From contig NZ_AP023212.1 in the NCBI RefSeq assembly GCF_016593255.1, positions 2,086,001-2,150,000 of the forward strand: a DNA stretch of 64,000 nt, in the 5' to 3' direction. Under the pieces are notes generated by a model. That model did no database searches, had not been told where the DNA came from, and saw nothing but the letters and a program-made list of their open reading frames with translations. The stretch comes from Hydrogenimonas urashimensis. Lineage in GTDB: Bacteria > Campylobacterota > Campylobacteria > Campylobacterales > Hydrogenimonadaceae. Position 1 is the stretch's first letter; each line of letters opens with the position of its first letter. Shown here piece after piece: positions 1-64,000 of this stretch. A program made the position numbers and the translations under genes.

Positions 1-16
1 CCCGGGGAGGATGAGG

Positions 17-262
17 ATGTGTGAAGAGCTCAAGGCGATGATCGAAGGGGACCTTCGCCCCTTTGTCGAGACAGCGAAGGATCTCTATCTTCGCGAAGGA
101 AATTTCGAGCGGGAGGAGGATCTTACGGATCTGCTCCGGACTTTCGACGAGATCGTTGAGGATATCGACAACGGCGTCATGGATCTGTGGGAGTGTGGAG
201 AGCTTTACGAAGAGTTCAGGCGCCACAGGGAAAGCGGCGATTTTTTGGATAAAATAAGCTGA
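17..262 (+). CDS. Small acidic protein of unknown function
   Basis: An 81-residue, strongly acidic, probably all-helical protein with no signal peptide, membrane segment or cysteine cluster. Two in-frame ATGs lie at 11 and 17. The purine-rich GGGGAGG at 4-10 touches the first and sits 6 nt before the second, so 17 is the better start. The gene is 37 nt upstream of the chorismate mutase on the same strand, so they may share a transcript. I do not recognise the family. Confidence 0.6.
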   Translation: MCEELKAMIEGDLRPFVETAKDLYLREGNFEREEDLTDLLRTFDEIVEDIDNGVMDLWECGELYEEFRRHRESGDFLDKIS

Positions 263-299
263 AACGATCAACCCAGATGAGATACCGGAAGGAGTTGCG

Positions 300-599
300 A
301 TGGAGATCAAAAAGTGTGAAACGCTCGAAGAGCTGCGCAAAGAGGTGGACAAGGTCGACGAGATGATCGTGGAGCTGATCGCAGTGCGCAACGACTATAT
401 CAAGCAGGCGGCCAATTTCAAACATACCGTCGACGAAATCAAGGCGGACGAGCGGATCGAAGATGTGCTCAACCATGTGCGGCATAAAGCGCTGACACTC
501 GGGGTCTCGCCCAACATGGTAGCCGACATCTACAAACAGATGATTGATGCGATGGTCGAGACGGAGATCGCCGAATTTCGCAACAGAGGCTCTTTTTGA
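300..599 (+). CDS. Chorismate mutase, type II (AroQ/PchB-like)
   Basis: This 99-residue all-helical protein has the size and pattern of a stand-alone AroQ-fold chorismate mutase. The first helix reads LEELRKEVDKVDEMIVEL, followed by the typical Arg/Lys-rich second helix and a conserved IKADERIEDVL segment. It should convert chorismate to prephenate in phenylalanine/tyrosine synthesis. The related isochorismate-pyruvate lyases (PchB) share the fold, so the exact reaction cannot be settled from sequence. GGAGTTGCG just before the ATG serves as ribosome-binding site. No other aromatic-amino-acid gene lies nearby. Confidence 0.8.
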   Translation: MEIKKCETLEELRKEVDKVDEMIVELIAVRNDYIKQAANFKHTVDEIKADERIEDVLNHVRHKALTLGVSPNMVADIYKQMIDAMVETEIAEFRNRGSF

Positions 600-647
600 G
601 TCGTCATGAAAGAGGGTTTCAAATTTTGACAAAAAGGTGAAAAATTT

Positions 648-1217
648 ATGAGTGTAAAAGATACATTGATGGCACGAAGCGGTGGCAGATGCGAACTGTG
701 CGGGAGCGAGAAGGAGTTGAGCGTTCTGGAGGTGCAGCCTTCCGACGGCAGTGCGGAAAAGTCGATCCTTGTCTGCCGGGTCTGCCGGGAGCAGATCGAA
801 GATCCGTCGGAGATGGATCCCAACCACTGGCACTGCCTCAACGAGAGCATGTGGAGTACCGAACCGGCTGTGCAGGTGACGGCGTACCGCCTGCTTAAGC
901 GACTCGCTCCCACCGAGGGGTGGGCGCAGGATCTGCTCGATATGCTCTATCTGGAGCCGGAAGTGCAGGCGTGGGCCGAAGCCGAAGAGCAGGGCGTCCC
1001 AGAGCGCGAGCCGACGCGCGATAGCAACGGAACTATCCTTCAAGAGGGTGATTCGGTGACGATCATCAAGGATCTCGATGTCAAAGGAGCCGGATTTACC
1101 GCCAAACGCGGCACTGTCGTCAAAAACATCCATCTTACCGACAATCCCGAACAGATCGAAGGGCGTGTCAACGGTGTAAAGATCGTTCTTCTTAGCAAAT
1201 TTCTCAAAAAGGCGTGA
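648..1217 (+). CDS. phnA: PhnA/YjdM-family zinc-ribbon protein
   Basis: A 189-residue protein with the PhnA layout. The N-terminal zinc ribbon has Cys15-x2-Cys18 and Cys43-x2-Cys46, and the C-terminal small beta domain (about residues 125-189) contains DSNG, then GDSVTIIKDLDVKG. Despite the historical name (alkylphosphonate utilisation), the family is widespread outside phosphonate operons and its role is unclear; no phosphonate genes are nearby. AAAAGGTG lies 8 nt before the ATG. The gene is followed by a GC-rich hairpin and T-run. Confidence 0.88.
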   Translation: MSVKDTLMARSGGRCELCGSEKELSVLEVQPSDGSAEKSILVCRVCREQIEDPSEMDPNHWHCLNESMWSTEPAVQVTAYRLLKRLAPTEGWAQDLLDMLYLEPEVQAWAEAEEQGVPEREPTRDSNGTILQEGDSVTIIKDLDVKGAGFTAKRGTVVKNIHLTDNPEQIEGRVNGVKIVLLSKFLKKA

Positions 1218-1247
1218 ATCCCCGGAGGGGGCTTTGCGCTTTTTTTC
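1213..1247 (+). terminator. Probable intrinsic terminator after the PhnA-family gene
   Basis: A short CCCC/GGGG stem with a GGAG-type loop starts just after the stop codon. A GCG/CGC pair may extend it, and a run of seven T follows. The stem is short, so this is tentative. Confidence 0.4.
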
Positions 1248-1402
1248 CGCTTCTTTTTTTCCCGTTTTGACGGGTCAATGATCAAAATTATTTCTTCATA
1301 TATTTTGAAAAACAAATATTTTTCATTGTTTTTCATCGAAACCCTGCATAATATGTATCAACAAGTCTGATATAAGGGATTTTAATCATTTATTTAGCAT
1401 AG

Positions 1403-3412
1403 ATGTATCAAAATAGATGCATAATGGATAAACCGGTTACTATCAGACAGTTGGTATTGAAAATAATCGCTCTTTTCTTTTTTGCGAGCCTGGCCGTCGA
1501 ACTTTTCACAGGTTTCTACCTCAAGGAGCGGACGCTTGAAACATTGGCCATCGAGGATGCGCGACGGACGAGCGAACTGGTTTTCGAGAATATCTATACC
1601 AAAATGCAGGGGATGTGGACGAAAAAGGATATCCAAGAGATTCTTGGACGTCTCAACGCGCTGCACAGAGATCTGAAAATCGGAGTCTACAGGAGCGCCC
1701 TGGTCGAAGCGCAGTATGGACGCATCGAAGAGGACCATCTCAAATTAGCGTCGGACCCCCTGGTGCAAAGAGCCATGAAGGGCGAAGAGAACATCAGTAC
1801 GATAGAGAAAGGAACCATCCGCTATCTTTTTCCCGTCCGGGTCGAAAAGAGGTGTCTTTCGTGCCATACCAATGCCAAGGTGGGGGATATCAACGGTGTC
1901 GTGGATATCGTACTGCCCATTCGCCAGATTGTCGTGTCGCTTGATCGGATGATCTACTATTTCACCCTCCTGTTCGCCATTTTCCTCTTCATTTTCTTCT
2001 TCTTTTTCTACAAGGTTTTCAAAAAAAACCTTGTCGATCCGCTGACATCACTGAGCAAAAAGATCGCCGATGTCGATGTCGACGAAAATCTTGGGAAACC
2101 GATCCGCGTCGATTCCAATTGCCACGAGTGCCTGCTGCTCGAGCGCTCCTTCAACAGTCTGATCTTGAAAATCCGTTTCTATTACGACAGGCTTCTTGAC
2201 TCCTACCTGACCGATCCGCTGACCGGGCTTGGCAATATCAACCGTTTCAAAAGAGATACCGAGGGAAAAGCCGCAACGATGCTGCTGATGAATGTCGATA
2301 GATTCAAGGATCTCAACGACTATTACGGGTTTGAGACGGGAGACAAACTGCTCAGGGAGATCGCCGCGAAACTCGAAACGGTCGTTCCGGAGGGTGCGAA
2401 ACTCTACCGAATCGGTGGAAGCGAATTCGCCATGGTCTGTTTCGATGCGTTCGATCCGAACGAGGTCATCGACATTCTCGAGAAGATTCACGACATGACC
2501 TTCGAAACGCCGGGACTCGAAGAGCTGCGTATCTCGATGACTGCGGGGATCGTGCAGATGCAAAAAGAGCGTCTGATCGAAAAAGCCTCGATCGCACTCA
2601 ATGCGGCGAAAGAGCGCAACAAACCTTTCGAATACTACAGAAATTCCGGGGAGATCGAAGAGAGCTACGAACTGCACATCCGGTGGATGAAGGAGGTTGA
2701 AGATGCCATCAAAGAGGATCGGCTCATCCTCCATTATCAGCCGATCCTCAATCTTGGCGATCCGAAAGAGAAGAAATACGAAGCGCTCATAAGGCTTGTA
2801 GACAGAGAAGGAAAGATTCACGCTCCCGGCGAATTTCTCGGTGTCGTGCAAAAGAGCCGCCTCTATGCCCAGATAACCCGTATCGTGATAGAGAAGAGTT
2901 TCGATGCGTTTTCGCACTGCAACTGCAGTTTCGGGATCAATCTGAGCATCAACGATATCAAAGACGAAATGTGCCGCAACACCATTTTCGAACTCCTGCG
3001 TCACTATCAAAATCCCGAACGCGTGACGTTTGAAATTCTCGAGTCGGAAGAGGTGTCCGATTTTGAGCTCGTCAATTCGTTTATCGAAAATATCCATGCT
3101 CTGGGGGCCAAGGTCGCGATCGACGACTTTGGAAGCGGCTACTCCAATTTCCATTACCTTTTGAAAATGGATGTCGATTACTACAAAATCGATGCATCGC
3201 TGATCCGCCACATCGTGGAAGACGAAGATTCGAGACTTCTGGTCGAAATCATCGTCGATTTCGCCAACAAGCTGGGCATCAAAACGGTTGCAGAGTATGT
3301 GGAAAACGAAGCGATCGCCGAATGCTGCAAAGCGATCGGGATCGACTATCTGCAGGGGTATCACATCGGAAAACCCGGACCACTATGCGAAGACAAACCA
3401 ATCCGATTATAA
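1403..3412 (+). CDS. Membrane sensor with c-type haem motif, degenerate GGDEF and EAL domain
   Basis: A 669-residue inner-membrane signalling protein. One transmembrane helix lies near residues 18-40 and a Phe-rich one near 186-210. The periplasmic domain between them carries Cys151-Leu-Ser-Cys154-His155, a CxxCH covalent haem-binding motif as in haem-containing sensor (DUF3365/Tll0287-like) domains. The cytoplasmic part has a GGDEF domain with GGSEF at 338-342, and an EAL domain with EAL at 460-462, DDFGSGY from 574 and a conserved KID. The EAL domain looks competent as a c-di-GMP phosphodiesterase; the altered GGDEF is probably weak or regulatory. The start is uncertain: ATG at 1403 or 1424, neither with a clear ribosome-binding site. 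Redox or ligand sensing by the haem is inference. Confidence 0.88.
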   Translation: MYQNRCIMDKPVTIRQLVLKIIALFFFASLAVELFTGFYLKERTLETLAIEDARRTSELVFENIYTKMQGMWTKKDIQEILGRLNALHRDLKIGVYRSALVEAQYGRIEEDHLKLASDPLVQRAMKGEENISTIEKGTIRYLFPVRVEKRCLSCHTNAKVGDINGVVDIVLPIRQIVVSLDRMIYYFTLLFAIFLFIFFFFFYKVFKKNLVDPLTSLSKKIADVDVDENLGKPIRVDSNCHECLLLERSFNSLILKIRFYYDRLLDSYLTDPLTGLGNINRFKRDTEGKAATMLLMNVDRFKDLNDYYGFETGDKLLREIAAKLETVVPEGAKLYRIGGSEFAMVCFDAFDPNEVIDILEKIHDMTFETPGLEELRISMTAGIVQMQKERLIEKASIALNAAKERNKPFEYYRNSGEIEESYELHIRWMKEVEDAIKEDRLILHYQPILNLGDPKEKKYEALIRLVDREGKIHAPGEFLGVVQKSRLYAQITRIVIEKSFDAFSHCNCSFGINLSINDIKDEMCRNTIFELLRHYQNPERVTFEILESEEVSDFELVNSFIENIHALGAKVAIDDFGSGYSNFHYLLKMDVDYYKIDASLIRHIVEDEDSRLLVEIIVDFANKLGIKTVAEYVENEAIAECCKAIGIDYLQGYHIGKPGPLCEDKPIRL

Positions 3413-3447
3413 ATTTTCCTATTTAAAGAAACAGGGTTCTCACGGAG

Positions 3448-4060
3448 ATGAAGGATGTATTATTGATCAGTATAGAAGGATATAGGGAAATCCTGGATAT
3501 TGATATCGTCTGCAAAAAGTCGTATGTGGCCTACAAAGGATTTTCGATACATTAAAAGTACAAGGTATCGAACGGGTGGACTTGGTGATCAATGGCGGTT
3601 ATTGGTGAGTCAAGAAAGTTGCCAGTGAAAATTTTTCAGGCTTGGGCCGGCAGTTTTGTGCGGTGCACATGAAGCGCAAGCCGATGAAAACTATACAGAA
3701 AAAAAAGTGGAGAGAAGTGTTGGATTCTCTGGAGGAAACGCTCAGGGCGAAAGATATCCGGAAACGATCGGTATCAGGCACACTATGATCGAACATCCGG
3801 ACAAATATCCCAGACCCTAAAAGTTCCTGACGGACAACCTACCTGGATGATGCCAATACTTTTCTGGCATTTTCAAAATATCACCACTGAAAGATCCACT
3901 CCATCAACGTACTGGAGCAGTTCAACAAGGAGATATAACGGCAGATGAAGGTGCCGGTGACTGTCCCAGCGAAGGATTGGTATTACATTTGTTCATGCCT
4001 TTGGCGGTGGATACCAATGCCAAGCGACTGGATAGAAAATATCCCTCGTCGGAAAATCTG
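3448..4060 (+). pseudogene. Decayed IS256-family (mutator type) transposase remnant
   Basis: No intact gene exists between the GGDEF/EAL gene and the chemoreceptor, but switching between forward frames recovers consecutive blocks of a mutator-type transposase. These are EGYREIL (about 3475), LKVQGIERVDLVI (3552), GRQFCAVHMKR matching the family's WQRCxVHxxRN (3646), KYP (3803), and KIHSINVLEQFNKEI matching KIRSTNAIERLNREI (3892). A last stretch, LAVDTNAKRLDRKY, resembles the family C-terminus. At least two frameshifts and several stops interrupt it. The N-terminal third, with the first catalytic Asp, is missing, and the second Asp region reads INGG. It is inactive; terminal repeats were not found. 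Confidence 0.75.
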
Positions 4061-4115
4061 GAACACGAAATGGAAATTGAAGAAGAAGCTACAGAAAATT
4101 CTGAACATTCCTCTA

Positions 4116-5237
4116 TCAACTCGTATAATCACTTTTAACAGTTTTTGCTTCGGCAAGCATATTGTCCAAAACAATGAACAACTGTTTGCTCGCTTCTTCA
4201 GTCTGTTTAAAAAGATTGACCACTACATCGATATTGTGCAGGCATTCTCCTTTTCTGACACATTCTAGGGCGGCAATGGCATTATTGTGCACCGCAGCGT
4301 GGGGCTGCTCTATTGACGCGAACTCAGAGGTATGTGAAAAAAGTTTTCTACCTTCGGTCTCTATCCATTTTCCGAAACGACAATGATGATGGTCGGTGAG
4401 AGTTGTTTCGGTATTATTGAAAACACCGTTGTATGCATTGATCTTAAAAAGAATGTGGTCGAGTTTGGCCAATGTGGCAAAAAGCTCATACGATGTATGC
4501 TGATTGTCTCTTTCAATGATTTTTGCATTGTCAACCAGCCGTTCGAGGGTCTTTTTGAAATCTTCAAGATTGAGTGCTGCCTGATTTGCCTCGGCTTCGA
4601 GTTTTTCACTGTCGTCGTTTAGTGTTGATGCGTTCTGGTTAAGCGTGCTGATGTTTATCTCGACTTCCACCGTTGCTTTCTGTGTTCGTTCGGCCAGTTT
4701 TCTAACTTCATCGGCCACAACTGCAAAGCCCCGGCCGTGTTCTCCCGCTCGAGCCGCCTCGATCGCCGCATTAAGGGCCAACAAGTTAGTCTGATCCGAT
4801 ATCTCCTTGATAAGACCTATCACTTCCGAAATCGAGACAACGCTGTTGTTGAGACTTTCAGCATTGTTCCTCAGTTCATTTGCCATATGGATAATCGTGT
4901 CCGTGTTGAATATATTGTTGACATTCTCCTCTATCTCTTCTAGAATGCCGGCCCCATCTTTATTCAGTCGATTAATCTCTTCCTGCTTTTCGATATTCGT
5001 GAGAAGTTCGTTTTGAATATAACCTATATTTTCCTTGCAACCGTCTGTCAACAATTGTGTCAGAATATTTTTCAATTTGTTCTCTTCTCGTATATCCTTT
5101 ATTCCGGTTTGCTCGGCAATTAGTTGCTCATTTTGGAATTTCAGAGAACGAATCTCTTCCTCCATCAATACTATCTGCTTTCTAAGAGTTTCGTTTTCTC
5201 TTTGCAGGTCCTGTTTTTGATTTATGAATGCAAGCAT
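4116..5237 (-). CDS. Soluble methyl-accepting chemotaxis protein with C-terminal CZB zinc domain
   Basis: A 373-residue cytoplasmic chemoreceptor with no membrane segment. An N-terminal coiled coil (about 1-60) leads to the MCP signalling hairpin, whose tip has [22 protein letters not shown] near 145-166. A C-terminal CZB domain supplies likely zinc ligands His261, Cys286, His313 and His317. In family members such as Helicobacter TlpD and DgcZ, CZB binds zinc and responds to zinc or to oxidants such as hypochlorite. The start at 5237 is chosen because AAAGGA lies 9 nt upstream; a TTG six codons earlier is less likely. It is last in a reverse-strand run of kinase, regulator, EAL protein and receptor, 26 nt after the EAL gene. 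Confidence 0.9.
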
Positions 5238-5263
5238 AATCTTGTATCCTTTCAATCTATTTA

Positions 5264-7261
5264 TTATTTTTTCTTGAGCATTTTGGGTCTACCTATATAA
5301 TACCCCTGCCCATAATTTATGCCGTAAGACTTTAGCATATAGTGTTGATTATCAGTTTCGAGAAATTCAATGATCGTTTCAAGCTCCAGTGACCGGCTCA
5401 TTTCGGAGATGATACGCAAAATCCGTTGTGTCGATGAGGAATCTTCGATATTTCGGATCAGGGAACCATCTACTTTCAAGTAATTTATGACGTTTTTTTC
5501 AGCCAGTTCGATGACCATCTGAAGAGAGCTGTACCCAGTACCGAAATCGTCGATGGCAAAGATTAATCCATGGTTGTTGTGCAATTGCTCAATGACACCC
5601 AGATTTTCCATTAGTACCTGTTCGGTAAGCTCGATGATGATTTCCGTTCCGATGAGCGGGCCACGAATGGCATGGATAAGTTTGCTGATGTATTGTTCAT
5701 CCTGCAGAGTTGATGCGGAAACGTTAATGAACAGGGTGTTGGTCATCGCATGTATTTCATCGTGGTAAAAAACAATCCGATCAAGAACCATGTGATCGAA
5801 GGATGTGATCAGATTCATTTCAATGATCTGGTCAATAAACACCCCCGCTGGAATAAAATGGTCGCCATCCTGTAGGCGTGCGAGTGCCTCAAAGGCGAAC
5901 GTTTTGTCTATTTTGCCCATATAGGCAATTGGTTGAAAGAAAACTTCGACCTTTTTTTCACTAATCAACTTTCTGAATTTGGTAATGTTCCAATGATACT
6001 CATCGATCCACTTTCTCATATAGTGCTGGTCGTTGTCAGATGTAAGATAGAGTGTCGCTTCCTCTTCCTTTAGTCTCTCTTTCAGATAATGAAAAACTAT
6101 GTCACTTCCATCCTTTCCGTAAATTAGTGGCTCACCGATCTTCAAAAAAGCCTTTTTGACTGTAAACTCCGGTACCATCGGTAAACCGGAGAATTTTTTT
6201 TCCAATATTTTGTTGAAGGAGATTTCGACGTTCTTGATAGATTCGATGGAGACGTTTTCAAAAAGAATGTAAAAATCACCACTGACTCCTTTTGCATAAA
6301 GCATCCAGCTCTGATTTTCTAGATGTACCGATTTCAGACATTCGTCGACCAATTGGACGACTTTGTCTCCGGTTTTGTTGGAATAAATTTTGTTGATCTT
6401 TTTCATACTAAAAATGTCGAAAATGGCGACAAACAGTTCGGTTTTATCGAATGTTTTTCGGTATAGATAATTTTTGAATGTCTGAGAACGATTAATCTGG
6501 GCATTGAAATAGAGTGTGGCGATGAGATTCATCAATTTTTCATGGGTTTCTTTGAGTTGTACAAAAAGCAGGTATGCCGATTTGTAATATCTTCGTGTAA
6601 AAAGATATGTAAAGGTTGCTGTAAGTTCATGGAGTTTTTCATGCGTTTTTTTCAGTAAATCACAAATTTTCAGCTTGTGGCAGATCATTTTCGATTCGGG
6701 ATAGTCGAGAGCGAAAAGCAGAGGGCAGTTTTTTGCATCCGACAGGGGAAACTCTTCCGGTCTTTCGTTAATGATCGCATCAATGAGCCAGTTTATCCAT
6801 TGATCGTGGATTTTGTACAGGAGTTTATCGTGAAAATGTCCTCTTTCAATGCTTTTGGTCTGTTTCACCTCGTGCCTGAGAAAATGGTAGCCGCATTTGT
6901 TCCTTAACGCTTTGAAAAAATCTGTGAAGTAGATCTTCTTTGACTCGTCGAATATGTTGTTGACGAATTCGTCTTCGATGATCCTCATATCTTCGATCAA
7001 AATAGCGAATGGAATCTTGTGTTCTATGAAAAAAATGCTGATCGATTCTGAGAATTCATCGCATTTTTCGATATCCATTTCCAAAGATTTTATGAAACGC
7101 TTAAGTTCTGTAAATATGATTTTTTCGTTCCAATGCGATCCATATTGTGACAATAGTGGATGATATCTGTGAAATCTTTCGATTTTTTCGATAATTACTT
7201 GATAAACAGATTCCTTCAAACACACCCTTTTATAATTATAAAATCTGAATTTTCTAATCAA
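5264..7261 (-). CDS. Cytoplasmic degenerate-GGDEF / EAL c-di-GMP phosphodiesterase
   Basis: A 665-residue soluble protein. The N-terminal half (about 1-260) is helical and without recognisable motif, possibly a sensory bundle. A GGDEF-like domain follows whose signature has decayed to SGDFY. The C-terminal EAL domain is intact in its landmarks: [22 protein letters not shown] and KVDGSLI. It is therefore predicted to hydrolyse c-di-GMP, with the GGDEF relic perhaps binding GTP as a regulator. The start is poorly defined: a TTG at 7261 has no ribosome-binding site, and a TATAAA lies 5 nt upstream of it. The gene lies 53 nt after the response regulator. Codon and base use are AT-rich compared with flanking DNA. 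Confidence 0.85.
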
Positions 7262-7314
7262 ATTAATTTATAAAAGAATTCTAATATCTTTTGGTGTCAA
7301 AGTAGTGTCAATAA

Positions 7315-8004
7315 TTAGTGAATGGGCTGCGACATCAACCGATAGCCATAGCCAAAACGATTTTCTATGAAATTGAAAGGAATCTTTTTGCGGAGCCGTT
7401 TAATAATGGCTTTGATGGCTTCTGTCGAAAGATCTTTGTCATATCTGGTAAAAAAGATCGATGAAATCTCTTCGGAGGAAAAAATTTTTTCGGGATTCGA
7501 GGCGATGATCGTTAGAAAGAGGGATTCGCTTTTCGTTAATTTGATTTCTTCTCCGCAACACTCAAGAATATGGGAATGGAGGTTGAATGTACAGTTATCT
7601 GAGATAGCGACAACTTTTCCTTTCAATTTTTCAAGCTGCTGAACGGCAATTTCTACGGTTTGGAGTAGATCATTTTTTTTGACGGGTTTAATGAGGTATC
7701 GGGTTATGTTGAGTTCTGTCGCTTTCAATAGCCGTTCTCTGTCGCTATATGCAGTCAGGAGAATGACTCTGGTGATGAAATCATCATTTCTGATACGCTT
7801 AATGAATTGTAAGCCATCCATCTGTGGCATCAAAATATCGGCAATGATAATATCCGGGTGCAACTCTTCATAGACATTGAAAGCTTCGGCACCATTTGCA
7901 ACCGTTATGACCTTTTTGAAAAATTTATTAAAAAGTCGTTTATAAGCAGAGCGGATACCATAATCATCTTCGGCATATAATAGGGTATATGGGTATTTTT
8001 TCAT
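7315..8004 (-). CDS. Two-component response regulator, receiver plus winged helix (OmpR-like)
   Basis: A 229-residue regulator. The receiver domain (1-125) has the acidic pocket AEDD at 11-14, phospho-acceptor Asp56 in IIIADILMP, LTAY and a conserved Lys in LIKPVKK. The C-terminal domain (about 135-225) is a divergent Trans_reg_C winged helix ending GYGYRL. It overlaps the upstream histidine kinase by 4 bp, so the pair is cognate. The output is probably transcription of its own operon, which includes an EAL protein and a chemoreceptor. Target and signal are unknown. Confidence 0.9.
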   Translation of the reverse strand: MKKYPYTLLYAEDDYGIRSAYKRLFNKFFKKVITVANGAEAFNVYEELHPDIIIADILMPQMDGLQFIKRIRNDDFITRVILLTAYSDRERLLKATELNITRYLIKPVKKNDLLQTVEIAVQQLEKLKGKVVAISDNCTFNLHSHILECCGEEIKLTKSESLFLTIIASNPEKIFSSEEISSIFFTRYDKDLSTEAIKAIIKRLRKKIPFNFIENRFGYGYRLMSQPIH

Positions 8005-9884
8005 ATTGATGCTATTTTTAGCGTGAATTTGAAAGTTGCTTCTTTTGAATCGATCAAAACGAATTTACCTTGAAGACGGGTTTCAACGATAGTCTTCACA
8101 AGGAAAAGACCTGTTCCACTTCCTTTGGATGGAAATTTCGTCGTAAAATAGGGGTCGAAAATATATTCGACAATTTTTTCATCTATGCCCCCACCGTTGT
8201 CTTTGATGATGGTTTCATATGTATTGCCTTTTTGATACATCTTTATCTGAATAACAGGGTTATCAATATCGTTTTTTTCAAAAGCGTCCATGGCATTCTC
8301 CAAAAGGACCAAAAAAATATGTATGAAGTCCTGATTTGAGCCGTAAGATTTTATAGATTCATCAATATCGATGTCGAAAAATACCCCGATTTTTTTACTA
8401 CGCCGTTCAAGAAGATTCAGAGCTTTTTTGAGGCCTAAACTAGGTTTTACAATGCTGATCTGGGATGAAGGGTTCAAGAAAGTCCTAAAGTTGTCAATAG
8501 TTTCCCCCATAAAAGAGGTTATATTTTCAAAAGATTCGAAAAAATTGGCAAAACGAGTTTCATTGATTTTATTTTCCATAAAATCATTTTCAAGATTCAA
8601 CATAAGAGCGTTGAGTTCCGCAAGTGGTTGCTTCCATTGATGGGCAATATTATTAAGAAGCTGACCCATTTGTGCAAGTCGGTTTTGCCGCATTAGAAGC
8701 TCTTGTTTTTTTTCATTTTCAATCTGGAGTTGTTTTATAGCTGTAATATCTTGGCATACCCCTTTTACGTATATGGGTCTGTCACCTTGAAATATTACTT
8801 CGGCTTTGGAGTGCAGATAGGCTTTCTGGCCATTACGTTTGACAATCCAGTAAGTAATGTCATAGTTGAAATTTTTGTTTGTTAAAGCATTTCTTATATT
8901 ATTCAGAACTCTTGATTTATCCTCTTTGGCTACATGACTCATAAAGAGATCAACGGAAGGAGTTGGCTCATCATTTTCATATCCAAACATTCGATATACA
9001 CTTTCAGACCAAAATGCTTCGCCAGTAAGAGGATTGAGATCCCAATAACCTGTGTTGACCAATTCCTGAGTTTTCTGCAATCGATAAAGATACTCTTTTA
9101 GCTCTTTTTCTTTATTTTTTTCGGATGTGATGTCGATATAGGCTGCGGCGACACCCATAACGTTGTCAAAATCATCTTTTATAGGACTTTTATATATAAT
9201 TATTTCTAGTTTGTGACCATTGTCGAGGAAGATACTTGTTTCGTTGCTGAAAAATTCTCTACCGAAATGTAGGATTTCAATATCTCCAGCATGACACACT
9301 TCTGCAAAATCAGGTTTAGCAAACTGAAAATCTGTTTTTCCAATAATTTGTGACGGATGTTGCAATCCGGCATCTTTCAAAAAAAGTGTATTGGCTCCTG
9401 TATAACAGCAATTGGTGTCTTTCCAGAAAAATCTAAGAGGGAGAGTATCGATAATTGCTCTCCAAAAGTTTTCGTTGCTAAAAAATTTTTTTTCATATAT
9501 CTCTATCCTCTCTTTGGAGGATGGTATTTTTCTGCTTTCACCAAGATATCCTGTAAAAGTCCCTTTTTCATCGTATTGAGGAGTTCCTGAAATCTCAAAG
9601 AGAATAATCTCTCCGTTTTTATGTTTTCTTGGACGTACCATGTGCTTAAACGGTTTGGGAGAAATGGTAAAAAGTGAATTTCTTGCTCTTGTAAATTCAT
9701 CGATTCTATTTTCCGGTATGCTGGGAGGGATTGTTTTGCCAATGAATTCATTAGGTGAATAACCTAAAATACGTTTGACAGCATCACTGATAAAAACAAT
9801 CTTGCCGTTTCTATCTGTTTTCCAGAAAATTGTATCGCTCTGTTTTACAAAATTTTTCAAATCAGAATATGTGATATCATTCAT
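8001..9884 (-). CDS. Soluble triple-PAS histidine kinase
   Basis: A 627-residue kinase without membrane segments. Three PAS domains are visible at about 8-120, 138-255 and 268-385, each in the WxxD...G style. The dimerisation/phosphotransfer helix carries His415 in NNIAHQWKQPL, and the ATPase domain ends with DNGGGIDE and GSGTGLFLVK. Cytoplasmic PAS kinases usually sense redox state, ligands or metabolism; the cofactor is not evident. It starts the reverse-strand sensory operon. There is no ribosome-binding site, and TATAAT ends 8 nt before the ATG, suggesting a leaderless or nearly leaderless mRNA. Confidence 0.92.
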   Translation of the reverse strand: MNDITYSDLKNFVKQSDTIFWKTDRNGKIVFISDAVKRILGYSPNEFIGKTIPPSIPENRIDEFTRARNSLFTISPKPFKHMVRPRKHKNGEIILFEISGTPQYDEKGTFTGYLGESRKIPSSKERIEIYEKKFFSNENFWRAIIDTLPLRFFWKDTNCCYTGANTLFLKDAGLQHPSQIIGKTDFQFAKPDFAEVCHAGDIEILHFGREFFSNETSIFLDNGHKLEIIIYKSPIKDDFDNVMGVAAAYIDITSEKNKEKELKEYLYRLQKTQELVNTGYWDLNPLTGEAFWSESVYRMFGYENDEPTPSVDLFMSHVAKEDKSRVLNNIRNALTNKNFNYDITYWIVKRNGQKAYLHSKAEVIFQGDRPIYVKGVCQDITAIKQLQIENEKKQELLMRQNRLAQMGQLLNNIAHQWKQPLAELNALMLNLENDFMENKINETRFANFFESFENITSFMGETIDNFRTFLNPSSQISIVKPSLGLKKALNLLERRSKKIGVFFDIDIDESIKSYGSNQDFIHIFLVLLENAMDAFEKNDIDNPVIQIKMYQKGNTYETIIKDNGGGIDEKIVEYIFDPYFTTKFPSKGSGTGLFLVKTIVETRLQGKFVLIDSKEATFKFTLKIASI

Positions 9885-9892
9885 GAATATGG

Positions 9893-9898
9893 ATTATA
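9893..9898 (-). promoter_or_regulatory. -10 box of the sensory operon
   Basis: A perfect TATAAT on the reverse strand lies 8 nt before the kinase ATG. The transcript would start at or next to the start codon. Confidence 0.5.
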
Positions 9899-10020
9899 AT
9901 AAATATAATCTTAATATATTTATAAATTAAATATTGTAAGAAAATATTTTGCTTCAAATACCGGTACAAAAAAATAGTTACACTATTTCAATACCAAACT
10001 CATTGTTTATTTCATAAATA

Positions 10021-11736
10021 TCAAGCAAGTAGGTCTTTTAATTTTTTCAAAGAAAGAGTATTGACAACATCTTCCTTCTCCAGCCATCCCCGCCGCGCCT
10101 GGTTCAGGCCGTACTCCATGAAATCGAGCGACATGGTGTCGTGGGCGTCGGTCGCGATGGAGACGCGGATGCCCTCTTCTTTGGCCGATTTGGCGTAAAT
10201 GTCGTTGATGTCGAGCCGTTCGGGCTGGGCGTTGAGTTCGAGTGCGACATTCTCGTTTCTGCACGCTTTGAAAATTTCGCCCATATCGAGTTCGTAGGCG
10301 TTGCGGTGGCCGATGATGCGCCCTGTGGGGTGGGCCAGTATCGAGAAGCAAGGATGCTGCATCGCTTTGACGACGCGCCTGGTCTGCTCCTTTTTGGAGA
10401 GGTTGAATTTGTAATGGACTGCACCGATGACCAGGTCGAGCTCCTCAAGCACGGCGTCGGGCAGGTCCAGCGTTCCGTCTTCGAGGATGTCGCATTCGAT
10501 CCCTTTGAGAATCGTGATATCTTTCAGCTTTTCATTGAGACGGTCGATCTCTTCCATCTGCTGGCGCAGCCTTTTCTCGTCGAGCCCCCTGGCTACACTC
10601 AGATGTCGTGAATGGTCGGTGATGGCGATATACTCGTACCCTTTTTTCCTGGCGGCGAGCGCCATCTCTTCAATCGTCGCATGGCCGTCGGTCCATTTGG
10701 AGTGCATATGCAAGTCGCCGCGGATTTCCTCGGGGGTGACGAGTTTGGGCAGTTTTCCTTCCATGCACGCTTCGATCTCTCCGCGGTCTTCCCGCAGCTC
10801 CGGTTCGATGTAGCAAAGCCCCAACAGTTCGTAGAGATCCTCCTCTCTTTCGCCCCCGAGTCGTTTCTCTCCTTCGAAAATGCCGTATTCGTTCACCTTC
10901 CATCCCCGTTCGACCGCCATTTTCCGCAATTTGATGTTATGGGCCTTGGAACCGGTGAAGTAGTTGAGTGCCGAGCCGTAGCTCTCTTTGGCGACGCTTC
11001 GCAGATCGACCTGCAGATCGTTGCGCAGGATGACGGTGGAGCGTGTCGGACCCTTGGAGACAACCTCTTTGAGCCTTTCGTACCGGACGAACCATTCGGT
11101 CACTTTTTCCCAGTTTTTCGCGACGACCAGGATATCCAGGTCGCCCACCGTCTCTTTCCTGCGCCGGTAGCTTCCCGCGATCTCGACTTTAAGCACTCCA
11201 TCGAAATCGAGCAGGTAGCGGCGCAGCCCCTCCGCGAAGGGTTTGGCGACATCGAACCGGAAACGGTGCCCCGACTTTTTGGCGAGCTGGACCCCTTTGA
11301 GAATTTTTTCCACCAGTTTGGGGCCGAATCCTTTGAGTGTGTAGATAGCTCCGCTTTCGGCCACCTTGGCGAGTTGCTCCAGCGATGTGATATGAAAGGT
11401 ATCGTAGAGCTGGCGGATCCGTTTGGGTCCCAGCCCTTCGATGGCCAGGAGTCTGTCGAGCCCTTCGGGCAACTCCTTTTTGAGCGTCTCGAGTTTGGAG
11501 AATTTTCCCGTCCGGATGATTTCGAGAATCGATTCGGCCAGGTCGTGACCGATGCCGGGCAGTTTTGTCAGGTCCATGCCCTCTTCGACTAGCTCCTCGA
11601 GACTTTTGCCCAGATTCTGCACCGTGCGTGCCGCATTGCGGTAGGCCCGTACTTTGAATGGATTCGCTCCTTTGATTTCGAGCATGTCGGCCATCTGATT
11701 GAAAATGTCGGCGATTTCACTGTTGGAGAGAGCCAT
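10021..11736 (-). CDS. polX: Family X DNA polymerase with C-terminal PHP domain (PolX)
   Basis: A 571-residue bacterial PolX. The N-terminal helix-hairpin-helix/8-kDa region (about 1-110) contains LPGIGHDLAESI and EGLGPKRI. The polymerase palm has GSYRRRKETVGDLDIL with the catalytic DxD. The PHP domain opens with GDLHMHSKWTDG near residue 335 and continues ITDHS and ATDAHD. The family fills short gaps in base-excision repair, and the PHP domain gives 3'-5' exonuclease or AP-endonuclease activity. The start is ATG at 11736, preceded by GGAGGTGACG; the upstream in-frame extension lacks family similarity. It is transcribed alone, divergently from the sigma-factor operon. Confidence 0.93.
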   Translation of the reverse strand: MALSNSEIADIFNQMADMLEIKGANPFKVRAYRNAARTVQNLGKSLEELVEEGMDLTKLPGIGHDLAESILEIIRTGKFSKLETLKKELPEGLDRLLAIEGLGPKRIRQLYDTFHITSLEQLAKVAESGAIYTLKGFGPKLVEKILKGVQLAKKSGHRFRFDVAKPFAEGLRRYLLDFDGVLKVEIAGSYRRRKETVGDLDILVVAKNWEKVTEWFVRYERLKEVVSKGPTRSTVILRNDLQVDLRSVAKESYGSALNYFTGSKAHNIKLRKMAVERGWKVNEYGIFEGEKRLGGEREEDLYELLGLCYIEPELREDRGEIEACMEGKLPKLVTPEEIRGDLHMHSKWTDGHATIEEMALAARKKGYEYIAITDHSRHLSVARGLDEKRLRQQMEEIDRLNEKLKDITILKGIECDILEDGTLDLPDAVLEELDLVIGAVHYKFNLSKKEQTRRVVKAMQHPCFSILAHPTGRIIGHRNAYELDMGEIFKACRNENVALELNAQPERLDINDIYAKSAKEEGIRVSIATDAHDTMSLDFMEYGLNQARRGWLEKEDVVNTLSLKKLKDLLA

Positions 11737-11760
11737 CGTCACCTCCTGTCCTTTTTTCCA

Positions 11761-11793
11761 ATTATACCCCGAAGTGCCGCAGATTTGTGTCAA
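11761..11793 (-). promoter_or_regulatory. polX promoter
   Basis: On the reverse strand TATAAT (11761-11766) lies 24 nt before the polX start codon. A TTGACA (11788-11793) is 21 nt further upstream, longer than the ideal 17, so the -10 is the firm part. Confidence 0.55.
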
Positions 11794-11881
11794 ATCCTTG
11801 AATTCGGCCGATTGGGTCCTTTTTCTGTGCGGAACCATCCGCGAAAGCGAAACACAGGGGATGTTTCGGCGCACTTTAGCG

Positions 11882-11887
11882 TATAAT
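11882..11887 (+). promoter_or_regulatory. -10 box of the ECF sigma operon
   Basis: A perfect TATAAT lies 32 nt before the GTG start of the sigma gene, back to back with the polX promoter. There is no -35 match. Housekeeping sigma use is inferred from the -10 alone. Confidence 0.5.
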
Positions 11888-11919
11888 GGACAATTGGAAA
11901 GATCGCCGATGGAGAGATT

Positions 11920-12450
11920 GTGGATGCAGAGAGTCTGAAAAAACTGACAGACGGAGACAAAGAGAGCTGGGAAAGATTTGTCCGAACCTATGCCCCGCTG
12001 ATCCGCGCCATGGTTTCACGGACGATGTCCGCCTACGGAGGCTTCGATGCCGCGGAAGTCGACGATCTGGTACAGAGTGTCTACACCAAACTTGTGCGGG
12101 AGGGTTACAGACTCCTGAAGAGTTACGATCCGAAGCGGGCTTCTTTGTCGACCTGGCTAGGTCTTGTCAGCCGCAGTACAACCATCGACTATCTGCGGAG
12201 CCGCAAACGGCATTTGCCGCTGAAAGAGGAGACCGCCTCGCCGATCGACAGAGACCGGGAAGAAGAGCGCATCGATCTTCCCAAGGGTCTGCTCTCGGCG
12301 CGTCAGGAGCTTGTTTTGCGGCTTCTTTTCGACAAAGAGATGGATCCTGACGAAGTGGCGGATTTTCTGGGAGTCGAAGTGCAGACTGTCCGCAGCACGA
12401 AACACAAGGCACTCGAAAGACTGAGACGATACTACAAGGATGCACGATGA
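11920..12450 (+). CDS. ECF-type RNA polymerase sigma factor
   Basis: A 176-residue sigma-70-family factor with only regions 2 and 4. Region 2 (about 20-100) includes DDLVQSVYTKL and STWLGLVSRSTTIDYLR. Region 4 (about 120-175) has a helix-turn-helix around DEVADFLGVEVQTVRSTKHKAL. The start is GTG at 11920, with GGAGAG 3 nt upstream, rather close. The next gene overlaps by 4 bp and encodes a zinc-finger anti-sigma factor, followed by a CnrX/ZraP-like periplasmic protein. This resembles the metal-sensing CnrH-CnrY-CnrX system, so the sigma factor probably answers envelope metal stress (inference). Confidence 0.88.
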   Translation: MDAESLKKLTDGDKESWERFVRTYAPLIRAMVSRTMSAYGGFDAAEVDDLVQSVYTKLVREGYRLLKSYDPKRASLSTWLGLVSRSTTIDYLRSRKRHLPLKEETASPIDRDREEERIDLPKGLLSARQELVLRLLFDKEMDPDEVADFLGVEVQTVRSTKHKALERLRRYYKDAR

Positions 12451-12926
12451 ACGAGAAAGCGCTCTGGAAAAGCTTCAGGAAAGAAGGTCGGAGGGAAGGA
12501 GAGAGATGCCCCGATTTCAACGAACTCGCCGCCTATATCGACGGAACCGCGGATGAGAAGGAGCGTGCGCGCATCGAAGCGCATCTGAACCGCTGTTCCG
12601 AGTGCCTGGAAACGGTGTTGGCGCTAAAAAATCCGCCCCAAAAGGATACGGAGATCCAAATTGCGGATCTCAGCCGTGCGGTTTCGGTCTGGGAACGGGA
12701 AACGTTCCGGCACAGAAGGGTGCGGCTATCGACAGCCCTTCGCCTTGCGGCTTCGCTCCTTTTTTTCGTGTTGGTCTCTTTCGGCGGGTACAGAGCGGGA
12801 GAGGGGCTGGTGGAGAGCGATGAGTACGGATGGCAGAGCTTCATGGAAGAGGATATGGCTCCCCTCGCTTCGGTACTGCAGGAGCGTTCCGACCTGTTCT
12901 TCGTGGATGGGGAGGAGTGGCAATGA
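12447..12926 (+). CDS. Membrane anti-sigma factor with zinc-finger (zf-HC2/ZAS) domain
   Basis: A 159-residue protein. The cytoplasmic anti-sigma domain carries Cys21, His46, Cys50 and Cys53, the H-x3-C-x2-C pattern of ZAS anti-sigma factors. One transmembrane helix lies at about 98-115, and a short periplasmic tail follows. It should hold the adjacent ECF factor inactive until a periplasmic signal arrives. It overlaps the sigma gene and the next gene by 4 bp each (ATGA), giving translational coupling and fixed stoichiometry. Confidence 0.85.
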   Translation: MNEKALWKSFRKEGRREGERCPDFNELAAYIDGTADEKERARIEAHLNRCSECLETVLALKNPPQKDTEIQIADLSRAVSVWERETFRHRRVRLSTALRLAASLLFFVLVSFGGYRAGEGLVESDEYGWQSFMEEDMAPLASVLQERSDLFFVDGEEWQ

Positions 12927-13402
12927 AAACGAAACTGCTCTATGGGGCGCTGGCTGTCTCGCTCGCTTTCAATCTTTTTTTCGCGATCGGCTATGTGACG
13001 GCAAAAAAACGGATGCAGAGGATGGACAAAATCGAAAGACGGGTCGATTTCGCCGCGAAACGGCTCGCTCTTTCCGATGCCCAGAAAAAAGAGCTTCGCG
13101 GGATTCTCGAAGCCTCGCGACAGGCCCTTCGCCGATTGCGACGGCAGGAGCGTGAAACGGCCCTGCTCTTCAAAGAGGAGCTTAAAAAGCCAAATCCCGA
13201 TATCGACAGACTGAAGCGGGCGATGGCCGATATCGAACAGATGCGACGCAAGAGCAAAGAGGCACTGGCACAGCGCTGGCGTGCCTTTTTCGACACGCTG
13301 AACGATGAACAGCGGAAAAAAGCGATGCGCATGCTGCAAAAAAGGCCACGGCTCAGAAAGGAGCTGATGGTGCCTGCACGGGAGCGCGGGGATGCGGTTT
13401 GA
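12923..13402 (+). CDS. CnrX/ZraP/CpxP-like periplasmic metal-sensing protein
   Basis: A 159-residue membrane-anchored or exported protein. An N-terminal hydrophobic helix (about 5-25) is followed by a highly charged helical hairpin rich in Arg, Lys and Gln, the build of the Metal_resist/CpxP/Spy fold. LxxEQRKK-type segments and MRMLQKRPRLRK occur near the C-terminus. GGAGGAGTGGCA precedes the ATG at 12923. In Cupriavidus CnrX a protein of this fold binds Ni/Co and releases the sigma factor from CnrY. The same arrangement here suggests it is the sensor (inference). Typical His metal ligands are not obvious, so a chaperone-like stress role is possible. Confidence 0.7.
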   Translation: MKTKLLYGALAVSLAFNLFFAIGYVTAKKRMQRMDKIERRVDFAAKRLALSDAQKKELRGILEASRQALRRLRRQERETALLFKEELKKPNPDIDRLKRAMADIEQMRRKSKEALAQRWRAFFDTLNDEQRKKAMRMLQKRPRLRKELMVPARERGDAV

Positions 13403-13517
13403 AGAGGCGCGCCATCTTTTTTGTTGTTTTCCTGATTTTTGCACAGGAAGGGGATGTTTCTCTCTCCGTCACCGTATAAAGGAGTGTAAAGAAAAAATTT
13501 CATATAAGGAGTCAAAG

Positions 13518-13853
13518 ATGAAAACGACAAAGTGGATGGCGGCGGTCCTGACAATCGGGGCGCTTTTGGGCACACCCTCTCTGATGGCGGGCAACGGTAC
13601 GGTGCATGGCACCGGCATCGTCCAGGGTAGCGGTGTGGCCCATGGCAAAGGGATATTTCAGGGCAGCGGCGTGGCCCACGGCACCGGTATCGCCGTATGG
13701 CGTGACGGCAACGGGCATCTGCACTACAAAAAAGGAACAGGTACTGTTCACGGTCATGGTGTCGTCATAGGACGGGGAACCGTGGCGGGCCGGGGACGCG
13801 GTGCAGGACACGGATGTGCCGCCGGTCATGGCCGTGCCAGACGGGTACGATAA
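13518..13853 (+). CDS. Secreted Gly/His-rich repeat protein
   Basis: A 111-residue protein with a clear signal peptide (about 1-24, ending LMAG). The mature part is built from imperfect repeats of the type HGTGIVQGSGVAHG, giving alternating G-x-G and a His about every 6-10 residues. It ends in a Gly/Arg/His tail with a single Cys100. AAGGAG at 13506-13511 supports the ATG at 13518. It follows the sigma/anti-sigma/CnrX-like genes on the same strand by about 115 nt. I do not recognise a family. The regular His spacing and the context suggest a periplasmic or surface metal-binding protein (inference). Confidence 0.75.
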   Translation: MKTTKWMAAVLTIGALLGTPSLMAGNGTVHGTGIVQGSGVAHGKGIFQGSGVAHGTGIAVWRDGNGHLHYKKGTGTVHGHGVVIGRGTVAGRGRGAGHGCAAGHGRARRVR

Positions 13854-13858
13854 AAAAA

Positions 13859-13883
13859 GGAAAGGAGAGTCGTTCTCCTTCCC
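13859..13883. terminator. Bidirectional terminator between the sigma operon and the Czc operon
   Basis: An inverted repeat of GGAAaGGAGA and TCTCCTTCC with a short loop is flanked by A-rich sequence on one side and a T-containing run on the other. It lies between two convergent operons, 12 nt from the RND gene's stop. Confidence 0.65.
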
Positions 13884-13895
13884 GTTTTCGGTATT

Positions 13896-16800
13896 TTATC
13901 GGCTTTTTTCTCTGTAAAAGAGCAGATAGAGTGCCGGCAGCACCAGCAGTGTGAGGATCGTGGAGCTGATAATGCCGCCGGTGACCACGACCGCCAGGGG
14001 GTATTGGATTTCGCTGCCGACCCCCGTGGCCCAAAGCAGCGGCAGAATGCCAAACAGCGTCGTAAAGGCGGTCATCAGCACCGGACGCAGACGAAGGCTG
14101 GCCGCCTCTTTGAGCAGATCTTCCAGGCGGACGTCGGGAAATCTCCCGCGCAATTCGTCGATGAAGCTGACCAGCACGATGCCGTTGAGGATCGCGATGG
14201 CGAAGATGGCGATGAATCCCACGATCGCCGAAACGCTAAGATACTGGCCGCTCATGACCAGCGCCGCGATACCGCCGATGAGCCCCAACGGCACACCCAG
14301 CAGAATCAGAAGCGACTTTTTGAACGAATTGAAGGCGGTATAGAGCAGCAGAAGAATCACCACGAAGGTGACGGGGACGATGACCATCAGTTTCTGCGTC
14401 GCCTCCTGCATGTTTTTGAAATCCCCCGCCCAGCGGATGTAGTACCCTTTGGGGATGGCCACTTCCTTTTTAATCTTTGCGTCGGCCTCCTGGACGAAAG
14501 AGGCGATGTCACGGCCTTCCACTTCGAAGGAGATGACCATATAACGGCTCAGATTTTCGCGTTTGATGAAGGAGGGCCCCTGCTTGACCGTAATGTCGCA
14601 AAGCGTTTTGAGCGGCACCATTTTGCCGTCCTTGCTACGAAGCAGGATTTCGCCGATGGCGTCGATGTTCTCTTTGGCCCCATCGATTTTGGGCACGACC
14701 CCGAAGCGGCGCACCCCTTCGATCTTTTCGGTTACCGGCTCCTCTCCGATGCCGTGGCGGATCACCTGAATCACCTCGTCCACACCGATGCCGTAACGCG
14801 AGAGGGCGAGGAAGTCGGGACGGATGGTAATCTGCGCCTGTCCCAACTGGGTTTCGACCTCCGTACGCTCCAACCCGTCGATGGATTGAAGCACCCTTTG
14901 AATCTGCGTGGCGATGCCGTCCATCACCTTCTGATCTTCCCCGAAAATCTTCACCGCCAACTCCGCCTTGACCCCCTCCAGCAGCTCTTCAATCCGCATG
15001 GCGATGGGCTGGGTGGGCACGAACTGAACAAAGCTGAAACGATGTTGCAGATCTTCCGTCATCCGCTTCGCCAACCCCGGCAGATCGCCGATATGGGGTG
15101 AAAGGGTCAGCAAAATCTCCATATAGTTGCCCTGGGCGGTTTCGCCCTTTTCGCTTCGGCCGATCATCGCCAGGACGCTTTTAACCTCTTTGGGGTAGCT
15201 TTTGAGCAGATAGTTCTCGATCTCCTTGGAAAGGGCCACGCTCTGCCCCAGTGCCGTGCCCGGAATCGCGATGACGCGGTACATGATCGACTCTTCGTTG
15301 AGTTCGGGCATGAATTCCCGCCCCTGGCGGCTGAGCAGCATGGCACTGACGAGAAAAAGGATCGCCGCCAGCAGTGTGACCGATTTGGCGTGGCGCAGGC
15401 AAAAGGAGAGCACCGGCGTGTAGATCACTTTGATCGCGCGCATCAGGGGGCTGACACCGCTTTTGGCGGGTTTGAGGAAGAGGTAGGCCAGCACCGGCAC
15501 CAGCAGCATCGCCACCGCCAGCGACCCCAGCATCACGAAGACGATGTCGATGGCCATCGGCGTGTAGAGTTTGCCCGCCAATCCGCCAAGGCTCAATAGC
15601 GGAATGAAGACCGCCGCGATGATGAGCAGGGCGAAGATGACCGGCTTGGCCACCCCCGCCGTCGCTTCGGCGATGATCTGCAGTTTCGAATCCTTCGGCT
15701 TGTCATGCAACAGTCGAAAGGCGTTTTCGACCACGACGATGGTGCCGTCGACGATCATCCCGATGGCGATGGCCAGACCCGAAAGGCTCATCAGGTTGGC
15801 GCTGATACCGTAATACTTCATCAGTAAAAAGGCGATCAGCAACGACAGCGGCAGCGAGAGGATGACGATGAAGGCGCTGCGAAGCTCGAAGAGAAAAAGA
15901 AAGAGGACGATCGCCACCAGCACCGCCCCTGTCATGAGCGCGCCGGTCATCGTGCTCACCGCTTTGTGGGTGATCTCGGTGCGGTCGTAGATCGCTTCGA
16001 TGTGCACCCCTTCCGGCAGGGCGGCGTCGACGAGGGAAAGCTTCGCTTTGATGCGCTCGACCACCCTTGCGGCGTTGGTGGCGCTGCGCTGCAGCACCAT
16101 CCCGAACATCGCCTCTTTCCCATCGACGGTCACAGCCCCGAAACGGGGAGCTTTGCCGGGCTGCACCTTCGCCACGTCACCGAGGGTGACGGCGCGCCCC
16201 TCTTTGGTCTTGACGACACTGTTGCGAATATCGTCGAGGCTTTTATAGAAGCCGTCTCCGCGAATCAGATACTGTTCGCGGTTCATCTCCAGATATTGCC
16301 CTCCGGCATTCCGGTTGCTGCGCTGCAGGGCATCGACAATCTCATCGTAGGTGACGTCGAGTGCCTGGAGCCGTTTGGGGTCGATCAGCACGTCGTACTG
16401 CTTGGTGAAGCCGCCCCAGCCGATCACCTCTTCGACCCCGTCGACCGCCTTGAGCATGGGGGCCACCACATACTCCTGCAGGGCGCGAAGCTGCGTCAAG
16501 TCGTAAGATTTTCCATCGACGGCCAACCGGTACCAGAAGACCTGTCCCAGGCCCGTTGTATTGGGTCCCATGACCGGCTTGCCCCACCCTTCGGGGATCT
16601 CCACACTGCCCAGGCGCTCGGTGACGAGTTGGCGCAGAAAGTAGATGTCGTATTCATCTTCGAAAAAGATCGACACGTAGGAGAGCCCGAAGATGGAGTT
16701 GCTCAAAATCATCTTCACCCCGGGCAGGCCCGCCATCGCGGACTCGATGGGATAGGTGATCAACTTTTCGATATCCTGGGCGGAATTGCCCGGACTTTCG

Positions 16801-16949
16801 GTGTAGATCACCACCTGTTTGGGGGTGATGTCGGGAAAGGCGTCCACCGGAATCGCCCGGTACGCCTGGTACCCGAACCCCGCGATCGCCACGAAGAGGG
16901 CGATGACGAGAAATTTATACCGTATCAGGAGTTTGAAAAACTCTTTCAT
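13896..16949 (-). CDS. czcA: CzcA-type heavy-metal RND efflux pump (divalent cations)
   Basis: A 1017-residue inner-membrane proton antiporter of the heavy-metal RND family, with the usual 12 membrane helices and two large periplasmic loops. The TM4 signature reads IGMIVDGTIVVVENA, with the Asp-Gly seen in Czc/Cnr (HME1/3) pumps. At the positions of the three methionines that carry Cu/Ag in CusA, this protein has IMYR and RIEELLEG, so a divalent metal such as Zn, Co, Cd or Ni is more likely. It is the last gene of an operon PepSY protein - TolC-like - adaptor - pump, ending against a bidirectional terminator. Confidence 0.9.
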   Translation of the reverse strand: MKEFFKLLIRYKFLVIALFVAIAGFGYQAYRAIPVDAFPDITPKQVVIYTESPGNSAQDIEKLITYPIESAMAGLPGVKMILSNSIFGLSYVSIFFEDEYDIYFLRQLVTERLGSVEIPEGWGKPVMGPNTTGLGQVFWYRLAVDGKSYDLTQLRALQEYVVAPMLKAVDGVEEVIGWGGFTKQYDVLIDPKRLQALDVTYDEIVDALQRSNRNAGGQYLEMNREQYLIRGDGFYKSLDDIRNSVVKTKEGRAVTLGDVAKVQPGKAPRFGAVTVDGKEAMFGMVLQRSATNAARVVERIKAKLSLVDAALPEGVHIEAIYDRTEITHKAVSTMTGALMTGAVLVAIVLFLFLFELRSAFIVILSLPLSLLIAFLLMKYYGISANLMSLSGLAIAIGMIVDGTIVVVENAFRLLHDKPKDSKLQIIAEATAGVAKPVIFALLIIAAVFIPLLSLGGLAGKLYTPMAIDIVFVMLGSLAVAMLLVPVLAYLFLKPAKSGVSPLMRAIKVIYTPVLSFCLRHAKSVTLLAAILFLVSAMLLSRQGREFMPELNEESIMYRVIAIPGTALGQSVALSKEIENYLLKSYPKEVKSVLAMIGRSEKGETAQGNYMEILLTLSPHIGDLPGLAKRMTEDLQHRFSFVQFVPTQPIAMRIEELLEGVKAELAVKIFGEDQKVMDGIATQIQRVLQSIDGLERTEVETQLGQAQITIRPDFLALSRYGIGVDEVIQVIRHGIGEEPVTEKIEGVRRFGVVPKIDGAKENIDAIGEILLRSKDGKMVPLKTLCDITVKQGPSFIKRENLSRYMVISFEVEGRDIASFVQEADAKIKKEVAIPKGYYIRWAGDFKNMQEATQKLMVIVPVTFVVILLLLYTAFNSFKKSLLILLGVPLGLIGGIAALVMSGQYLSVSAIVGFIAIFAIAILNGIVLVSFIDELRGRFPDVRLEDLLKEAASLRLRPVLMTAFTTLFGILPLLWATGVGSEIQYPLAVVVTGGIISSTILTLLVLPALYLLFYREKSR

Positions 16950-16985
16950 AAAAAATCCTTATCATAATTACCTATGCCTTATGCC

Positions 16986-17002
16986 GATTTGCGAAGCAAA
17001 TC
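16986..17002. repeat. Short perfect palindrome between adaptor and pump genes
   Basis: GATTTGC-GAA-GCAAATC lies in the 71-nt gap between the adaptor stop and the pump start. It could form a hairpin in the operon mRNA that tunes the adaptor:pump ratio. There is no T-run. Confidence 0.4.
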
Positions 17003-17020
17003 TCCATGCCCAATGCCAAA

Positions 17021-18124
17021 TCAGTGCCCATGTTCGCCGACGGCCTCTTTGAGCAGCATCGACTTAATAAACCAGACGCCGTCGCTGACGTAGCTCTCTC
17101 CCGCTTCGATGCCCTCGACGGCCACTTCGTCGCCGAAGCTTCCCAGCACCTTCACGACGCGGGCTTCGTAGGGAAGCGTTTCGTGAACTTCGTGTTCATG
17201 CGCCTCTTCGGCATGATCGGTGTGCGCCTCCTTCTCTTCTTTGACGGGAACGAAGACAACCCATTCGCCCTCCAGCATCGTGAGTGCCGTCCGTTTGACG
17301 ACGATGCGGCGCAAGAAAGGGGGCAGCTGCAGTTGCATCTGCCCATAGGCATTCAGCAGCAGGGGTTTGGAGCCGCTTTCGATGGCGAAAAGCATCTGTG
17401 CCCGCTGGGTCTCTTCATCGACGCTCGGCATCAACGTCAGATAACGGCAGTCGAACCTTTCGTCGCCAAGACTGAAAACCCCTTCCACCTTTTTGGGTGC
17501 GTGCAGCGCCGCTTCGACATCGAGGTAGGCGATGGCGTAGTAGCCGCTCTTTTGCACCAGGGAGACGATGGGGGTTTCGGCATCGAAATTGGCATGCAGC
17601 GGCAGATGGAGCGTTTCGATACGCCCGCTCATGTGGGCGCGGACGATCAAGGTGTCGGTCGGTTTTTCGAGCCGCCCGGCATCGATGCCAAGCGAAGTGA
17701 GCTGGCTTTTCAAGGTATCGAGCTCGGCGTCGATAGAGGCGAGCGCCATCGCTTCACGGTTGAGATCCTGTCTGGAGGCGAGTCCTTTGGCGTAGAGCCT
17801 TCTGGTAGATTCCAGACGCTCCCCGGCCGAACGGCGCTTGGTTTCAAGCGCCAGATAGCGGGCGGTCATTTTGGAGAGTGCCAGCGATTTGATTTTCGCC
17901 ACCGCGTCACCCCGTTTCACCTCGGCGCCGGGCTGGACGAAATACTTTTCCAGATGGCCGGCGACTCTGGCAACGATCGTCTGGCGTTGGTTGCTCAGTT
18001 GCACCACTTTGGCGTTGGTACGCACCGTCTTGCCCACCGTTTTTTCGACCGCGACATCGGTTTCGATCTCGTGGGCATAAAGGCTTATCAACGATACCAA
18101 TAGGATGGAGATCATCTTTTTCAT
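17021..18124 (-). CDS. RND periplasmic adaptor (CzcB-like membrane fusion protein)
   Basis: A 367-residue membrane fusion protein. A signal peptide (about 1-17) precedes a lipoyl/barrel-sandwich domain with VQPGAEVKRGDAVAKI near 67-82. A helical hairpin (about 85-150), a beta-barrel and a membrane-proximal domain follow. A His/Glu-rich insertion (about 300-320, AHTDHAEEAHEHEVHE) and a terminal GEHGH probably bind metal. It links the RND pump to the TolC-like channel. It overlaps the upstream outer-membrane gene by 4 bp. Confidence 0.88.
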   Translation of the reverse strand: MKKMISILLVSLISLYAHEIETDVAVEKTVGKTVRTNAKVVQLSNQRQTIVARVAGHLEKYFVQPGAEVKRGDAVAKIKSLALSKMTARYLALETKRRSAGERLESTRRLYAKGLASRQDLNREAMALASIDAELDTLKSQLTSLGIDAGRLEKPTDTLIVRAHMSGRIETLHLPLHANFDAETPIVSLVQKSGYYAIAYLDVEAALHAPKKVEGVFSLGDERFDCRYLTLMPSVDEETQRAQMLFAIESGSKPLLLNAYGQMQLQLPPFLRRIVVKRTALTMLEGEWVVFVPVKEEKEAHTDHAEEAHEHEVHETLPYEARVVKVLGSFGDEVAVEGIEAGESYVSDGVWFIKSMLLKEAVGEHGH

Positions 18125-19290
18125 TTCAGTCTTCCTTGCAGATAGTCGATTTGGATGTGGTAGAGATTGGCCAGATACTCGGTTTGGAGCATCCGGGTTT
18201 TGGTTGCAATCAGGCCCTTTTGGGTCTGGATCAGATCGAGCAGAGAGATCTGATCCGTTCGGTACCCTTCGGTAAAGAGAGCCAGCAGGGTTTCTTGCTT
18301 TTTCAACTGATTTCGTAACGCTTCGTAACGTTTCGTCAATGTCGTAAGCTGTCGTTGCAGCGAGGCGATTTGTTGACGCTGGGTGCGCCGCAACCGCACC
18401 GCTTCCAGCTTTTTCTGGCGGGCGCGGATCGACGCGATTTGACGGGATTGGGTATTACGGTTAAACAGGGGCAGATCGACGCCAACTCCCAGACGCGCGA
18501 TCGATTGGTCGGGCTCTTTATCGTATTCGGTGAAGATCTGCCACGTTTTTATGCTTCGATCTTCGATCTTCGCCTCCGCATCGAACCGTTTCGCCTCCGC
18601 TTCTATGCGCTCGAGCGCAGGGTTGGAAGGGGTCGCATTCACCGTGGAACGGGAGATCGGATAGAGAAAAGCGACTTCGATTTCGGGCTTCTCTACGGTC
18701 TGCGCCGCCGCCAGCAGGGCGTAGTAACGTGCCTGGATGCGACGCTCCTGCTCCAGAAGTTTCGACTCCGCCTCCATTCGCTCGAGAGTCGCCTGCATCA
18801 GGCGCGCTTTCGTTCCGCCCCCTTCTTCGTAACGGGTTTTGGCGATTGTCTCCAACCGCCTGGCCAGGGCGATCGCCTCTTGAATCAGCGCTTTTTGGCG
18901 CACCGCCAACACATAGTCGCTGTAGCGGGTACGAAGCGATACTTTCAAGCCGGCGATTCCCTGTTTCAGACCGGTTTTGGCGATATTTTCCAACGCGTCG
19001 GCGTAGGCTTGCAGGTCGCTTCCAAGCCCCAACACCCGAAGGGGTTGGGCGATCGCCGCCCGCCAACCGTTGTCGCTGCCGCCCTCATCGGCGTCGAAAC
19101 GGCTCCCTTCGATTTCCAGGGAAGGGTTGCCATAGAGCAGACGCTTTTGGCCTTGCAGTTTCGCGACATCCGTTTCGAGGCGAAGCGCTTCGATTTGCGG
19201 GGCCTTTTCGAGCACCTCTTTTTCGAAGGTTCGGTAATCCTGTGCCATAAGTGACACCAGACCTATGGATAAAAGTAACCACGTTTTCAT
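18121..19290 (-). CDS. TolC-family outer-membrane efflux protein (CzcC-like)
   Basis: A 389-residue protein with a signal peptide (about 1-16, ending LMAQ) and two long helical repeats typical of the OEP family. It is somewhat shorter than most TolC homologues. It forms the outer-membrane exit duct of this RND system. It overlaps the adaptor gene by 4 bp and the upstream PepSY gene by 4 bp, so all four genes are translationally coupled or closely linked. Confidence 0.85.
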   Translation of the reverse strand: MKTWLLLSIGLVSLMAQDYRTFEKEVLEKAPQIEALRLETDVAKLQGQKRLLYGNPSLEIEGSRFDADEGGSDNGWRAAIAQPLRVLGLGSDLQAYADALENIAKTGLKQGIAGLKVSLRTRYSDYVLAVRQKALIQEAIALARRLETIAKTRYEEGGGTKARLMQATLERMEAESKLLEQERRIQARYYALLAAAQTVEKPEIEVAFLYPISRSTVNATPSNPALERIEAEAKRFDAEAKIEDRSIKTWQIFTEYDKEPDQSIARLGVGVDLPLFNRNTQSRQIASIRARQKKLEAVRLRRTQRQQIASLQRQLTTLTKRYEALRNQLKKQETLLALFTEGYRTDQISLLDLIQTQKGLIATKTRMLQTEYLANLYHIQIDYLQGRLK

Positions 19291-19628
19291 TTTCGCTCCT
19301 TTTCAAGGATCGTGCCGTTCACGGCATCGATTTTCAACCGGCACGAGGTGGTCGTCGCCTGCCAGTAAAGCAGATTGTTTTGATGACGCAATGCGATCTT
19401 CTCTATGGAGGAGCCGGGACATGCCCTCCGTGCGATCGTTTTGGCCTCGTTTTTGTCGATAGCCGCCAGATCTTGCATGGCACGCGCTTTTTGCAGACGG
19501 ATGGTGGGACGAAAGTTGCTGTTGTGGAAGCGGTTGTGTTCTTGCGGTGTGATGTTGCCTTCAGCTATACAGAGTGTTGCAGACTCCATGCAGAGGAGAG
19601 TTGTCAATACAATGAATCTGTTTGCCAT
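19287..19628 (-). CDS. Exported PepSY-like protein heading the Czc operon
   Basis: A 113-residue protein with a probable signal peptide (about 1-22). The C-terminal part reads like a single PepSY domain: KNEAKTIARRA, then YWQATTTSCRLKIDAVNGTIL. Small PepSY proteins often occur in metal-resistance operons and may sense or buffer metal in the periplasm; the exact role is unknown. GAAGGA lies 6 nt before the ATG. It overlaps the TolC-like gene by 4 bp. Confidence 0.7.
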   Translation of the reverse strand: MANRFIVLTTLLCMESATLCIAEGNITPQEHNRFHNSNFRPTIRLQKARAMQDLAAIDKNEAKTIARRACPGSSIEKIALRHQNNLLYWQATTTSCRLKIDAVNGTILEKERK

Positions 19629-19758
19629 GATCGTTCCTTCACTATTTCATACATACATAATGTTGCGTCGGTTGTTCATATCATTGCCTCTCAATTTGCG
19701 ATATCAGTGACATCGATTTATCGATAGGGAATCGAATAGAGATTGGCGACTCGTTTAT

Positions 19759-19782
19759 CCGCATCTTAAAAGACGCGGTTTT
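19759..19782. other. Hairpin in the 172-nt gap upstream of the Czc operon
   Basis: CCGCATCTT and AAGACGCGG form a 9-bp stem with one mismatch, followed by TTTT on the forward strand. It lies between the end of the His/Cys-rich gene and the promoter region of the Czc operon. A further ATCGAT-TT-ATCGAT palindrome occurs in the same gap. No gene is visible. Confidence 0.35.
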
Positions 19783-19800
19783 CAAGTTAAATGAAAGTAA

Positions 19801-20106
19801 TCACAAAGTTATAGGAGGTCGGTAGGAGGGGTCGTGGAGTGGGAAGGTACAGGGGTCTTTGTATTCCGGAAGTTCCAATCTGTTGGAAAATCTAGATAGC
19901 ATCACCACCGGTGTGAGAGGAATGGCCTGAAGATGAAACATATGGTGAAAATCGCACAGGTCGCCGCAATCGCTTCCATGGTCCACCTCCATGACATACG
20001 TTTGCACCGTTTCATGATGGCACCTCTCTTCGGCCGCGATGAAGTAGGCGTGTGCCGCATTGACGAAGAGTGCCATCAGCAGCAAATATTTTACGAAACG
20101 TTTCAC
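19801..20106 (-). CDS. Small exported His/Cys-rich protein
   Basis: A 101-residue protein starting at GTG 20106, with GAGGAG 5 nt upstream; longer in-frame starts have no such site and would bury the signal peptide. Residues 1-20 form a signal peptide ending NAAHA. The mature part carries a cluster of potential metal ligands: ERCHHE, then DHGSDCGDLCDFHHMFH. I do not recognise the family. The position between a metal efflux operon and a metal permease suggests periplasmic metal binding (inference). Confidence 0.65.
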   Translation of the reverse strand: MKRFVKYLLLMALFVNAAHAYFIAAEERCHHETVQTYVMEVDHGSDCGDLCDFHHMFHLQAIPLTPVVMLSRFSNRLELPEYKDPCTFPLHDPSYRPPITL

Positions 20107-20198
20107 GCCTGCTCCTCTTGCTGAATCATTCATAGACCGATTGTATCCTTTTAGCAAATCGCTGTCAATTTAAGAAAGATTTCAAATAAATTTTAAGT

Positions 20199-21359
20199 TC
20201 ATGAACCACAACAGCTTTCCCCTTCACATTCAGGTTTGTTAACAATCCACGGTTTGACGATGAACCAGAGAATCAATCCCCACAGCAGGATGGATGAAGC
20301 GATGGCGACGATTCCCATCTTTTCGCTTATATGCACGACGGAACGGGGATCGATCTGCATCGAGCCGAAAAACCAGTCGATGGTGAGGCCGAACAGAATC
20401 GAACCCGCGACGATGGTAGATGTATAAATAGACAGCGCCCGGTTTCCCAGCATCTTTTTGACCACACCCATTGTAACGGTATTGGTGGCGGGACCGGCGC
20501 TTAGAAAGACGAAAGCGGCCCCCAGACTCACACCGCCAAGAACCAACGAGGCCGCAATAGGCAGACTCGCCGTGGCACAGACGTACATCGGGACCGCGAT
20601 AGCGATGACGATTAGGTATCCGAGCCATGTATAGTTCGAAAGCCATGCGCCGATATCTTCGGGAATCGCCACCGTGATTGCCGCACCGATCAAAAGCCCC
20701 CACAGCAGCGGTTTGGCGATATCTCCCAGCAGGGTTACGAAACCGTATCGAAGCGCGTTATGGAGAGAAAATTTTACCGTTGGCGTACTTTTGCATGAGC
20801 CATTGCAGTCGCAGCCGCCTTCCGTTTTACTCATCTGTCGTGTTTGGGCCGAAAACATCATCGGCCGGTTGCCCGCAGAGGATACGCCGGTTTGAAAAAC
20901 AGGTGTCATGCCCGAGAGATTTTTTTCGCTCTTTTGGGATACTTCCTCCATTGTGAAGAGATTGCTTAAAACCCCGGCCGCAAAAGCGATGACGATGGAA
21001 CTGATGATGCGGTAGAGGGTGAAGAGCCATCCGAACATTCCAAATGTCGCCAGAATGGAATCGATGCCTGTAATGGGAGTCGATATGAGAAAACTGAGTA
21101 CCGCTCCACGGCTGGCACCCTCTTTTCTCAATGCCGCTGCAAGCGGTATCACCCCACAGGAGCAGACTGGGAGTGGAATCCCGAAAATCGTGGCCTTCAA
21201 AACGGAGAGAACATTGTCGTGCCCCAGATGTTTCTGAATGAAATCGCCCGGGACCAATTCATGCAGGACGCCCGCAAAAAAGAGCCCGAACAGAATATAG
21301 GGCGCCATCGCCCCTGTCAGCTCCCAAAGAGCCGTACCGAATTGCCACAAAATTTCCAT
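20199..21359 (-). CDS. SO_0444-family Cu/Zn efflux permease
   Basis: A 386-residue polytopic membrane permease (DUF318/ArsP-like superfamily). N-terminal helices carry PVCSCGVIPLAAALRKEGAS. A cytoplasmic loop has the cysteine cluster GCDCNGSCKS. The C-terminus ends ECEGESCCGS, and such Cys tails are usual in this family. It probably exports Cu or Zn from the cytoplasm. The start is ATG 21359, with CAGGAT about 8 nt upstream and 4 nt after the stop of the DUF4395 gene, so the two are cotranscribed. Confidence 0.85.
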   Translation of the reverse strand: MEILWQFGTALWELTGAMAPYILFGLFFAGVLHELVPGDFIQKHLGHDNVLSVLKATIFGIPLPVCSCGVIPLAAALRKEGASRGAVLSFLISTPITGIDSILATFGMFGWLFTLYRIISSIVIAFAAGVLSNLFTMEEVSQKSEKNLSGMTPVFQTGVSSAGNRPMMFSAQTRQMSKTEGGCDCNGSCKSTPTVKFSLHNALRYGFVTLLGDIAKPLLWGLLIGAAITVAIPEDIGAWLSNYTWLGYLIVIAIAVPMYVCATASLPIAASLVLGGVSLGAAFVFLSAGPATNTVTMGVVKKMLGNRALSIYTSTIVAGSILFGLTIDWFFGSMQIDPRSVVHISEKMGIVAIASSILLWGLILWFIVKPWIVNKPECEGESCCGS

Positions 21360-21363
21360 GTCG

Positions 21364-21786
21364 TCATCCTGCCAGTTTTCTATAGATGGTGTAGAATTTG
21401 CATCCCACGCAGTAGCCAAACGCCGCTTCGAAAAAGGCGCATATGAGCATGATAGCCATGATTGCCGCCGCTGCAGAAAGGTAACCTGCAAGATACAGTG
21501 CCATTGCCGTGGCAGCCATGGCCAGGCCGATGCGAGCGGCAAAAATTTTCGGTGCCGCATCGACGATTTGCGGTGCACCAAGTCGCTTGGCGACCGGCAG
21601 TGCCATTTGGGCGAAGAGGCTGTAGGGCCTGTAAAAAGAGCGAGCCGAAAAATCGACAACCAAAAGTACCAACCATGGCAATGAAGGATGGAACATGAAG
21701 CTCAATGCTGCCACGAAAACCAGCCCTCCGACAATGCGGGCGACTCTTTCGTTGACGCGCTCGTTGGATATGGGACAACTTGCCAT
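21364..21786 (-). CDS. DUF4395 membrane protein
   Basis: A 140-residue protein with about four hydrophobic helices. It begins with an NERVNERVARIVGG segment and has GYCVGCKFY (Cys-x2-Cys) near the C-terminus, both typical of DUF4395 proteins. These are often linked to thiol or metal metabolism, but the function is unknown. It is the first gene of a two-gene unit with the SO_0444 permease. The MITE-like element lies 92 nt upstream. Confidence 0.75.
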   Translation of the reverse strand: MASCPISNERVNERVARIVGGLVFVAALSFMFHPSLPWLVLLVVDFSARSFYRPYSLFAQMALPVAKRLGAPQIVDAAPKIFAARIGLAMAATAMALYLAGYLSAAAAIMAIMLICAFFEAAFGYCVGCKFYTIYRKLAG

Positions 21787-21878
21787 GAAATATCCTGATA
21801 TTAAATTTTTTAATAGTAGTGTATCTTTGGTCCGTTGAACAAATGTTTAAAATAGACCTCTAAATATAGAACCAAAAC

Positions 21879-22152
21879 TATAGGGCACTTCTAAAAACCC
21901 ATGCCCGCCATAGAAGGCAAAGAGAACATCAGATTTCGTAGAAGGTCGACGAAGGGCTCCCCGAAGGTAACTCGAGGAGAGCTTCTACGAAAGATGGCAC
22001 TCTATTTGCCTTCCCTGCGGGCTTTGCAAGCTTTCACGCAGCCGGCGTTGCCGCTCCTTGAATTGGCTTTGGCCAGTCCTGCGTCGCGGTGCCTTGTCTG
22101 CGCAAAAGCTTGCAAAGCTATGGCGGGCATGGGTTTTTAGAAGTGCCCTATA
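21879..22152. mobile_element. MITE-like element with perfect 35-bp terminal inverted repeats
   Basis: The arms 21879-21913 and 22118-22152 are exact reverse complements over 35 bp, including a flanking TA on each side. TA duplication is typical of IS630/Tc1 elements and some IS5-family (IS427-group) elements. The interior is nested. 21934-21944 pairs with 21982-21992. GAAGGCAAA near 21914 pairs with TTTGCCTTC near 22007. GCTTTGCAAGCTTT near 22019 pairs with the AAAGCTTGCAAAGC just inside the right arm. As RNA it would fold into a multi-arm structure. No transposase is encoded. The right end supplies the stop codon of the adjacent RND pump gene. Confidence 0.8.
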
Positions 22153-25100
22153 AACTTTCTTCTATCTTCCTCTTTGCATACATCTGATAGAGAATCGGGA
22201 TGATCAGCAGACTCAGCACCGCCGAGCTGACGATACCGCCGATCATCGGGGCGGCGATGCGCTGCATCACTTCGCTGCCCACACCGTGGTGGTACATGAT
22301 GGGAAGCAGGCCCGCGAGGATGGCGAAGACCGTCATCAGTTTGGGTCGCACCCGCTGCACCGCGCCTTCGAAGATCGCCGCTTTGAGGGTTTGCCGGGTC
22401 AGTTCGCCGTCGCGTGCCAACCGTTCTTCCACGCTTTCCTGCAGGTAGACGATCATGACGATCGCCGTCTCCGCCGCAACGCCCAGTAGTGCCAGGAAAC
22501 CGACGATGACGGCGACACTCATGTTGAAGTTCAGCCAATCGATGTAGAGCAGGCCGCCCAGCATCGCAAACGGCAGGGTGAAAAAGACGATCAGCGTCGG
22601 CACCACCTTCTTGAGCGCGAAATAGATGAGCACCAGAATCACCAGCAGCACCGTCGGGGCGATCCACTTGATCCGCTCCATCGCGCTCTGGAGGTACTCC
22701 GACTGCCCCGCCCATTCGTAGTAGTAGCCCACCGGCAGCTTCAGACCTCTAAGCGCTTTTTGCGCCTGTCGTTGGTATTCGGCGGCGCTGATGCCCTCTT
22801 TGGGGGTGATGTAGATGAAGGTGACCGGTTTGGCCATTTCGGTCTTGATGACCGAGGCGCTCTCCTGGTAGTACACCTTCGCCAGGTGGCCTAGGGGGAC
22901 GAAGCCTAACGGTGTTTTGATCTGGATGTTCCGTATTACCTCCAAGTCGCGGCGGTCTTCCTCTTCGAAACGCACGGCGATGGGATAGCGCTCCAGTCCG
23001 TGGATCATCGTCGAAACGCGCTTACCCCCGATGGCGCTTTGGGTGTAGGCAAGGACCTCCTCTTTGGAGATGCCATACCTCGCGATCGCCGCCTCGTCGA
23101 TGTCGATGTCGATGAAATAGCCCGCGTCCGACTGGTCGGCGAAGACGGACATCGTGGTATCCAGGCTTCGCAGTTTTGTTTCGATCGTCTGGCCGATGTG
23201 TTGCAATGTTTTAATATCATCACCATAGAGCTTGATGCCAAGCGGCGTGCGGATACCGCTGAGCAGCATATCTATACGTCCTCGGATCGGATAGGTCCAG
23301 GAGTTGACGAGGCCGGGGATTTGCAGCGCATCTTCGAGTTCCTGGCGCAATTTGTCGAAGGTCATTCCTTCGCGCCACTGCTCTTTTGGCTTGAAGGTGA
23401 TGATGGTCTCCAGCATCCCCAAGGGTGCTGGGTCGGTGGCGGTGTCGGCACGTCCCCCTTTGCCGAAGACCGTCTGAACTTCCGGGAAGCTCTTGATGAT
23501 CTTGTCGGTTTTCTGGGTGATCTGCTTGCTCAAGTCGACGCTGATGCCATAGGGAGTGACGGGCATGTACATCAACGTCTGTTCGTTCAGCGGCGGCATG
23601 AACTCCCATTTGAGTTTTTCATAGACGGGCACCATCCAGACCAGCAGCATGAGGGCGGCGAGGATGACGAGGTATTTGAGTTTCATGCCAAACGTCAGCA
23701 GCGGATGGTAGAGCCAGATGAAAAAGCGGTTGATCGGGTTTTTGTTTTCGCTGGGAATCTTCCCGCGGACGAACCAGACCATCAGCACCGGCACCAGTGT
23801 CACCGCCAGCACCGCCCCTACCGTCATCGCGAAGGTTTTCGTGAAAGCCAGCGGCGAAAAGAGCAGCCCCTCCTGCCCCAAGAGCGCGAAGATGGGCAGA
23901 AAGGAGACCACTACCAGCGCCAGGGCGAAGAAGATAGGGCGTCCTACGGTTTTGGCGGCGGAGAGGATGGCGGCTTTTCGTTCCGCCGGTGTGATGGATC
24001 CTTTTTGCGCTTCGATTTTGTGAATCGCCTTGTGAGCGTTTTCGATCATCACGATGCTGGCGTCGACCATGGCGCCGATGGCGATGGCGATACCGCCCAG
24101 GCTCATGATGTTGCTACCGATGCCGAAAAGTTTCATCAACAAAAAAGTCAGCCCCACCGTCAGCGGAAGGACGATCAGGACGATGAGTGAACTGCGCAGG
24201 TGCACCAGAAAGAGCGCGATCACGGCGATGACGATGAGGCTCTCCTCGACCAGCGTGCTTTTGAGGGTCTCGAGCGCCTTTTCGATGAGGCTGCTTCGGT
24301 CGTACGTTTCGACGATCTCCACCCCCTCCGGGCGGATCTCTTCGAGCCGCTTTTTGACATTCTGGATGACGCGGTAGGCGTCTTCGCCATATCTGACCAT
24401 GACGATACCGCCCACCACTTCGCCCTGGCCGTTGAGATCGGCCACGCCACGACGGGGGGCCGGCAGCACCTCCACCCGGCCGATATCTGCGATGGTCACC
24501 GGTACACCGACATGCTGCGCCACCACCAGTTTTCGGATATCCTCCGCGTTTTTGAGATACCCTCTTGCCTGCACCATCCATTCGTAGCCGTTCTGGATGA
24601 CGATACGCCCGCCGGTGTCGTTGTTGTTGGCCCGGATGGCGCGGGTAACGTCGGCGATGGAGAGGTTGTGAGAAACCAGCGCGTCGTTGTCGACCGTCAC
24701 CTGCCAGGTCGGTACGAAACCGCCGACGCTGGCGACGTCGCTGACACCGTCGACACCCATCAGGGCGTATTTGAGGGTGTAGTCCTGCAAAGTGCGCAGC
24801 TGGGCCAAGTTTTTCGTCTTCGAAACCAGCGCATATTCGTAGACCCATCCCACACCGGAAGCATCGGGCCCCAAATAGACTTCGACCCCCTGCGGCAAAG
24901 CACTCTGAATCGCCGCCAACTGTTCCAGCACCCGGCTGCGTCCCCAGTAGAGGTCGGTGCCCTCTTTGAAGATAATGTAGATGAGGGCGTTTTCGTAGGT
25001 CGAAAAGCCGCGCACCGTCTCGATGTCGGCGATGGAGAGAAATTTGCTCACCAGCGGATAGGTGGCCTGCTCCTCGATGATGTTGGGGCTCTGGCCCTTC

Positions 25101-25258
25101 CACTTCACTTCGACGATCACCTGGGGCGGCGAAAGGTCGGGTAGGGCATCCAGCGGCGTATGGCGCACCGCCCAGATCGAGGCGCCGACGGCGAAAAGGG
25201 TCGCCATCAGGATCAAAAAGGCGTTTTTAACGCTAAAATCGATAATTTTTTCAATCAT
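22148..25258 (-). CDS. cusA: CusA-type Cu(I)/Ag(I) RND efflux pump
   Basis: A 1036-residue heavy-metal RND pump. The TM4 signature GAMVDASIVMIENAH is the Cu/Ag (HME4) form. The three methionines that bind Cu/Ag in E. coli CusA are conserved in context: LMYMP, APLGMLE and RIDMLLSG. It should therefore export Cu(I)/Ag(I) from periplasm or cytoplasm through the adaptor and TolC-like partners encoded upstream. It overlaps the adaptor gene by 4 bp. The TAG stop (22148-22150) lies in the terminal inverted repeat of the MITE-like element. Without the insertion the frame would run about 22 more codons, so the C-terminus may be slightly trimmed. Confidence 0.94.
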   Translation of the reverse strand: MIEKIIDFSVKNAFLILMATLFAVGASIWAVRHTPLDALPDLSPPQVIVEVKWKGQSPNIIEEQATYPLVSKFLSIADIETVRGFSTYENALIYIIFKEGTDLYWGRSRVLEQLAAIQSALPQGVEVYLGPDASGVGWVYEYALVSKTKNLAQLRTLQDYTLKYALMGVDGVSDVASVGGFVPTWQVTVDNDALVSHNLSIADVTRAIRANNNDTGGRIVIQNGYEWMVQARGYLKNAEDIRKLVVAQHVGVPVTIADIGRVEVLPAPRRGVADLNGQGEVVGGIVMVRYGEDAYRVIQNVKKRLEEIRPEGVEIVETYDRSSLIEKALETLKSTLVEESLIVIAVIALFLVHLRSSLIVLIVLPLTVGLTFLLMKLFGIGSNIMSLGGIAIAIGAMVDASIVMIENAHKAIHKIEAQKGSITPAERKAAILSAAKTVGRPIFFALALVVVSFLPIFALLGQEGLLFSPLAFTKTFAMTVGAVLAVTLVPVLMVWFVRGKIPSENKNPINRFFIWLYHPLLTFGMKLKYLVILAALMLLVWMVPVYEKLKWEFMPPLNEQTLMYMPVTPYGISVDLSKQITQKTDKIIKSFPEVQTVFGKGGRADTATDPAPLGMLETIITFKPKEQWREGMTFDKLRQELEDALQIPGLVNSWTYPIRGRIDMLLSGIRTPLGIKLYGDDIKTLQHIGQTIETKLRSLDTTMSVFADQSDAGYFIDIDIDEAAIARYGISKEEVLAYTQSAIGGKRVSTMIHGLERYPIAVRFEEEDRRDLEVIRNIQIKTPLGFVPLGHLAKVYYQESASVIKTEMAKPVTFIYITPKEGISAAEYQRQAQKALRGLKLPVGYYYEWAGQSEYLQSAMERIKWIAPTVLLVILVLIYFALKKVVPTLIVFFTLPFAMLGGLLYIDWLNFNMSVAVIVGFLALLGVAAETAIVMIVYLQESVEERLARDGELTRQTLKAAIFEGAVQRVRPKLMTVFAILAGLLPIMYHHGVGSEVMQRIAAPMIGGIVSSAVLSLLIIPILYQMYAKRKIEESL

Positions 25259-26256
25259 TGGAACAACCCGTTGATCTGCGCGTCACTGTCAATCAGGAAA
25301 AGGGCTTTGTTGACCACTTCGTCCCCCTCTTTCACACCAGAAAGGATAGCGAACCGATCGTGATCGATGGGGCGCACCGTCACCTCGACGGGTTCGTACT
25401 CCCCTTCGAACTCCCCGGCTTTGAAGACGAACCACCGCCCCATTTTGCGTATCACGGCGGTTCTGGGCAGTACCAGCACCGTTTTGGGGGCCGTTTCGGC
25501 ACGGACGGTGGCGAACATACCCGGAATCAACCTCTTTTCAGGGTTGGCCACATCCAGCCGCACCGTCGCGAGCGCCGTTTCGGGCTCGATGCGCGGATAG
25601 AGATAGGGGTGTTTTCCCACGAAGGTCTTGGGCAGGCTCCGGGTGGTGATGCGAAAGCTTTTGGCCTGCATCACCGGCACGATGTCGGATTCGCTCACTT
25701 TGGCTTCGACGCGAATGCGCGAGAGCCCCACAATGCGAAAGAGCGGCGATTTGGATTTGAAGGCGCCACCTTCGAGGATATGCTTTTCGAAAAGATAGCC
25801 GTTGGCCGGTGCATAGATCTGCGTCAGCGGGTCGGCCTTGCGGTGGCGCTTCACCCGGTCGATTTCGGATTTGGAAACGCCAAGCAGTTGCAGTTTGCGT
25901 CTGGCACTGGCGACCATCCCCCTGGCCGGCGCTTTTTTGGCGTAGCGCAGGGCGTTTAGGTACTCTTCCTTGGCTTTGAAGACAGCCGGTGCATAGACTT
26001 TGGCGAGAGGTTCGCCCCGTTTGACGGGTGCATAGAGGCTCTTTTTGTAAAGCTTCACCACATAGCCGTCGAATCTCGGCGATACGTTGACGATTCGCTC
26101 TTCGTCGGCGACGAAGAGGCCGTAGAAGGTTTTGGAAAATCGGATCGTCTCTTTTTTCACCTGCGTCGTTTGGACATTGAAAAGCTGCTCCACGCTCGGC
26201 TGTTCGGCCAGCAGCGACAGGGGCAACAGCAAGGTTCCTATCAGCCATTTTTTCAT
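25255..26256 (-). CDS. cusB: CusB-like RND periplasmic adaptor
   Basis: A 333-residue membrane fusion protein with a signal peptide (about 1-17, LLAEQ). A barrel-sandwich domain includes VNVSPRFDGYVVKLY and YAPVKRGEPLAKVYAP. A helical section, a beta-barrel with IEPETALATVRLDVANPEKRLIPGMFATV, and a membrane-proximal domain follow. It sits between the TolC-like and CusA genes with 4-bp overlaps on both sides. Copper/silver specificity is inferred from the pump. Confidence 0.88.
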   Translation of the reverse strand: MKKWLIGTLLLPLSLLAEQPSVEQLFNVQTTQVKKETIRFSKTFYGLFVADEERIVNVSPRFDGYVVKLYKKSLYAPVKRGEPLAKVYAPAVFKAKEEYLNALRYAKKAPARGMVASARRKLQLLGVSKSEIDRVKRHRKADPLTQIYAPANGYLFEKHILEGGAFKSKSPLFRIVGLSRIRVEAKVSESDIVPVMQAKSFRITTRSLPKTFVGKHPYLYPRIEPETALATVRLDVANPEKRLIPGMFATVRAETAPKTVLVLPRTAVIRKMGRWFVFKAGEFEGEYEPVEVTVRPIDHDRFAILSGVKEGDEVVNKALFLIDSDAQINGLFQ

Positions 26257-27458
26257 CGTTTTTCTCCCAAAGTGGCGTCGATTTGCGCCACGGTACGGTA
26301 GTAGTCGGCCTTCGCTTCGATCATTTGCGCCTGAAGATTCAGCTTCTGTTCGACAAGGTCGACGAATTTATACAGATCACCGCCGGCGGCGATGTCGGAG
26401 CGGATCAGATCGAACATATGGTCGATCTTCGGGAGGCTCTCTTTTTCTATGAGCCGTGCCACTTCCGATGCGCTCCGGGCTTTGGCGTGGAGTTTTTCCA
26501 GTTCGGCCAGCAGTTTTTGGCGGGTATCGATCACCTCGCTTTGTCGTGCCAGAAGTCTGGCTCGCCGCTCCTCGACGATACTTCGTTCCGTTCCGTAGAT
26601 GGGCAGGGCGAAACCGACCCCGACGGAGAGGTAGTCTTCGTAGGATTCGCGGTGATAGTAGCCCACTTTGACGACCGGATCGATGGCGGTACGAAGTTTG
26701 TCGAAAGCCAACCTTTTGTCGACGATCGCTTTCTGGGCGATTCGGGTTTGCAGGTCGGGACTGCGATCGATGCGTTTTATCAGTCTGTCGAGGCTCGGTA
26801 GCGCTTTTTGGGGCAGGTCGATGCGCAGATCGTCGATTTTTTGAAAAGCCAGGTACGACAGCAGCGCCAGACGCTTCGAACGCTCGGCACGCAGCTTCGC
26901 AAGCGTTACGCGCAGGCGGGTGAGCACCAGCTCGGCCGACATGATGCCCATATGGGCTTTGCCCGATTCGCCCGATGCGGTGTAGGCTTCGTAAAGATCG
27001 ACGTTTTGGCGCGTCAGTGCCATCGTCTTTTTCGTCAAATCGATAAGGCGGTCGATTTTCCACAGATCGTACGCCGTTTGTCGGATGCGTGACACCAGCA
27101 CCGCTTCCGCCGCCTCTTTCGTGGCAAACAGCATGGCCTTCTTCGCCGCTTCGATCGCCTCTTTCGCGTCACGCTTGCCGAACCACGGAAACTTCTGGGT
27201 GATCGTGACGGCCTGGGTCTGCATCGGCTCCAAAGAGCGGTTGGTGAAGTCGTCGAGGCGAAGATTGTTGACGGAGAGTCCCAGCAGAGGATTGTCGAAA
27301 TTTTTCGCCCGCTTCAGCGCATAGTCGCTGGCGGCGATGCGCTCTTCGATGGCTTGCAGGCTCGGGTGCTTCGCCAATGCCGAATCGATGAGCTGCCGCA
27401 ACGTCGTTGCCTCCGCGAAAAGGGCGAAAAGCAGCCAGAATAGAAGCGGTCGCATCAT
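26253..27458 (-). CDS. CusC/TolC-family outer-membrane efflux protein
   Basis: A 401-residue outer-membrane factor. A signal peptide (about 1-17) precedes LRQLIDSALAKHPSLQAI, the usual start of the first OEP repeat. Two long helical repeats and a C-terminal QLNLQAQMIEAKADYYRTVAQIDA-type end follow. It provides the outer-membrane channel for the Cus-type pump. It ends 4 bp inside the adaptor gene and begins 4 nt after the FixH-like gene's stop. Confidence 0.85.
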   Translation of the reverse strand: MMRPLLFWLLFALFAEATTLRQLIDSALAKHPSLQAIEERIAASDYALKRAKNFDNPLLGLSVNNLRLDDFTNRSLEPMQTQAVTITQKFPWFGKRDAKEAIEAAKKAMLFATKEAAEAVLVSRIRQTAYDLWKIDRLIDLTKKTMALTRQNVDLYEAYTASGESGKAHMGIMSAELVLTRLRVTLAKLRAERSKRLALLSYLAFQKIDDLRIDLPQKALPSLDRLIKRIDRSPDLQTRIAQKAIVDKRLAFDKLRTAIDPVVKVGYYHRESYEDYLSVGVGFALPIYGTERSIVEERRARLLARQSEVIDTRQKLLAELEKLHAKARSASEVARLIEKESLPKIDHMFDLIRSDIAAGGDLYKFVDLVEQKLNLQAQMIEAKADYYRTVAQIDATLGEKR

Positions 27459-27462
27459 TGGC

Positions 27463-27852
27463 CTACAGATTCAGAGAGGTTTTGAGGCGATACTTCTTGC
27501 TCGCCGGTGTGGTGATAAAGATATGCACCTGCCAGGTACCGCCCATCGCGGCGTTGAAGGTGGCTTCATACGTACCGCCTCCTGTTGGTTTGGCGATGGT
27601 TTTGCTCTCCATGTAGGGCATGCCCGGCATGGCGGGCATGAAGATTTTCAGTGCCACTTTGGCGTTTTGAAGGGGTTTTCCGCTTTTGAGAACTTCGAGT
27701 TTCAAGTGGTTGTTTCCCACCGTCAGCGGCTTGTCGGAAATCATTACCACTTTCATCGACCGGTATTTCACCTCTTTTTGAAAAGCTGCCGCATGGAGGG
27801 TTATGGCCGCTGCTACCATGGCGACGAGCACCGTTTTGATTTTGTTTTGCAT
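27463..27852 (-). CDS. Exported FixH/YtkA-like protein heading the Cus operon
   Basis: A 129-residue protein. A signal peptide (about 1-22, LHAAA) precedes a beta-sandwich resembling FixH/YtkA domains: LKLEVLKSGKPLQNAKVALKIFMPAMPGMPYM near 45-76, then GTYEATFNAAMGGTWQVHI. Met-rich MPAMPGMPYM is a plausible Cu(I) site. The start at 27852 has AAAGGA 7 nt upstream. It opens the reverse-strand operon with the CusC, CusB and CusA homologues, divergent from copA. Function as a periplasmic copper-binding accessory is inferred. Confidence 0.78.
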   Translation of the reverse strand: MQNKIKTVLVAMVAAAITLHAAAFQKEVKYRSMKVVMISDKPLTVGNNHLKLEVLKSGKPLQNAKVALKIFMPAMPGMPYMESKTIAKPTGGGTYEATFNAAMGGTWQVHIFITTPASKKYRLKTSLNL

Positions 27853-27886
27853 TTTTCGATCCTTTCGAATGGGTTTTCTCGGTGCC

Positions 27887-27942
27887 ATTGTAAGGATTGG
27901 ACGTGCAAAGAGTGTGGAATGGATGTACACACATCTTCCACA
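27887..27942. promoter_or_regulatory. Divergent promoter/operator region between the Cus operon and copAB
   Basis: A reverse-strand TACAAT (27887-27892) lies 34 nt before the FixH-like start. An inverted repeat TGTGGAA (27913-27919) and TTCCACA (27936-27942), centres 23 nt apart, lies between it and copA. It may be the operator of a shared copper-responsive regulator. No known copper-box consensus was recognised. Confidence 0.35.
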
Positions 27943-27986
27943 TAATCTGGATAACATTGCAAATAATCACGTACAGGAGTCAATCG

Positions 27987-29729
27987 ATGTCGAAAATGAC
28001 AAGAAGAACCTTTTTGCAAAGTGCTGCCGTGGCGACACTCTTATATGGCGTGTCTCCGACACGCTCTCTCGCCGATGGTGGAGAGAATGATGGGATCGGT
28101 GCCACCACAGGCAGCCCTTCGATCCTGAAGGGCAACACGTTTCACCTGACCATCGACCGGACGGTCGTGAACATCACCGGCAAACCCGCCATCGCCACGA
28201 CGGTCAATGGGACGATGCCCGGGCCCACGCTGGTATGGCGGGAAGGGGAAGAGGTTACGATCCACGTCACCAACCGCCTGCCCGTCTCCACCTCCATCCA
28301 CTGGCACGGCATCATCCTGCCGCCGGAGATGGACGGGGTTCCCGACATCAGTTTCGACGGGATCGCACCGGGTGAAACCTTCACCTACTGTTTCAAGGTA
28401 AAGCAGCACGGCACCTACTGGTACCACTCCCACAGCGGATTCCAGGAGCAGACCGGGCTGCATGGAGCGTTGGTCATTCTTCCACGAAATCCCGGTGACG
28501 AACCCTTCGAATACGACCGGGACTATGTGATTGCCCTTTCGGACTGGAGCGACGAAAAGCCCGAATCGATCTATCGGAAACTCAAAATCCAGAGCGACTA
28601 CTACAACTTCAACCAGCGAACCGTCGGAGACTTCTTTCACGAAGTGGCCGAAAAAGGGTTCGTCGAAGCCTTCAAAGCCCGTAAGATGTGGAACGAGATG
28701 CGTATGAGTGATAGGGATCTCTCCGACGTCACCGCCTACACCTATACCTTTTTGATGAACGGCCGCACCGATGCCCAGGATTGGCACGCCCTTTTCAGAC
28801 CCGGCGAAAAGGTGCGGCTGCGCTTCATCAACCAATCGGCGATGACCATCTTCGACGTGCGCATTCCTGGGCTGAAAATGCGCGTCGTGGCAGCCGACGG
28901 CAACCCGGTGCAGCCGGTGGATGTGGAGGAATTCCGTATCGCCGTGGCGGAGAGTTACGATGTCATCGTCGAACCCGAAGAGGGGAGCTACTGCCTCTTC
29001 GCCCAGAGCATCGACCGCTCGGGATTTGTCGGGGGCACCCTTTCGAGTCGAAACGGCGTCCGGGCGAAACGGCCCCCGATGGAGAAGCCGCAATCCTTGA
29101 CGATGGCGGACATGGGCATGGGTGGCTGGAGATCCACCGGCGGCATGAGCCATGAAACGATGAAGATGGACCATGGGAAGATGAAGATGGATATGCCCCA
29201 CAAAACCCCGTGGCCCGTCACGCCGCTGCCGATGCGAAAAGGGGTCGCATGGACGATGACGGCGATGGATCCCCGCTACCGCCTGGACGACCCGGGCGTG
29301 GGGCTGCGCCACAACGGGCGGCGGGTGCTCACCTACGCCGACTTGCGCAACTACCGCTCCACCGCCGACGACCCGAAGCCCGACCGGGAGATCGTGCTGC
29401 ACCTGACGGGCAATATGGAGCGCTACATCTGGGCGATCAACGGCATCAAATACGCCGACGCCCAGCCGCTGCGATTTCACTACGGCGAGCGGCTGCGCAT
29501 CACCTTCATCAACGATACGATGATGCCCCACCCGATGCACCTGCACGGTATGTGGAGCGACCTGGAGACCGGAGACGATACCCGACTGGTTCGCAAACAT
29601 ACGGTCCTTGTCCAACCTGGGGCGAAAATCAGCTATCGCGTCACCGTCGACGCCCGAGGGAGCTGGGCTTACCACTGCCACATGCTCTACCACATGCTCG
29701 GCATGTTCAGAAAAGTGGAGGTGGTGTGA
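27987..29729 (+). CDS. copA: CopA-type multicopper oxidase
   Basis: A 580-residue three-domain multicopper oxidase with a Tat signal (TRRTFLQ near residues 5-11). The copper-ligand motifs are all present: HWHGI, YWYHSH, HPMHLHGMW, and HCHMLYHMLGMF at the C-terminus for the type 1 site. A Met/His-rich insertion near residues 370-410 (MADMGMGGW, then MSHETMKMDHGKMKMDM) is typical of CopA and probably binds Cu(I). The enzyme oxidises Cu(I) to the less toxic Cu(II) in the periplasm. CAGGAG 7 nt upstream fixes the ATG at 27987. It is coupled to the CopB gene by TGATG. Confidence 0.95.
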   Translation: MSKMTRRTFLQSAAVATLLYGVSPTRSLADGGENDGIGATTGSPSILKGNTFHLTIDRTVVNITGKPAIATTVNGTMPGPTLVWREGEEVTIHVTNRLPVSTSIHWHGIILPPEMDGVPDISFDGIAPGETFTYCFKVKQHGTYWYHSHSGFQEQTGLHGALVILPRNPGDEPFEYDRDYVIALSDWSDEKPESIYRKLKIQSDYYNFNQRTVGDFFHEVAEKGFVEAFKARKMWNEMRMSDRDLSDVTAYTYTFLMNGRTDAQDWHALFRPGEKVRLRFINQSAMTIFDVRIPGLKMRVVAADGNPVQPVDVEEFRIAVAESYDVIVEPEEGSYCLFAQSIDRSGFVGGTLSSRNGVRAKRPPMEKPQSLTMADMGMGGWRSTGGMSHETMKMDHGKMKMDMPHKTPWPVTPLPMRKGVAWTMTAMDPRYRLDDPGVGLRHNGRRVLTYADLRNYRSTADDPKPDREIVLHLTGNMERYIWAINGIKYADAQPLRFHYGERLRITFINDTMMPHPMHLHGMWSDLETGDDTRLVRKHTVLVQPGAKISYRVTVDARGSWAYHCHMLYHMLGMFRKVEVV

Positions 29730-30397
29730 TGAAAAAGCTGCTGATTTCGACGATGCTGGCCGCATCGCTTTTCGCCGAGATGAACGACGATCCCCTCAGA
29801 GCCACGCTGCTTGCCGACCGCCTGGAGTGGCAGGCGACCGACGGCGATCCCGTCGCCTGGGACGTTGCCGCCTATGCAGGCTACGACATCGACAAAATCT
29901 ACTTCTACTCCGAAGGGGCGGTACAGAGTGACGAAACGGAGAGCGAGAACGAACTGCTCTACAGCCGTGCCGTCACCCCGTTTTGGGACCTGCAGGGAGG
30001 CCTGGAGATGGATACGGCAGGGAGTGAGCGCAAGGTTTGGGGCGTATTGGCGATCCAGGGGCTGGCCCCCTATTTCATCGATACCCGTATTCGCCTCAAA
30101 ATTTCGGACGAAGCGGTCGGGGTCAATTTCGATTTCGAGTACGAAGCGCTGCTGACCCAGCGGCTGATCCTCACGCCCCGTATCGAGATGGAAGCCTACA
30201 GCGACGATGTGCCTGCTCTTGGCATCGGCTCGGGCTTCTCATTACTGGCGATGGGATTGCGTCTGCGTTACGAGTTCGTCCGGGAATTCGCCCCCTATGT
30301 GGGGGTGGAGTATCTCAACGGGTTTGGAGACACAAAAAAGGTCTATGGCATGAAAGAAGATACCCGCTTCGTCGCCGGCGTGAGGTTCTGGTTTTGA
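29729..30397 (+). CDS. copB: CopB-family outer-membrane copper-resistance protein
   Basis: A 222-residue protein with a signal peptide (about 1-16, ASLFA) and alternating beta strands ending in FVAGVRFWF, a terminal Phe typical of outer-membrane barrels. Motifs such as NELLYSRAVTPFWDLQGG and VEYLNGFGDTKK match the CopB family. The Met/His-rich N-terminal region of longer CopB proteins is missing. The start codon overlaps the copA stop (TGATG). It probably acts with CopA in outer-membrane copper handling. Confidence 0.88.
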   Translation: MKKLLISTMLAASLFAEMNDDPLRATLLADRLEWQATDGDPVAWDVAAYAGYDIDKIYFYSEGAVQSDETESENELLYSRAVTPFWDLQGGLEMDTAGSERKVWGVLAIQGLAPYFIDTRIRLKISDEAVGVNFDFEYEALLTQRLILTPRIEMEAYSDDVPALGIGSGFSLLAMGLRLRYEFVREFAPYVGVEYLNGFGDTKKVYGMKEDTRFVAGVRFWF

Positions 30398-30399
30398 TA

Positions 30400-30405
30400 T
30401 ATAAT
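30400..30405 (+). promoter_or_regulatory. -10 box before the flavin reductase gene
   Basis: TATAAT lies just after the copB stop codon, 30 nt before the next ATG. It suggests an additional promoter, so the reductase need not depend on copper-induced readthrough. Confidence 0.45.
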
Positions 30406-30435
30406 TAGGGTATCGAACGTAAAGAAGGATTGCAG

Positions 30436-31431
30436 ATGGATGAAAAAATGCACAATCTGGTCATCGTAGGGGCCGGGCCGGCGGGGATCGCGACGGCGGT
30501 CGAGAGTTACATATTGGGAATCCGGGATATTCTGCTGCTGGAAAAAGACGAGAACCACAACGCCACGATTCGCAAATACTACAAAGACAACAAACGGGTC
30601 GATAAGGATTGGAAAGGGCAGAAGGTGGAGCTGGACGGCAACATCTATTTCGTCGACGGCACCAAGGAGAGCACCCTCGATTTTTTCGACCAGGTACTCG
30701 ACCATCACTCGGTGGAGCTTCGCACCCACACGGAGGTGCAGAAGATCGTCAAGAAGGATGACCACTTCGAAGTGATCGTCCCCGGTGGGGCGATCAAAAG
30801 CCGTTATGTGGTCGTCACGATCGGTCGCATGGGCAAGCCCAACAAACCCGATTACAAAATCCCGCCATCGATACGCAAACGGGTGCACTATACCCTTGAT
30901 GCCTGTGGCCTTGGAGAGAAAGTGTTGGTGGTGGGTGGTGGCGACTCGGCGATCGAATACGCCGTCGATCTTGCGCACAAAAACGATGTCACCATCTGTT
31001 ACCGTCGTCAGACGTTTCGTCGTGCCAATCCCACCAACCAGCGCGATATAGCCAACGCCATCGCCCATGGGGAAGTGCGTCCCTATCTTGGTGTCGACAT
31101 CGAGGGGCTGGAAGAGTCGGAAGATGGGAAAGTACGCGTTCTGTTTACAGAGAGAGATCCGGAAACTTTCGACCGTGTGATCTATGCCATCGGGGGCACG
31201 ACCCCGAGCGGTTTTCTACAAAGTTCCGGCATTCGCGTCGAAGACGGCAAACCGGTGCACGACGAAAACTACATGACCGACATTCCCGGGCTTTATGTCG
31301 CGGGGGACATTACCCAGGAGTCCGGCGGTTCGATCGCTCTTGGGCTCAATCACGGCTACGCAATCGCCCACCATATCATGGCTCATATCAAAAATTGCCC
31401 GGAATGCAAACCTCTGCCCATCGTCGAATGA
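30436..31431 (+). CDS. NAD(P)/FAD-dependent thioredoxin-reductase-like oxidoreductase (YpdA-type)
   Basis: A 331-residue flavoprotein with two dinucleotide folds: the FAD site VGAGPAG at 11-17, and the NAD(P) site VVGGGDSAIEYA near 163-174. The C-terminal LYVAGDIT is the usual FAD-binding end. The redox CxxC of true thioredoxin reductase is absent, as in YpdA-like and ferredoxin-NADP-reductase-like relatives. Its substrate may be a low-molecular-weight disulfide or a ferredoxin-like partner; this is not settled. GAAGGA lies 6-7 nt before the ATG at 30436. It converges on a thioredoxin-fold gene. Confidence 0.82.
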   Translation: MDEKMHNLVIVGAGPAGIATAVESYILGIRDILLLEKDENHNATIRKYYKDNKRVDKDWKGQKVELDGNIYFVDGTKESTLDFFDQVLDHHSVELRTHTEVQKIVKKDDHFEVIVPGGAIKSRYVVVTIGRMGKPNKPDYKIPPSIRKRVHYTLDACGLGEKVLVVGGGDSAIEYAVDLAHKNDVTICYRRQTFRRANPTNQRDIANAIAHGEVRPYLGVDIEGLEESEDGKVRVLFTERDPETFDRVIYAIGGTTPSGFLQSSGIRVEDGKPVHDENYMTDIPGLYVAGDITQESGGSIALGLNHGYAIAHHIMAHIKNCPECKPLPIVE

Positions 31432-31462
31432 TGTGGGCAGACCACTTTTTGTAGGATTGGTT

Positions 31463-31855
31463 TCAACGCTTCAGGTAGCTTTCAAGTCTATGCATGAATG
31501 GTTTGGCTTTTGCTCCTCCGATAATGGCACGACCGACATGTTCGCCGTCAGGTTTTACGATATAAAAAGTGGGAGTACCCATTACCCTGAAGCCTTCGGG
31601 AATCTTTTCTTTGTTGATATCGATATCGACTGGAACGAAATGCAACGCAATGAAGTTGGCCAGATCTTCATCTTCGAAGACTTTCTCTTTCATATAGTTG
31701 CACATCCGACACGTCTCCTGAGAAAACATGACAAAAACAAGTTTGTTCTCTTTTGCAGCTATCTGTTTGGCATTTTCATAACTTTTTGCCCATTCGAAAT
31801 CTGCGGCAAAGAGGCTGGAGAGTGCAATCATTGCAACAAGAACCATTTTTTTCAT
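31463..31855 (-). CDS. Periplasmic thioredoxin-fold protein (CRMC active site)
   Basis: A 130-residue protein with a signal peptide (about 1-18, SSLFA) and a thioredoxin fold. The active site is Cys49-Arg-Met-Cys52 in FSQETCRMCNYM, and the cis-Pro loop is in GTPTFYI. It resembles SoxW/DUF255-like periplasmic thioredoxins. It may reduce disulfides in envelope proteins, perhaps in the neighbouring cysteine-rich copper proteins. AAGGAG 7 nt upstream supports the start, and a -10 box overlaps the stop of the preceding CopZ-like gene. Confidence 0.85.
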   Translation of the reverse strand: MKKMVLVAMIALSSLFAADFEWAKSYENAKQIAAKENKLVFVMFSQETCRMCNYMKEKVFEDEDLANFIALHFVPVDIDINKEKIPEGFRVMGTPTFYIVKPDGEHVGRAIIGGAKAKPFMHRLESYLKR

Positions 31856-31901
31856 CTGTCAACTCCTTTCCTTTATCGTAAGCATGGATCGGGTGTCGTT
31901 C

Positions 31902-31907
31902 ATTATA
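31902..31907 (-). promoter_or_regulatory. -10 box overlapping the CopZ-like stop codon
   Basis: On the reverse strand GTATAATG contains both the TAA stop of the CopZ-like gene and a perfect TATAAT, 46 nt before the thioredoxin-fold start. An independent promoter for that gene is likely. Confidence 0.45.
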
Positions 31908-32379
31908 CCGTGTCGAGGGCCAGTTCGATGTCGGCAAGACAGCATCGGCCGCTTGGATTGAGAATCTTGCAACAGCATCCCGAATCTTTTATCCTCGCTT
32001 TGATCTCTTCCAATGCGTGGCTTTTTCCGGTGCGGGCTATCTCGTCGGCCATCTTTTCACGGCTCCAGCCGAAACAGTAGCAGAGCATTGCGGGTATGGT
32101 GCCTTCCTTGATGCCTACGGGTACCGTGAGGTCATCTTCCCACAGAATGATGTCATCACGGAAATAGACGACGCCGCATTCCGAGGTTTTGCAGAAGCGG
32201 AAACCTTCCAGCGTTTCCAGTGCGGCTTTCGCCTCGGACTTGAGAAGGTATTTGAGTGTGACGGCAGGCACGGTTTGGGCAGCTTTGCCGCATTGGGGAC
32301 ACACCGGATTTTCGGCTTGTTGGGGATTGCGGCATTCATGCTTGGTCGGATATTGTTTTTTATCGGACTTGTCAATCAT
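31903..32379 (-). CDS. CopZ-type zinc/[2Fe-2S] protein
   Basis: A 158-residue protein rich in cysteine. CPQC at 27-30 with Cys63 and Cys68 form a probable zinc site. Cys100-Tyr-Cys102, CCC at 135-137 and CC at 146-147 supply iron-sulfur ligands. This is the layout of the N-terminal domain of Archaeoglobus CopZ, which binds zinc and a [2Fe-2S] cluster and can reduce Cu(II) to Cu(I) for export. The usual C-terminal HMA chaperone domain is absent. AAGGAG precedes the ATG at 32379, 12 nt after the copper ATPase gene, so the two are co-expressed. Confidence 0.85.
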   Translation of the reverse strand: MIDKSDKKQYPTKHECRNPQQAENPVCPQCGKAAQTVPAVTLKYLLKSEAKAALETLEGFRFCKTSECGVVYFRDDIILWEDDLTVPVGIKEGTIPAMLCYCFGWSREKMADEIARTGKSHALEEIKARIKDSGCCCKILNPSGRCCLADIELALDTV

Positions 32380-32390
32380 GATTGCTCCTT

Positions 32391-34373
32391 TTACGCTTTT
32401 TTTAGCAGTTGGGCGTTGAGTGCTACGACGACGGTGCTGACAGACATCAAAATCGCGCCGACGGCGGGGTCGATGATGACGCCCCACGGGGCCATGACGC
32501 CGGCGGCCAGGGGTATCGCTACGATATTGTAGCCGCTCGCCCACCAGAGGTTCTGCACCATCTTTTTCGTCGTGGCCAGCGAGAGTCTGATGGCGTGAAC
32601 CACGCTCATCAGATCGCTTTGGGTCAGGATGATGTCGGCACTTTCGATGGCGATATCGGTCCCGGCACCGATGGCGATGCCGATATCGGCCGTCAGGAGT
32701 GATGGGGCGTCGTTGATACCGTCTCCCACCATGGCGACGGTTTTGCCATCCTGTTGAATCTTACGAATCAACCGCAGCTTCTCGTCTGGCAGAAGATTGG
32801 CCCGGTAGTGGTCGATACCGCATGTTTCGGCCACTTCACGTGCCACGGCTTCGTTGTCACCGGTGAGCATCCACGTTTCGATACCCAGTTCTTTCAATGC
32901 GGCGATTGCCTCGACAGAGGTTTCGCGGATGGAATCGGTCAGGAGAATGACTCCGATGACTTCGCCGTCAACGGCCACCCAAACCTTCGTCGATTCGCTC
33001 GATTCGAAGGATTTCAAGGTCTCGGGAAGCTTCAGAGACTCTTTGGAAAGAAGCTGCGGTCCGCCCACCATAACGGTATGACCCTGGACGCTCGCTTTGG
33101 CTCCGATGCCCGGAAATGCCATGAAATTTTCGGCTGTTTGGGGTGTGATACCCGCCTCCTTGGCGTGATTCACGATCGCTTTTGCGATGATGTGCTCGGA
33201 ATTTTGTTCGATTGCCGCGGCCATTGCCAGCAGCTTTGATTTGTCATCTTTTGCGATCACATCCGAAACATCCAGCCGCCCTTCGGTGATTGTTCCGGTT
33301 TTGTCGAAACAGATGGCATCGATGGTGCGCAGTGTTTCGAACGCCTGGCGGTTTCTGATCAGAATTCCCCGTTTGGCTGCCAAAGAAGTCGATATGGCCA
33401 CGACCAGTGGGACTGCCAGCCCCAGTGCATGGGGGCAGGCGATAATGAGAACAGTGACACTCCTAAGCACCGCATCCATCGGTGATGCGATCGCGGACCA
33501 TACAGCGAAGGTGACGGCACCCGTACCGACAGCCCCGTAAAAAAGCCATCCCGCTGCCTTGTTGGCGAGATCTTGTGTTTTGGATCTGCTCGACTGCGCC
33601 TCTTTGACCAATTCGATGACCTGGGAGAGATAACTCTCTTTGCCGCTCTTGGTGATCGTGATACGCATAGCCCCGTCGAGGTTGGTGCTTCCCATGAAGA
33701 CATCGCTGCCCACTTTTTTGTAAACGGGTTTTGATTCGCCGGTCAGGAAGGCTTCGTCGGTCATGCTTTCGCCTTCGACGACCCGACCGTCGGCCGGAAT
33801 TTTTTCGCCGGGGCGCACCAGTATCGTATCACCTTTGTGCAGAACGTCCACACTTACCTCTTTGAGCGTACCGTCCGGTGAGACACGCATGGCGGTTTTG
33901 GGCATCATTTTGACCAGATCCTGCAATGCGTTGGCGGCTCCCAGTACGCTTTTGGCTTCGATATAGTGGCCGATCAGCATAATGTCGATCAGGGTCGCCA
34001 GTTCCCAGAAGAACTCTTTGCCGCCCGGCATGACGAGTGACATGGCCGAATAGAAGTAGGCGACACTGATTGCCATTGAAATAAGCGTCATCATGCCGGG
34101 TTTTTTGGATTTGATCTCTTCGATCGTCATGGAAAGAAAAGGTTTGCCGCCATAGATATAGACGAATGTCGAAAGGATGAAGATGATCGCTTCGCGATAG
34201 GGAATCTGGAGAGAGAAACCGAACCACCCCTGGATCATAGGCGAAAGGACAAGTATCGGGACGGTGACGATGACCGAGACGATGAACCTCCGTTTCATCT
34301 CTTCCATATGGTGTCTATGGCCCATCGCAGAGTGGGAAGAATGTTTCCCTGTAGCATGTTCTTCTTGTCGCAT
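32391..34373 (-). CDS. Copper-translocating P1B-type ATPase with CPH motif (CopB/P1B-3)
   Basis: A 660-residue heavy-metal P-type ATPase. A short His-rich N-terminus (about 5-22: HATGKHSSHSAMGHRHH) replaces the usual HMA domain. TM6 carries ACPHALG, the CPH motif of the P1B-3 subgroup linked to Cu(II)/Cu(I) export. The phosphorylation site DKTGT, the TGES loop and GDGINDAP are present. It should pump copper from the cytoplasm to the periplasm, where CopA, the Cus pump and the cysteine-rich peptide can act. AAGGA lies 6 nt before the ATG. It is divergent from the RiPP operon and leads the CopZ-like gene. Confidence 0.93.
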   Translation of the reverse strand: MRQEEHATGKHSSHSAMGHRHHMEEMKRRFIVSVIVTVPILVLSPMIQGWFGFSLQIPYREAIIFILSTFVYIYGGKPFLSMTIEEIKSKKPGMMTLISMAISVAYFYSAMSLVMPGGKEFFWELATLIDIMLIGHYIEAKSVLGAANALQDLVKMMPKTAMRVSPDGTLKEVSVDVLHKGDTILVRPGEKIPADGRVVEGESMTDEAFLTGESKPVYKKVGSDVFMGSTNLDGAMRITITKSGKESYLSQVIELVKEAQSSRSKTQDLANKAAGWLFYGAVGTGAVTFAVWSAIASPMDAVLRSVTVLIIACPHALGLAVPLVVAISTSLAAKRGILIRNRQAFETLRTIDAICFDKTGTITEGRLDVSDVIAKDDKSKLLAMAAAIEQNSEHIIAKAIVNHAKEAGITPQTAENFMAFPGIGAKASVQGHTVMVGGPQLLSKESLKLPETLKSFESSESTKVWVAVDGEVIGVILLTDSIRETSVEAIAALKELGIETWMLTGDNEAVAREVAETCGIDHYRANLLPDEKLRLIRKIQQDGKTVAMVGDGINDAPSLLTADIGIAIGAGTDIAIESADIILTQSDLMSVVHAIRLSLATTKKMVQNLWWASGYNIVAIPLAAGVMAPWGVIIDPAVGAILMSVSTVVVALNAQLLKKA

Positions 34374-34402
34374 TTTTTATCCTTTTTTTCTTCGATATAC
34401 AC

Positions 34403-34473
34403 AGTATAGAAAAGGAGTGTGTAAAAAATATGGAAACTTCTTGCACATTGGTTACACAATAAGCGCCTACAAT
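34403..34473. promoter_or_regulatory. Divergent promoters of the copper ATPase and the RiPP operon
   Basis: A reverse-strand TATACT (34403-34408) serves the ATPase, and a forward TACAAT (34468-34473) serves the peptide operon. Between them GTGTAA (34419-34424) and TTACAC (34452-34457) form an inverted repeat; the second half occupies the -35 region of the peptide promoter. This fits activator control, perhaps by the response regulator encoded at the end of the same cluster (inference). Confidence 0.4.
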
Positions 34474-34501
34474 TGCACTATCTCAAAACGAAGGATTGAA
34501 A

Positions 34502-34792
34502 ATGAAAAAGAGAGCGATGGGCCGAAACAGAGCGATGGCGGTCATTATGGGCGCCATGGCGGCCGGAACGAGCGGAGCTGTCGCCGCGCCAGGGGGCTGC
34601 GGTACCGGTAAATGTGGCAGCGGCATGAAAGGCGGCGGTACCGAAATGAACCAGAGCGTTCAGGGTAGATGTGGCGCCAAAATGGGTGAAGAAGCCAAAA
34701 AAAAGGCAATGAGAGGCAAATGTGGCTCCGAAATGAAAAAAAATATGACGAGTCAAGATGGTACCGCCAAATGCGGAAGCTCCATGAAATAG
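34502..34792 (+). CDS. hvfA: HvfA/bufferin-like RiPP metallophore precursor peptide
   Basis: A 96-residue precursor. Residues 1-29 form a signal peptide (VIMGAMAAGTSGAVAA). The mature part is Gly, Lys and Met rich and holds five cysteines, each in a G/A-x-C-G motif: GGCG (Cys33), GKCG (38), GRCG (57), GKCG (74) and AKCG (91). In Haemophilus HvfA the cysteines of EGKCG motifs are converted to oxazolone/thioamide groups that bind Cu(I). The two following genes encode the matching MNIO oxidase and its partner, which makes the assignment firm. GAAGGA lies 6 nt before the ATG. Modification at each Cys is inference. Confidence 0.85.
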   Translation: MKKRAMGRNRAMAVIMGAMAAGTSGAVAAPGGCGTGKCGSGMKGGGTEMNQSVQGRCGAKMGEEAKKKAMRGKCGSEMKKNMTSQDGTAKCGSSMK

Positions 34793-34805
34793 AAGGAAAT
34801 CTCGG

Positions 34806-35606
34806 ATGAAAGGGTGCGGTCTGGGGCTTCGTGATACGTTCGCCGATGAGATTGTGAAGTATGCGGACGTGATCGATTTTCTTGAGGTGGTGCCGGAAAA
34901 CGCGATGCACATGAACCGTATCGAGGCAAAACGCTTCGAATCCATCCGGGAAAGGTTCGAGATGGTCGCCCACGGTCTTTCCCTTTCACTGGGCGATACG
35001 ATCCATCTGAACGAAGCGCATCTTGCACGACTGAAGGATTTTCTCGATCGTTACGAGATCGCTCTTTACTCGGAACACCTGAGTTTCACTTCTCTGGATG
35101 GGGTGCAGAGCTATGAACTGCTTCCCTTGCCGATGACTTCGGAGATGGTGGATGGCATTGTCGCCAAGATCGACTACGTCCAGGAGTTTCTGCAGCGTCC
35201 GCTCGTGATCGAAAACCCGACCTACTATACGGTACTCGAATCGACAATGGAAGAAGCGGAATTTACAGTGGAGATTTTGCGGCGCAGCGGAGCAAAACTG
35301 CTGCTGGATGTCAACAACGTCTATGTGAATGCCCACAACCATCGGTTCAATGCGGAGGATTTTTTGGACCGTCTACCCATATCCGAAGTTGCCTACTGTC
35401 ACGTCGCCGGCCACCTGGAGTATCGGGATGACCTTTTCATCGATACCCACGGCACACCTGTCAAAACGGAGGTGTGGGATCTGTTGCGTCAGGTGATGGC
35501 GCGAAAAAGAGTGCCCGTCATGCTTGAGCGCGATCACAACATACCGCCGTTGGACGCACTGATGAAAGAGTTTGCCACGATGAAGGAGATACATGATGGC
35601 GTATGA
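34806..35606 (+). CDS. hvfB: DUF692 MNIO-family RiPP peptide oxidase (HvfB/BufB/MbnB-like)
   Basis: A 266-residue TIM-barrel protein of the multinuclear non-haem iron oxidative (MNIO, DUF692) family. It opens GCGLGLRDTFADEIV and keeps the metal-ligand pattern: SEHLSF, IENPTYY, LDVNNVYVNAHNH, CHVAGHLEY, DTHG and LERDHN. MbnB, HvfB and BufB oxidise cysteine side chains of precursor peptides with O2 to make oxazolone/thioamide or thiooxazole groups. It lies 13 nt after the precursor, with AAGGAA upstream, and overlaps the partner gene by 11-14 bp. The substrate is almost certainly the preceding Cys-motif peptide. Confidence 0.92.
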   Translation: MKGCGLGLRDTFADEIVKYADVIDFLEVVPENAMHMNRIEAKRFESIRERFEMVAHGLSLSLGDTIHLNEAHLARLKDFLDRYEIALYSEHLSFTSLDGVQSYELLPLPMTSEMVDGIVAKIDYVQEFLQRPLVIENPTYYTVLESTMEEAEFTVEILRRSGAKLLLDVNNVYVNAHNHRFNAEDFLDRLPISEVAYCHVAGHLEYRDDLFIDTHGTPVKTEVWDLLRQVMARKRVPVMLERDHNIPPLDALMKEFATMKEIHDGV

Positions 35607-36261
35607 GACGATGCAGCGCTTTTTCGAAGCTATCAGAGAAGGGAGGGCGGCGGAGTATCGGCATGGCGATATCTACGAACAGCTTGTCCGGTACCGTTTC
35701 GATGAAGCGCTTGGAAGCACCTTCCCCCGTTTTCGGTCCCGTATCGGCGAGGCTCGGTGGACAAAACTGCTGCGTCGGTTTATCGCTTCCGGTTCGGCGC
35801 ACTCCCCATTTGTTTGGCAGATGGCTTCAGATTTCAGACAATCCGTCCAAAAAGGTATAGACCGGCCGCTGCGGCATCTGCTTTGGTTCGAATGGCAGGA
35901 AGTGGCCCTGACACGCCTGACTATGCCCAAACGGCGGAAAATCGCAAAAGTCGATTTTTCGAAACGTTACCGTCTGGGCAAACGAGCCAGACTGAAAAAG
36001 CTCGTCTGTGATGTGTCCGATGAAGACAATCGGCAGATCGGGGTCTACTGGACACTGGTGTGGCAGACTTTTTCCGGTGAAAGTGCCTGGATGCGCCTGA
36101 CACCCTTCATGGGCGAGCTGCTCGCTGCATGCGATGGCAAAAATCGTCTCGGGAAAACGGTTGGAACGATATCCCCGAGATTTCGTATCCGACCGGGTGA
36201 TGCCCGCGATATTCTCAAAGAGGGATTGTTGCCGCTGCTGGCATCGAATATCGTCGTTTGA
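35596..36261 (+). CDS. hvfC: DUF2063 RiPP maturation partner (HvfC/BufC/MbnC-like)
   Basis: A 221-residue protein. The N-terminal DUF2063 DNA-binding-like domain (about 5-100) includes YRFDEALGSTFPRFRSRIG and FVWQMASDF. A C-terminal winged-helix-like region ends REGLLPLLASNIVV-like. In MbnC, HvfC and BufC this protein holds the precursor and docks it on the MNIO oxidase. Two adjacent ATGs exist at 35593 and 35596; AAGGAG spacing favours 35596. It overlaps the oxidase gene, so the two are translationally coupled and probably form a heterodimer. Confidence 0.88.
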   Translation: MAYETMQRFFEAIREGRAAEYRHGDIYEQLVRYRFDEALGSTFPRFRSRIGEARWTKLLRRFIASGSAHSPFVWQMASDFRQSVQKGIDRPLRHLLWFEWQEVALTRLTMPKRRKIAKVDFSKRYRLGKRARLKKLVCDVSDEDNRQIGVYWTLVWQTFSGESAWMRLTPFMGELLAACDGKNRLGKTVGTISPRFRIRPGDARDILKEGLLPLLASNIVV

Positions 36262-36263
36262 GG

Positions 36264-36269
36264 TATAAT
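36264..36269 (+). promoter_or_regulatory. -10 box giving a probable leaderless response-regulator mRNA
   Basis: TATAAT begins 2 nt after the HvfC-like stop and ends 6 nt before the regulator ATG. Transcription would begin at the A of the start codon. Confidence 0.5.
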
Positions 36270-36275
36270 GAATCC

Positions 36276-36932
36276 ATGAAAGTTCTGCTGCTTGAAGATG
36301 ATACCATGCTGGGCGAGCTGATCGCCGACCATCTTGGCGGAATGGGTCATGAAGTGGAGCATTATGTCGATGGTGAGGAGGCGGAGGAGGCAATTTTGCA
36401 AGGCCGTTACGATCTGCTGCTTCTGGATGTCAATGTCCCAGGTATCGACGGATTCGAACTGCTCGCTTCGATGCGTGAACGCAAAGATATGACGTCGGCG
36501 GTTATGATTACGTCGCGCAATACCAGTGCCGATTTGAAAGAGGGTTTTGACCTCGGTTGCGACGACTACATCAAAAAACCTTTCGAATTTGCCGAACTCG
36601 ATGCCCGAATCGAACATATCGTACGAATCTACGGTCTGAGAAAGAGTGAACCGATTGCTTTGGGTGGCGATACCTTTTTCGAACCGGCTGCCCACCGCCT
36701 TGTAGTCGCCGGAGAAGCGGTACCGCTGACCCCCAAAGCTTCCGAAATCCTTCACTACCTCTACAAAAACGCCGGGCGCATTGTCTCCCGGGAGGAGCTG
36801 GTCGGGAGCCTTTGGGCTTACGATGAGTCGCCTTCTGATGCGACGCTTCGAAGCTACATCAAAACCCTGCGCAAGTATGTCTCCAACATCGTGACGGAAA
36901 GGGGGGTGGGCTATGGCTTTGAACCCGGATGA
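36276..36932 (+). CDS. OmpR-family response regulator of the copper/RiPP cluster
   Basis: A 218-residue regulator. The receiver has acidic residues EDD at 7-9, phospho-acceptor Asp51 in LLLLDVNVP, TSRN and IKKPF. The C-terminal winged helix (about 120-215) ends ERGVGYGF. The start at 36276 is taken because MKVLLLEDD is the usual N-terminus; there is no ribosome-binding site, but a -10 lies 6 nt upstream. It overlaps the sensor kinase gene by 20 bp. By position it probably controls the peptide operon and neighbouring copper genes, like CusR/CopR (inference). Confidence 0.92.
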   Translation: MKVLLLEDDTMLGELIADHLGGMGHEVEHYVDGEEAEEAILQGRYDLLLLDVNVPGIDGFELLASMRERKDMTSAVMITSRNTSADLKEGFDLGCDDYIKKPFEFAELDARIEHIVRIYGLRKSEPIALGGDTFFEPAAHRLVVAGEAVPLTPKASEILHYLYKNAGRIVSREELVGSLWAYDESPSDATLRSYIKTLRKYVSNIVTERGVGYGFEPG

Positions 36933-38076
36933 GAGACGTTCGCTTTTTCGCTTTATGAGCGTCTACCTGGGTGCGGGGCTGGTCATCGTCGTAACTTTCT
37001 CCTTTCTTTTCTATCGGATCGATTCCGAATCGATCCGAGACCGGACGCTCTCTGGTCTTCGCATGACGGCGATGACGATTTCCGCTTCTGCCGTAGCGGC
37101 CCAGATGCAGGGCAAACCTTTTAAAATTCCCGAAACGTCCTGCTGTGAATACCTTCTGCTGGATGGTTCGAAAAAGCCCATTGTCGGTTCTCTTTCGGAA
37201 CCTTTCGATCTAAAGAGAGAGTTTTACGTACAAAACGGGTGCGCCCACTATATCGACCGCAGCGCCCACGGCCATATGAATATCGAATATATCGTATTAC
37301 GAGACTGCACCTACGGAGAAAAGATCCGAAACTGCGCCCTTCGTGTTATCGTCATGGGGTTGGCGGCCTACCTTTTCCTGGTACTGGTGGGATGGTACCT
37401 GGGGCGACTGTTTCTCAAGCCGATGCGCGAAAAGATCGAGGCGATGGATCGCTTCATCAAAGACAGTACCCACGAACTCAACACACCCGTCACCACCATG
37501 CTTCTGGCTCTTCAGAAGATCGAGTCCAAAGAGTGCAAACCGGTCTATCTGAAAGCACTGCAGATGAGCGGCCGGCTGATCGCACGTGTCTACGAAGATC
37601 TGACTTTCATGCTGCTGCAGGACAAACGTGTGAAGAAGGATCATCTCCGGAATGTCGATGTCGCGAACGTGGTGAAAGAGAGTGTCGAATTCTTTTCAAT
37701 CCTGGCCGAACGGAAAAGCATCGACGTGGAACTGCAGACGGAGACCTGTTACGTCGAAGCCGATCCCCACCATCTGGCACTGCTTGTCAAAAACCTGCTG
37801 GACAATGCGCTCAAATATACCCGAAGCGGCGGAAGAGTGGAGATACGCCTCGAGGCGTGCCGGTTGAGAGTCAGCGATTCCGGAAGCGGCATTCCCCATG
37901 ACAAACTGCAGGATATCTTCCGGCGTTTTCACAGAGAAAACCGTGTGGAAGGGGGGTTCGGCATCGGGCTCAGTATCGTTGAAAGCATCTGCCGGATGTA
38001 TGGCTACCATATCGACGTGGTTTCGGAAGTGGGGAGAGGAAGCACCTTCACCGTCCAATTCGCTCGGGTGTCATAA
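36913..38076 (+). CDS. Membrane histidine kinase with Cys/His-rich periplasmic sensor
   Basis: A 387-residue sensor kinase. Transmembrane helices lie at about 16-34 and 144-164, flanking a periplasmic domain of about 110 residues. That domain has unusual metal-ligand potential: Cys77-Cys78, Cys110, His112, His119, His121-Met122, Cys132 and Cys141. The phospho-acceptor is His187 in DSTHELNTPV, and the ATPase domain has DNALKY, DSGSGIP and GGFGIGLSI. There is no HAMP domain; a short linker joins TM2 to the dimerisation helix. Sensing of Cu(I) or thiol state by the loop is inference from residues and context. Confidence 0.9.
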   Translation: MALNPDERRSLFRFMSVYLGAGLVIVVTFSFLFYRIDSESIRDRTLSGLRMTAMTISASAVAAQMQGKPFKIPETSCCEYLLLDGSKKPIVGSLSEPFDLKREFYVQNGCAHYIDRSAHGHMNIEYIVLRDCTYGEKIRNCALRVIVMGLAAYLFLVLVGWYLGRLFLKPMREKIEAMDRFIKDSTHELNTPVTTMLLALQKIESKECKPVYLKALQMSGRLIARVYEDLTFMLLQDKRVKKDHLRNVDVANVVKESVEFFSILAERKSIDVELQTETCYVEADPHHLALLVKNLLDNALKYTRSGGRVEIRLEACRLRVSDSGSGIPHDKLQDIFRRFHRENRVEGGFGIGLSIVESICRMYGYHIDVVSEVGRGSTFTVQFARVS

Positions 38077-38099
38077 AATCCGGCTGAAAAATTACGGCG

Positions 38100-38672
38100 T
38101 CAATTCGACGCTTTTTTGTCGGGGAAGCTTTTGAATACCTTTGTAACCACCTGTTTGATAAAAGCTTCTCTCTCTTCGGGGGTTTTGAATCTTTTTAGCT
38201 TGTCGGTCATCTTGGCGTTCCAGAAAACTAGGTTGTCATGATGCGGATCGATGGCTTCGACGATGATTTTCCCTTCGCTCACTTCATAGGACTGGGTCGA
38301 TTTGCCGACGACGTAACTGTATCCGTAATTTCCGTAATAGGGGCTGTAATAGGTCGGAGCGATACCGATGATTCGGTAATCGTTGGAGAGCTGCCGCTGG
38401 TTGGTAGCGCCCAGATGGTAGGTGATGTAAAAGTCGGCATGGGCTTTGTCAGTGACCTCGTATCCTTTTTTCTTCATCGTTTCGGCGATGAGACGATCGA
38501 AGATTTTCTGCGCGCTTGTGGTTCTGGGATCGTCGATGGTGGGGTGGATAACGGCTACGCTTTGGAGTTTGCTGAAATCGTAGGTTTCATCTTTTTTGCT
38601 CTCAAGCGTGTGGCTGGAGCAACCGGCGAACAGGACGAGTGTCACAACAAGGGCTGCGATAGTGCGTATCAT
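38100..38672 (-). CDS. DUF4136 lipoprotein (copy 1)
   Basis: A 190-residue lipoprotein with lipobox LFAGC (Cys18). The DUF4136 domain opens YDFSKLQSVAV and contains KKGYEVTDKAHADFYITYH, a Tyr/Gly-rich stretch and a C-terminal helix around TPEEREAFIKQVVTKVFKSFP. The function is unknown; the family is envelope-associated. AAGGAG precedes the ATG. It is the last of three tandem paralogues, starting at the nucleotide adjoining the previous gene's stop. Confidence 0.85.
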   Translation of the reverse strand: MIRTIAALVVTLVLFAGCSSHTLESKKDETYDFSKLQSVAVIHPTIDDPRTTSAQKIFDRLIAETMKKKGYEVTDKAHADFYITYHLGATNQRQLSNDYRIIGIAPTYYSPYYGNYGYSYVVGKSTQSYEVSEGKIIVEAIDPHHDNLVFWNAKMTDKLKRFKTPEEREAFIKQVVTKVFKSFPDKKASN

Positions 38673-39236
38673 CTATTTTTCTCCTTTGGATGGTTGGTTT
38701 TCGGGCGGAAAATGCTTCAAAACTTCGGCGACGATGTGTCGGATGTACTCTATCCGCTCCTGTGGCGTGTCGAAATCCTTGAGCCGGTCGGTCGCCATAC
38801 CGCGCCAGAAAATTCTGTTGCCTTCGGGATCGACGGCATCGATGATGAATTTCCCTTCGGTCCAGGTATATTCACGCTCAACGGGTACCGTCATGCCGTA
38901 TCCCCAGTATCCGGGATAGTAGGGGTAGAGTCCCACCATCTGGTAGTCGGTGACGACCTGCCTTTTCTCCGTGACGTCGAGATGGAAAAGAATGTAAAAA
39001 TCGGCATTATCTTTGTCGCTGACGAAGAATCCTTTTTGCCGCATCACATCTTCGATAGCTTTCGCGAAGCGCTGCTGGGCAAGAGAGATCGTGTTGTCAT
39101 CGGATTTGGGGTAGAAGATGGCGACCCGTTCGAGTTTCGAAAAGTCATAGTTGGGGTTGTAATCGCTCGTTACGCGCAGGCTTGAACATCCTGCCAGCCA
39201 GAAAAACAGGACGATCAGCAATGTGTATACCCTCAT
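38673..39236 (-). CDS. DUF4136 lipoprotein (copy 2)
   Basis: A 187-residue lipoprotein with lipobox WLAGC (Cys17). It shares with its neighbours the YDFSKLERVAIFYP opening, KGFFVSDKDNADFYILFHLDV, a Tyr/Gly/Pro-rich segment (MVGLYPYYPGYWGYG), and TPQERIEYIRHIVAEVLKHFPP at the end. It overlaps copy 3 by 4 bp and abuts copy 1. Divergence between copies is high enough to indicate old duplications with separate roles. Confidence 0.85.
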   Translation of the reverse strand: MRVYTLLIVLFFWLAGCSSLRVTSDYNPNYDFSKLERVAIFYPKSDDNTISLAQQRFAKAIEDVMRQKGFFVSDKDNADFYILFHLDVTEKRQVVTDYQMVGLYPYYPGYWGYGMTVPVEREYTWTEGKFIIDAVDPEGNRIFWRGMATDRLKDFDTPQERIEYIRHIVAEVLKHFPPENQPSKGEK

Positions 39237-39772
39237 GGTCTCTTCCTTGTCGGAAAATCTTTCAGCAGCTGATCGACAACCGCGTTGAAGAAGGATTCAC
39301 GGCTTTTGGGGGAGTTGAAATCGGGTATCTTTTTGGCGACTTTGGCGCTCCAGAAAACCTTTTTGTCATTCGGATCGTACATATGGATGCGTATCTCCAC
39401 CTGATCGCTCGAGGGTGTGACGGTTGCCCCCACACTGCCTCCGCCATGATGCCAGCTGTAACTGCCGATGCCGAAACCGAAACTGAAATTCGATGGGACA
39501 TCCTTGACGACATAGACGTCGTAGAGTGCCGTGAAATCTCCCTTGTCGGCATATCGGTATCCTTTTGTCCGCAGATTGCCGACAATGGCGCTGCGGATGC
39601 GCTGTGAGTTGAGCGGGTCGATGTTGGAGCCGGAACTCTCCGACACGCTGAAGGTGGAGAATTTTGAAGCCTCGAAAGAGGGGTCGTAATCGACCGACGG
39701 TCCTTTGCCCGAACAGCCCACGAACGCAAGCAAAAAAAATCCGATAGCAAATGATCGCGCTATTTTCCTCAT
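39233..39772 (-). CDS. DUF4136 lipoprotein (copy 3)
   Basis: A 179-residue lipoprotein with lipobox AFVGC. The DUF4136 core has YDPSFEASKFSTFSVSES, LRTKGYRYADKGDFTALYDVYV, then a Gly/Ser/His-rich loop (FGIGSYSWHHGGGSVG). It ends SPKSRESFFNAVVDQLLKDFP. The start is ATG at 39772; a GTG one codon upstream is possible. It follows the small lipoprotein with almost no gap, so four lipoproteins are made from one transcript. Confidence 0.83.
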   Translation of the reverse strand: MRKIARSFAIGFFLLAFVGCSGKGPSVDYDPSFEASKFSTFSVSESSGSNIDPLNSQRIRSAIVGNLRTKGYRYADKGDFTALYDVYVVKDVPSNFSFGFGIGSYSWHHGGGSVGATVTPSSDQVEIRIHMYDPNDKKVFWSAKVAKKIPDFNSPKSRESFFNAVVDQLLKDFPTRKRP

Positions 39773-39776
39773 CACT

Positions 39777-40058
39777 TTATCTTCTTCTCATCCAGATTTC
39801 AACCTCTTTGTCGCTGTAGCAGCGGTTGTACCCCTCTTCCCACCCCTCTTTATAGTCGGGGTCCTCTTTGAGGGCCGGGTCGATGATTTTGTAGTTGGCC
39901 AGATTGTTTTCCCAAAATTTTTCTCCGCTTTTGCATCCATCCGTGTACCCCTTGGCGAAAGCGGGGGGTTTGGATGCCAGATAGGATTGCAACGACGGAC
40001 ATCCTGTCAGCAACAGGGGGAGGGAAACGAGTGCGCCCAGCACTATGATCTTTTTCAT
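39777..40058 (-). CDS. Small lipoprotein leading the DUF4136 operon
   Basis: A 93-residue lipoprotein with signal peptide and lipobox LLTGC (Cys20). The mature part is short, with KGYTDGCKSG and KEGWEEGYNRCYSD, two G-x-x-x-G-C-like repeats that may form a disulfide. I do not recognise a family. No ribosome-binding site is visible. TATAAT ends 6 nt before the ATG, so the mRNA is probably leaderless. Confidence 0.75.
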   Translation of the reverse strand: MKKIIVLGALVSLPLLLTGCPSLQSYLASKPPAFAKGYTDGCKSGEKFWENNLANYKIIDPALKEDPDYKEGWEEGYNRCYSDKEVEIWMRRR

Positions 40059-40064
40059 GTATCA

Positions 40065-40070
40065 ATTATA
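40065..40070 (-). promoter_or_regulatory. -10 box of the lipoprotein operon (leaderless type)
   Basis: A reverse-strand TATAAT is separated from the ATG by exactly 6 nt (40059-40064). The remaining 134 nt up to the sirtuin stop hold no recognisable gene. Confidence 0.5.
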
Positions 40071-40204
40071 ACGGATAATGAGAAAAAATGGCATGGGTTT
40101 GCGCAAAACTGCCTGTCGTCGGAAGCGGTGACCCGGCTTTTGTCCGCAACCGCGGCTGGGGAGGTTCGATCACCGAAGTCAAATACGGCGGTTCTCTCTA
40201 CGCT

Positions 40205-41032
40205 CTATGCGATCAGTGCTTTGATCCCTTCGAGGCCGCCCATGGGAACACTGTAACCAAGGGACGGATTGATCTGCGGCTCCCTCGGATTGATGCGAAT
40301 CAGTTTTGTATTCAGCTCCCTTGCGATGCGTTCACCTGTCAGTCGGACTGTCGGCACGGCGGTTCCTGCACCGATTTCGACGATGGCGAGCTTCAGTTTT
40401 TTGACGTAGAGTCTTTGCAGAAAATCCTCGAAGCGTTTTTGCTGTGCATCGGTGCGACTGCTATCCCATGTCCAGTCGCCGAACATCAGGATATTGGGTC
40501 GGGCGGTGGCGCCGCATCGGGGACAGTGCGGCCACTCCGTCGCTTTGAAACTTTCCATATCGATCGGAATATTCACGCCCTTGGCACTCCAGATACCGGC
40601 ATGGCATTGGGTGCACTGCAGATGGTGGATGCTGCCATGGCACTCTACTATCCTCTCTTCGTCGTATCCCGCCTTCTGAAACTGGCCGTCGACGTTGGAG
40701 GTAAAGACGAAATACTCCTCTTTTTTCTTTGCGGCATCGAGCAGTACAGCAAATCCCGGGTGCGGAACCGTCTCGCGGTAAAGATGGAGCCTGTGCCCGT
40801 AAAAGGCCCAGGCCAGCGCCGGGTTGGCGTCGAACCAATGGGGATTGGCCAGTTCGACGAAACTGAGCCCCAGTTTTCTGGCGACAGGATAGGCGCGCCA
40901 GAACCCCTCGTTGCCCCGAAAATCGGGCAGGCCCGAATCGACACCCATGCCAGCACCGGCGGTGATGAGCAGGGCATCGCTGTGCCGCAGCAGTTTTTTT
41001 GCCTCTTCGATGGCGTGTTGTTTCTCTTTCAT
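40205..41032 (-). CDS. Sir2-family NAD-dependent protein deacylase
   Basis: A 275-residue sirtuin. The NAD-binding segment reads TAGAGMGVDSGLPDFRG at 24-40, with TSNVDGQF at 111-118. Catalytic His132 is in ECHGS, and the zinc ligands are Cys140, Cys143, Cys170 and Cys173. It is longer than CobB-type enzymes and belongs to the bacterial group with an extra helical segment (ANPHWFDANPALAWAFYGH). It should remove acyl groups from protein lysines using NAD. A TAGAAT -10 lies 6 nt before the ATG, with only a G-run between. Confidence 0.9.
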   Translation of the reverse strand: MKEKQHAIEEAKKLLRHSDALLITAGAGMGVDSGLPDFRGNEGFWRAYPVARKLGLSFVELANPHWFDANPALAWAFYGHRLHLYRETVPHPGFAVLLDAAKKKEEYFVFTSNVDGQFQKAGYDEERIVECHGSIHHLQCTQCHAGIWSAKGVNIPIDMESFKATEWPHCPRCGATARPNILMFGDWTWDSSRTDAQQKRFEDFLQRLYVKKLKLAIVEIGAGTAVPTVRLTGERIARELNTKLIRINPREPQINPSLGYSVPMGGLEGIKALIA

Positions 41033-41038
41033 ACCCCC

Positions 41039-41044
41039 ATTCTA
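41039..41044 (-). promoter_or_regulatory. -10 box of the sirtuin gene (leaderless type)
   Basis: TAGAAT on the reverse strand is 6 nt from the ATG. The spacer GGGGGT could act weakly as a ribosome-binding site, so leaderless status is less certain here. Confidence 0.4.
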
Positions 41045-41066
41045 AAGTGTAAACCTTAAAGTTTTC

Positions 41067-41095
41067 TTGACTTTTTGAACAAAACGCGCTACAAT
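41067..41095 (+). promoter_or_regulatory. Sigma-70-type promoter of amrS-amrB
   Basis: TTGACT (41067-41072), a 17-nt spacer and TACAAT (41090-41095) make the best canonical promoter in the window. It lies about 50 nt before the amrS ATG, which has its own AGGAGGAG ribosome-binding site. Confidence 0.65.
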
Positions 41096-41147
41096 GATTC
41101 AAGATTGAGTGAGGTTTCATAAAGAAACTTCAGGAGGAGCGTATAAA

Positions 41148-42140
41148 ATGCAATATTACCGAAGGGAAGCAGGAAAGAGTCGTATCGTCTGTCTGCTTTG
41201 TAGGCACTACTGCAAGATGAAAGAGGGGCAGGTGGGTATCTGCGGTGTCAACAAGAACGAAAACGGCGTGTTGAAAAACCTGGTGTACGGGCATCCGAGC
41301 GCTTTGAACGTGGACCCGATCGAAAAGAAGCCCATCTACCACATGCTGCCGGGCACGACCGCGCTCAGTTTCGGCACGGTGGGGTGCAACTTCAAGTGCC
41401 CTTTCTGCCAAAACTGGCAGATTTCCCAGACGGCGAACATCAACGAAGAGGTCTATGTGAGTCCCGAGAAGATGGTCGAACCGGCGCTGGAGTATGGGGC
41501 GGAATCGATCGCCTACACCTATAACGAACCTACCATCTTCTACCCCTACGCGAAAGATGTCGGCACAATCGCCAAAGAGAAGGGATTGAAAAATATTTTC
41601 GTCTCCAACGGATTCGAGACTCCCGAGATCATCGACGATATGAAAGGGTGGCTCGATGCCGCCAACATCGACCTCAAATCGTGGGACGAAGGATATTACA
41701 AAAAGGTGCTCAAAGGAGGACTCGAAGCGGTAAAAGATACGCTGCGGCGCATGGTCGATGTCGGCATCTGGGTGGAAGTGACCACACTTTTGATCGAAGG
41801 TGAGAACGACAGTGACAAAGATCTGACCGAAATGGCGGAGTTCATCGCGCATGACCTTGGGCGTCATGTACCTTGGCATCTGAGCGCGTTTCATCCCGAC
41901 TACAAGATGACCGATCATCAATGGACCGGTGTTGAGACCCTGATGCGGGCCAAACAGATCGCCGAGAAAGCCGGGCTTTGGTATGTTTACCTTGGCAATG
42001 TTCCGGTGCATGGCGACACCTACTGCCCCGACTGCGGTGAATTGCTGATCGACAGGACGGGGTATAATGTAACGGTAAACAAACTGATGGAAGGGAAGTG
42101 CCCCAAATGCGGAAGGACGATCGAAGGGATCTGGAAATAG
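41148..42140 (+). CDS. amrS: AmmeMemoRadiSam-system radical SAM enzyme (AmrS)
   Basis: A 330-residue radical SAM protein. The [4Fe-4S] motif is Cys80-x3-Cys84-x2-Cys87 in GCNFKCPFC. An N-terminal Cys cluster (Cys15, Cys18, Cys22, Cys32) and C-terminal CPDCGELL and CPKCGRTI zinc-ribbon pairs are typical of AmrS. The family always occurs with Memo and often AMMECR1 proteins; the substrate is unknown. AGGAGGAG lies 9 nt before the ATG at 41148. The Memo gene follows 30 nt downstream. Confidence 0.92.
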   Translation: MQYYRREAGKSRIVCLLCRHYCKMKEGQVGICGVNKNENGVLKNLVYGHPSALNVDPIEKKPIYHMLPGTTALSFGTVGCNFKCPFCQNWQISQTANINEEVYVSPEKMVEPALEYGAESIAYTYNEPTIFYPYAKDVGTIAKEKGLKNIFVSNGFETPEIIDDMKGWLDAANIDLKSWDEGYYKKVLKGGLEAVKDTLRRMVDVGIWVEVTTLLIEGENDSDKDLTEMAEFIAHDLGRHVPWHLSAFHPDYKMTDHQWTGVETLMRAKQIAEKAGLWYVYLGNVPVHGDTYCPDCGELLIDRTGYNVTVNKLMEGKCPKCGRTIEGIWK

Positions 42141-42170
42141 CGAAAACAAAAAAGAGGAAGGAGTTTTACA

Positions 42171-42968
42171 ATGACCATACGTAAAGCGGCGGTCGCCGGG
42201 CAGTTCTATCCCGGATCGGCCGAAGAGATCAAGGCGATGTTGTCCCATTTCAACAAAGTGCTGGAAGAGCACGTACAGCGCCCTGAGCTGCTGCAGACGA
42301 AAACCCGTGCGGTGATCGTGCCCCATGCCGGATATATCTACAGCGGATTCACCGCCAACGTCGCGCACCGGCTGCTGGGTAACAGCGGTGTGAAGCGGGT
42401 AGCCGTCATCGGTCCGAGTCATCGGGTCTATCTGGCCGGGACCAGTGTGAGCGACTACGACCTGTACGAGACGCCGCTGGGTGACATTCCTGTCGATCGG
42501 GTACTGGCGCAGGAACTGATGGGCAAATTCGCCCTGGGGTTCGTTCCCGAGGCACATCACGAGCACAGTACCGAAGTGCAGATGCCTTTTATCAAGACCT
42601 ATCTGCCCGAGGCACGGGTGGTGGAGCTGGTCTATGGGGATGAAAGCCCCGGAAATCTCGCCCCTGTGATCGAGTGGCTGCTGAAAGATCCCGATACCGG
42701 TGTGGTCATCAGTACCGATCTGAGTCACTATTACGACATCGAAAAGGCGAAAGCGCTTGATAGCATCTGTCTTGATGCGGTGAGCAAACTCGATCCGCGC
42801 GAACTGCAAAGAGGGTGCGAAGCGTGCGGCAAGATCGGTGTCGAAGCGATGCTGATCGCCGCCAAAAACCTTGGCCTTGAACCCGTGTTGCTCGACTATC
42901 GCACCAGTGCGGACGCCAGCGGCGACACGTCACAGGTGGTCGGATACATGAGTGCGGCATTTGTATGA
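42171..42968 (+). CDS. amrB: AmmeMemoRadiSam-system protein B (Memo family)
   Basis: A 265-residue Memo-family protein, structurally related to extradiol dioxygenases. It starts RKAAVAGQFYPGSAEE and keeps HAGYIYSGFTA, GPSHRVYLAG, EHSTEVQMPFI and STDLSHYYD, which carry the conserved metal/active-site His and Asp residues. Human Memo binds copper and redox-related partners; the bacterial role is unknown. The usual third member, AMMECR1 (AmrA), is neither fused to it nor next to it here. Confidence 0.92.
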   Translation: MTIRKAAVAGQFYPGSAEEIKAMLSHFNKVLEEHVQRPELLQTKTRAVIVPHAGYIYSGFTANVAHRLLGNSGVKRVAVIGPSHRVYLAGTSVSDYDLYETPLGDIPVDRVLAQELMGKFALGFVPEAHHEHSTEVQMPFIKTYLPEARVVELVYGDESPGNLAPVIEWLLKDPDTGVVISTDLSHYYDIEKAKALDSICLDAVSKLDPRELQRGCEACGKIGVEAMLIAAKNLGLEPVLLDYRTSADASGDTSQVVGYMSAAFV

Positions 42969-42995
42969 TAGAATGGAAGCAAAAAAGGGATGGCA

Positions 42996-43328
42996 ATGTA
43001 TAAATGGGCAATGATGGCACTGGTTCTTTTTTCGCTCAATCTCCAGGCGGACCGGATACGAAGTACGACGATCGCCTGTTCCGACACCAAGACGCTTCAA
43101 AAGGTACTGAGCGAGGTGGGTGAATACAAAAAGCGGAATCTGCAGCTGATGCAGATGGGCTGCAAAGTACTCAGTCCGGACGATAAAATCCATATACTCG
43201 AACCCGACTCCAACTGTTGTGGCATCTTCTACAGGATACAGGTCGAAAAGAGCAACGACATCATGTATGTGCGAAAACTCGACGTCATCGTGGAGCAGGC
43301 AGGCACCGGTAATATCCTAAAATTTTGA
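42996..43328 (+). CDS. Small exported protein with four cysteines
   Basis: A 110-residue protein with a signal peptide (about 1-18, NLQAD). The mature domain contains four Cys: one in IACSD, one in QMGCKVL and two in SNCCGIFY, likely forming disulfides. AAGGG lies 7 nt before the ATG at 42996, which is preferred over 42990. A TAGAAT 18-24 nt upstream may be a promoter. It ends 5 nt from the convergent cheR stop. No family recognised. Confidence 0.68.
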   Translation: MYKWAMMALVLFSLNLQADRIRSTTIACSDTKTLQKVLSEVGEYKKRNLQLMQMGCKVLSPDDKIHILEPDSNCCGIFYRIQVEKSNDIMYVRKLDVIVEQAGTGNILKF

Positions 43329-43333
43329 TACGA

Positions 43334-44182
43334 TCACTCCTGAAGCTGATAAAAGACGGTGCGGTTTTTATAGATTTTTCTGTATCCCTGCGGTTGGAAA
43401 GTGATATCGGCGTGACCGACGAAAAGGAGTCCTTCCGGTTTTAGAAGCTTTCTAAGAATTTCAAGAGCCTTTCTCTTCTCTTCGTCGGTAAAATATATCA
43501 TCATATTTCTGGAAAATATTGCATCGAATTTACCAAAGTCGAAGATCGATGCATCGAAGATGTTTTGTCGTTTGAAAAACGTATGGTCTTTGAATCGGGG
43601 CTCTATGATGTATCGCGTTCCTTTTTGTTCGAAAAAATTTTCAAGAAGGTTTTTTGGAACGGAGGAGATCGAACGGGAAGAGTAATTCCCCAAAACGGCA
43701 GCTTCCAGAGCATTGGTGTTGATGTCGATACCGGTTATTTTCAAATGTTTTGGTATCTCGCCTCTTTCTCTTGTCGCAAGTAGAAGGGAGTAAACCTCTT
43801 CGCCACTTGAACAGGGTGCACACAAGATAGAACCTATCTTTCCCGTGTGGATCAAAGCGGCGGCATGGTCGATTTGATCTTTTTCTCTGAAAAAGTAGGT
43901 TTCGCAGACAGTCAGGAGATTGATCAACTCGGTTTCCAACCGGTTGTCGGATTGTATGCCCCGTGCCAATTCGTCGTAGGTAAAGAGGTCATGGGACAAT
44001 GCAAAGCGCTCGATTTTCCTGTAAGTGACACTTTTTTGTTTCGTATAATCGAGACCATATCGCGTTTTTATATGTTCCAACAGGGAATCGGCTTCCTCCT
44101 GTTTGAACATGGGGGTCCTCTTTTCAGCCCTAGATTCGTTTTTCTCTTTTTGTAGGTCTCTTTTTCTGAGCCATCCTATCAT
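43334..44182 (-). CDS. cheR: Chemotaxis protein methyltransferase CheR
   Basis: A 282-residue CheR using the ATG that overlaps the cheB stop (ATGA) with GGAG 8 nt upstream. A second start at 44110 with GAGG upstream would give 258 residues and is also possible. The N-terminal helical domain contains HDLFTYDELAR. The SAM-binding domain has APCSSGEEVYSLL, ITGIDINTNALEAA and DAIFSRNMMIYF. It methylates glutamates of chemoreceptors. It is third in a reverse-strand unit chemoreceptor-cheB-cheR. Confidence 0.92.
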   Translation of the reverse strand: MIGWLRKRDLQKEKNESRAEKRTPMFKQEEADSLLEHIKTRYGLDYTKQKSVTYRKIERFALSHDLFTYDELARGIQSDNRLETELINLLTVCETYFFREKDQIDHAAALIHTGKIGSILCAPCSSGEEVYSLLLATRERGEIPKHLKITGIDINTNALEAAVLGNYSSRSISSVPKNLLENFFEQKGTRYIIEPRFKDHTFFKRQNIFDASIFDFGKFDAIFSRNMMIYFTDEEKRKALEILRKLLKPEGLLFVGHADITFQPQGYRKIYKNRTVFYQLQE

Positions 44183-44739
44183 GAAAGAAGCTCCGTGATA
44201 TGTCGTGTTATGGTGTCTATGGGCATGATATGATCGGCGGCACCGAGTTCTACAGCGGCTTTTGGCATGCCATAGACGACAGATGTCTCTTTGTCCTGGG
44301 CGATGGTCGTATGCCCCGCCTCTTTGAGTCGTTTCATTCCTCTGGCACCGTCCGCTCCGATACCACTGAGTAAAATGGCTGTGGTACGGTACGAATCGAT
44401 CCTGGAAGCCGACTCGAAAAGGATATCGATCGTCGGGTTGTAAAAACCGATGTGATTCTCTGCCCTCTTTATCCATAAAACGCCGGACCTCTCTATGAGA
44501 ATGGAAGTCCTTCCCAAAAGATAGATGGTGCCTTGTTCAAGAGGGAGGTCTTCGTTCGCAAATACCACTTTTTGTCCGCATAGGCGCTCAAGCCTTTTCG
44601 CGAAGGAGTGCAGGGGAAGCGGGTCCATATGCTGGGCGATGATCATGGCGTTGTCCGAAATCGGCGGCTTCGAATCCAGAATGGTTTCAATAAGGCCTGG
44701 ACCTCCCGTCGAAGCGCCTACGAGAACAAGATGTCGCAT
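44179..44739 (-). CDS. cheB: Stand-alone CheB methylesterase domain
   Basis: A 186-residue protein consisting only of the CheB catalytic domain. The triad is Ser10 (GASTGGP), His37 (IAQHM) and Asp130 (GIGADGARGM). The N-terminal receiver of classical CheB is absent, as in many Campylobacterota, so it is not controlled by CheA phosphorylation. It demethylates or deamidates chemoreceptors. It starts 20 nt after the frameshifted chemoreceptor's stop. Confidence 0.93.
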   Translation of the reverse strand: MRHLVLVGASTGGPGLIETILDSKPPISDNAMIIAQHMDPLPLHSFAKRLERLCGQKVVFANEDLPLEQGTIYLLGRTSILIERSGVLWIKRAENHIGFYNPTIDILFESASRIDSYRTTAILLSGIGADGARGMKRLKEAGHTTIAQDKETSVVYGMPKAAVELGAADHIMPIDTITRHITELLS

Positions 44740-44758
44740 GGAGTCGCTGTATCGGTTA

Positions 44759-46334
44759 TCATGACTTGAACAGTTCCAGTCGGTGTCGGAGCTCTTCCGT
44801 CAGTTTGCTCAGATGTTCCGCCGCTCCGGCGATCTCTTCGACGCTTCTGGCGTTTTCTGTCGAAATCCCGGTGATGTTCCGCATATTTTCGATCACATCC
44901 TGCATCTCCGCGGCAATGGCATTGGAGCTTCGTGCAGATTTCGCACTGACATTGGCAGCTTCCTGAAGAACAGCGTTGACCTCTTCAAGTTCCATTTCGG
45001 CACTGGATGCCTGATTGACGGCCGCTTCGAAATCTTTGGCATTGTCCTGCATTTGACCGCTAATATCGCTGATGCTTTGAATGACCAGGTTGATTGTGGC
45101 GGTGATTTCCGAAAGGCTCTTTTGCGTCCGCTCCGCCAACTTTCGGACTTCGTCAGCGACAACGGCGAATCCCCGTCCATGTTCGCCCGCCCGTGCCGCT
45201 TCGATGGCGGCGTTGAGTGCCAGAAGATTCGTTTGGTCCGCAATATCGTTGATGATATCGAGTACCTCTTTTACGCCATTTGCTTCTTCTTGGAGATGAA
45301 GGATGCTCTCCGCCAGGTCCGCTTCTTTGGATCCTGTCAAATTGATGATTTCAAGAAGATTGGAGAGTCCAGAAGAGGCTGTTTTAAGGGTCTGGACCGC
45401 TTTCCTTACATTTTGTTCACTCTCATTGACGATACCGACCGTATTTTTGAGATCGTTGAACGCATTCTCGGCGGTTTTGGATGTATCGGCGATCAAAGAC
45501 GCTTCGTCCTCGGCGCGCCTTCCGACTCTCCAGTGCGGTAGCGGAAAGTTCGGCCGCGACGGATGCGTTCTCGCTTCCGTTTTCTTTGCTTTCTTTAATG
45601 GTACGTTGAACTTTTTCAATGAAGAGATTCACTTGCTTTGCCATCTGTCCAATTTCATTGTTACCGATGACAGGGATCCGTTTTGTCAAGTCACCGTCGC
45701 TGCTTGCCAGGTCGTGGGCGGCATCTTGGACTGTTTGGAGGTTCTTTGAAATAAAACGGCTTATATACAGAGCCAGAAAAACGGCAAGGGCGATCGAGCC
45801 GCCGGCTACAAGCAGGATCATGGATTTCATTGCAAATATTTTACTGTTCGCTTCTTCGATGGTCTTCTTTTGTAGCTTTAGAACATGGTTGTGCATTTCA
45901 TCGAGTGTCAACATGATTTTTTCTGTGATCTCTTCAGCTATCGTCGCAGAATCGTGTTTTATACGTTCGACAATTTGAAAATATTGCACAATCTCGTCTT
46001 GAAGCAAATCGAGCTGTTTGCGCAATATCTTGTCTTCGGTGGTTTTTTTCAATGATTTTATTCTCTTCTCAATTGCATCTTTTTTTGTATGATATTGACG
46101 AAAATAGGTATCGTTTCCGGTTATGACATAATTGTCGATCAAGTGCACAGATTCCAGCAGATTTTTTTCCAATGTCGTGATACGGGATACCAGCGTATCC
46201 GTATGCTTGATTGCTTCCGCGCTTTTTGCTGCATCCGAAAAACCTTTGAAAGCAAAACCGTATGCAAACAACGACATCAAAATGATAACGCCGAATGCCA
46301 ACAGGATGATTTGTCTCATGCTCATATTGTTCAT
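44759..46334 (-). pseudogene. Membrane methyl-accepting chemotaxis protein with a frameshift
   Basis: Two reverse-strand reading frames together make one normal receptor. The first (46334 to about 45530) holds a signal/TM1 helix, a four-helix-bundle periplasmic domain (about residues 30-175), TM2 and a HAMP domain up to [12 protein letters not shown]. The second (about 45528 to 44759) resumes with VGRRAEDEA and contains the signalling tip [22 protein letters not shown] and the C-terminal helices. The switch needs one extra base removed, or two added, near 45524-45533. It may be a true mutation, phase variation or a sequencing error. AAGG lies 8 nt before the ATG at 46334. Confidence 0.85.
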
Positions 46335-46600
46335 CTTTCTGCCTTAGTTAAAGAAATTGATCCCTAATAAAGCGGGTTTTTTTCAAATCATGCAGTATGT
46401 AAAAGTGCCTTTTTCAACCGTTTGCGAAAGATGGAAGAGAAGGTTTTGACGTGCCCGGGAACACTTCTGGTCCGACTTATCCGACAGTAACAGAACGATT
46501 ACATTAAGTTATGGTACATATTCGTTTGCATGTTTGATTTGTGGATATATCGGTCAGTGTGCCGGAAAGTTTATGGAAAATTCTTCTTTTTCAGAACTTT

Positions 46601-47233
46601 TTAGCCCAGAATCTTTTGCACGGCGGCCGAGCACATCGCCAGGCCGAAGGCGCCGGTAACGCCGACGAAGCTTCCCTTGGTGGTACATTTGGGTGTTTCC
46701 GGGCTGAAAAGTGCGAGAAAGTCCCCTTTGAAACCGCTCTTTTTCAACTCGTAGCGGATCTTTCGCGCAAAAGGATCGCCGTGGGTTTTCCAGATGGAGT
46801 CGATCTCGATTTTGGTCGGGTCGATCTTTCGGGCGCCGCCGGTGGCGCTGATCAGTTTGGGCCACACTTTGTGGGCCAGGGCGATTTTGGCGCGGATGTC
46901 GTCGATGGCGTCGAGTACCAGGTCGTAAGGGGTGAAATCGAATTGTTCGATCCAACCGGCATCCACTTTCGCCACGATCGGTGTGATAGTGGGGTAGAGC
47001 TCCGCCAGACGTTTGACTTTGAGGGCTCCCACCGCTTCGCTGCCGATCTGCCGGTTCATGTTCGTCTCGTCGAAGATGTCATAATCGACGATCGTGATCT
47101 TCTCGATGCCGGTGCGAAAGAGACAGTCGAGGCAGAAGCTTCCTACGCCCCCGACCCCCAGCAACAGAATCTTCGCTTTTGCAAGTTTTTCGTGGTCTTC
47201 TCCAAAAAGCATCCGGCAACGTTCGAAACGCAT
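46601..47233 (-). CDS. tcdA: tRNA threonylcarbamoyladenosine dehydratase (TcdA/CsdL, ThiF fold)
   Basis: A 210-residue E1-like adenylating enzyme. The nucleotide loop LLLGVGGVGSFCLDCLFR is at 24-41, followed by VDYDIFDETNMNRQ, where Arg and Asn contact ATP, and DAIDDIRAKI. It is close to TcdA, which cyclises t6A37 of tRNA to ct6A. It lacks the zinc CxxC pair of MoeB/ThiF. AAAGGA lies 7 nt before the ATG. The 266 nt downstream to the chemoreceptor start hold no gene I can see. Confidence 0.88.
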   Translation of the reverse strand: MRFERCRMLFGEDHEKLAKAKILLLGVGGVGSFCLDCLFRTGIEKITIVDYDIFDETNMNRQIGSEAVGALKVKRLAELYPTITPIVAKVDAGWIEQFDFTPYDLVLDAIDDIRAKIALAHKVWPKLISATGGARKIDPTKIEIDSIWKTHGDPFARKIRYELKKSGFKGDFLALFSPETPKCTTKGSFVGVTGAFGLAMCSAAVQKILG

Positions 47234-47255
47234 CAGTTTTTCCTTTCGAAAAAAG

Positions 47256-47392
47256 GGTCGCCGGTCGCCGGTCGCTGTTCACTTGTCGATGGATATAGTG
47301 TAGGCGAACAGGCCCCCAATGACCATCCGGTTTCAAACGTAAAAGTGGGGCGAGGCCCCGTTTGAAGGACCAACGACCGACGACCGGCGACC
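47256..47392. repeat. REP-like palindromic element between surE and tcdA
   Basis: Near-perfect 23-bp arms, GGTCGCCGGTCG-based at 47256-47278 and its reverse complement at 47370-47392, enclose about 90 nt. Inside, 47332-47366 folds as a second hairpin (TTCAAAC/GTTTGAA with an inner GGGGC/GCCCC). The right arm stops 3 nt before the surE stop codon. It resembles a REP/BIME or small MITE, and as RNA could stabilise or end the surE message. Confidence 0.6.
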
Positions 47393-47395
47393 AAA

Positions 47396-48181
47396 TTATC
47401 CAATCCACCCCTCCAGTCGCTTCAAATCTTCGTAACTGGTCAGATCGAGCTGAACGGGGGTGATGCTGACGTAGCCCTCTTTGATCGCTTCGAAATCGCA
47501 GAGCCGGTTTTCGTCGGGGACCCATCGCAGCGGATGGAGTCCCAGCCAGTAGTACTCTTCGCCCCGGGGGTTGCGGTGGACCTGGGCGTCGTTGCCATAG
47601 AGCCTGTAGCCGGCTTTGGTGATTTTGTAACCCCGGCACTCGTTGGGGGAGATGGGCGGGACGTTGATATTGAGAAAACGCCGCTCCGTCAGCGGAAAAC
47701 CCTCATCAAGAATCTTTTTGCAGACGACGTAAGCCGCCTCTTTGGCCAATTCGTAGCCGAGTTCGTCGATCTCCCGGCAACCGTAACCGCCGCATACCTG
47801 ACTGACGGCCACGCCGGGAATGCCCTGCAGCACCGCCTCCATCGCACCGGCAGCCGTCCCGGAGTAGGTGATGTCTTCTCCCATGTTGGCCCCTTTGTTG
47901 ATGCCGCTGACCACCAGGTCGGGCAGCCGGTTTTCATCGAACAGGGCGTATTTGCCAAGGTAGACACAGTCTGTCGGCGTCCCGTCGTCGAGTTTGAAAA
48001 AGTCGTCGTCGAGCTCCACGAAACGAAGCGGACGGGTCAGGGTGAGACTGTGGCCGCAGGCCGATTTTTCGAGGGTGGGCGCGACGATCGTGACATGGCC
48101 AAGAGGACGCAACGCCTCGGCGAGCGCATGAAGCCCCGGCGATTCGAAGCCGTCGTCGTTGGTGATGAGAATCCGTTTCAA
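47396..48181 (-). CDS. surE: 5'/3'-nucleotidase SurE
   Basis: A 261-residue SurE. It starts KRILITNDDGFESPG with the metal-binding Asp-Asp, then APTLEKSACGHSLTL, VSGINKGANMGEDITYSGTAAGAMEA, and C-terminal VSITPVQLDLTSY. It is a divalent-metal nucleoside monophosphate phosphatase linked to stationary-phase survival. The start is TTG at 48181, with GGAGAGG 4 nt upstream; upstream in-frame sequence is unrelated. A TATAAT (reverse strand, 48206-48211) lies inside a CCGGAAT/ATTCCGG inverted repeat and is the likely promoter. Confidence 0.92.
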   Translation of the reverse strand: MKRILITNDDGFESPGLHALAEALRPLGHVTIVAPTLEKSACGHSLTLTRPLRFVELDDDFFKLDDGTPTDCVYLGKYALFDENRLPDLVVSGINKGANMGEDITYSGTAAGAMEAVLQGIPGVAVSQVCGGYGCREIDELGYELAKEAAYVVCKKILDEGFPLTERRFLNINVPPISPNECRGYKITKAGYRLYGNDAQVHRNPRGEEYYWLGLHPLRWVPDENRLCDFEAIKEGYVSITPVQLDLTSYEDLKRLEGWIG

Positions 48182-48205
48182 AAGCCTCTCCGGAATTTTT
48201 TCCGC

Positions 48206-48211
48206 ATTATA
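48206..48211 (-). promoter_or_regulatory. surE -10 box inside an inverted repeat
   Basis: The reverse-strand TATAAT is flanked by CCGGAAT (48190-48196) and ATTCCGG (48216-48222). A repressor bound to this repeat would cover the promoter; no regulator is known. Confidence 0.4.
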
Positions 48212-48250
48212 GTATATTCCGGTTGTGAAGTGTTGGAAGCAAATATCGGT

Positions 48251-48256
48251 TATAAT
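48251..48256 (+). promoter_or_regulatory. -10 box of the thioredoxin-NHL gene (leaderless type)
   Basis: TATAAT is followed by exactly 6 nt and then ATGATG at 48263. No ribosome-binding site is present. Confidence 0.5.
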
Positions 48257-48262
48257 TGCCGC

Positions 48263-49582
48263 ATGATGGAAATCTCTTTCAACGAAAAACCTCTTGTGCA
48301 TCTCCCGTCTCTGAAAGGGTACCGTGACGTTAGGAGCGAAAAACCGGTTGCCGAGTTTATCGAAGGGCGGTTCGTGTTGCTTCACTTTTTCACGGGCGGA
48401 TGCGTCAACTGTCTTCACACACTTGCCGAACTCGAGCGCATCGAGTGGCCGGAAGAGCTCGTTTTGGTGGGTGTGCATACGGGAAAATTCGACAGAGAAA
48501 AAGAGGATGGCTGGATCAAAGCGATGATCGCACGGTACGGCATCGACCATCCAGTCATCAACGACGCAGATGGAAAACTCAAAAGCGGTATGGCCGTCCG
48601 TGCCTGGCCGACGCTGATTCTGGCCTCTGCGGAAGGGTACGAAATCGCCAGGGCGAGCGGGGAGGGCAGGGCCGAAGGAATTTTGGAGAAATTTTACGCG
48701 TACAGGGGCGAAAGAGAGTTGAAGCGGATGCAGAAAAGAGCGATCGAAAGAGGTGACGCCCGTTTTGCCTTCTGCCGTGTTTACGCCGATGCCCGCCATC
48801 TTTACCTCTCCGATATCGGTTTGGGCGCCGTCCATGTCCTAACCCGCCACGGGAGGATTTTCAAAACGATCGAACGGTTCGCGGAACCGCAAGGGCTTTT
48901 TGCAAAAGGGGGCAGACTCTACGTGGCCGACCGGGCGGCCGGGCGGATCGTGGCGATCGATCTGCATACCTGGTCGGTGACGATTCTTGCGGAAGGCCTT
49001 CGCTCTCCCACCGGTCTGACGGGAAACGGGGAGGGACTGCAGATCGCCGTATCGAGTTCGCACCAGATATGGCAGATGGATTACGAGGGCGGCGGTCTGA
49101 AAGTGCTTGCCGGTTCCGGTACGGAGGATGTCAGAGACGGCAGGGTTGATGAGGCGTGCTTCGCCCAGCCGACCGATCTGGACTGGCTGGACGAAGCGCT
49201 TTATGTCATCGATGCCGAAGGGAGTGCCCTGCGAAAGATCGAGAAAGGTCGTGTCGAAACCCTGATCGGATGGGATCTTTTCACGTTCGGGGATCGAGAC
49301 GACATCGGGAAAGAGGCGAGGCTGCAGCATCCCGAGGGCCTTTGTGCCGGTATCGGTGGCTGCGGCAACCACCGCATCTTCATCGCCGACACCTACAACG
49401 ACAAGGTCAAGGTCTACGACCCGCTGACGGGCCGGGTGACGACACTGCTGCAGAAAGCGGCCTCCCCCACGGGAGTCGTGAAAGCTGGCTGCGACCTCTT
49501 CGTCGTGGAGCTTGGCCAAGACCGGCTTGTCCGTTTCGACATCTCGACCCTCCAATCTTATACCATGGAGATTACGGAATGA
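48263..49582 (+). CDS. Thioredoxin-like / NHL-repeat protein (NHLRC2-like)
   Basis: A 439-residue cytoplasmic protein. The N-terminal thioredoxin-like domain (about 1-145) has GGCVNCLHTLAELE, a Cys-Val-Asn-Cys redox pair, and a cis-Pro at RAWPTL. The C-terminal half is a beta-propeller of NHL repeats, with PQGLFAKGGRLYVADRAAGRIV, PTDLDWLDEALYVIDAEGSALRKI and IFIADTYNDKVKVYD. The same fusion occurs in animal NHLRC2 and many bacteria; its role is unclear. It is divergent from surE and 61 nt upstream of lpxB. Confidence 0.85.
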   Translation: MMEISFNEKPLVHLPSLKGYRDVRSEKPVAEFIEGRFVLLHFFTGGCVNCLHTLAELERIEWPEELVLVGVHTGKFDREKEDGWIKAMIARYGIDHPVINDADGKLKSGMAVRAWPTLILASAEGYEIARASGEGRAEGILEKFYAYRGERELKRMQKRAIERGDARFAFCRVYADARHLYLSDIGLGAVHVLTRHGRIFKTIERFAEPQGLFAKGGRLYVADRAAGRIVAIDLHTWSVTILAEGLRSPTGLTGNGEGLQIAVSSSHQIWQMDYEGGGLKVLAGSGTEDVRDGRVDEACFAQPTDLDWLDEALYVIDAEGSALRKIEKGRVETLIGWDLFTFGDRDDIGKEARLQHPEGLCAGIGGCGNHRIFIADTYNDKVKVYDPLTGRVTTLLQKAASPTGVVKAGCDLFVVELGQDRLVRFDISTLQSYTMEITE

Positions 49583-49643
49583 TTCTGTTTTGTCTGTCGG
49601 CTTCTTGCTTTTTACTGCTAACAATTTCACGGGGAGTGCAGCC

Positions 49644-50681
49644 ATGAGAGTGCTTACAAGCGCACTGGAACCCTCGGCCAATCTGCATCTGAAGTATCTG
49701 CTCGATCGGCTGGAGGGGGTGGAGATTTACGGTATTTTCGACAAACGGCTCGGAGAGCCGCTTTACGGGATGGAGGAGTTCTCCGTCATGGGCATCGTGG
49801 ATGTGCTGGCGAAATATTTCAAAGGGAAAGAGGCGATAGCGGAGATGGTCTCTTTGGCGAAAGAGTGCGACAAGGTGCTGTTGATCGATGCGCCGGCTTT
49901 CAATCTTCCCCTGGCCGAAGCGATCAAGGAAAGATACCCCCATAAAGAGATAATCTACTACATCCTTCCGAAAGTATGGGCCTGGAAAAAGGGCCGCGCG
50001 AAAAAGGTGGAGCGCTACTGCGACCGTCTTGCGTCTATTTTTCCTTTCGAGCGGCGGTTCTACCGACGCGCGGAGTATGTGGGCAATCCGCTGCTTGACG
50101 AGATCGATGTGGCATGGCATCCGCCGAAAGCCCCCGAAACGATCGCTTTTCTTCCGGGCAGCAGAAAGAGCGAAATCACCCGCCTGATGCCTGTTTTCAA
50201 GGAGACGGCCGAAAGGTTGGGCGGTCGCAGGAAAATTCTCTCGATTCCCGCCTTCATCAGCCATGAAAAGATCGAAAGCTGGTACGGTGACATTTCCGGT
50301 TTCGAGGTAGCAAGAGATGCCAAGAACGCCGTGGCCCAGGCACATTTCGCTTTCGTGTGCAGCGGTACGGCGACGCTTGAGACAGCGCTGATAGGCACCC
50401 CCTTCGTGCTCGTCTACAAGGCACGGCCGCTCGATTACGCCATCGGCAACGCCCTGGTCAAACTCAGATACAAGGGACTTGCCAACATCATCATGGATTT
50501 CGAGGGCAAGACGCCGGTGCATCCGGAAATTTTCCAGAATGACGTAAACAGCGACAATCTGTTGAAACTCTACGAAACGATGGACCGGGGTCATTTCGCC
50601 GACAAAAGCAGAGAGTTGAGGGAGATTTTGAGACACGGAAGCGCCGATGAGGTGGCGAAGATGATTTTGAACCCGGTATAA
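49644..50681 (+). CDS. lpxB: Lipid-A-disaccharide synthase LpxB
   Basis: A 345-residue GT19 glycosyltransferase. It contains DAPAFNLPLAEAIK, YYILPKVWAWKKGRAKK, IFPFE and VGNPLLDE in the N-terminal domain, and FLPGSRKSEI and CSGTATLETALIGTPFVLVYK in the C-terminal one. It joins UDP-diacylglucosamine and lipid X to make the lipid A disaccharide at the inner membrane. GGGGAG lies 7 nt before the ATG. The LpxH-like enzyme that makes its substrate is encoded about 2.5 kb downstream on the same strand. Confidence 0.95.
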   Translation: MRVLTSALEPSANLHLKYLLDRLEGVEIYGIFDKRLGEPLYGMEEFSVMGIVDVLAKYFKGKEAIAEMVSLAKECDKVLLIDAPAFNLPLAEAIKERYPHKEIIYYILPKVWAWKKGRAKKVERYCDRLASIFPFERRFYRRAEYVGNPLLDEIDVAWHPPKAPETIAFLPGSRKSEITRLMPVFKETAERLGGRRKILSIPAFISHEKIESWYGDISGFEVARDAKNAVAQAHFAFVCSGTATLETALIGTPFVLVYKARPLDYAIGNALVKLRYKGLANIIMDFEGKTPVHPEIFQNDVNSDNLLKLYETMDRGHFADKSRELREILRHGSADEVAKMILNPV

Positions 50682-50682
50682 T
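50677..50682 (+). promoter_or_regulatory. greA -10 box overlapping the lpxB stop codon
   Basis: GGTATAATAA contains both TATAAT and the TAA stop of lpxB. Transcription would start near 50689, leaving a 22-nt leader with GGAGAGAAG before greA. Confidence 0.5.
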
Positions 50683-50710
50683 AAACGAAAAAATTTGGAG
50701 AGAAGAGCGT

Positions 50711-51202
50711 ATGCAGAAAGAACCGATGACCGAATACGGCTACAAAAAGCTGGCCGAAGAGCTGGAGTATCTCAAATCGACCGCCCGCCCGGCGATAGCC
50801 GCGGAAATTCAGAAAGCCCGTGAATTGGGTGATTTGAAAGAGAATGCCGAATACCATGCGGCGAAGGAGAAACAGGGGCTGATGGAGGCGCGTATCGCCG
50901 AACTGGAGGACATATTGGGACGTGCGCAGGTGGTGGACCCCGCCGCACTGGAGCACAAACGCATCAGTTTCGGCTCGACGGTGACCCTGATCGATCTGGA
51001 TACCGACGAGGAGGTGACCTACACGATCGTCGGGGCCAGCGAGGCAAATCCCGACAGGGGGCTTATCTCCTACCATTCGCCGCTGGCGCGCCAGCTCATC
51101 GGAAAGGAACCGGGAGACGAGGTGCGCATGCGGCTTCCGGGCGGCGAGAAAGAGTACGAGATCAAGCAGGTCTGCTACAAAGATATCTGTTTCGGTGTAT
51201 AG
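50711..51202 (+). CDS. greA: Transcription elongation factor GreA
   Basis: A 163-residue GreA. The N-terminal coiled coil carries the acidic tip (RELGDLKENAEYHAAKEKQG), which inserts into the RNA polymerase channel and stimulates cleavage of backtracked RNA. The C-terminal FKBP-like domain includes GSTVTLIDLDTDEEVTYTIVG and ISYHSPLARQLIGKEPGDEV. It follows lpxB with its own promoter and lies 3 nt before argC. Confidence 0.96.
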   Translation: MQKEPMTEYGYKKLAEELEYLKSTARPAIAAEIQKARELGDLKENAEYHAAKEKQGLMEARIAELEDILGRAQVVDPAALEHKRISFGSTVTLIDLDTDEEVTYTIVGASEANPDRGLISYHSPLARQLIGKEPGDEVRMRLPGGEKEYEIKQVCYKDICFGV

Positions 51203-51205
51203 GCG

Positions 51206-52213
51206 ATGATTCCCGTAGCAGTTATCGGCGCAAGCGGCTATACCGGCCTGGAACTGATCAAGATTCTTTTTCGACATCCCGAATTCGAGCTGGTGTATGC
51301 GGCGACGAGCGAGGGGGAAACGACGATCGACGCGCTCCATCCCTCTTTGAAAAATGTCATTTCGATGCCGGTCGAGAAGGCCGATGCCGCGGCAGTGGCT
51401 GCGGTGGCGCAGATCGCCTTTCTCGCCCTTCCCCACAAGACCGCGATGGGATTCGCGGCAGGATTGCTGGAGCGGGGCGTCAAAGTCGTGGATCTCTCCG
51501 CCGATTACCGCCTCAAACTCGATACCTACGAAGCGCATTACTGTCCCCATGAAGACAGGGCCCACCTTTCCGAAGCGGTCTATGGTCTGCCGGAATTTTA
51601 CCGGGAAGCGATCAAAAAGAGCCGACTCGTGGCCAATCCCGGATGCTATCCGACCGCTTCGCTGCTGGGTCTGCTCCCTTTCATACCCTATATCAAAGCA
51701 CAGACGCCGATTTTCATCGATGCCAAAAGCGGTGTCAGCGGAGCGGGCAAAAAGCTTTCGGAGACGACCCACTACGTGACGATCAACGAAAACATTTTCG
51801 CCTACAATCCGATCAGGCACCGTCACGCCCCGGAGATCGCCGAAAAGATCGACGACCTTTTTCTGACGCAGGTACAGGTCAATTTCGTTCCCCATCTCCT
51901 TCCGGTAACAAGAGGCATGCTCTGCAGCATCTATATGCAGCTGGAAACCGATCTCGATCCCATCGATGTGCTGAACGATTTTTACAAAGACGAGCCCTTC
52001 ATCCGCATCCGCACCTCACCCGTCGATATCAAATCGGTTGCCGGCACCAATTTCTGCGATATTTTCGCTACCGTCAACGGCAAAAGCCTCGTGATCAGTT
52101 CGGCCATCGACAACCTGCTGCGGGGTGCCAGCTCCCAGGCCGTGGTCAACGCCAACATCATCAGCGGGCTTGACGAGACGCTCGGTATTCCGAAAATTGC
52201 CTGTGTCCCATAA
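51206..52213 (+). CDS. argC: N-acetyl-gamma-glutamyl-phosphate reductase ArgC
   Basis: A 335-residue ArgC. The NADP-binding loop VIGASGYTGLELIK is at the N-terminus. The catalytic Cys147 is in NPGCYPT. KSGVSGAGK and HRHAPEI contribute to the substrate site. It reduces N-acetylglutamyl phosphate to the semialdehyde in arginine synthesis. It starts 3 nt after the greA stop, so it depends on the same transcript. No other arg gene is nearby. Confidence 0.96.
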   Translation: MIPVAVIGASGYTGLELIKILFRHPEFELVYAATSEGETTIDALHPSLKNVISMPVEKADAAAVAAVAQIAFLALPHKTAMGFAAGLLERGVKVVDLSADYRLKLDTYEAHYCPHEDRAHLSEAVYGLPEFYREAIKKSRLVANPGCYPTASLLGLLPFIPYIKAQTPIFIDAKSGVSGAGKKLSETTHYVTINENIFAYNPIRHRHAPEIAEKIDDLFLTQVQVNFVPHLLPVTRGMLCSIYMQLETDLDPIDVLNDFYKDEPFIRIRTSPVDIKSVAGTNFCDIFATVNGKSLVISSAIDNLLRGASSQAVVNANIISGLDETLGIPKIACVP

Positions 52214-52229
52214 ACATTGGAAAGAGTGT

Positions 52230-53039
52230 ATGCGACACAACGGGATCGCAAAAAAAGAGGCAAGAGAAGACTCCCCGATCTTCTCCCGCAATCCCGATGC
52301 CCCCTTTTTGCTGAAACCGGGCGCCTGGTTCATCGCCGACGCCCATTACGCCAGCTACCAGCCCAGACTCTACGACTTCCTCGCGTCTGTCAAGGAGAGC
52401 GATCTGCCCTCACAACTGGTACTGATGGGCGATATTTTCGATCTTCTCTTTGGCGACGCACCCAATTCGATTGAACCAAATCGCAAAATGGTCGATCTTT
52501 TAAAACGCATAAGCTTGCGAACGGAGATTCTCTATCTCGAGGGAAACCATGATTTCGGGCTCAAAAGGATTTTCGCCGATGCGATACGTATCGTCGAGCG
52601 CCAAAAACAGCCCCTGATCCTCTCTGTCGAAGGTCGTACCGTAGCGTTGCATCACGGAGACATTCTGCAGGGCCTGGGATATGAGATCTATACGGCATGG
52701 ATACGTCATCCGTGGGTCAACAGGGCTCTCAATCTGATCGATACGCTCACCGGCGGAAAGATCATCGGATGGCTCGAAGATTACAACCGTAAAAAAAAGC
52801 CGTGCTACCGCATCGGAGATTTCGAAAAGAGGACGCGAAAGCGGCTGGAAACTTTACAAAAACGATACAGGTTCGATATATGGATTGACGGCCATTTCCA
52901 TCAAAATGTCCGGTTGAACTATGGCGATATCGACTATATCAACCTGCCGGCGTTCGCCTGCGACGGTAGTTATACGATTATGAAAACCGATGCCGAAGGA
53001 TTGGCATTCGAAAAGGTAAAGGATCGCAATGGGATCTAA
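52230..53039 (+). CDS. lpxH: LpxH-like UDP-2,3-diacylglucosamine diphosphatase
   Basis: A 269-residue calcineurin-like metallophosphoesterase. The metal-site motifs appear in order: FIADAHY, LMGDIFDLLFG, LEGNHD, LHHGDIL and DGHFHQN. The GDIFDLLFGD segment and the helical insertion before the last motif are as in LpxH-type enzymes, which hydrolyse UDP-diacylglucosamine to lipid X. GGAAAGAG precedes the ATG at 52230. It overlaps cheV by 11 bp. Confidence 0.85.
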   Translation: MRHNGIAKKEAREDSPIFSRNPDAPFLLKPGAWFIADAHYASYQPRLYDFLASVKESDLPSQLVLMGDIFDLLFGDAPNSIEPNRKMVDLLKRISLRTEILYLEGNHDFGLKRIFADAIRIVERQKQPLILSVEGRTVALHHGDILQGLGYEIYTAWIRHPWVNRALNLIDTLTGGKIIGWLEDYNRKKKPCYRIGDFEKRTRKRLETLQKRYRFDIWIDGHFHQNVRLNYGDIDYINLPAFACDGSYTIMKTDAEGLAFEKVKDRNGI

Positions 53040-53979
53040 AAATGATGTTTTGCAAGTCGGTTCCAACGAACTGGAACTCGTGGATTTCCGTATCTTCAAA
53101 GAGGAGAACGGGAAAACCTACGAAGGAATCTACGGTATCAATGTCGCCAAAGTACGTGAGATCATCAAATACCCGAAACTGACGGAACTGCCCGGCGTTC
53201 CCGAATATATAGAAGGGATATTCGATTTGCGCGGCGTTGTCATTCCGGTCGTGAATCTCGCCAAATGGATGGGGATTAAAACCCCTGAAAACAAAGAGAT
53301 CCATCCTCGGGTCATTATCGCCGAGTTCAACAACATTCTCATCGGTTTTGTCGTGCACGAGGCGAAACGGATTCGGCGCATCAGCTGGAGCGACATCGAG
53401 CCGGCCTCTTTCTCCTCCGGCGAGGGAATTCTCGACAAGAGCAAAATCACCGGTGTGACACGCATCGAGAACGACGAAGTGCTCCTTATCCTCGATCTCG
53501 AGAGCGTCGTGGAGGATCTGGGCTTCTATCAGCCCGATGTCGACAGTGAAGTCGCCATCGACCGCTTCAGCGGCATGGCGATGGTGCTCGACGACAGTCT
53601 TACGGCACGGAAGATCGTCAAGGACGCGCTGCAGAAGATGGGGTTTACCGTGATCGAAGCGAAAGACGGAGAGGAAGGAATGGAAAAGCTCGAGGAGCTG
53701 TACGGCCACTATGGAGAGGATATTTCGGAAAAAATGAAGATCATCGTCTCCGACGTCGAAATGCCCCGCATGGACGGCTTTCACTTCGCCGCGAAGGCGA
53801 AGGAGGATCCGAGATTCGAAAAGATCCCGATCGTGTTCAACTCTTCGATCAGCGACCACTTCAGCGAAGAGCGGGGCAAGGAGGCCGGCGGTGAAGGCTA
53901 TATGGTCAAGTTCGATGCCAACGTCTTCTATGCGGAAATATCGAAAATCGTACGGTCGCATATCAGGCAGGCTTCATAA
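53029..53979 (+). CDS. cheV: Chemotaxis coupling protein CheV (CheW-receiver fusion)
   Basis: A 316-residue protein. The CheW-like domain (about 10-165) includes YGINVAKVREIIKYPKLTELP and FDLRGVVIPVVNLAKWMG. The receiver (about 180-310) has LDDSLTARK and phospho-acceptor Asp in IIVSDVEMPRMDG. CheV links receptors to CheA and adapts the response through phosphorylation. It is first of cheV-cheA-cheW, with 11 nt to cheA. Confidence 0.95.
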   Translation: MGSKNDVLQVGSNELELVDFRIFKEENGKTYEGIYGINVAKVREIIKYPKLTELPGVPEYIEGIFDLRGVVIPVVNLAKWMGIKTPENKEIHPRVIIAEFNNILIGFVVHEAKRIRRISWSDIEPASFSSGEGILDKSKITGVTRIENDEVLLILDLESVVEDLGFYQPDVDSEVAIDRFSGMAMVLDDSLTARKIVKDALQKMGFTVIEAKDGEEGMEKLEELYGHYGEDISEKMKIIVSDVEMPRMDGFHFAAKAKEDPRFEKIPIVFNSSISDHFSEERGKEAGGEGYMVKFDANVFYAEISKIVRSHIRQAS

Positions 53980-53990
53980 AGGATTAGGGT

Positions 53991-56474
53991 ATGGATGAAT
54001 TTGAAGAGATACTGGAAGATTTTCTGATCGAGGCGTTCGAGATGATCGAACAGCTCGACAACGACTTGATCGAACTTGAAAACAGCCCCGAAGACCTTGA
54101 CCTTCTGAATCGAATTTTCCGCGTGGCCCACACGATCAAAGGCTCAAGTTCGTTTCTCAACTTCGATGTTTTGACGCATCTGACACACCATATGGAGGAT
54201 GTGCTCAACAAAGCGCGCCGGGGGGAGCTTGTCATCACCCCCGATGTGATGGATACGGTCCTCGAATCGACCGACAATATGAAAGCGCTGCTTGAGCATA
54301 TCAAACAGACGGGAACCGACGAGGGTGAAATCGATGTGGCGCCCACGGTCAAGCGTCTTGAAGCGGTGTTGAGCGGTACGGCCGGCGAACCTGTCGAAGA
54401 GGAGCCTGTGGCTCGTGAAGAGGAGACGGAGCCGGTGGCCGAGGAGCCGGATCTTTCGCAGATGAGCGAAGAGGAGGTCGAGGCCGAGATCGAGCGGCTG
54501 CTCAAAGAGCGCCAGGAGGAGGACCGCAGAAAACGGGAAGCCAAGCGCAGGGCGCAGAGTACGGAAGAGGTACCCGAAATCGCGAAAGAGGGCGAAGCAG
54601 CCGAGGAGCCGGATCTTTCGCAGATGAGCGAAGAGGAGGTCGAGGCCGAGATCGAGCGGCTGCTCAAAGAGCGCCAGGAGGAGGACCGCAGAAAACGGGA
54701 AGCCAAGCGCAAGGCGCAGGAGGCGGAAAAGATCGAAGGGGAGGCGCCGATGAAGGGCGCACCCTCTTCGCACAAACCCGCCGCGGCGATGCCGAAAAGA
54801 GAGGAGAAATCCCAGCCGCCAAAAGATCGCAAAGCCAGCCTGGAGCAGACGATACGTGTCGATGTCAAGCGCCTTGACGACCTGATGAACCTGATCGGGG
54901 AACTTGTGCTGGGCAAAAACCGCCTGCTCAAAATCTACGACGACGTGGAGGAGCGATACGAAGGGGAGCAGTTCCTCGAAGAGCTGAACCAGGTCGTCTC
55001 CTCCATCTCCCTTGTAACGACCGATCTGCAGATTGCGGTCATGAAGACACGCATGCTGCCCATCGGCAAAGTCTTCAACAAATTCCCCCGGATGGTGCGC
55101 GATCTCTCCAGAGAGCTTCACAAGGAGATCGAACTGGTCATCAGCGGCGAGGATACGGAGCTCGACAAATCGATCGTCGAGGAGATCGGCGACCCGCTGG
55201 TTCATATCATTCGCAACTCCTGCGATCACGGCATCGAAAGACCCGAAGAGCGTGTCGCCAAAGGGAAACCGGCGAAAGGGACCGTCCAGCTCAAAGCCTA
55301 CAACGAGGGGAACCATATCATCATCGAAATCGTCGACGACGGCAAAGGACTCGATCCCGACATGCTGAAAGCGAAGGCGATGGAGAAAGGGCTCATCAGC
55401 GAAAAAGAGGCGGATCAGATGAGCGACAAGGAAGCTTTCATGCTCATCTTCAAGCCCGGTTTTTCCACTGCGGCCAAAGTGACCAACGTCTCGGGCCGCG
55501 GTGTCGGAATGGATGTGGTCAAATCCAATATCGAAAAGCTCAACGGCATCATCGAGATAGATTCGGAACCCGGCAAGGGAACGACCCTCAAACTCAAGAT
55601 TCCTTTGACGCTGGCGATCATACAGTCGCTGCTTGTCAGCGTGCAGGAGGAGTATTACGCGGTGCCGCTGGCTTCGGTTCTGGAGACGGTGCGAATCACC
55701 CCCGACGAGATTCAGAGTGTCGAAGGGCGAAGTGTGCTGCGCCTGCGCGACGAAGTGCTTCCGCTGGTGCATCTGGCGGACATTTTCGATGTGGAGCGGG
55801 TTTTCAGCATGGGCGAGCATGCCTATGTGGTCATCATCGGGCTGGCGGAGTCCAAACTGGGACTCATCGTCGATTCGCTCGTCGGGCAGGAAGAGATCGT
55901 CATCAAATCGCTCGGCGAGTATCTCAAAGGGATCGAGGGGATAGCAGGTGCCACGATCCGGGGCGATGGCCGGGTCACGCTCATTGTCGATGTGGGCGCT
56001 TTGATGAACATGGCCAAAAGTGTCAAGAGCTCTCTGCAGAATCTCGAAAACAGCGAGGCAACCAGCGAGAAGAGTTCGCCGGCCGACTACAATATCCTGA
56101 TCGTCGACGACAGCAAAACCGACCGGACAATCATGCGAAAAGCCCTCGAACCGCTGGGTGTGACGGTGACGGAGGCGACGAACGGTGTCGAAGCGCTCAA
56201 TATCATGAAAGACGGCAGCAAACTGTTCGATGCCGCTCTTGTCGATATCGAGATGCCCCGCATGGACGGATACACACTCGCGAGCGAAATCAGGAAGTTC
56301 AACAAGTTCAAAAGCCTTCCTCTGATCGCCGTAACAAGCAGGACGAGCCGAAGCGACCGTCTGCGCGGCGTCGAAGTGGGGATGACGGAGTACATCACCA
56401 AGCCCTACACACCGGAGTATCTGATGAATGTCGTCGCCAGAAACATCAACCTCGACGCGGAGCATAGATTATGA
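53991..56474 (+). CDS. cheA: Chemotaxis histidine kinase CheA with C-terminal receiver (CheAY)
   Basis: An 827-residue kinase. The HPt domain carries His47 in RVAHTIKGSSSF. A long charged linker (about 130-285) contains a tandem duplication of 54 residues. Then follow the dimerisation domain with DLMNLIGELVLGKNRL, the ATPase domain with IIRNSCDHGIE, DDGKGLD and GRGVGMDVV, the CheW-like domain, and a receiver with ALVDIEMPRMDGY. The fused receiver, typical of Campylobacterota, probably acts as a phosphate sink. There is no CheY-binding P2 domain in its usual place. It overlaps cheW by 4 bp. Confidence 0.96.
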   Translation: MDEFEEILEDFLIEAFEMIEQLDNDLIELENSPEDLDLLNRIFRVAHTIKGSSSFLNFDVLTHLTHHMEDVLNKARRGELVITPDVMDTVLESTDNMKALLEHIKQTGTDEGEIDVAPTVKRLEAVLSGTAGEPVEEEPVAREEETEPVAEEPDLSQMSEEEVEAEIERLLKERQEEDRRKREAKRRAQSTEEVPEIAKEGEAAEEPDLSQMSEEEVEAEIERLLKERQEEDRRKREAKRKAQEAEKIEGEAPMKGAPSSHKPAAAMPKREEKSQPPKDRKASLEQTIRVDVKRLDDLMNLIGELVLGKNRLLKIYDDVEERYEGEQFLEELNQVVSSISLVTTDLQIAVMKTRMLPIGKVFNKFPRMVRDLSRELHKEIELVISGEDTELDKSIVEEIGDPLVHIIRNSCDHGIERPEERVAKGKPAKGTVQLKAYNEGNHIIIEIVDDGKGLDPDMLKAKAMEKGLISEKEADQMSDKEAFMLIFKPGFSTAAKVTNVSGRGVGMDVVKSNIEKLNGIIEIDSEPGKGTTLKLKIPLTLAIIQSLLVSVQEEYYAVPLASVLETVRITPDEIQSVEGRSVLRLRDEVLPLVHLADIFDVERVFSMGEHAYVVIIGLAESKLGLIVDSLVGQEEIVIKSLGEYLKGIEGIAGATIRGDGRVTLIVDVGALMNMAKSVKSSLQNLENSEATSEKSSPADYNILIVDDSKTDRTIMRKALEPLGVTVTEATNGVEALNIMKDGSKLFDAALVDIEMPRMDGYTLASEIRKFNKFKSLPLIAVTSRTSRSDRLRGVEVGMTEYITKPYTPEYLMNVVARNINLDAEHRL
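54441..54719 (+). repeat. Near-identical 117-bp direct repeat inside cheA
   Basis: 54441-54557 and 54603-54719 are the same sequence apart from one base near the end, with a 162-bp period that keeps the frame. They encode EEPDLSQMSEEEVEAEIERL plus a Lys/Arg/Glu-rich helix twice. Synonymous positions are also identical, so the duplication is recent or kept uniform by conversion. Confidence 0.9.
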
Positions 56475-56968
56475 GTACACAACTCGAACAGGTATTGAAA
56501 AAACAGCAGCAACAGCAGAAGGCACCGGCAGAAAGCGAAATAGAGAACGTCATCCAGCTGGTGGGCTTTATGGTGGGTGACGAAGAGTTTGCCGTGCCGA
56601 TTCTGGGGATCCAGGAGATCATCAAACCCATCGAGTACACGAGGGTTCCCAAAACACCCCCTTACGTGCTGGGTGTCTTCAATCTTCGCGGAAGCGTCCT
56701 GCCACTCATCGACCTGCGGATGAAGTTCGGTCTTTCACGCTCGAAAGAGAACGAGGATACGCGCTATATGGTGATCAAGCACAACGACGAGATCGCCGGA
56801 TTTGTCATCGACCGGCTCACGCAGGCGATGCGGATTCCGGAGAGCGCCATCGATCCCGCCCCCGAAACGATTCACAACGAGCAGAATCTCATCTACGGGG
56901 TCGGCAAACAGGAGGAGAAGCTGGTTTCGATTCTCAATGTCGAAACCCTTCTTAGACGCGATTTCTGA
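56471..56968 (+). CDS. cheW: Chemotaxis adaptor CheW
   Basis: A 165-residue CheW. After a Gln-rich N-terminus (KKQQQQQK) comes the CheW fold: VGFMVGDEEFAVPILGIQEIIKP, PYVLGVFNLRGSVLPLIDLRMKFG, and a C-terminal LVSILNVETLL. It joins chemoreceptors to CheA. The ATG overlaps the cheA stop (ATGA). It ends 6 nt from the convergent MetF-like gene, with no visible terminator. Confidence 0.95.
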   Translation: MSTQLEQVLKKQQQQQKAPAESEIENVIQLVGFMVGDEEFAVPILGIQEIIKPIEYTRVPKTPPYVLGVFNLRGSVLPLIDLRMKFGLSRSKENEDTRYMVIKHNDEIAGFVIDRLTQAMRIPESAIDPAPETIHNEQNLIYGVGKQEEKLVSILNVETLLRRDF

Positions 56969-56974
56969 TGCCTC

Positions 56975-57889
56975 TTACTCTTCCAGAAGCTTCTGCGCGA
57001 GGCTGAAGCGGTTGGCCGTCATCAGGTGGATTTTCGGATGGAACTCCCTGACGCTTCCGAAAATTTCGCGGCTGAGAGCGAGCCCCACTCTCTCCTCCTC
57101 TTTTTCACTCTTTTTCTGTGCCTCATAAAGGGCGTCGATCCAGTTTTTTGGCACATGGATACCCGGTACATGCGAAGCGAGAAACTGTGCCGTCTTCAGA
57201 CGGGTGACAGGAAAAATACCCAGTATCAGCGTGCTTGAGCGGTTGCCGCTTTTGATTTTCGCCTCCTCGAAGAGCTCCAGCAGCATCAAAGCGTTCTCCC
57301 GTTCGAAAACCGGCTGGGTGATGACACCCAGCGCCCCGTGATCGAGCTTTTTGATGAATTTCTTCAGAAGCGTATTGGGATTTTTGGCGAAGGCGTTGCT
57401 GACGGCGAAGGGATAGATGGGTCTGGGTTTGATGCCGAACTCCCTGCCCGCGTAGTCGATGCCGGCATTGAAACATTTGATGATGTCCAGCAGCATCGTG
57501 CTGTCGCTTTCGAAGACCCCTTTGGCCTGGGGCTGGTCGCTGATTTTGGCCGGGTCGCCTGTGAGGGCGAGAATGGCGCGTACGTCGATACTGTTGGCGC
57601 CAAGCAGATCGGACTGGAGCGCAATTTTGTTGCGGTCGCGCATCGTCATTGTCGCAAGAGTGGGTTTTTTGAACGTCTGCTGCAGCTGGTGGGCGGCGAT
57701 GATGCTGTTGAATTTCAGTTTCGCCAGCGGGTTGTCGGTCGTGCTGAAACCGTCCACCTTTTTCGCGATGCCCAGTTTGTCGATCGTTTCGATGACGGGA
57801 GTAAAAAGGGCGTCGTGCCGGGGCGTCGTCTCGAGGGTGATGTAGCTTTTTTTGGGGTCCTGAAGTTTTTTTATCAGTTGTTCGAACAT
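56975..57889 (-). CDS. Methylenetetrahydrofolate reductase-family protein
   Basis: A 304-residue TIM-barrel flavoprotein of the MTHFR family. It has TLETTPRHD near the N-terminus, then DGFSTTDNPLAKLKF, ATMTMRDRNKIALQSDLLGANSI, ILALTGDPAK and GALGVITQPVFERE, which line the FAD/folate pocket in MetF. It probably reduces methylene-THF to methyl-THF for methionine synthesis or C1 metabolism. It is divergent enough that the electron donor may differ from E. coli MetF. A reverse TATAAT (57926-57931) lies 36 nt before the start. Confidence 0.82.
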   Translation of the reverse strand: MFEQLIKKLQDPKKSYITLETTPRHDALFTPVIETIDKLGIAKKVDGFSTTDNPLAKLKFNSIIAAHQLQQTFKKPTLATMTMRDRNKIALQSDLLGANSIDVRAILALTGDPAKISDQPQAKGVFESDSTMLLDIIKCFNAGIDYAGREFGIKPRPIYPFAVSNAFAKNPNTLLKKFIKKLDHGALGVITQPVFERENALMLLELFEEAKIKSGNRSSTLILGIFPVTRLKTAQFLASHVPGIHVPKNWIDALYEAQKKSEKEEERVGLALSREIFGSVREFHPKIHLMTANRFSLAQKLLEE

Positions 57890-57925
57890 CGTTTTCCGTT
57901 ATCTGTCTGTTATTTTGGTTTGGAT

Positions 57926-57972
57926 ATTATAGCACCTAATTTAAAATCGACAGCCGGGAGCCGACGGTCGAT
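57926..57972. promoter_or_regulatory. Divergent intergenic region with -10 box and GC-rich inverted repeat
   Basis: A reverse-strand TATAAT (57926-57931) serves the MetF-like gene. ATCGAC (57946-57951) and GTCGAT (57967-57972) flank a GCCGGGAGCCGAC core that resembles the arms of the REP-like element at 47256. Confidence 0.4.
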
Positions 57973-57998
57973 GGAACTTTTTTGATAAGGTGAAGCGT

Positions 57999-58625
57999 GT
58001 GAAACTCGTTGTATTCGATTTCGATTCGACATTGATGGATGGGGAAACCATCGATTTTCTGGCCGAGCCCCTGGGGTTGAAGGAGAAAGTGGCTGTCATC
58101 ACCGAGCGGGCGATGCGGGGGGAACTCGATTTTTTCGAAAGCCTAACGACCCGTGTCCAGCTGCTCGAAGGGCTCTCTGTCGAGGAGGTCGACGCCATCT
58201 GCCGAAATCTTCCCCTGATGCCGGGTGCGGAAGAGACGGTTCGCAGACTCAAGGAACGGGGCCACAAGGTGGTCGTCTTCAGCGGCGGTTTCAGAAACGC
58301 CACGGGTCATGCCCGCGAGATGCTCGGTTTCGACGCCGACTTTTCCAACGTGCTTCACGCCCGTGACGGACGCCTGACGGGACTGGTCGGAGGCGACATG
58401 ATGTTCGACTTTTCCAAAGGCGATATGCTTCAGCGTCTTCAGCGGCTGCTGGGTATCGGTGCCGAAGATACCGTTGCCGTCGGCGACGGCGCCAACGACC
58501 GGAGCATGTTCGCCCATGCAGGGACGCGCATCGCCTTCTGCGCCAAGGAGATATTGAAAAAAGAGGCCGATGTCGTCATCGACACCAAAGACCTGACCCG
58601 GGTTCTTTCGCATATCGATGGATAA
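57999..58625 (+). CDS. serB: Phosphoserine phosphatase SerB
   Basis: A 208-residue HAD phosphatase. Asp7 (nucleophile) and Asp9 lie in FDFDSTLMDGE, with FSGGF as motif II, a conserved Lys in FSKGDML, and VGDGANDRSM as motif III. It forms L-serine from phosphoserine. The start is GTG at 57999, with AAGG about 9 nt upstream; a GTG at 57990 overlaps that site. It overlaps the ABC exporter gene by 8 bp. Confidence 0.92.
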   Translation: MKLVVFDFDSTLMDGETIDFLAEPLGLKEKVAVITERAMRGELDFFESLTTRVQLLEGLSVEEVDAICRNLPLMPGAEETVRRLKERGHKVVVFSGGFRNATGHAREMLGFDADFSNVLHARDGRLTGLVGGDMMFDFSKGDMLQRLQRLLGIGAEDTVAVGDGANDRSMFAHAGTRIAFCAKEILKKEADVVIDTKDLTRVLSHIDG

Positions 58626-60426
58626 AATGGAGCGGACGCAACCGGGCGTACTCTCCCTGGCGGCCATTTTCGATCGTATCAGGGGCTATAAAAAAGCCCT
58701 TGTGGCCGGAAATGCTGTCGCCATTCTCGCCACACTGGTGAGTGTGCCCACACCTCTGCTCATTCCGGTGCTCGTGGACGAGGTGCTTCTGCACCGTTCC
58801 AGTACCCTGACACACTGGATCGACACCCATATCATGCCGATGCAGACTTTCGGCTATGTCGTGACGATCCTGTTGGCCACGGTCTTGCTGAGATTCGCTT
58901 ACACGGCCCTGAGTATTCTGCAGACCAAAATTTTCATGCAGATTTCCAAAGATGTCACCTACAAAATCCGTATCGATGCCTTGGAACATCTCAAACGGAT
59001 TTCGATGAAAGCCTATGAGACGTCCCGTTCCGGCTCCATCGCCGCGAAACTGGTGACCGATGTTGAGACCATCGACACTTTCATCGCCTCGACGGTGAGC
59101 CGGCTCATCATCTCCGTTTTGACTCTGGTTGGCATTGCGGGCGTTCTGCTCTGGATCCACTGGGGACTGGCACTTTTCATTATCGTCCTCAATCCGCTGG
59201 TCATCACTTTCACGACGAAACTGGCGCGCAGAGTCTCGAAGCTCAAAAAAGAGGAGAACCGGGCAATCGAGGTTTTTCAGTCGGCACTCACCGAAACTCT
59301 CGATCTTTTCGGACAGATCCGTGCCTCGAACCAGGAACGACGTTTTTTCGGTGCATTGCAAGAGAGGGCGAAAGAGGTGCGGCAGCGCAGTATCGCATTC
59401 GGATGGAAGAGCGACGCTGCAAGCCGTATCTCCTATCTGACCTTTCTGGCGGGCTATGAACTCTTCCGTGCCGCAAGCATCCTGGCTGTCGCTTTCAGCG
59501 ACCTCTCCATCGGAATGATGCTGGCGGTATTCGGGTATCTCTGGTACATGGTAACACCCGTGCAGGATATTTTGGGTATCCAGTACGCCCTGCACAATGC
59601 CAGGGCCGCCATCGCCCGTATCAACGGTATTTTCGCCATGCCCACCGAGCCGGCTTATGGCCATCGGAAAAATCCCTTCGAAGCAGCAAGGGTGGGGGTG
59701 AGACTGCAGGATGTGAGTTTCGGGTATTCACCCGGGACGCAGGTGCTCCACGCGGTGCATTTCGAAGCCAAACCTGGCAGGCGTGTGGCGCTGGTGGGTG
59801 CCAGCGGATCGGGAAAGACGACGCTCGCGCAGCTGATCGTGGGGTTCTATCCACCTGAGAGCGGCACTCTCGCATTCAACGGTGTCGATATCAGAGAAAT
59901 CGGTCTTGACAGGGTCAGGACCCATGTCAACCTGGTGCTTCAAAGCCCGAAACTCTTCCATGACACGATACGTTTCAACATCACCCTGGGCCGGGATGTT
60001 CCCGAAAAGAGAATATGGGATGCCCTGGAGATGGCCCAGATGAGAGCGGTGATCGAGAGTTTCGAAAGCGGGCTGGAAACGGTTGTGGGACGGGAAGGCA
60101 TCAAACTTTCCGGCGGGCAGCGCCAGCGTATCGCCATCGCCCGTATGATCGTCGCCGATCCGAAAATCGCGATTCTCGACGAATCGACGTCGGCACTGGA
60201 TGTCCACACCGAAGCCCGTCTCTACGAGGCACTGGAACCCTTTTTCGCGGCCCGTACGACGATCACGATCGCCCACCGCCTCAGTACGATACGCAAGGCC
60301 GATTATATCTATATTCTCGAAAACGGCCATATCGTCGAAGAGGGTACACACGAAGAACTTTTGAAAAAAGAAGGAGTCTATATGGGATACATCAAACAGT
60401 CAGGAGAGTGTGATGGAGTGGTTTGA
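58618..60426 (+). CDS. ABC exporter, fused membrane and ATPase domains (MsbA-like)
   Basis: A 602-residue half-transporter. About six membrane helices lie in residues 20-330. The ATPase domain has Walker A GASGSGKTT at 394-402, signature LSGGQ at 497-501, Walker B IAILDESTSALD and the switch His in IAHRLS. Homodimers of this type export lipids, peptides or drugs. Neighbours in lipid-carrier recycling (uppP) make an envelope substrate plausible, but this is inference. It overlaps serB and uppP. Confidence 0.92.
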   Translation: MDKMERTQPGVLSLAAIFDRIRGYKKALVAGNAVAILATLVSVPTPLLIPVLVDEVLLHRSSTLTHWIDTHIMPMQTFGYVVTILLATVLLRFAYTALSILQTKIFMQISKDVTYKIRIDALEHLKRISMKAYETSRSGSIAAKLVTDVETIDTFIASTVSRLIISVLTLVGIAGVLLWIHWGLALFIIVLNPLVITFTTKLARRVSKLKKEENRAIEVFQSALTETLDLFGQIRASNQERRFFGALQERAKEVRQRSIAFGWKSDAASRISYLTFLAGYELFRAASILAVAFSDLSIGMMLAVFGYLWYMVTPVQDILGIQYALHNARAAIARINGIFAMPTEPAYGHRKNPFEAARVGVRLQDVSFGYSPGTQVLHAVHFEAKPGRRVALVGASGSGKTTLAQLIVGFYPPESGTLAFNGVDIREIGLDRVRTHVNLVLQSPKLFHDTIRFNITLGRDVPEKRIWDALEMAQMRAVIESFESGLETVVGREGIKLSGGQRQRIAIARMIVADPKIAILDESTSALDVHTEARLYEALEPFFAARTTITIAHRLSTIRKADYIYILENGHIVEEGTHEELLKKEGVYMGYIKQSGECDGVV

Positions 60427-61177
60427 CGCACTGATACTTGGAATCGTCGAAGGGGTGACGGAGTTCCTGCCGGTCTCCTCCACGGGACACCTGATTCTTG
60501 CCTCGAAACTGATGGGCATCGCGCAGACCGATGTGCACAAAACCTTCGAAGTCGTAATCCAGCTGGGCTCGATCCTGGCGGTGATCTTCGCGTTCAAAGA
60601 GAAGATATTCCACAGCATCGAGCTGTGGAAACGGCTGATTGTAGGGTTCATTCCCACGGCGGTGCTAGGTTTTACGCTCTACAAGATCATCAAGTCCCTT
60701 TTCGCGCCCGAGACGGTGGCTTACATGCTGGTCATCGGAGGTATCGTTTTCATTCTCGTCGAACTGCTTTACAAGGAGAAGGAACACCACGTGGCCCATG
60801 TCGAGGATGTCAGTTACAAACAGGCCTTTGCCATCGGTCTCTTCCAGTCCCTGGCGATGGTGCCCGGTACCTCGCGATCGGGGGCGACGATCATCGGCGG
60901 TCTGCTGATTGGGCTCAAAAGAAAGACTGCCACCGAATTCAGCTTTCTGCTGGCCGTCCCCACGATGCTGGCCGCCACGGCCTACGATATTCTCAAGCAT
61001 CACAGCGAATTCGATTTTTCCGACGCGCAGGCGCTGGGTATCGGCTTCGTTACCGCTTTTTTCGTGGCTTTGGTAATCATCAAGTGGTTCTTGGCGTTTA
61101 TCAAAAAGCATACGTTCATACCTTTCGGGATTTACCGTATAATCGTCGGACTGATTTTTCTCGGAGTGGTATTATGA
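60413..61177 (+). CDS. uppP: Undecaprenyl-diphosphate phosphatase UppP (BacA)
   Basis: A 254-residue polytopic membrane enzyme. The catalytic segments are EGVTEFLPVSSTGHLIL near 13-29 and VPGTSRSGATIIGGLLIG near 150-167. It dephosphorylates undecaprenyl diphosphate to recycle the carrier for peptidoglycan and O-antigen. The start is ATG at 60413, with CAGGAG upstream. It overlaps the ABC gene by 14 bp and the next gene by 4 bp. Confidence 0.95.
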   Translation: MEWFDALILGIVEGVTEFLPVSSTGHLILASKLMGIAQTDVHKTFEVVIQLGSILAVIFAFKEKIFHSIELWKRLIVGFIPTAVLGFTLYKIIKSLFAPETVAYMLVIGGIVFILVELLYKEKEHHVAHVEDVSYKQAFAIGLFQSLAMVPGTSRSGATIIGGLLIGLKRKTATEFSFLLAVPTMLAATAYDILKHHSEFDFSDAQALGIGFVTAFFVALVIIKWFLAFIKKHTFIPFGIYRIIVGLIFLGVVL

Positions 61178-61866
61178 GCAAATATTTTGAAATGGCTGCG
61201 GATCTGTATCAAAAAGGGGACAGGGTTTCGGCTTTCAACGCGTTTTTGGAACTGGCTATCGACGGGGATGCCGACGCCCAGGCAATGGTGGGGTTCATGC
61301 TCGAAAACGGCGAAGGGTGCGAGCAGAATGTGGAAGAGGCGTTCGGATGGTACCAGAAGGCCGCGGACCAGGGACAGCATGTGGCTCTTTTCAACCTGGG
61401 GCAGATGCTTCGAAGCGGCAAAGGGTGTCCCACAGACGAGAAGGCGGCGTTCGAGGCTTTCATGAAATCGGCCTGGGCCGGCAATGTCCATGCCATGTTC
61501 GAAGCGGCCCAGATGATGGAGGCCGGGGCGGGTACTCCCCTCAACCTAGAACGCGCCGCCAACTGGTACGAAACGGCGGCTCAGTACGGCCACACGGAGG
61601 CGCAGAACTGTATCGGCGCCATGTACCAGGAGGGCCAGGGAGTCGCGAAAGATTACGAAAAGGCGCGCAGATGGTATGAAAAGGCTGCCGAACAGGGCCA
61701 TCCCAGGGCAATGTACAACCTGGGAATGCTCTACGACAAAGGGTGGGGAGTGGAACAAAACAGCGAAAAAGCCCTCGAATGGTGCCGCAAAGCGGCCCAC
61801 GCCGGACACGACAAGGCCAAGAGCATCATTCGTCGTCTCCAGGAAGAGGGAAAGATCGTCTTTTAG
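61174..61866 (+). CDS. Cytoplasmic Sel1-repeat protein
   Basis: A 230-residue protein made of about six Sel1-like repeats of 36 residues, for example AQAMVGFMLENGEGCEQNVEEAFGWYQKAADQG and AMYNLGMLYDKGWGVEQNSEKALEWCRKAA. There is no signal peptide, unlike many Helicobacter Hcp proteins, so it probably scaffolds cytoplasmic or membrane-attached partners. The ATG overlaps the uppP stop. The role is unknown. Confidence 0.88.
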   Translation: MSKYFEMAADLYQKGDRVSAFNAFLELAIDGDADAQAMVGFMLENGEGCEQNVEEAFGWYQKAADQGQHVALFNLGQMLRSGKGCPTDEKAAFEAFMKSAWAGNVHAMFEAAQMMEAGAGTPLNLERAANWYETAAQYGHTEAQNCIGAMYQEGQGVAKDYEKARRWYEKAAEQGHPRAMYNLGMLYDKGWGVEQNSEKALEWCRKAAHAGHDKAKSIIRRLQEEGKIVF

Positions 61867-61988
61867 TCGGTACTCGCTCTTTTAAGAAGCATCGATAACG
61901 ATTCTTGGAAAAGAGAGATTGGAACAGGTGAGCCTTCTATGCTTTTTGCCCATAAAAGATGATTCCCTTGTGAAGAAGATCCTATTCT

Positions 61989-64000
61989 TCAAAGTTTCGG
62001 TCTCCAACTCTTCCATTCTTCCTTCTCCTCGTTGAAAAGTGGAAATATGTGCCCATCTTCGACAACGGGGCCGGGATTGTCCGGTACCGCCATGCCGATA
62101 CCTCCGGAAATCATCGTCTTCAGGGTTTCCGTGCGTATTTTCACACCCAGAAGACTCACATCCATACCGAACGCGCCGGCCATATAGAATTTGCTATTTT
62201 TACGAACGAGATGCGCGTATCGAGGTTCAATGAAGAGTGTGATGTCCACATGGGTGGCATCGTCGCTGAGTACCCATGACTCCACCTTTCCGATGGGAAC
62301 CTGTCGGTAATAGAGAGGAGAACCGACATCGAGGCTGCTGCGCCGGTCGCCTTCTACTATGATGCGCAACCCGGTTTTCCCGTAGGTTGGGGGAGGGGCG
62401 GTTTCGGAAAGGATGAACGATGCCGACCGGTCGTTCGCCACTCCGGGCGTCAATGCAAGAGCCGGGCCTGAAACGGCGCTGCCGATATTGCTCACTCCGT
62501 TGAGGTCCATTTGGAATGTTTTGAGCCAGATGACCGAATCACTACGGAGAAGATGGGAATAGCCTTTTTCTATGAGCACTTCGGCCTTGATCATATTGTT
62601 TTTGAGTGTCAGCCGATCCACCTTGCCGATCGGAAAATTTTTGTAGAGCAGCTGTGTGCCCGGCTTGATGTCGTGTGTATCCGAAAGCCAAAGTTCGAAA
62701 GTGTCGTAACGCTCTTTTTTCAGAACCGTTTCGTCGAAAAGCCGGAAACGGTGACCGCTTTTTACCGGGGAGGCTTTCGGATCGGGTGTCTCGAAACACA
62801 GCCCGCCCGTAAGCACCGTTTCCATGGAAGCGGTTTTCAGTTTTATCTCCGGGAAATCGACTTTCAGTTCGATGCCGCTGACATTCCTGAAACGGGTCGA
62901 GGCGTTGATTCGGGTCCTGAACTGCTTTTGTATGAAAATCAGCACATCGATCATATCCGATTCCGGCAGGTATCTGTAGGAGATGATCTCACCCGCTTTG
63001 AATTTCCGGTATAGAATCGGCGAACCTTTCGACAGTGAGCCGAGTTCTTTCATCAAAATATGGTATTCGGCGCCGCCCAATTTGAGATAACGCGCTTTGT
63101 GGAAACTTTTGTAGTCTTTGAAGATAAAGAAGTGGTCTCTGGTCTGCGGGGCTTTACGATCGAGTGTGACCATCGCCACACCGCCAAGCACAAGAGTTTC
63201 CAAAGAAGCGCTTTCGATGTGTATATCAGTCAGTGACATCTCCACCTCGACGCCGCTTTTGACGTAGAACATGGAGGAGTCGTTGAGAAAACTGGCATAT
63301 TTTTCGAAAATGATCGCTTCGATATCGAGTTTTTTCCTCTCAGGCTGCAGGCTTACTTTATTGATCTGACCGATAGGTATATCCTTGTACAGAATCGCAG
63401 TGCCGCTCTTGAGGGATTCTGCATGAATCGCCGAGAGATGGATGATTTTTCCTTTCAACGGAATCGGGTTGTCGTGCAGCACAAACTTTTTTTTGGGCGA
63501 TGCGTTGATATCGAGGGTGTCAAAAGCGATGTAGGGACCACTCAAAATGGCATTGAGTCCCTTGACTTCCCGGATTCCGACAATGGGACGCACGATCCAG
63601 AACCATGCCTTCTCATTGGCCAGATGACTGAATTTTTTACTCAGTCTGATCTTGAAGACGGTCTGGGATTTTTTCGTATCGTAATGAAGACTGATGATTT
63701 TTCCGACCTTGAATCCCTTGTACATGACACTGGAGAAGTTGGGGTCGACATTGTAGGCCTTGTCGGCCACGACGGTAATGATGTTCTCGTCGAGATGGGT
63801 GTCGAGTTTGGAGTTGTAAAGGGTATAAAGATCTTTGGGCTTCGAAGAGAAGTTCCCTTCAGGCGTTTCGAATGCCACTCCACCCGCAAGAAGTGTCGCA
63901 AGCGAATCCATCTTGATCTTGACGCCGGCGAGATTGGCTTGAAGTTCGGCACCGCTGACTTTCCAGAATCGGGTTCCACTGTTGATGAGATTTGCGTACC
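61989..64000 (-). CDS. Multi-MCE-domain protein (LetB/PqiB-like), 5' end beyond the window
   Basis: At least 670 residues are visible; the frame stays open to the right edge, so the N-terminus is missing. Six repeats of the MCE/MlaD domain end in the pattern T-h-x-x-G-h: ATLLAGGVAF, NAILSGPYIAF, ETLVLGGVAM, ETVLTGGLCF, GSAVSGPALAL and KTMISGGIGM. Each contains a h-LYK-hPIG-type loop. E. coli PqiB has three MCE domains and LetB seven, so this one is closer to LetB. Such proteins form a periplasmic tunnel carrying lipids between inner and outer membranes. The PqiA-like partner would lie upstream, outside the window. Confidence 0.88.
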   Translation of the reverse strand, partial: YANLINSGTRFWKVSGAELQANLAGVKIKMDSLATLLAGGVAFETPEGNFSSKPKDLYTLYNSKLDTHLDENIITVVADKAYNVDPNFSSVMYKGFKVGKIISLHYDTKKSQTVFKIRLSKKFSHLANEKAWFWIVRPIVGIREVKGLNAILSGPYIAFDTLDINASPKKKFVLHDNPIPLKGKIIHLSAIHAESLKSGTAILYKDIPIGQINKVSLQPERKKLDIEAIIFEKYASFLNDSSMFYVKSGVEVEMSLTDIHIESASLETLVLGGVAMVTLDRKAPQTRDHFFIFKDYKSFHKARYLKLGGAEYHILMKELGSLSKGSPILYRKFKAGEIISYRYLPESDMIDVLIFIQKQFRTRINASTRFRNVSGIELKVDFPEIKLKTASMETVLTGGLCFETPDPKASPVKSGHRFRLFDETVLKKERYDTFELWLSDTHDIKPGTQLLYKNFPIGKVDRLTLKNNMIKAEVLIEKGYSHLLRSDSVIWLKTFQMDLNGVSNIGSAVSGPALALTPGVANDRSASFILSETAPPPTYGKTGLRIIVEGDRRSSLDVGSPLYYRQVPIGKVESWVLSDDATHVDITLFIEPRYAHLVRKNSKFYMAGAFGMDVSLLGVKIRTETLKTMISGGIGMAVPDNPGPVVEDGHIFPLFNEEKEEWKSWRPKL

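Follow-up and report, generated by a model that had tools for sequence, protein, structure and literature searches.

The closest described relatives of this locus are the captophorins (fontiphorin FonABC, gonophorin and oxazolin), thiooxazole metallophores of the MNIO-PME1 kind in which a signal-bearing Cys-Gly peptide is followed by the oxidase and its partner (PMC13097082). The Haemophilus HvfABC system, of the Buf_EGKCG-oxazolin type, has KCG-type cores in 17-residue EGKCG repeats, a signal peptide and a DUF2063 partner (PMC12452194, PMC13419390). The bufferins Buf1 and Buf2 are exported, copper-linked peptides with a DUF2282 precursor, an MNIO, a DUF2063 partner and DoxX in the gene set (PMC12452194). 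With regard to control, sigma factors and DoxX figure in the published surveys of MNIO clusters, and some bufferin operons carry an ECF sigma factor (gig operons; PMC12452194). The term two-component, as a form of control of MNIO clusters, is absent from PMC12452194, PMC13097082 and PMC12538549, and the main text of the Nitratiruptor copper transcriptome study (PMC10092412) mentions neither DUF692, DUF2063 nor two-component. A campylobacterotal two-component system with a CrdA-like Met-motif protein and outer-membrane, adaptor and RND efflux components is known from Helicobacter pylori as CrdRS-CrdAB-CzcBA (PMC9927306, PMC12319023, PMC9182242), where crdA stands under the copper two-component system (PMC9927306).

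The operon described here lies in a window of 64 kb, which is the whole stretch of DNA that was analysed. We consider it probable that it is a copper-protective MNIO-PME1 ('captophorin') RiPP operon that has come under the copper-type two-component system of the genus. Its genes and the copper genes around it are as follows:

34502–34792, plus strand: RiPP precursor of 96 aa with the N-terminal signal peptide MKKRAMGRNRAMAVIMGAMAAGTSGAVAA and five Cys, all in xCG
34806–35606, plus strand: MNIO oxidase of 266 aa (PF05114, 310 bits, E 1e-92)
35593–36261, plus strand: PME-type-1 partner of 222 aa, with an N-terminal DUF2063 (PF09836) and a C-terminal RRE-like domain
36276–36932, plus strand: OmpR/PhoB-type response regulator (PF00072, PF00486)
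36913–38076, plus strand: sensor histidine kinase (Pfam HATPase_c)
32394–34373, minus strand: copper-translocating P-type ATPase (TIGR01511, 619 bits, over cut-off), divergent and under the paired operator
27987–29729, plus strand: CopA-type multicopper oxidase with a Tat-like signal (TIGR01480, 788 bits, over cut-off)
27463–27852, minus strand: YtkA-family, CrdA-like periplasmic protein with the Met motif MPAMPGMPYM (PF13115, 76 bits)
22148–27458, minus strand: tripartite efflux system with an outer-membrane protein, a CusB-type adaptor and an AcrB/CusA-type RND pump (PF02321, PF16576, PF00873)

The original prediction had listed the first five genes in this order, from the precursor through the MNIO (DUF692) and its DUF2063 partner to the regulator and the kinase, and they form a single operon. 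The MNIO start codon lies 13 nt past the precursor stop, the partner gene overlaps the MNIO gene, as predicted, by 14 nt, and the ATG of the response regulator follows the partner stop after 14 nt. The placing of an exported Cys-Gly peptide, an MNIO and a DUF2063-RRE partner within a copper island of campylobacterotal type, here in the genus Hydrogenimonas, likewise held, including the copper ATPase and copper oxidase named as neighbours. The left edge had been set at 34403, where no gene starts and where the divergent -10/operator region has its outer limit. The YtkA-like protein has a Met motif similar to the one described in H. pylori CrdA (PMC9182242).

The exported 96-residue peptide with five G/A-x-C-G motifs can be read directly in the sequence, from an ATG at 34502 to a stop at 34792, its signal peptide having been judged by eye. 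The motifs are GGCG, GKCG, GRCG, GKCG and AKCG, so that only three of the five contain KCG (GKCG twice, AKCG once), and EGKCG does not occur in the 96 residues. When the peptide was shuffled 20,000 times, all five Cys stood before Gly in only 3 cases. The precursor has no Pfam match, and thus none to DUF2282. The signal and the KCG motifs are conserved in four Hydrogenimonas relatives; the precursor has five Cys here and six to ten elsewhere in the genus, so that it is slightly reduced, and this, like the small number of KCG motifs, counts against the captophorin reading. The signal peptide may be of the Sec or the Tat type; the relatives have NRRKAM. The GKCG, GRCG and AKCG cores had been taken as a distinguishing feature, but the motif comparison showed that they are ordinary for campylobacterotal precursors, which have a KCG-rich design in common and use GKCGG, GSCGA and GKCGA most frequently, with GKCGS and AKCGA also among the usual motifs. 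In enzyme work, variants of the captophorin 5-mer were accepted to varying degree (PMC13097082).

Apart from the oxidase, the genome has no PF05114 match, and this match confirms the 266-residue protein as a member of DUF692. The conserved MNIO residues (H56, H91, E136, D168, N170/N171, H199, H203, D213, H215 and E241) are present; the metal-ligand columns are invariant across 20 campylobacterotal sequences and are also kept in the alignment to 3BWW (E 1.5e-50). The invariant DVNN and DTH motifs seem to be the counterparts of the HvfB residues N175, D242 and H244 (PMC13419390). Named relatives of the oxidase with 67–73% identity are from Hydrogenimonas MAGs, which very probably places the window in this genus. 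The N-terminal half of the partner matches PF09836 with 51.9 bits (cut-off 27.2). Its C-terminal half, unseen by Pfam, has an RRE-like fold in the model (pLDDT 90.6). The best fold in the PDB was that of the PME1 protein 3DEE, nearly over the full length (TM 0.68/0.74, E 1.1e-8), and PqqD and TbiB1, both of them RRE proteins, gave weak, non-significant matches.

Because an MNIO stands together with a 3DEE-like DUF2063-RRE partner, we assign the operon from its gene content to the MNIO-PME1 ('captophorin', Buf_EGKCG/oxazolin-like) copper-RiPP clusters, which are a known kind. It had been described as HvfABC/bufferin-type, of which the MNIO/DUF2063 copper-RiPP kind stands. In the HMM search, however, the NCBIfam equivalog cut-offs were missed for HvfA (10.1 against 95 bits), HvfB (305 against 360) and HvfC (54.7 against 142), as was that of BufB (274 against 310), and as EGKCG is also lacking, the cluster belongs to the wider captophorin kind rather than to HvfABC or the bufferins (PMC13097082; PMC12452194). 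The top-scoring model for the MNIO was HvfB. Compared with the captophorins (PMC13097082), whose precursor-MNIO-PME1 order, enzyme and partner families and type of peptide it shares, the operon has no EGKCG 5-mer, its motifs are irregularly spaced, a two-component system is co-operonic and DoxX is elsewhere. Unlike HvfABC (PMC12452194, PMC13419390) it lacks the 17-residue repeats, and unlike the bufferins (PMC12452194) it is apparently controlled by a two-component system and not by an adjacent sigma/anti-sigma pair. This control layer is apparently new, being undescribed in the open-access literature searched.

The kinase has two transmembrane helices flanking a periplasmic domain of about 107 residues, which is PAS-like in the model (pLDDT 91.2) and matches PAS 3CWF and CusS 5KU5 at non-significant E only; against TIGR01386 the kinase scored 112 bits (cut-off 292.6). 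Of the kinases aligned, all six Hydrogenimonas orthologues have a periplasmic Cys pair (NGC..., R-[DE]-C), and the others lack it. The system had been called dedicated, and its genes are indeed co-directional with the peptide genes in a shared operon, close behind the partner gene; in many other Campylobacterota, moreover, two-component genes adjoin MNIO clusters, either behind DoxX or divergently upstream. A pair that evolved with the peptide and controls it alone is nevertheless highly improbable, as all five genomes examined in the genus, including two that lack an MNIO, carry orthologues of the kinase and the regulator, and the operator described below also fronts ATPase, multicopper oxidase, RND and DoxX genes. 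The orthologues adjoin copper ATPase or RND genes across these genomes. In G074 (regulator identity 85%, against 78% in the Hydrogenimonas MAG locus L203) the ATPase and the regulator-kinase pair diverge from the box in the order seen here minus the RiPP trio, and the leader AGGTATAATGAAnnCATG ahead of the regulator is kept in both genomes. In G125, G145 and G199 the box lies between the system and a divergent CrdA-like/RND operon, facing the efflux operon and inverted relative to the two-component promoter. From the genus-wide orthologues and their copper-gene context we conclude that the system belongs to the genus as a whole, is not reserved for the peptide and is very likely of copper type.

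The putative operator is a direct repeat, TTNCACA-N4-TTNCACA, spaced by 11 bp and ending 9 nt before a -10-like TANNNT. It was found in the window at the following positions:

34441–34473, plus strand: operator and -10 of the RiPP and two-component operon, TTGCACA-N4-TTACACA-N9-TACAAT, 0 mismatches
34403–34435, minus strand: divergent operator and -10 (TATACT) facing the copper ATPase, repeat at 34418, 1 mismatch
27887–27919, minus strand: operator and -10 (TACAAT) facing the CrdA-like/RND efflux operon, repeat at 27902, 1 mismatch
27925–27957, plus strand: operator and -10 (TAACAT) facing the multicopper oxidase, 1 mismatch

These four sites with at most one mismatch compare with none in 60 dinucleotide shuffles, although the pattern was built from the same four sites and the tests outside the window are stronger. 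Genome-wide, six sites with at most one mismatch were found and each was traced to a gene start, namely those of the RiPP and two-component operon, the ATPase, the multicopper oxidase, the CrdA-like/RND operon, DoxX and a carboxymuconolactone-decarboxylase (CMD)-family gene, the counterpart of which also has a site in G074. With at most two mismatches there were 13 sites, against 2 for the reversed-pattern control. The operator precedes the RiPP precursor in G074, G125, L181 and L203 as well. The strict box was present with at most three mismatches at 8 of 23 MNIO loci outside the genus (shuffle mean 0.35, maximum 3), in families that took no part in building the pattern, and at these loci the period of 11 and the spacer of 9 were the peak of all values tried. 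A relaxed pattern was found at 14 of 26 MNIO loci and at the RiPP locus in 8 of 8 further genomes, but it was partly fitted to the same loci and is weaker evidence than the strict one. A simple sigma-70 scan, the rule of which needs a -35 hexamer, gave no promoter at the operator of the RiPP and two-component operon; activator-dependent promoters often lack such a hexamer.

From the position of these repeats we infer that the regulator binds them, and another regulator could own the box. The operator might belong to such a different regulator or to a general promoter class, with the two-component system merely co-located and sensing silver, nitrosative or redox stress; the regulon of H. pylori CrdRS, a copper two-component system of the same phylum, was reported to be NO-responsive (PMC9927306). 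Outside the genus, moreover, the box remains similar although the regulators linked to RiPP genes there come from other clades, and the tie between the candidate regulator and the box is one of position. Such a reading seems unlikely to us, given that the box adjoins the two-component system in G074, G125, G145 and G199 and heads its operon here, that the boxed genes within the window are all of copper type, and that regulators of the OmpR/PhoB family classically bind direct repeats spaced by 11 bp.

The operator also bears on DoxX (PF07681), the absence of which had been part of the original prediction:

G000:C1:2034106-2034549: DoxX, immediately preceded by an exact copy of the RiPP operator

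This gene lies 86 kb from the RiPP operon in the same genome, and its operator and that before the RiPP precursor are the two exact copies in the genome; the core gene set with DoxX is present, DoxX itself lying outside the operon. The RiPP locus of G074 and G125, which reads operator-precursor-MNIO-PME1-DoxX, is syntenic with the upstream side of this DoxX locus (response regulator, kinase and rhodanese). The genome of L203 likewise has DoxX apart from the RiPP genes and with its own box. That DoxX stands under this operator although it is unlinked speaks for its acting together with the peptide, or in copper stress generally, even from another locus: G199 keeps DoxX alone behind the operator and is without any MNIO gene. 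Of the grounds on which the cluster had been called a distinct variant, the missing DoxX, the dedicated two-component system and the core motifs fall away.

For a copper-protective captophorin operon under the genus's two-component system, we propose the following course of events from the sequence. Excess periplasmic copper would activate the kinase, perhaps being sensed through the conserved Cys pair, and the kinase would phosphorylate the response regulator. The regulator would then bind the paired TTNCACA repeats and jointly induce the ATPase, the multicopper oxidase, the CrdA-like/RND operon, the distant DoxX and the RiPP and two-component operon itself. The DUF2063-RRE partner would bind the peptide and the MNIO would oxidise its five Cys-Gly sites, with a change of about -4 Da each, to thiooxazole-type ligands, after which the modified peptide would be exported and bind copper in the envelope. 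Compared with H. pylori CrdRS, by context and Met motif, such a regulon would also include the RiPP, DoxX, the ATPase and the multicopper oxidase. The modified peptide could instead serve an end other than copper buffering, such as uptake as a secreted metallophore or the handling of another metal, and what captophorins of the Lys-Cys type do in their hosts is indeed unsettled (PMC13097082). We regard this as improbable, as the operator is shared with genes of detoxification (efflux and oxidation), and no uptake receptor was noticed in the operon. With a defined operator, a candidate regulator and a gene list, the part of the peptide in the copper-stress response and its switch become directly testable.

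As regards the origin of the arrangement, the precursor-MNIO-PME1 trio was apparently inserted between the operator and the two-component system, because in the sister genome G074 the operator faces that system without RiPP genes. The gene order of L203 is the same as here (operator-trio-two-component system), and the MNIO tree joined this genome with L203 (97/95), G074 being next, whereas for the regulator, kinase and ATPase G074 is nearest (85, 78 and 85% identity). This discordance indicates different histories and fits the transfer or exchange of a cassette among loci that share the operator; a duplication followed by differential loss may be an alternative. The true orthologues of the two-component system are at G074:C1:597651 and G125:C50:6440. 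The regulator-kinase pair 4–5 kb upstream of the RiPP genes in G074 and G125 was rejected as an orthologue, as it groups with L056 of the present genome. A common lineage with the pairs behind DoxX in other families was likewise rejected, the clades being separate (96/93, against 100/99 for the genus). The MNIO-linked regulators elsewhere in the phylum belong to at least three clades, and therefore the linkage arose more than once. To the wider model we give even credence: in the captophorin clusters of Campylobacterota, two-component systems of several clades would have converged on one promoter design (paired TTNCACA/CTACACA repeats of 11-bp period, 9 nt before the -10), with the trio moving as a cassette among operator-sharing loci, from operator-trio-DoxX to operator-trio-two-component system, and operator-DoxX left behind. 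An MNIO of this type is present in 26 of 397 genomes of the phylum Campylobacterota.

The three small lipoproteins that follow the kinase gene may be part of the copper island, because their homologues adjoin the two-component system (TCS) also in the Hydrogenimonas genomes G145 and G199 and in L203, a Hydrogenimonas MAG locus with the same RiPP-TCS gene order. No box (the putative operator TTNCACA-N4-TTNCACA) was found before these three genes. The features considered here, with G000 as the genome that holds the window, are the following:

Window 38100-39775 (-): three paralogous small lipoproteins, after the kinase gene
L149 279-3319 (contig C135 of G199, a genome without MNIO): two more boxes, upstream of small exported proteins
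G000:C1:683051-683083 (= L082 5052-5084) (-): box with 1 mismatch, immediately upstream of a carboxymuconolactone decarboxylase-family (AhpD-like) gene
L081 3654-5204 (G000:C1:2030.6-2032.2 kb): second TCS, near DoxX

The small exported proteins behind the G199 boxes are possible, hitherto unknown members of the copper regulon. The G074 counterpart of the AhpD-like gene (L147) is preceded by a box with 0 mismatches.

In four Hydrogenimonas relatives the signal peptide of the precursor carries NRR-x-AM, a twin-arginine-like pair, in place of which the signal region of the window precursor (34502-34589) has GRNRAM. At the MNIO locus of G348 (L050), a Met/Lys-rich precursor candidate was present that the Cys-based precursor search had missed.

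The second TCS lies beside dihydroorotase and exbB/exbD-like genes, and its kinase almost lacks a periplasmic sensor domain. In G074, in G125 and at the locus L181, this TCS is conserved close to the RiPP genes.
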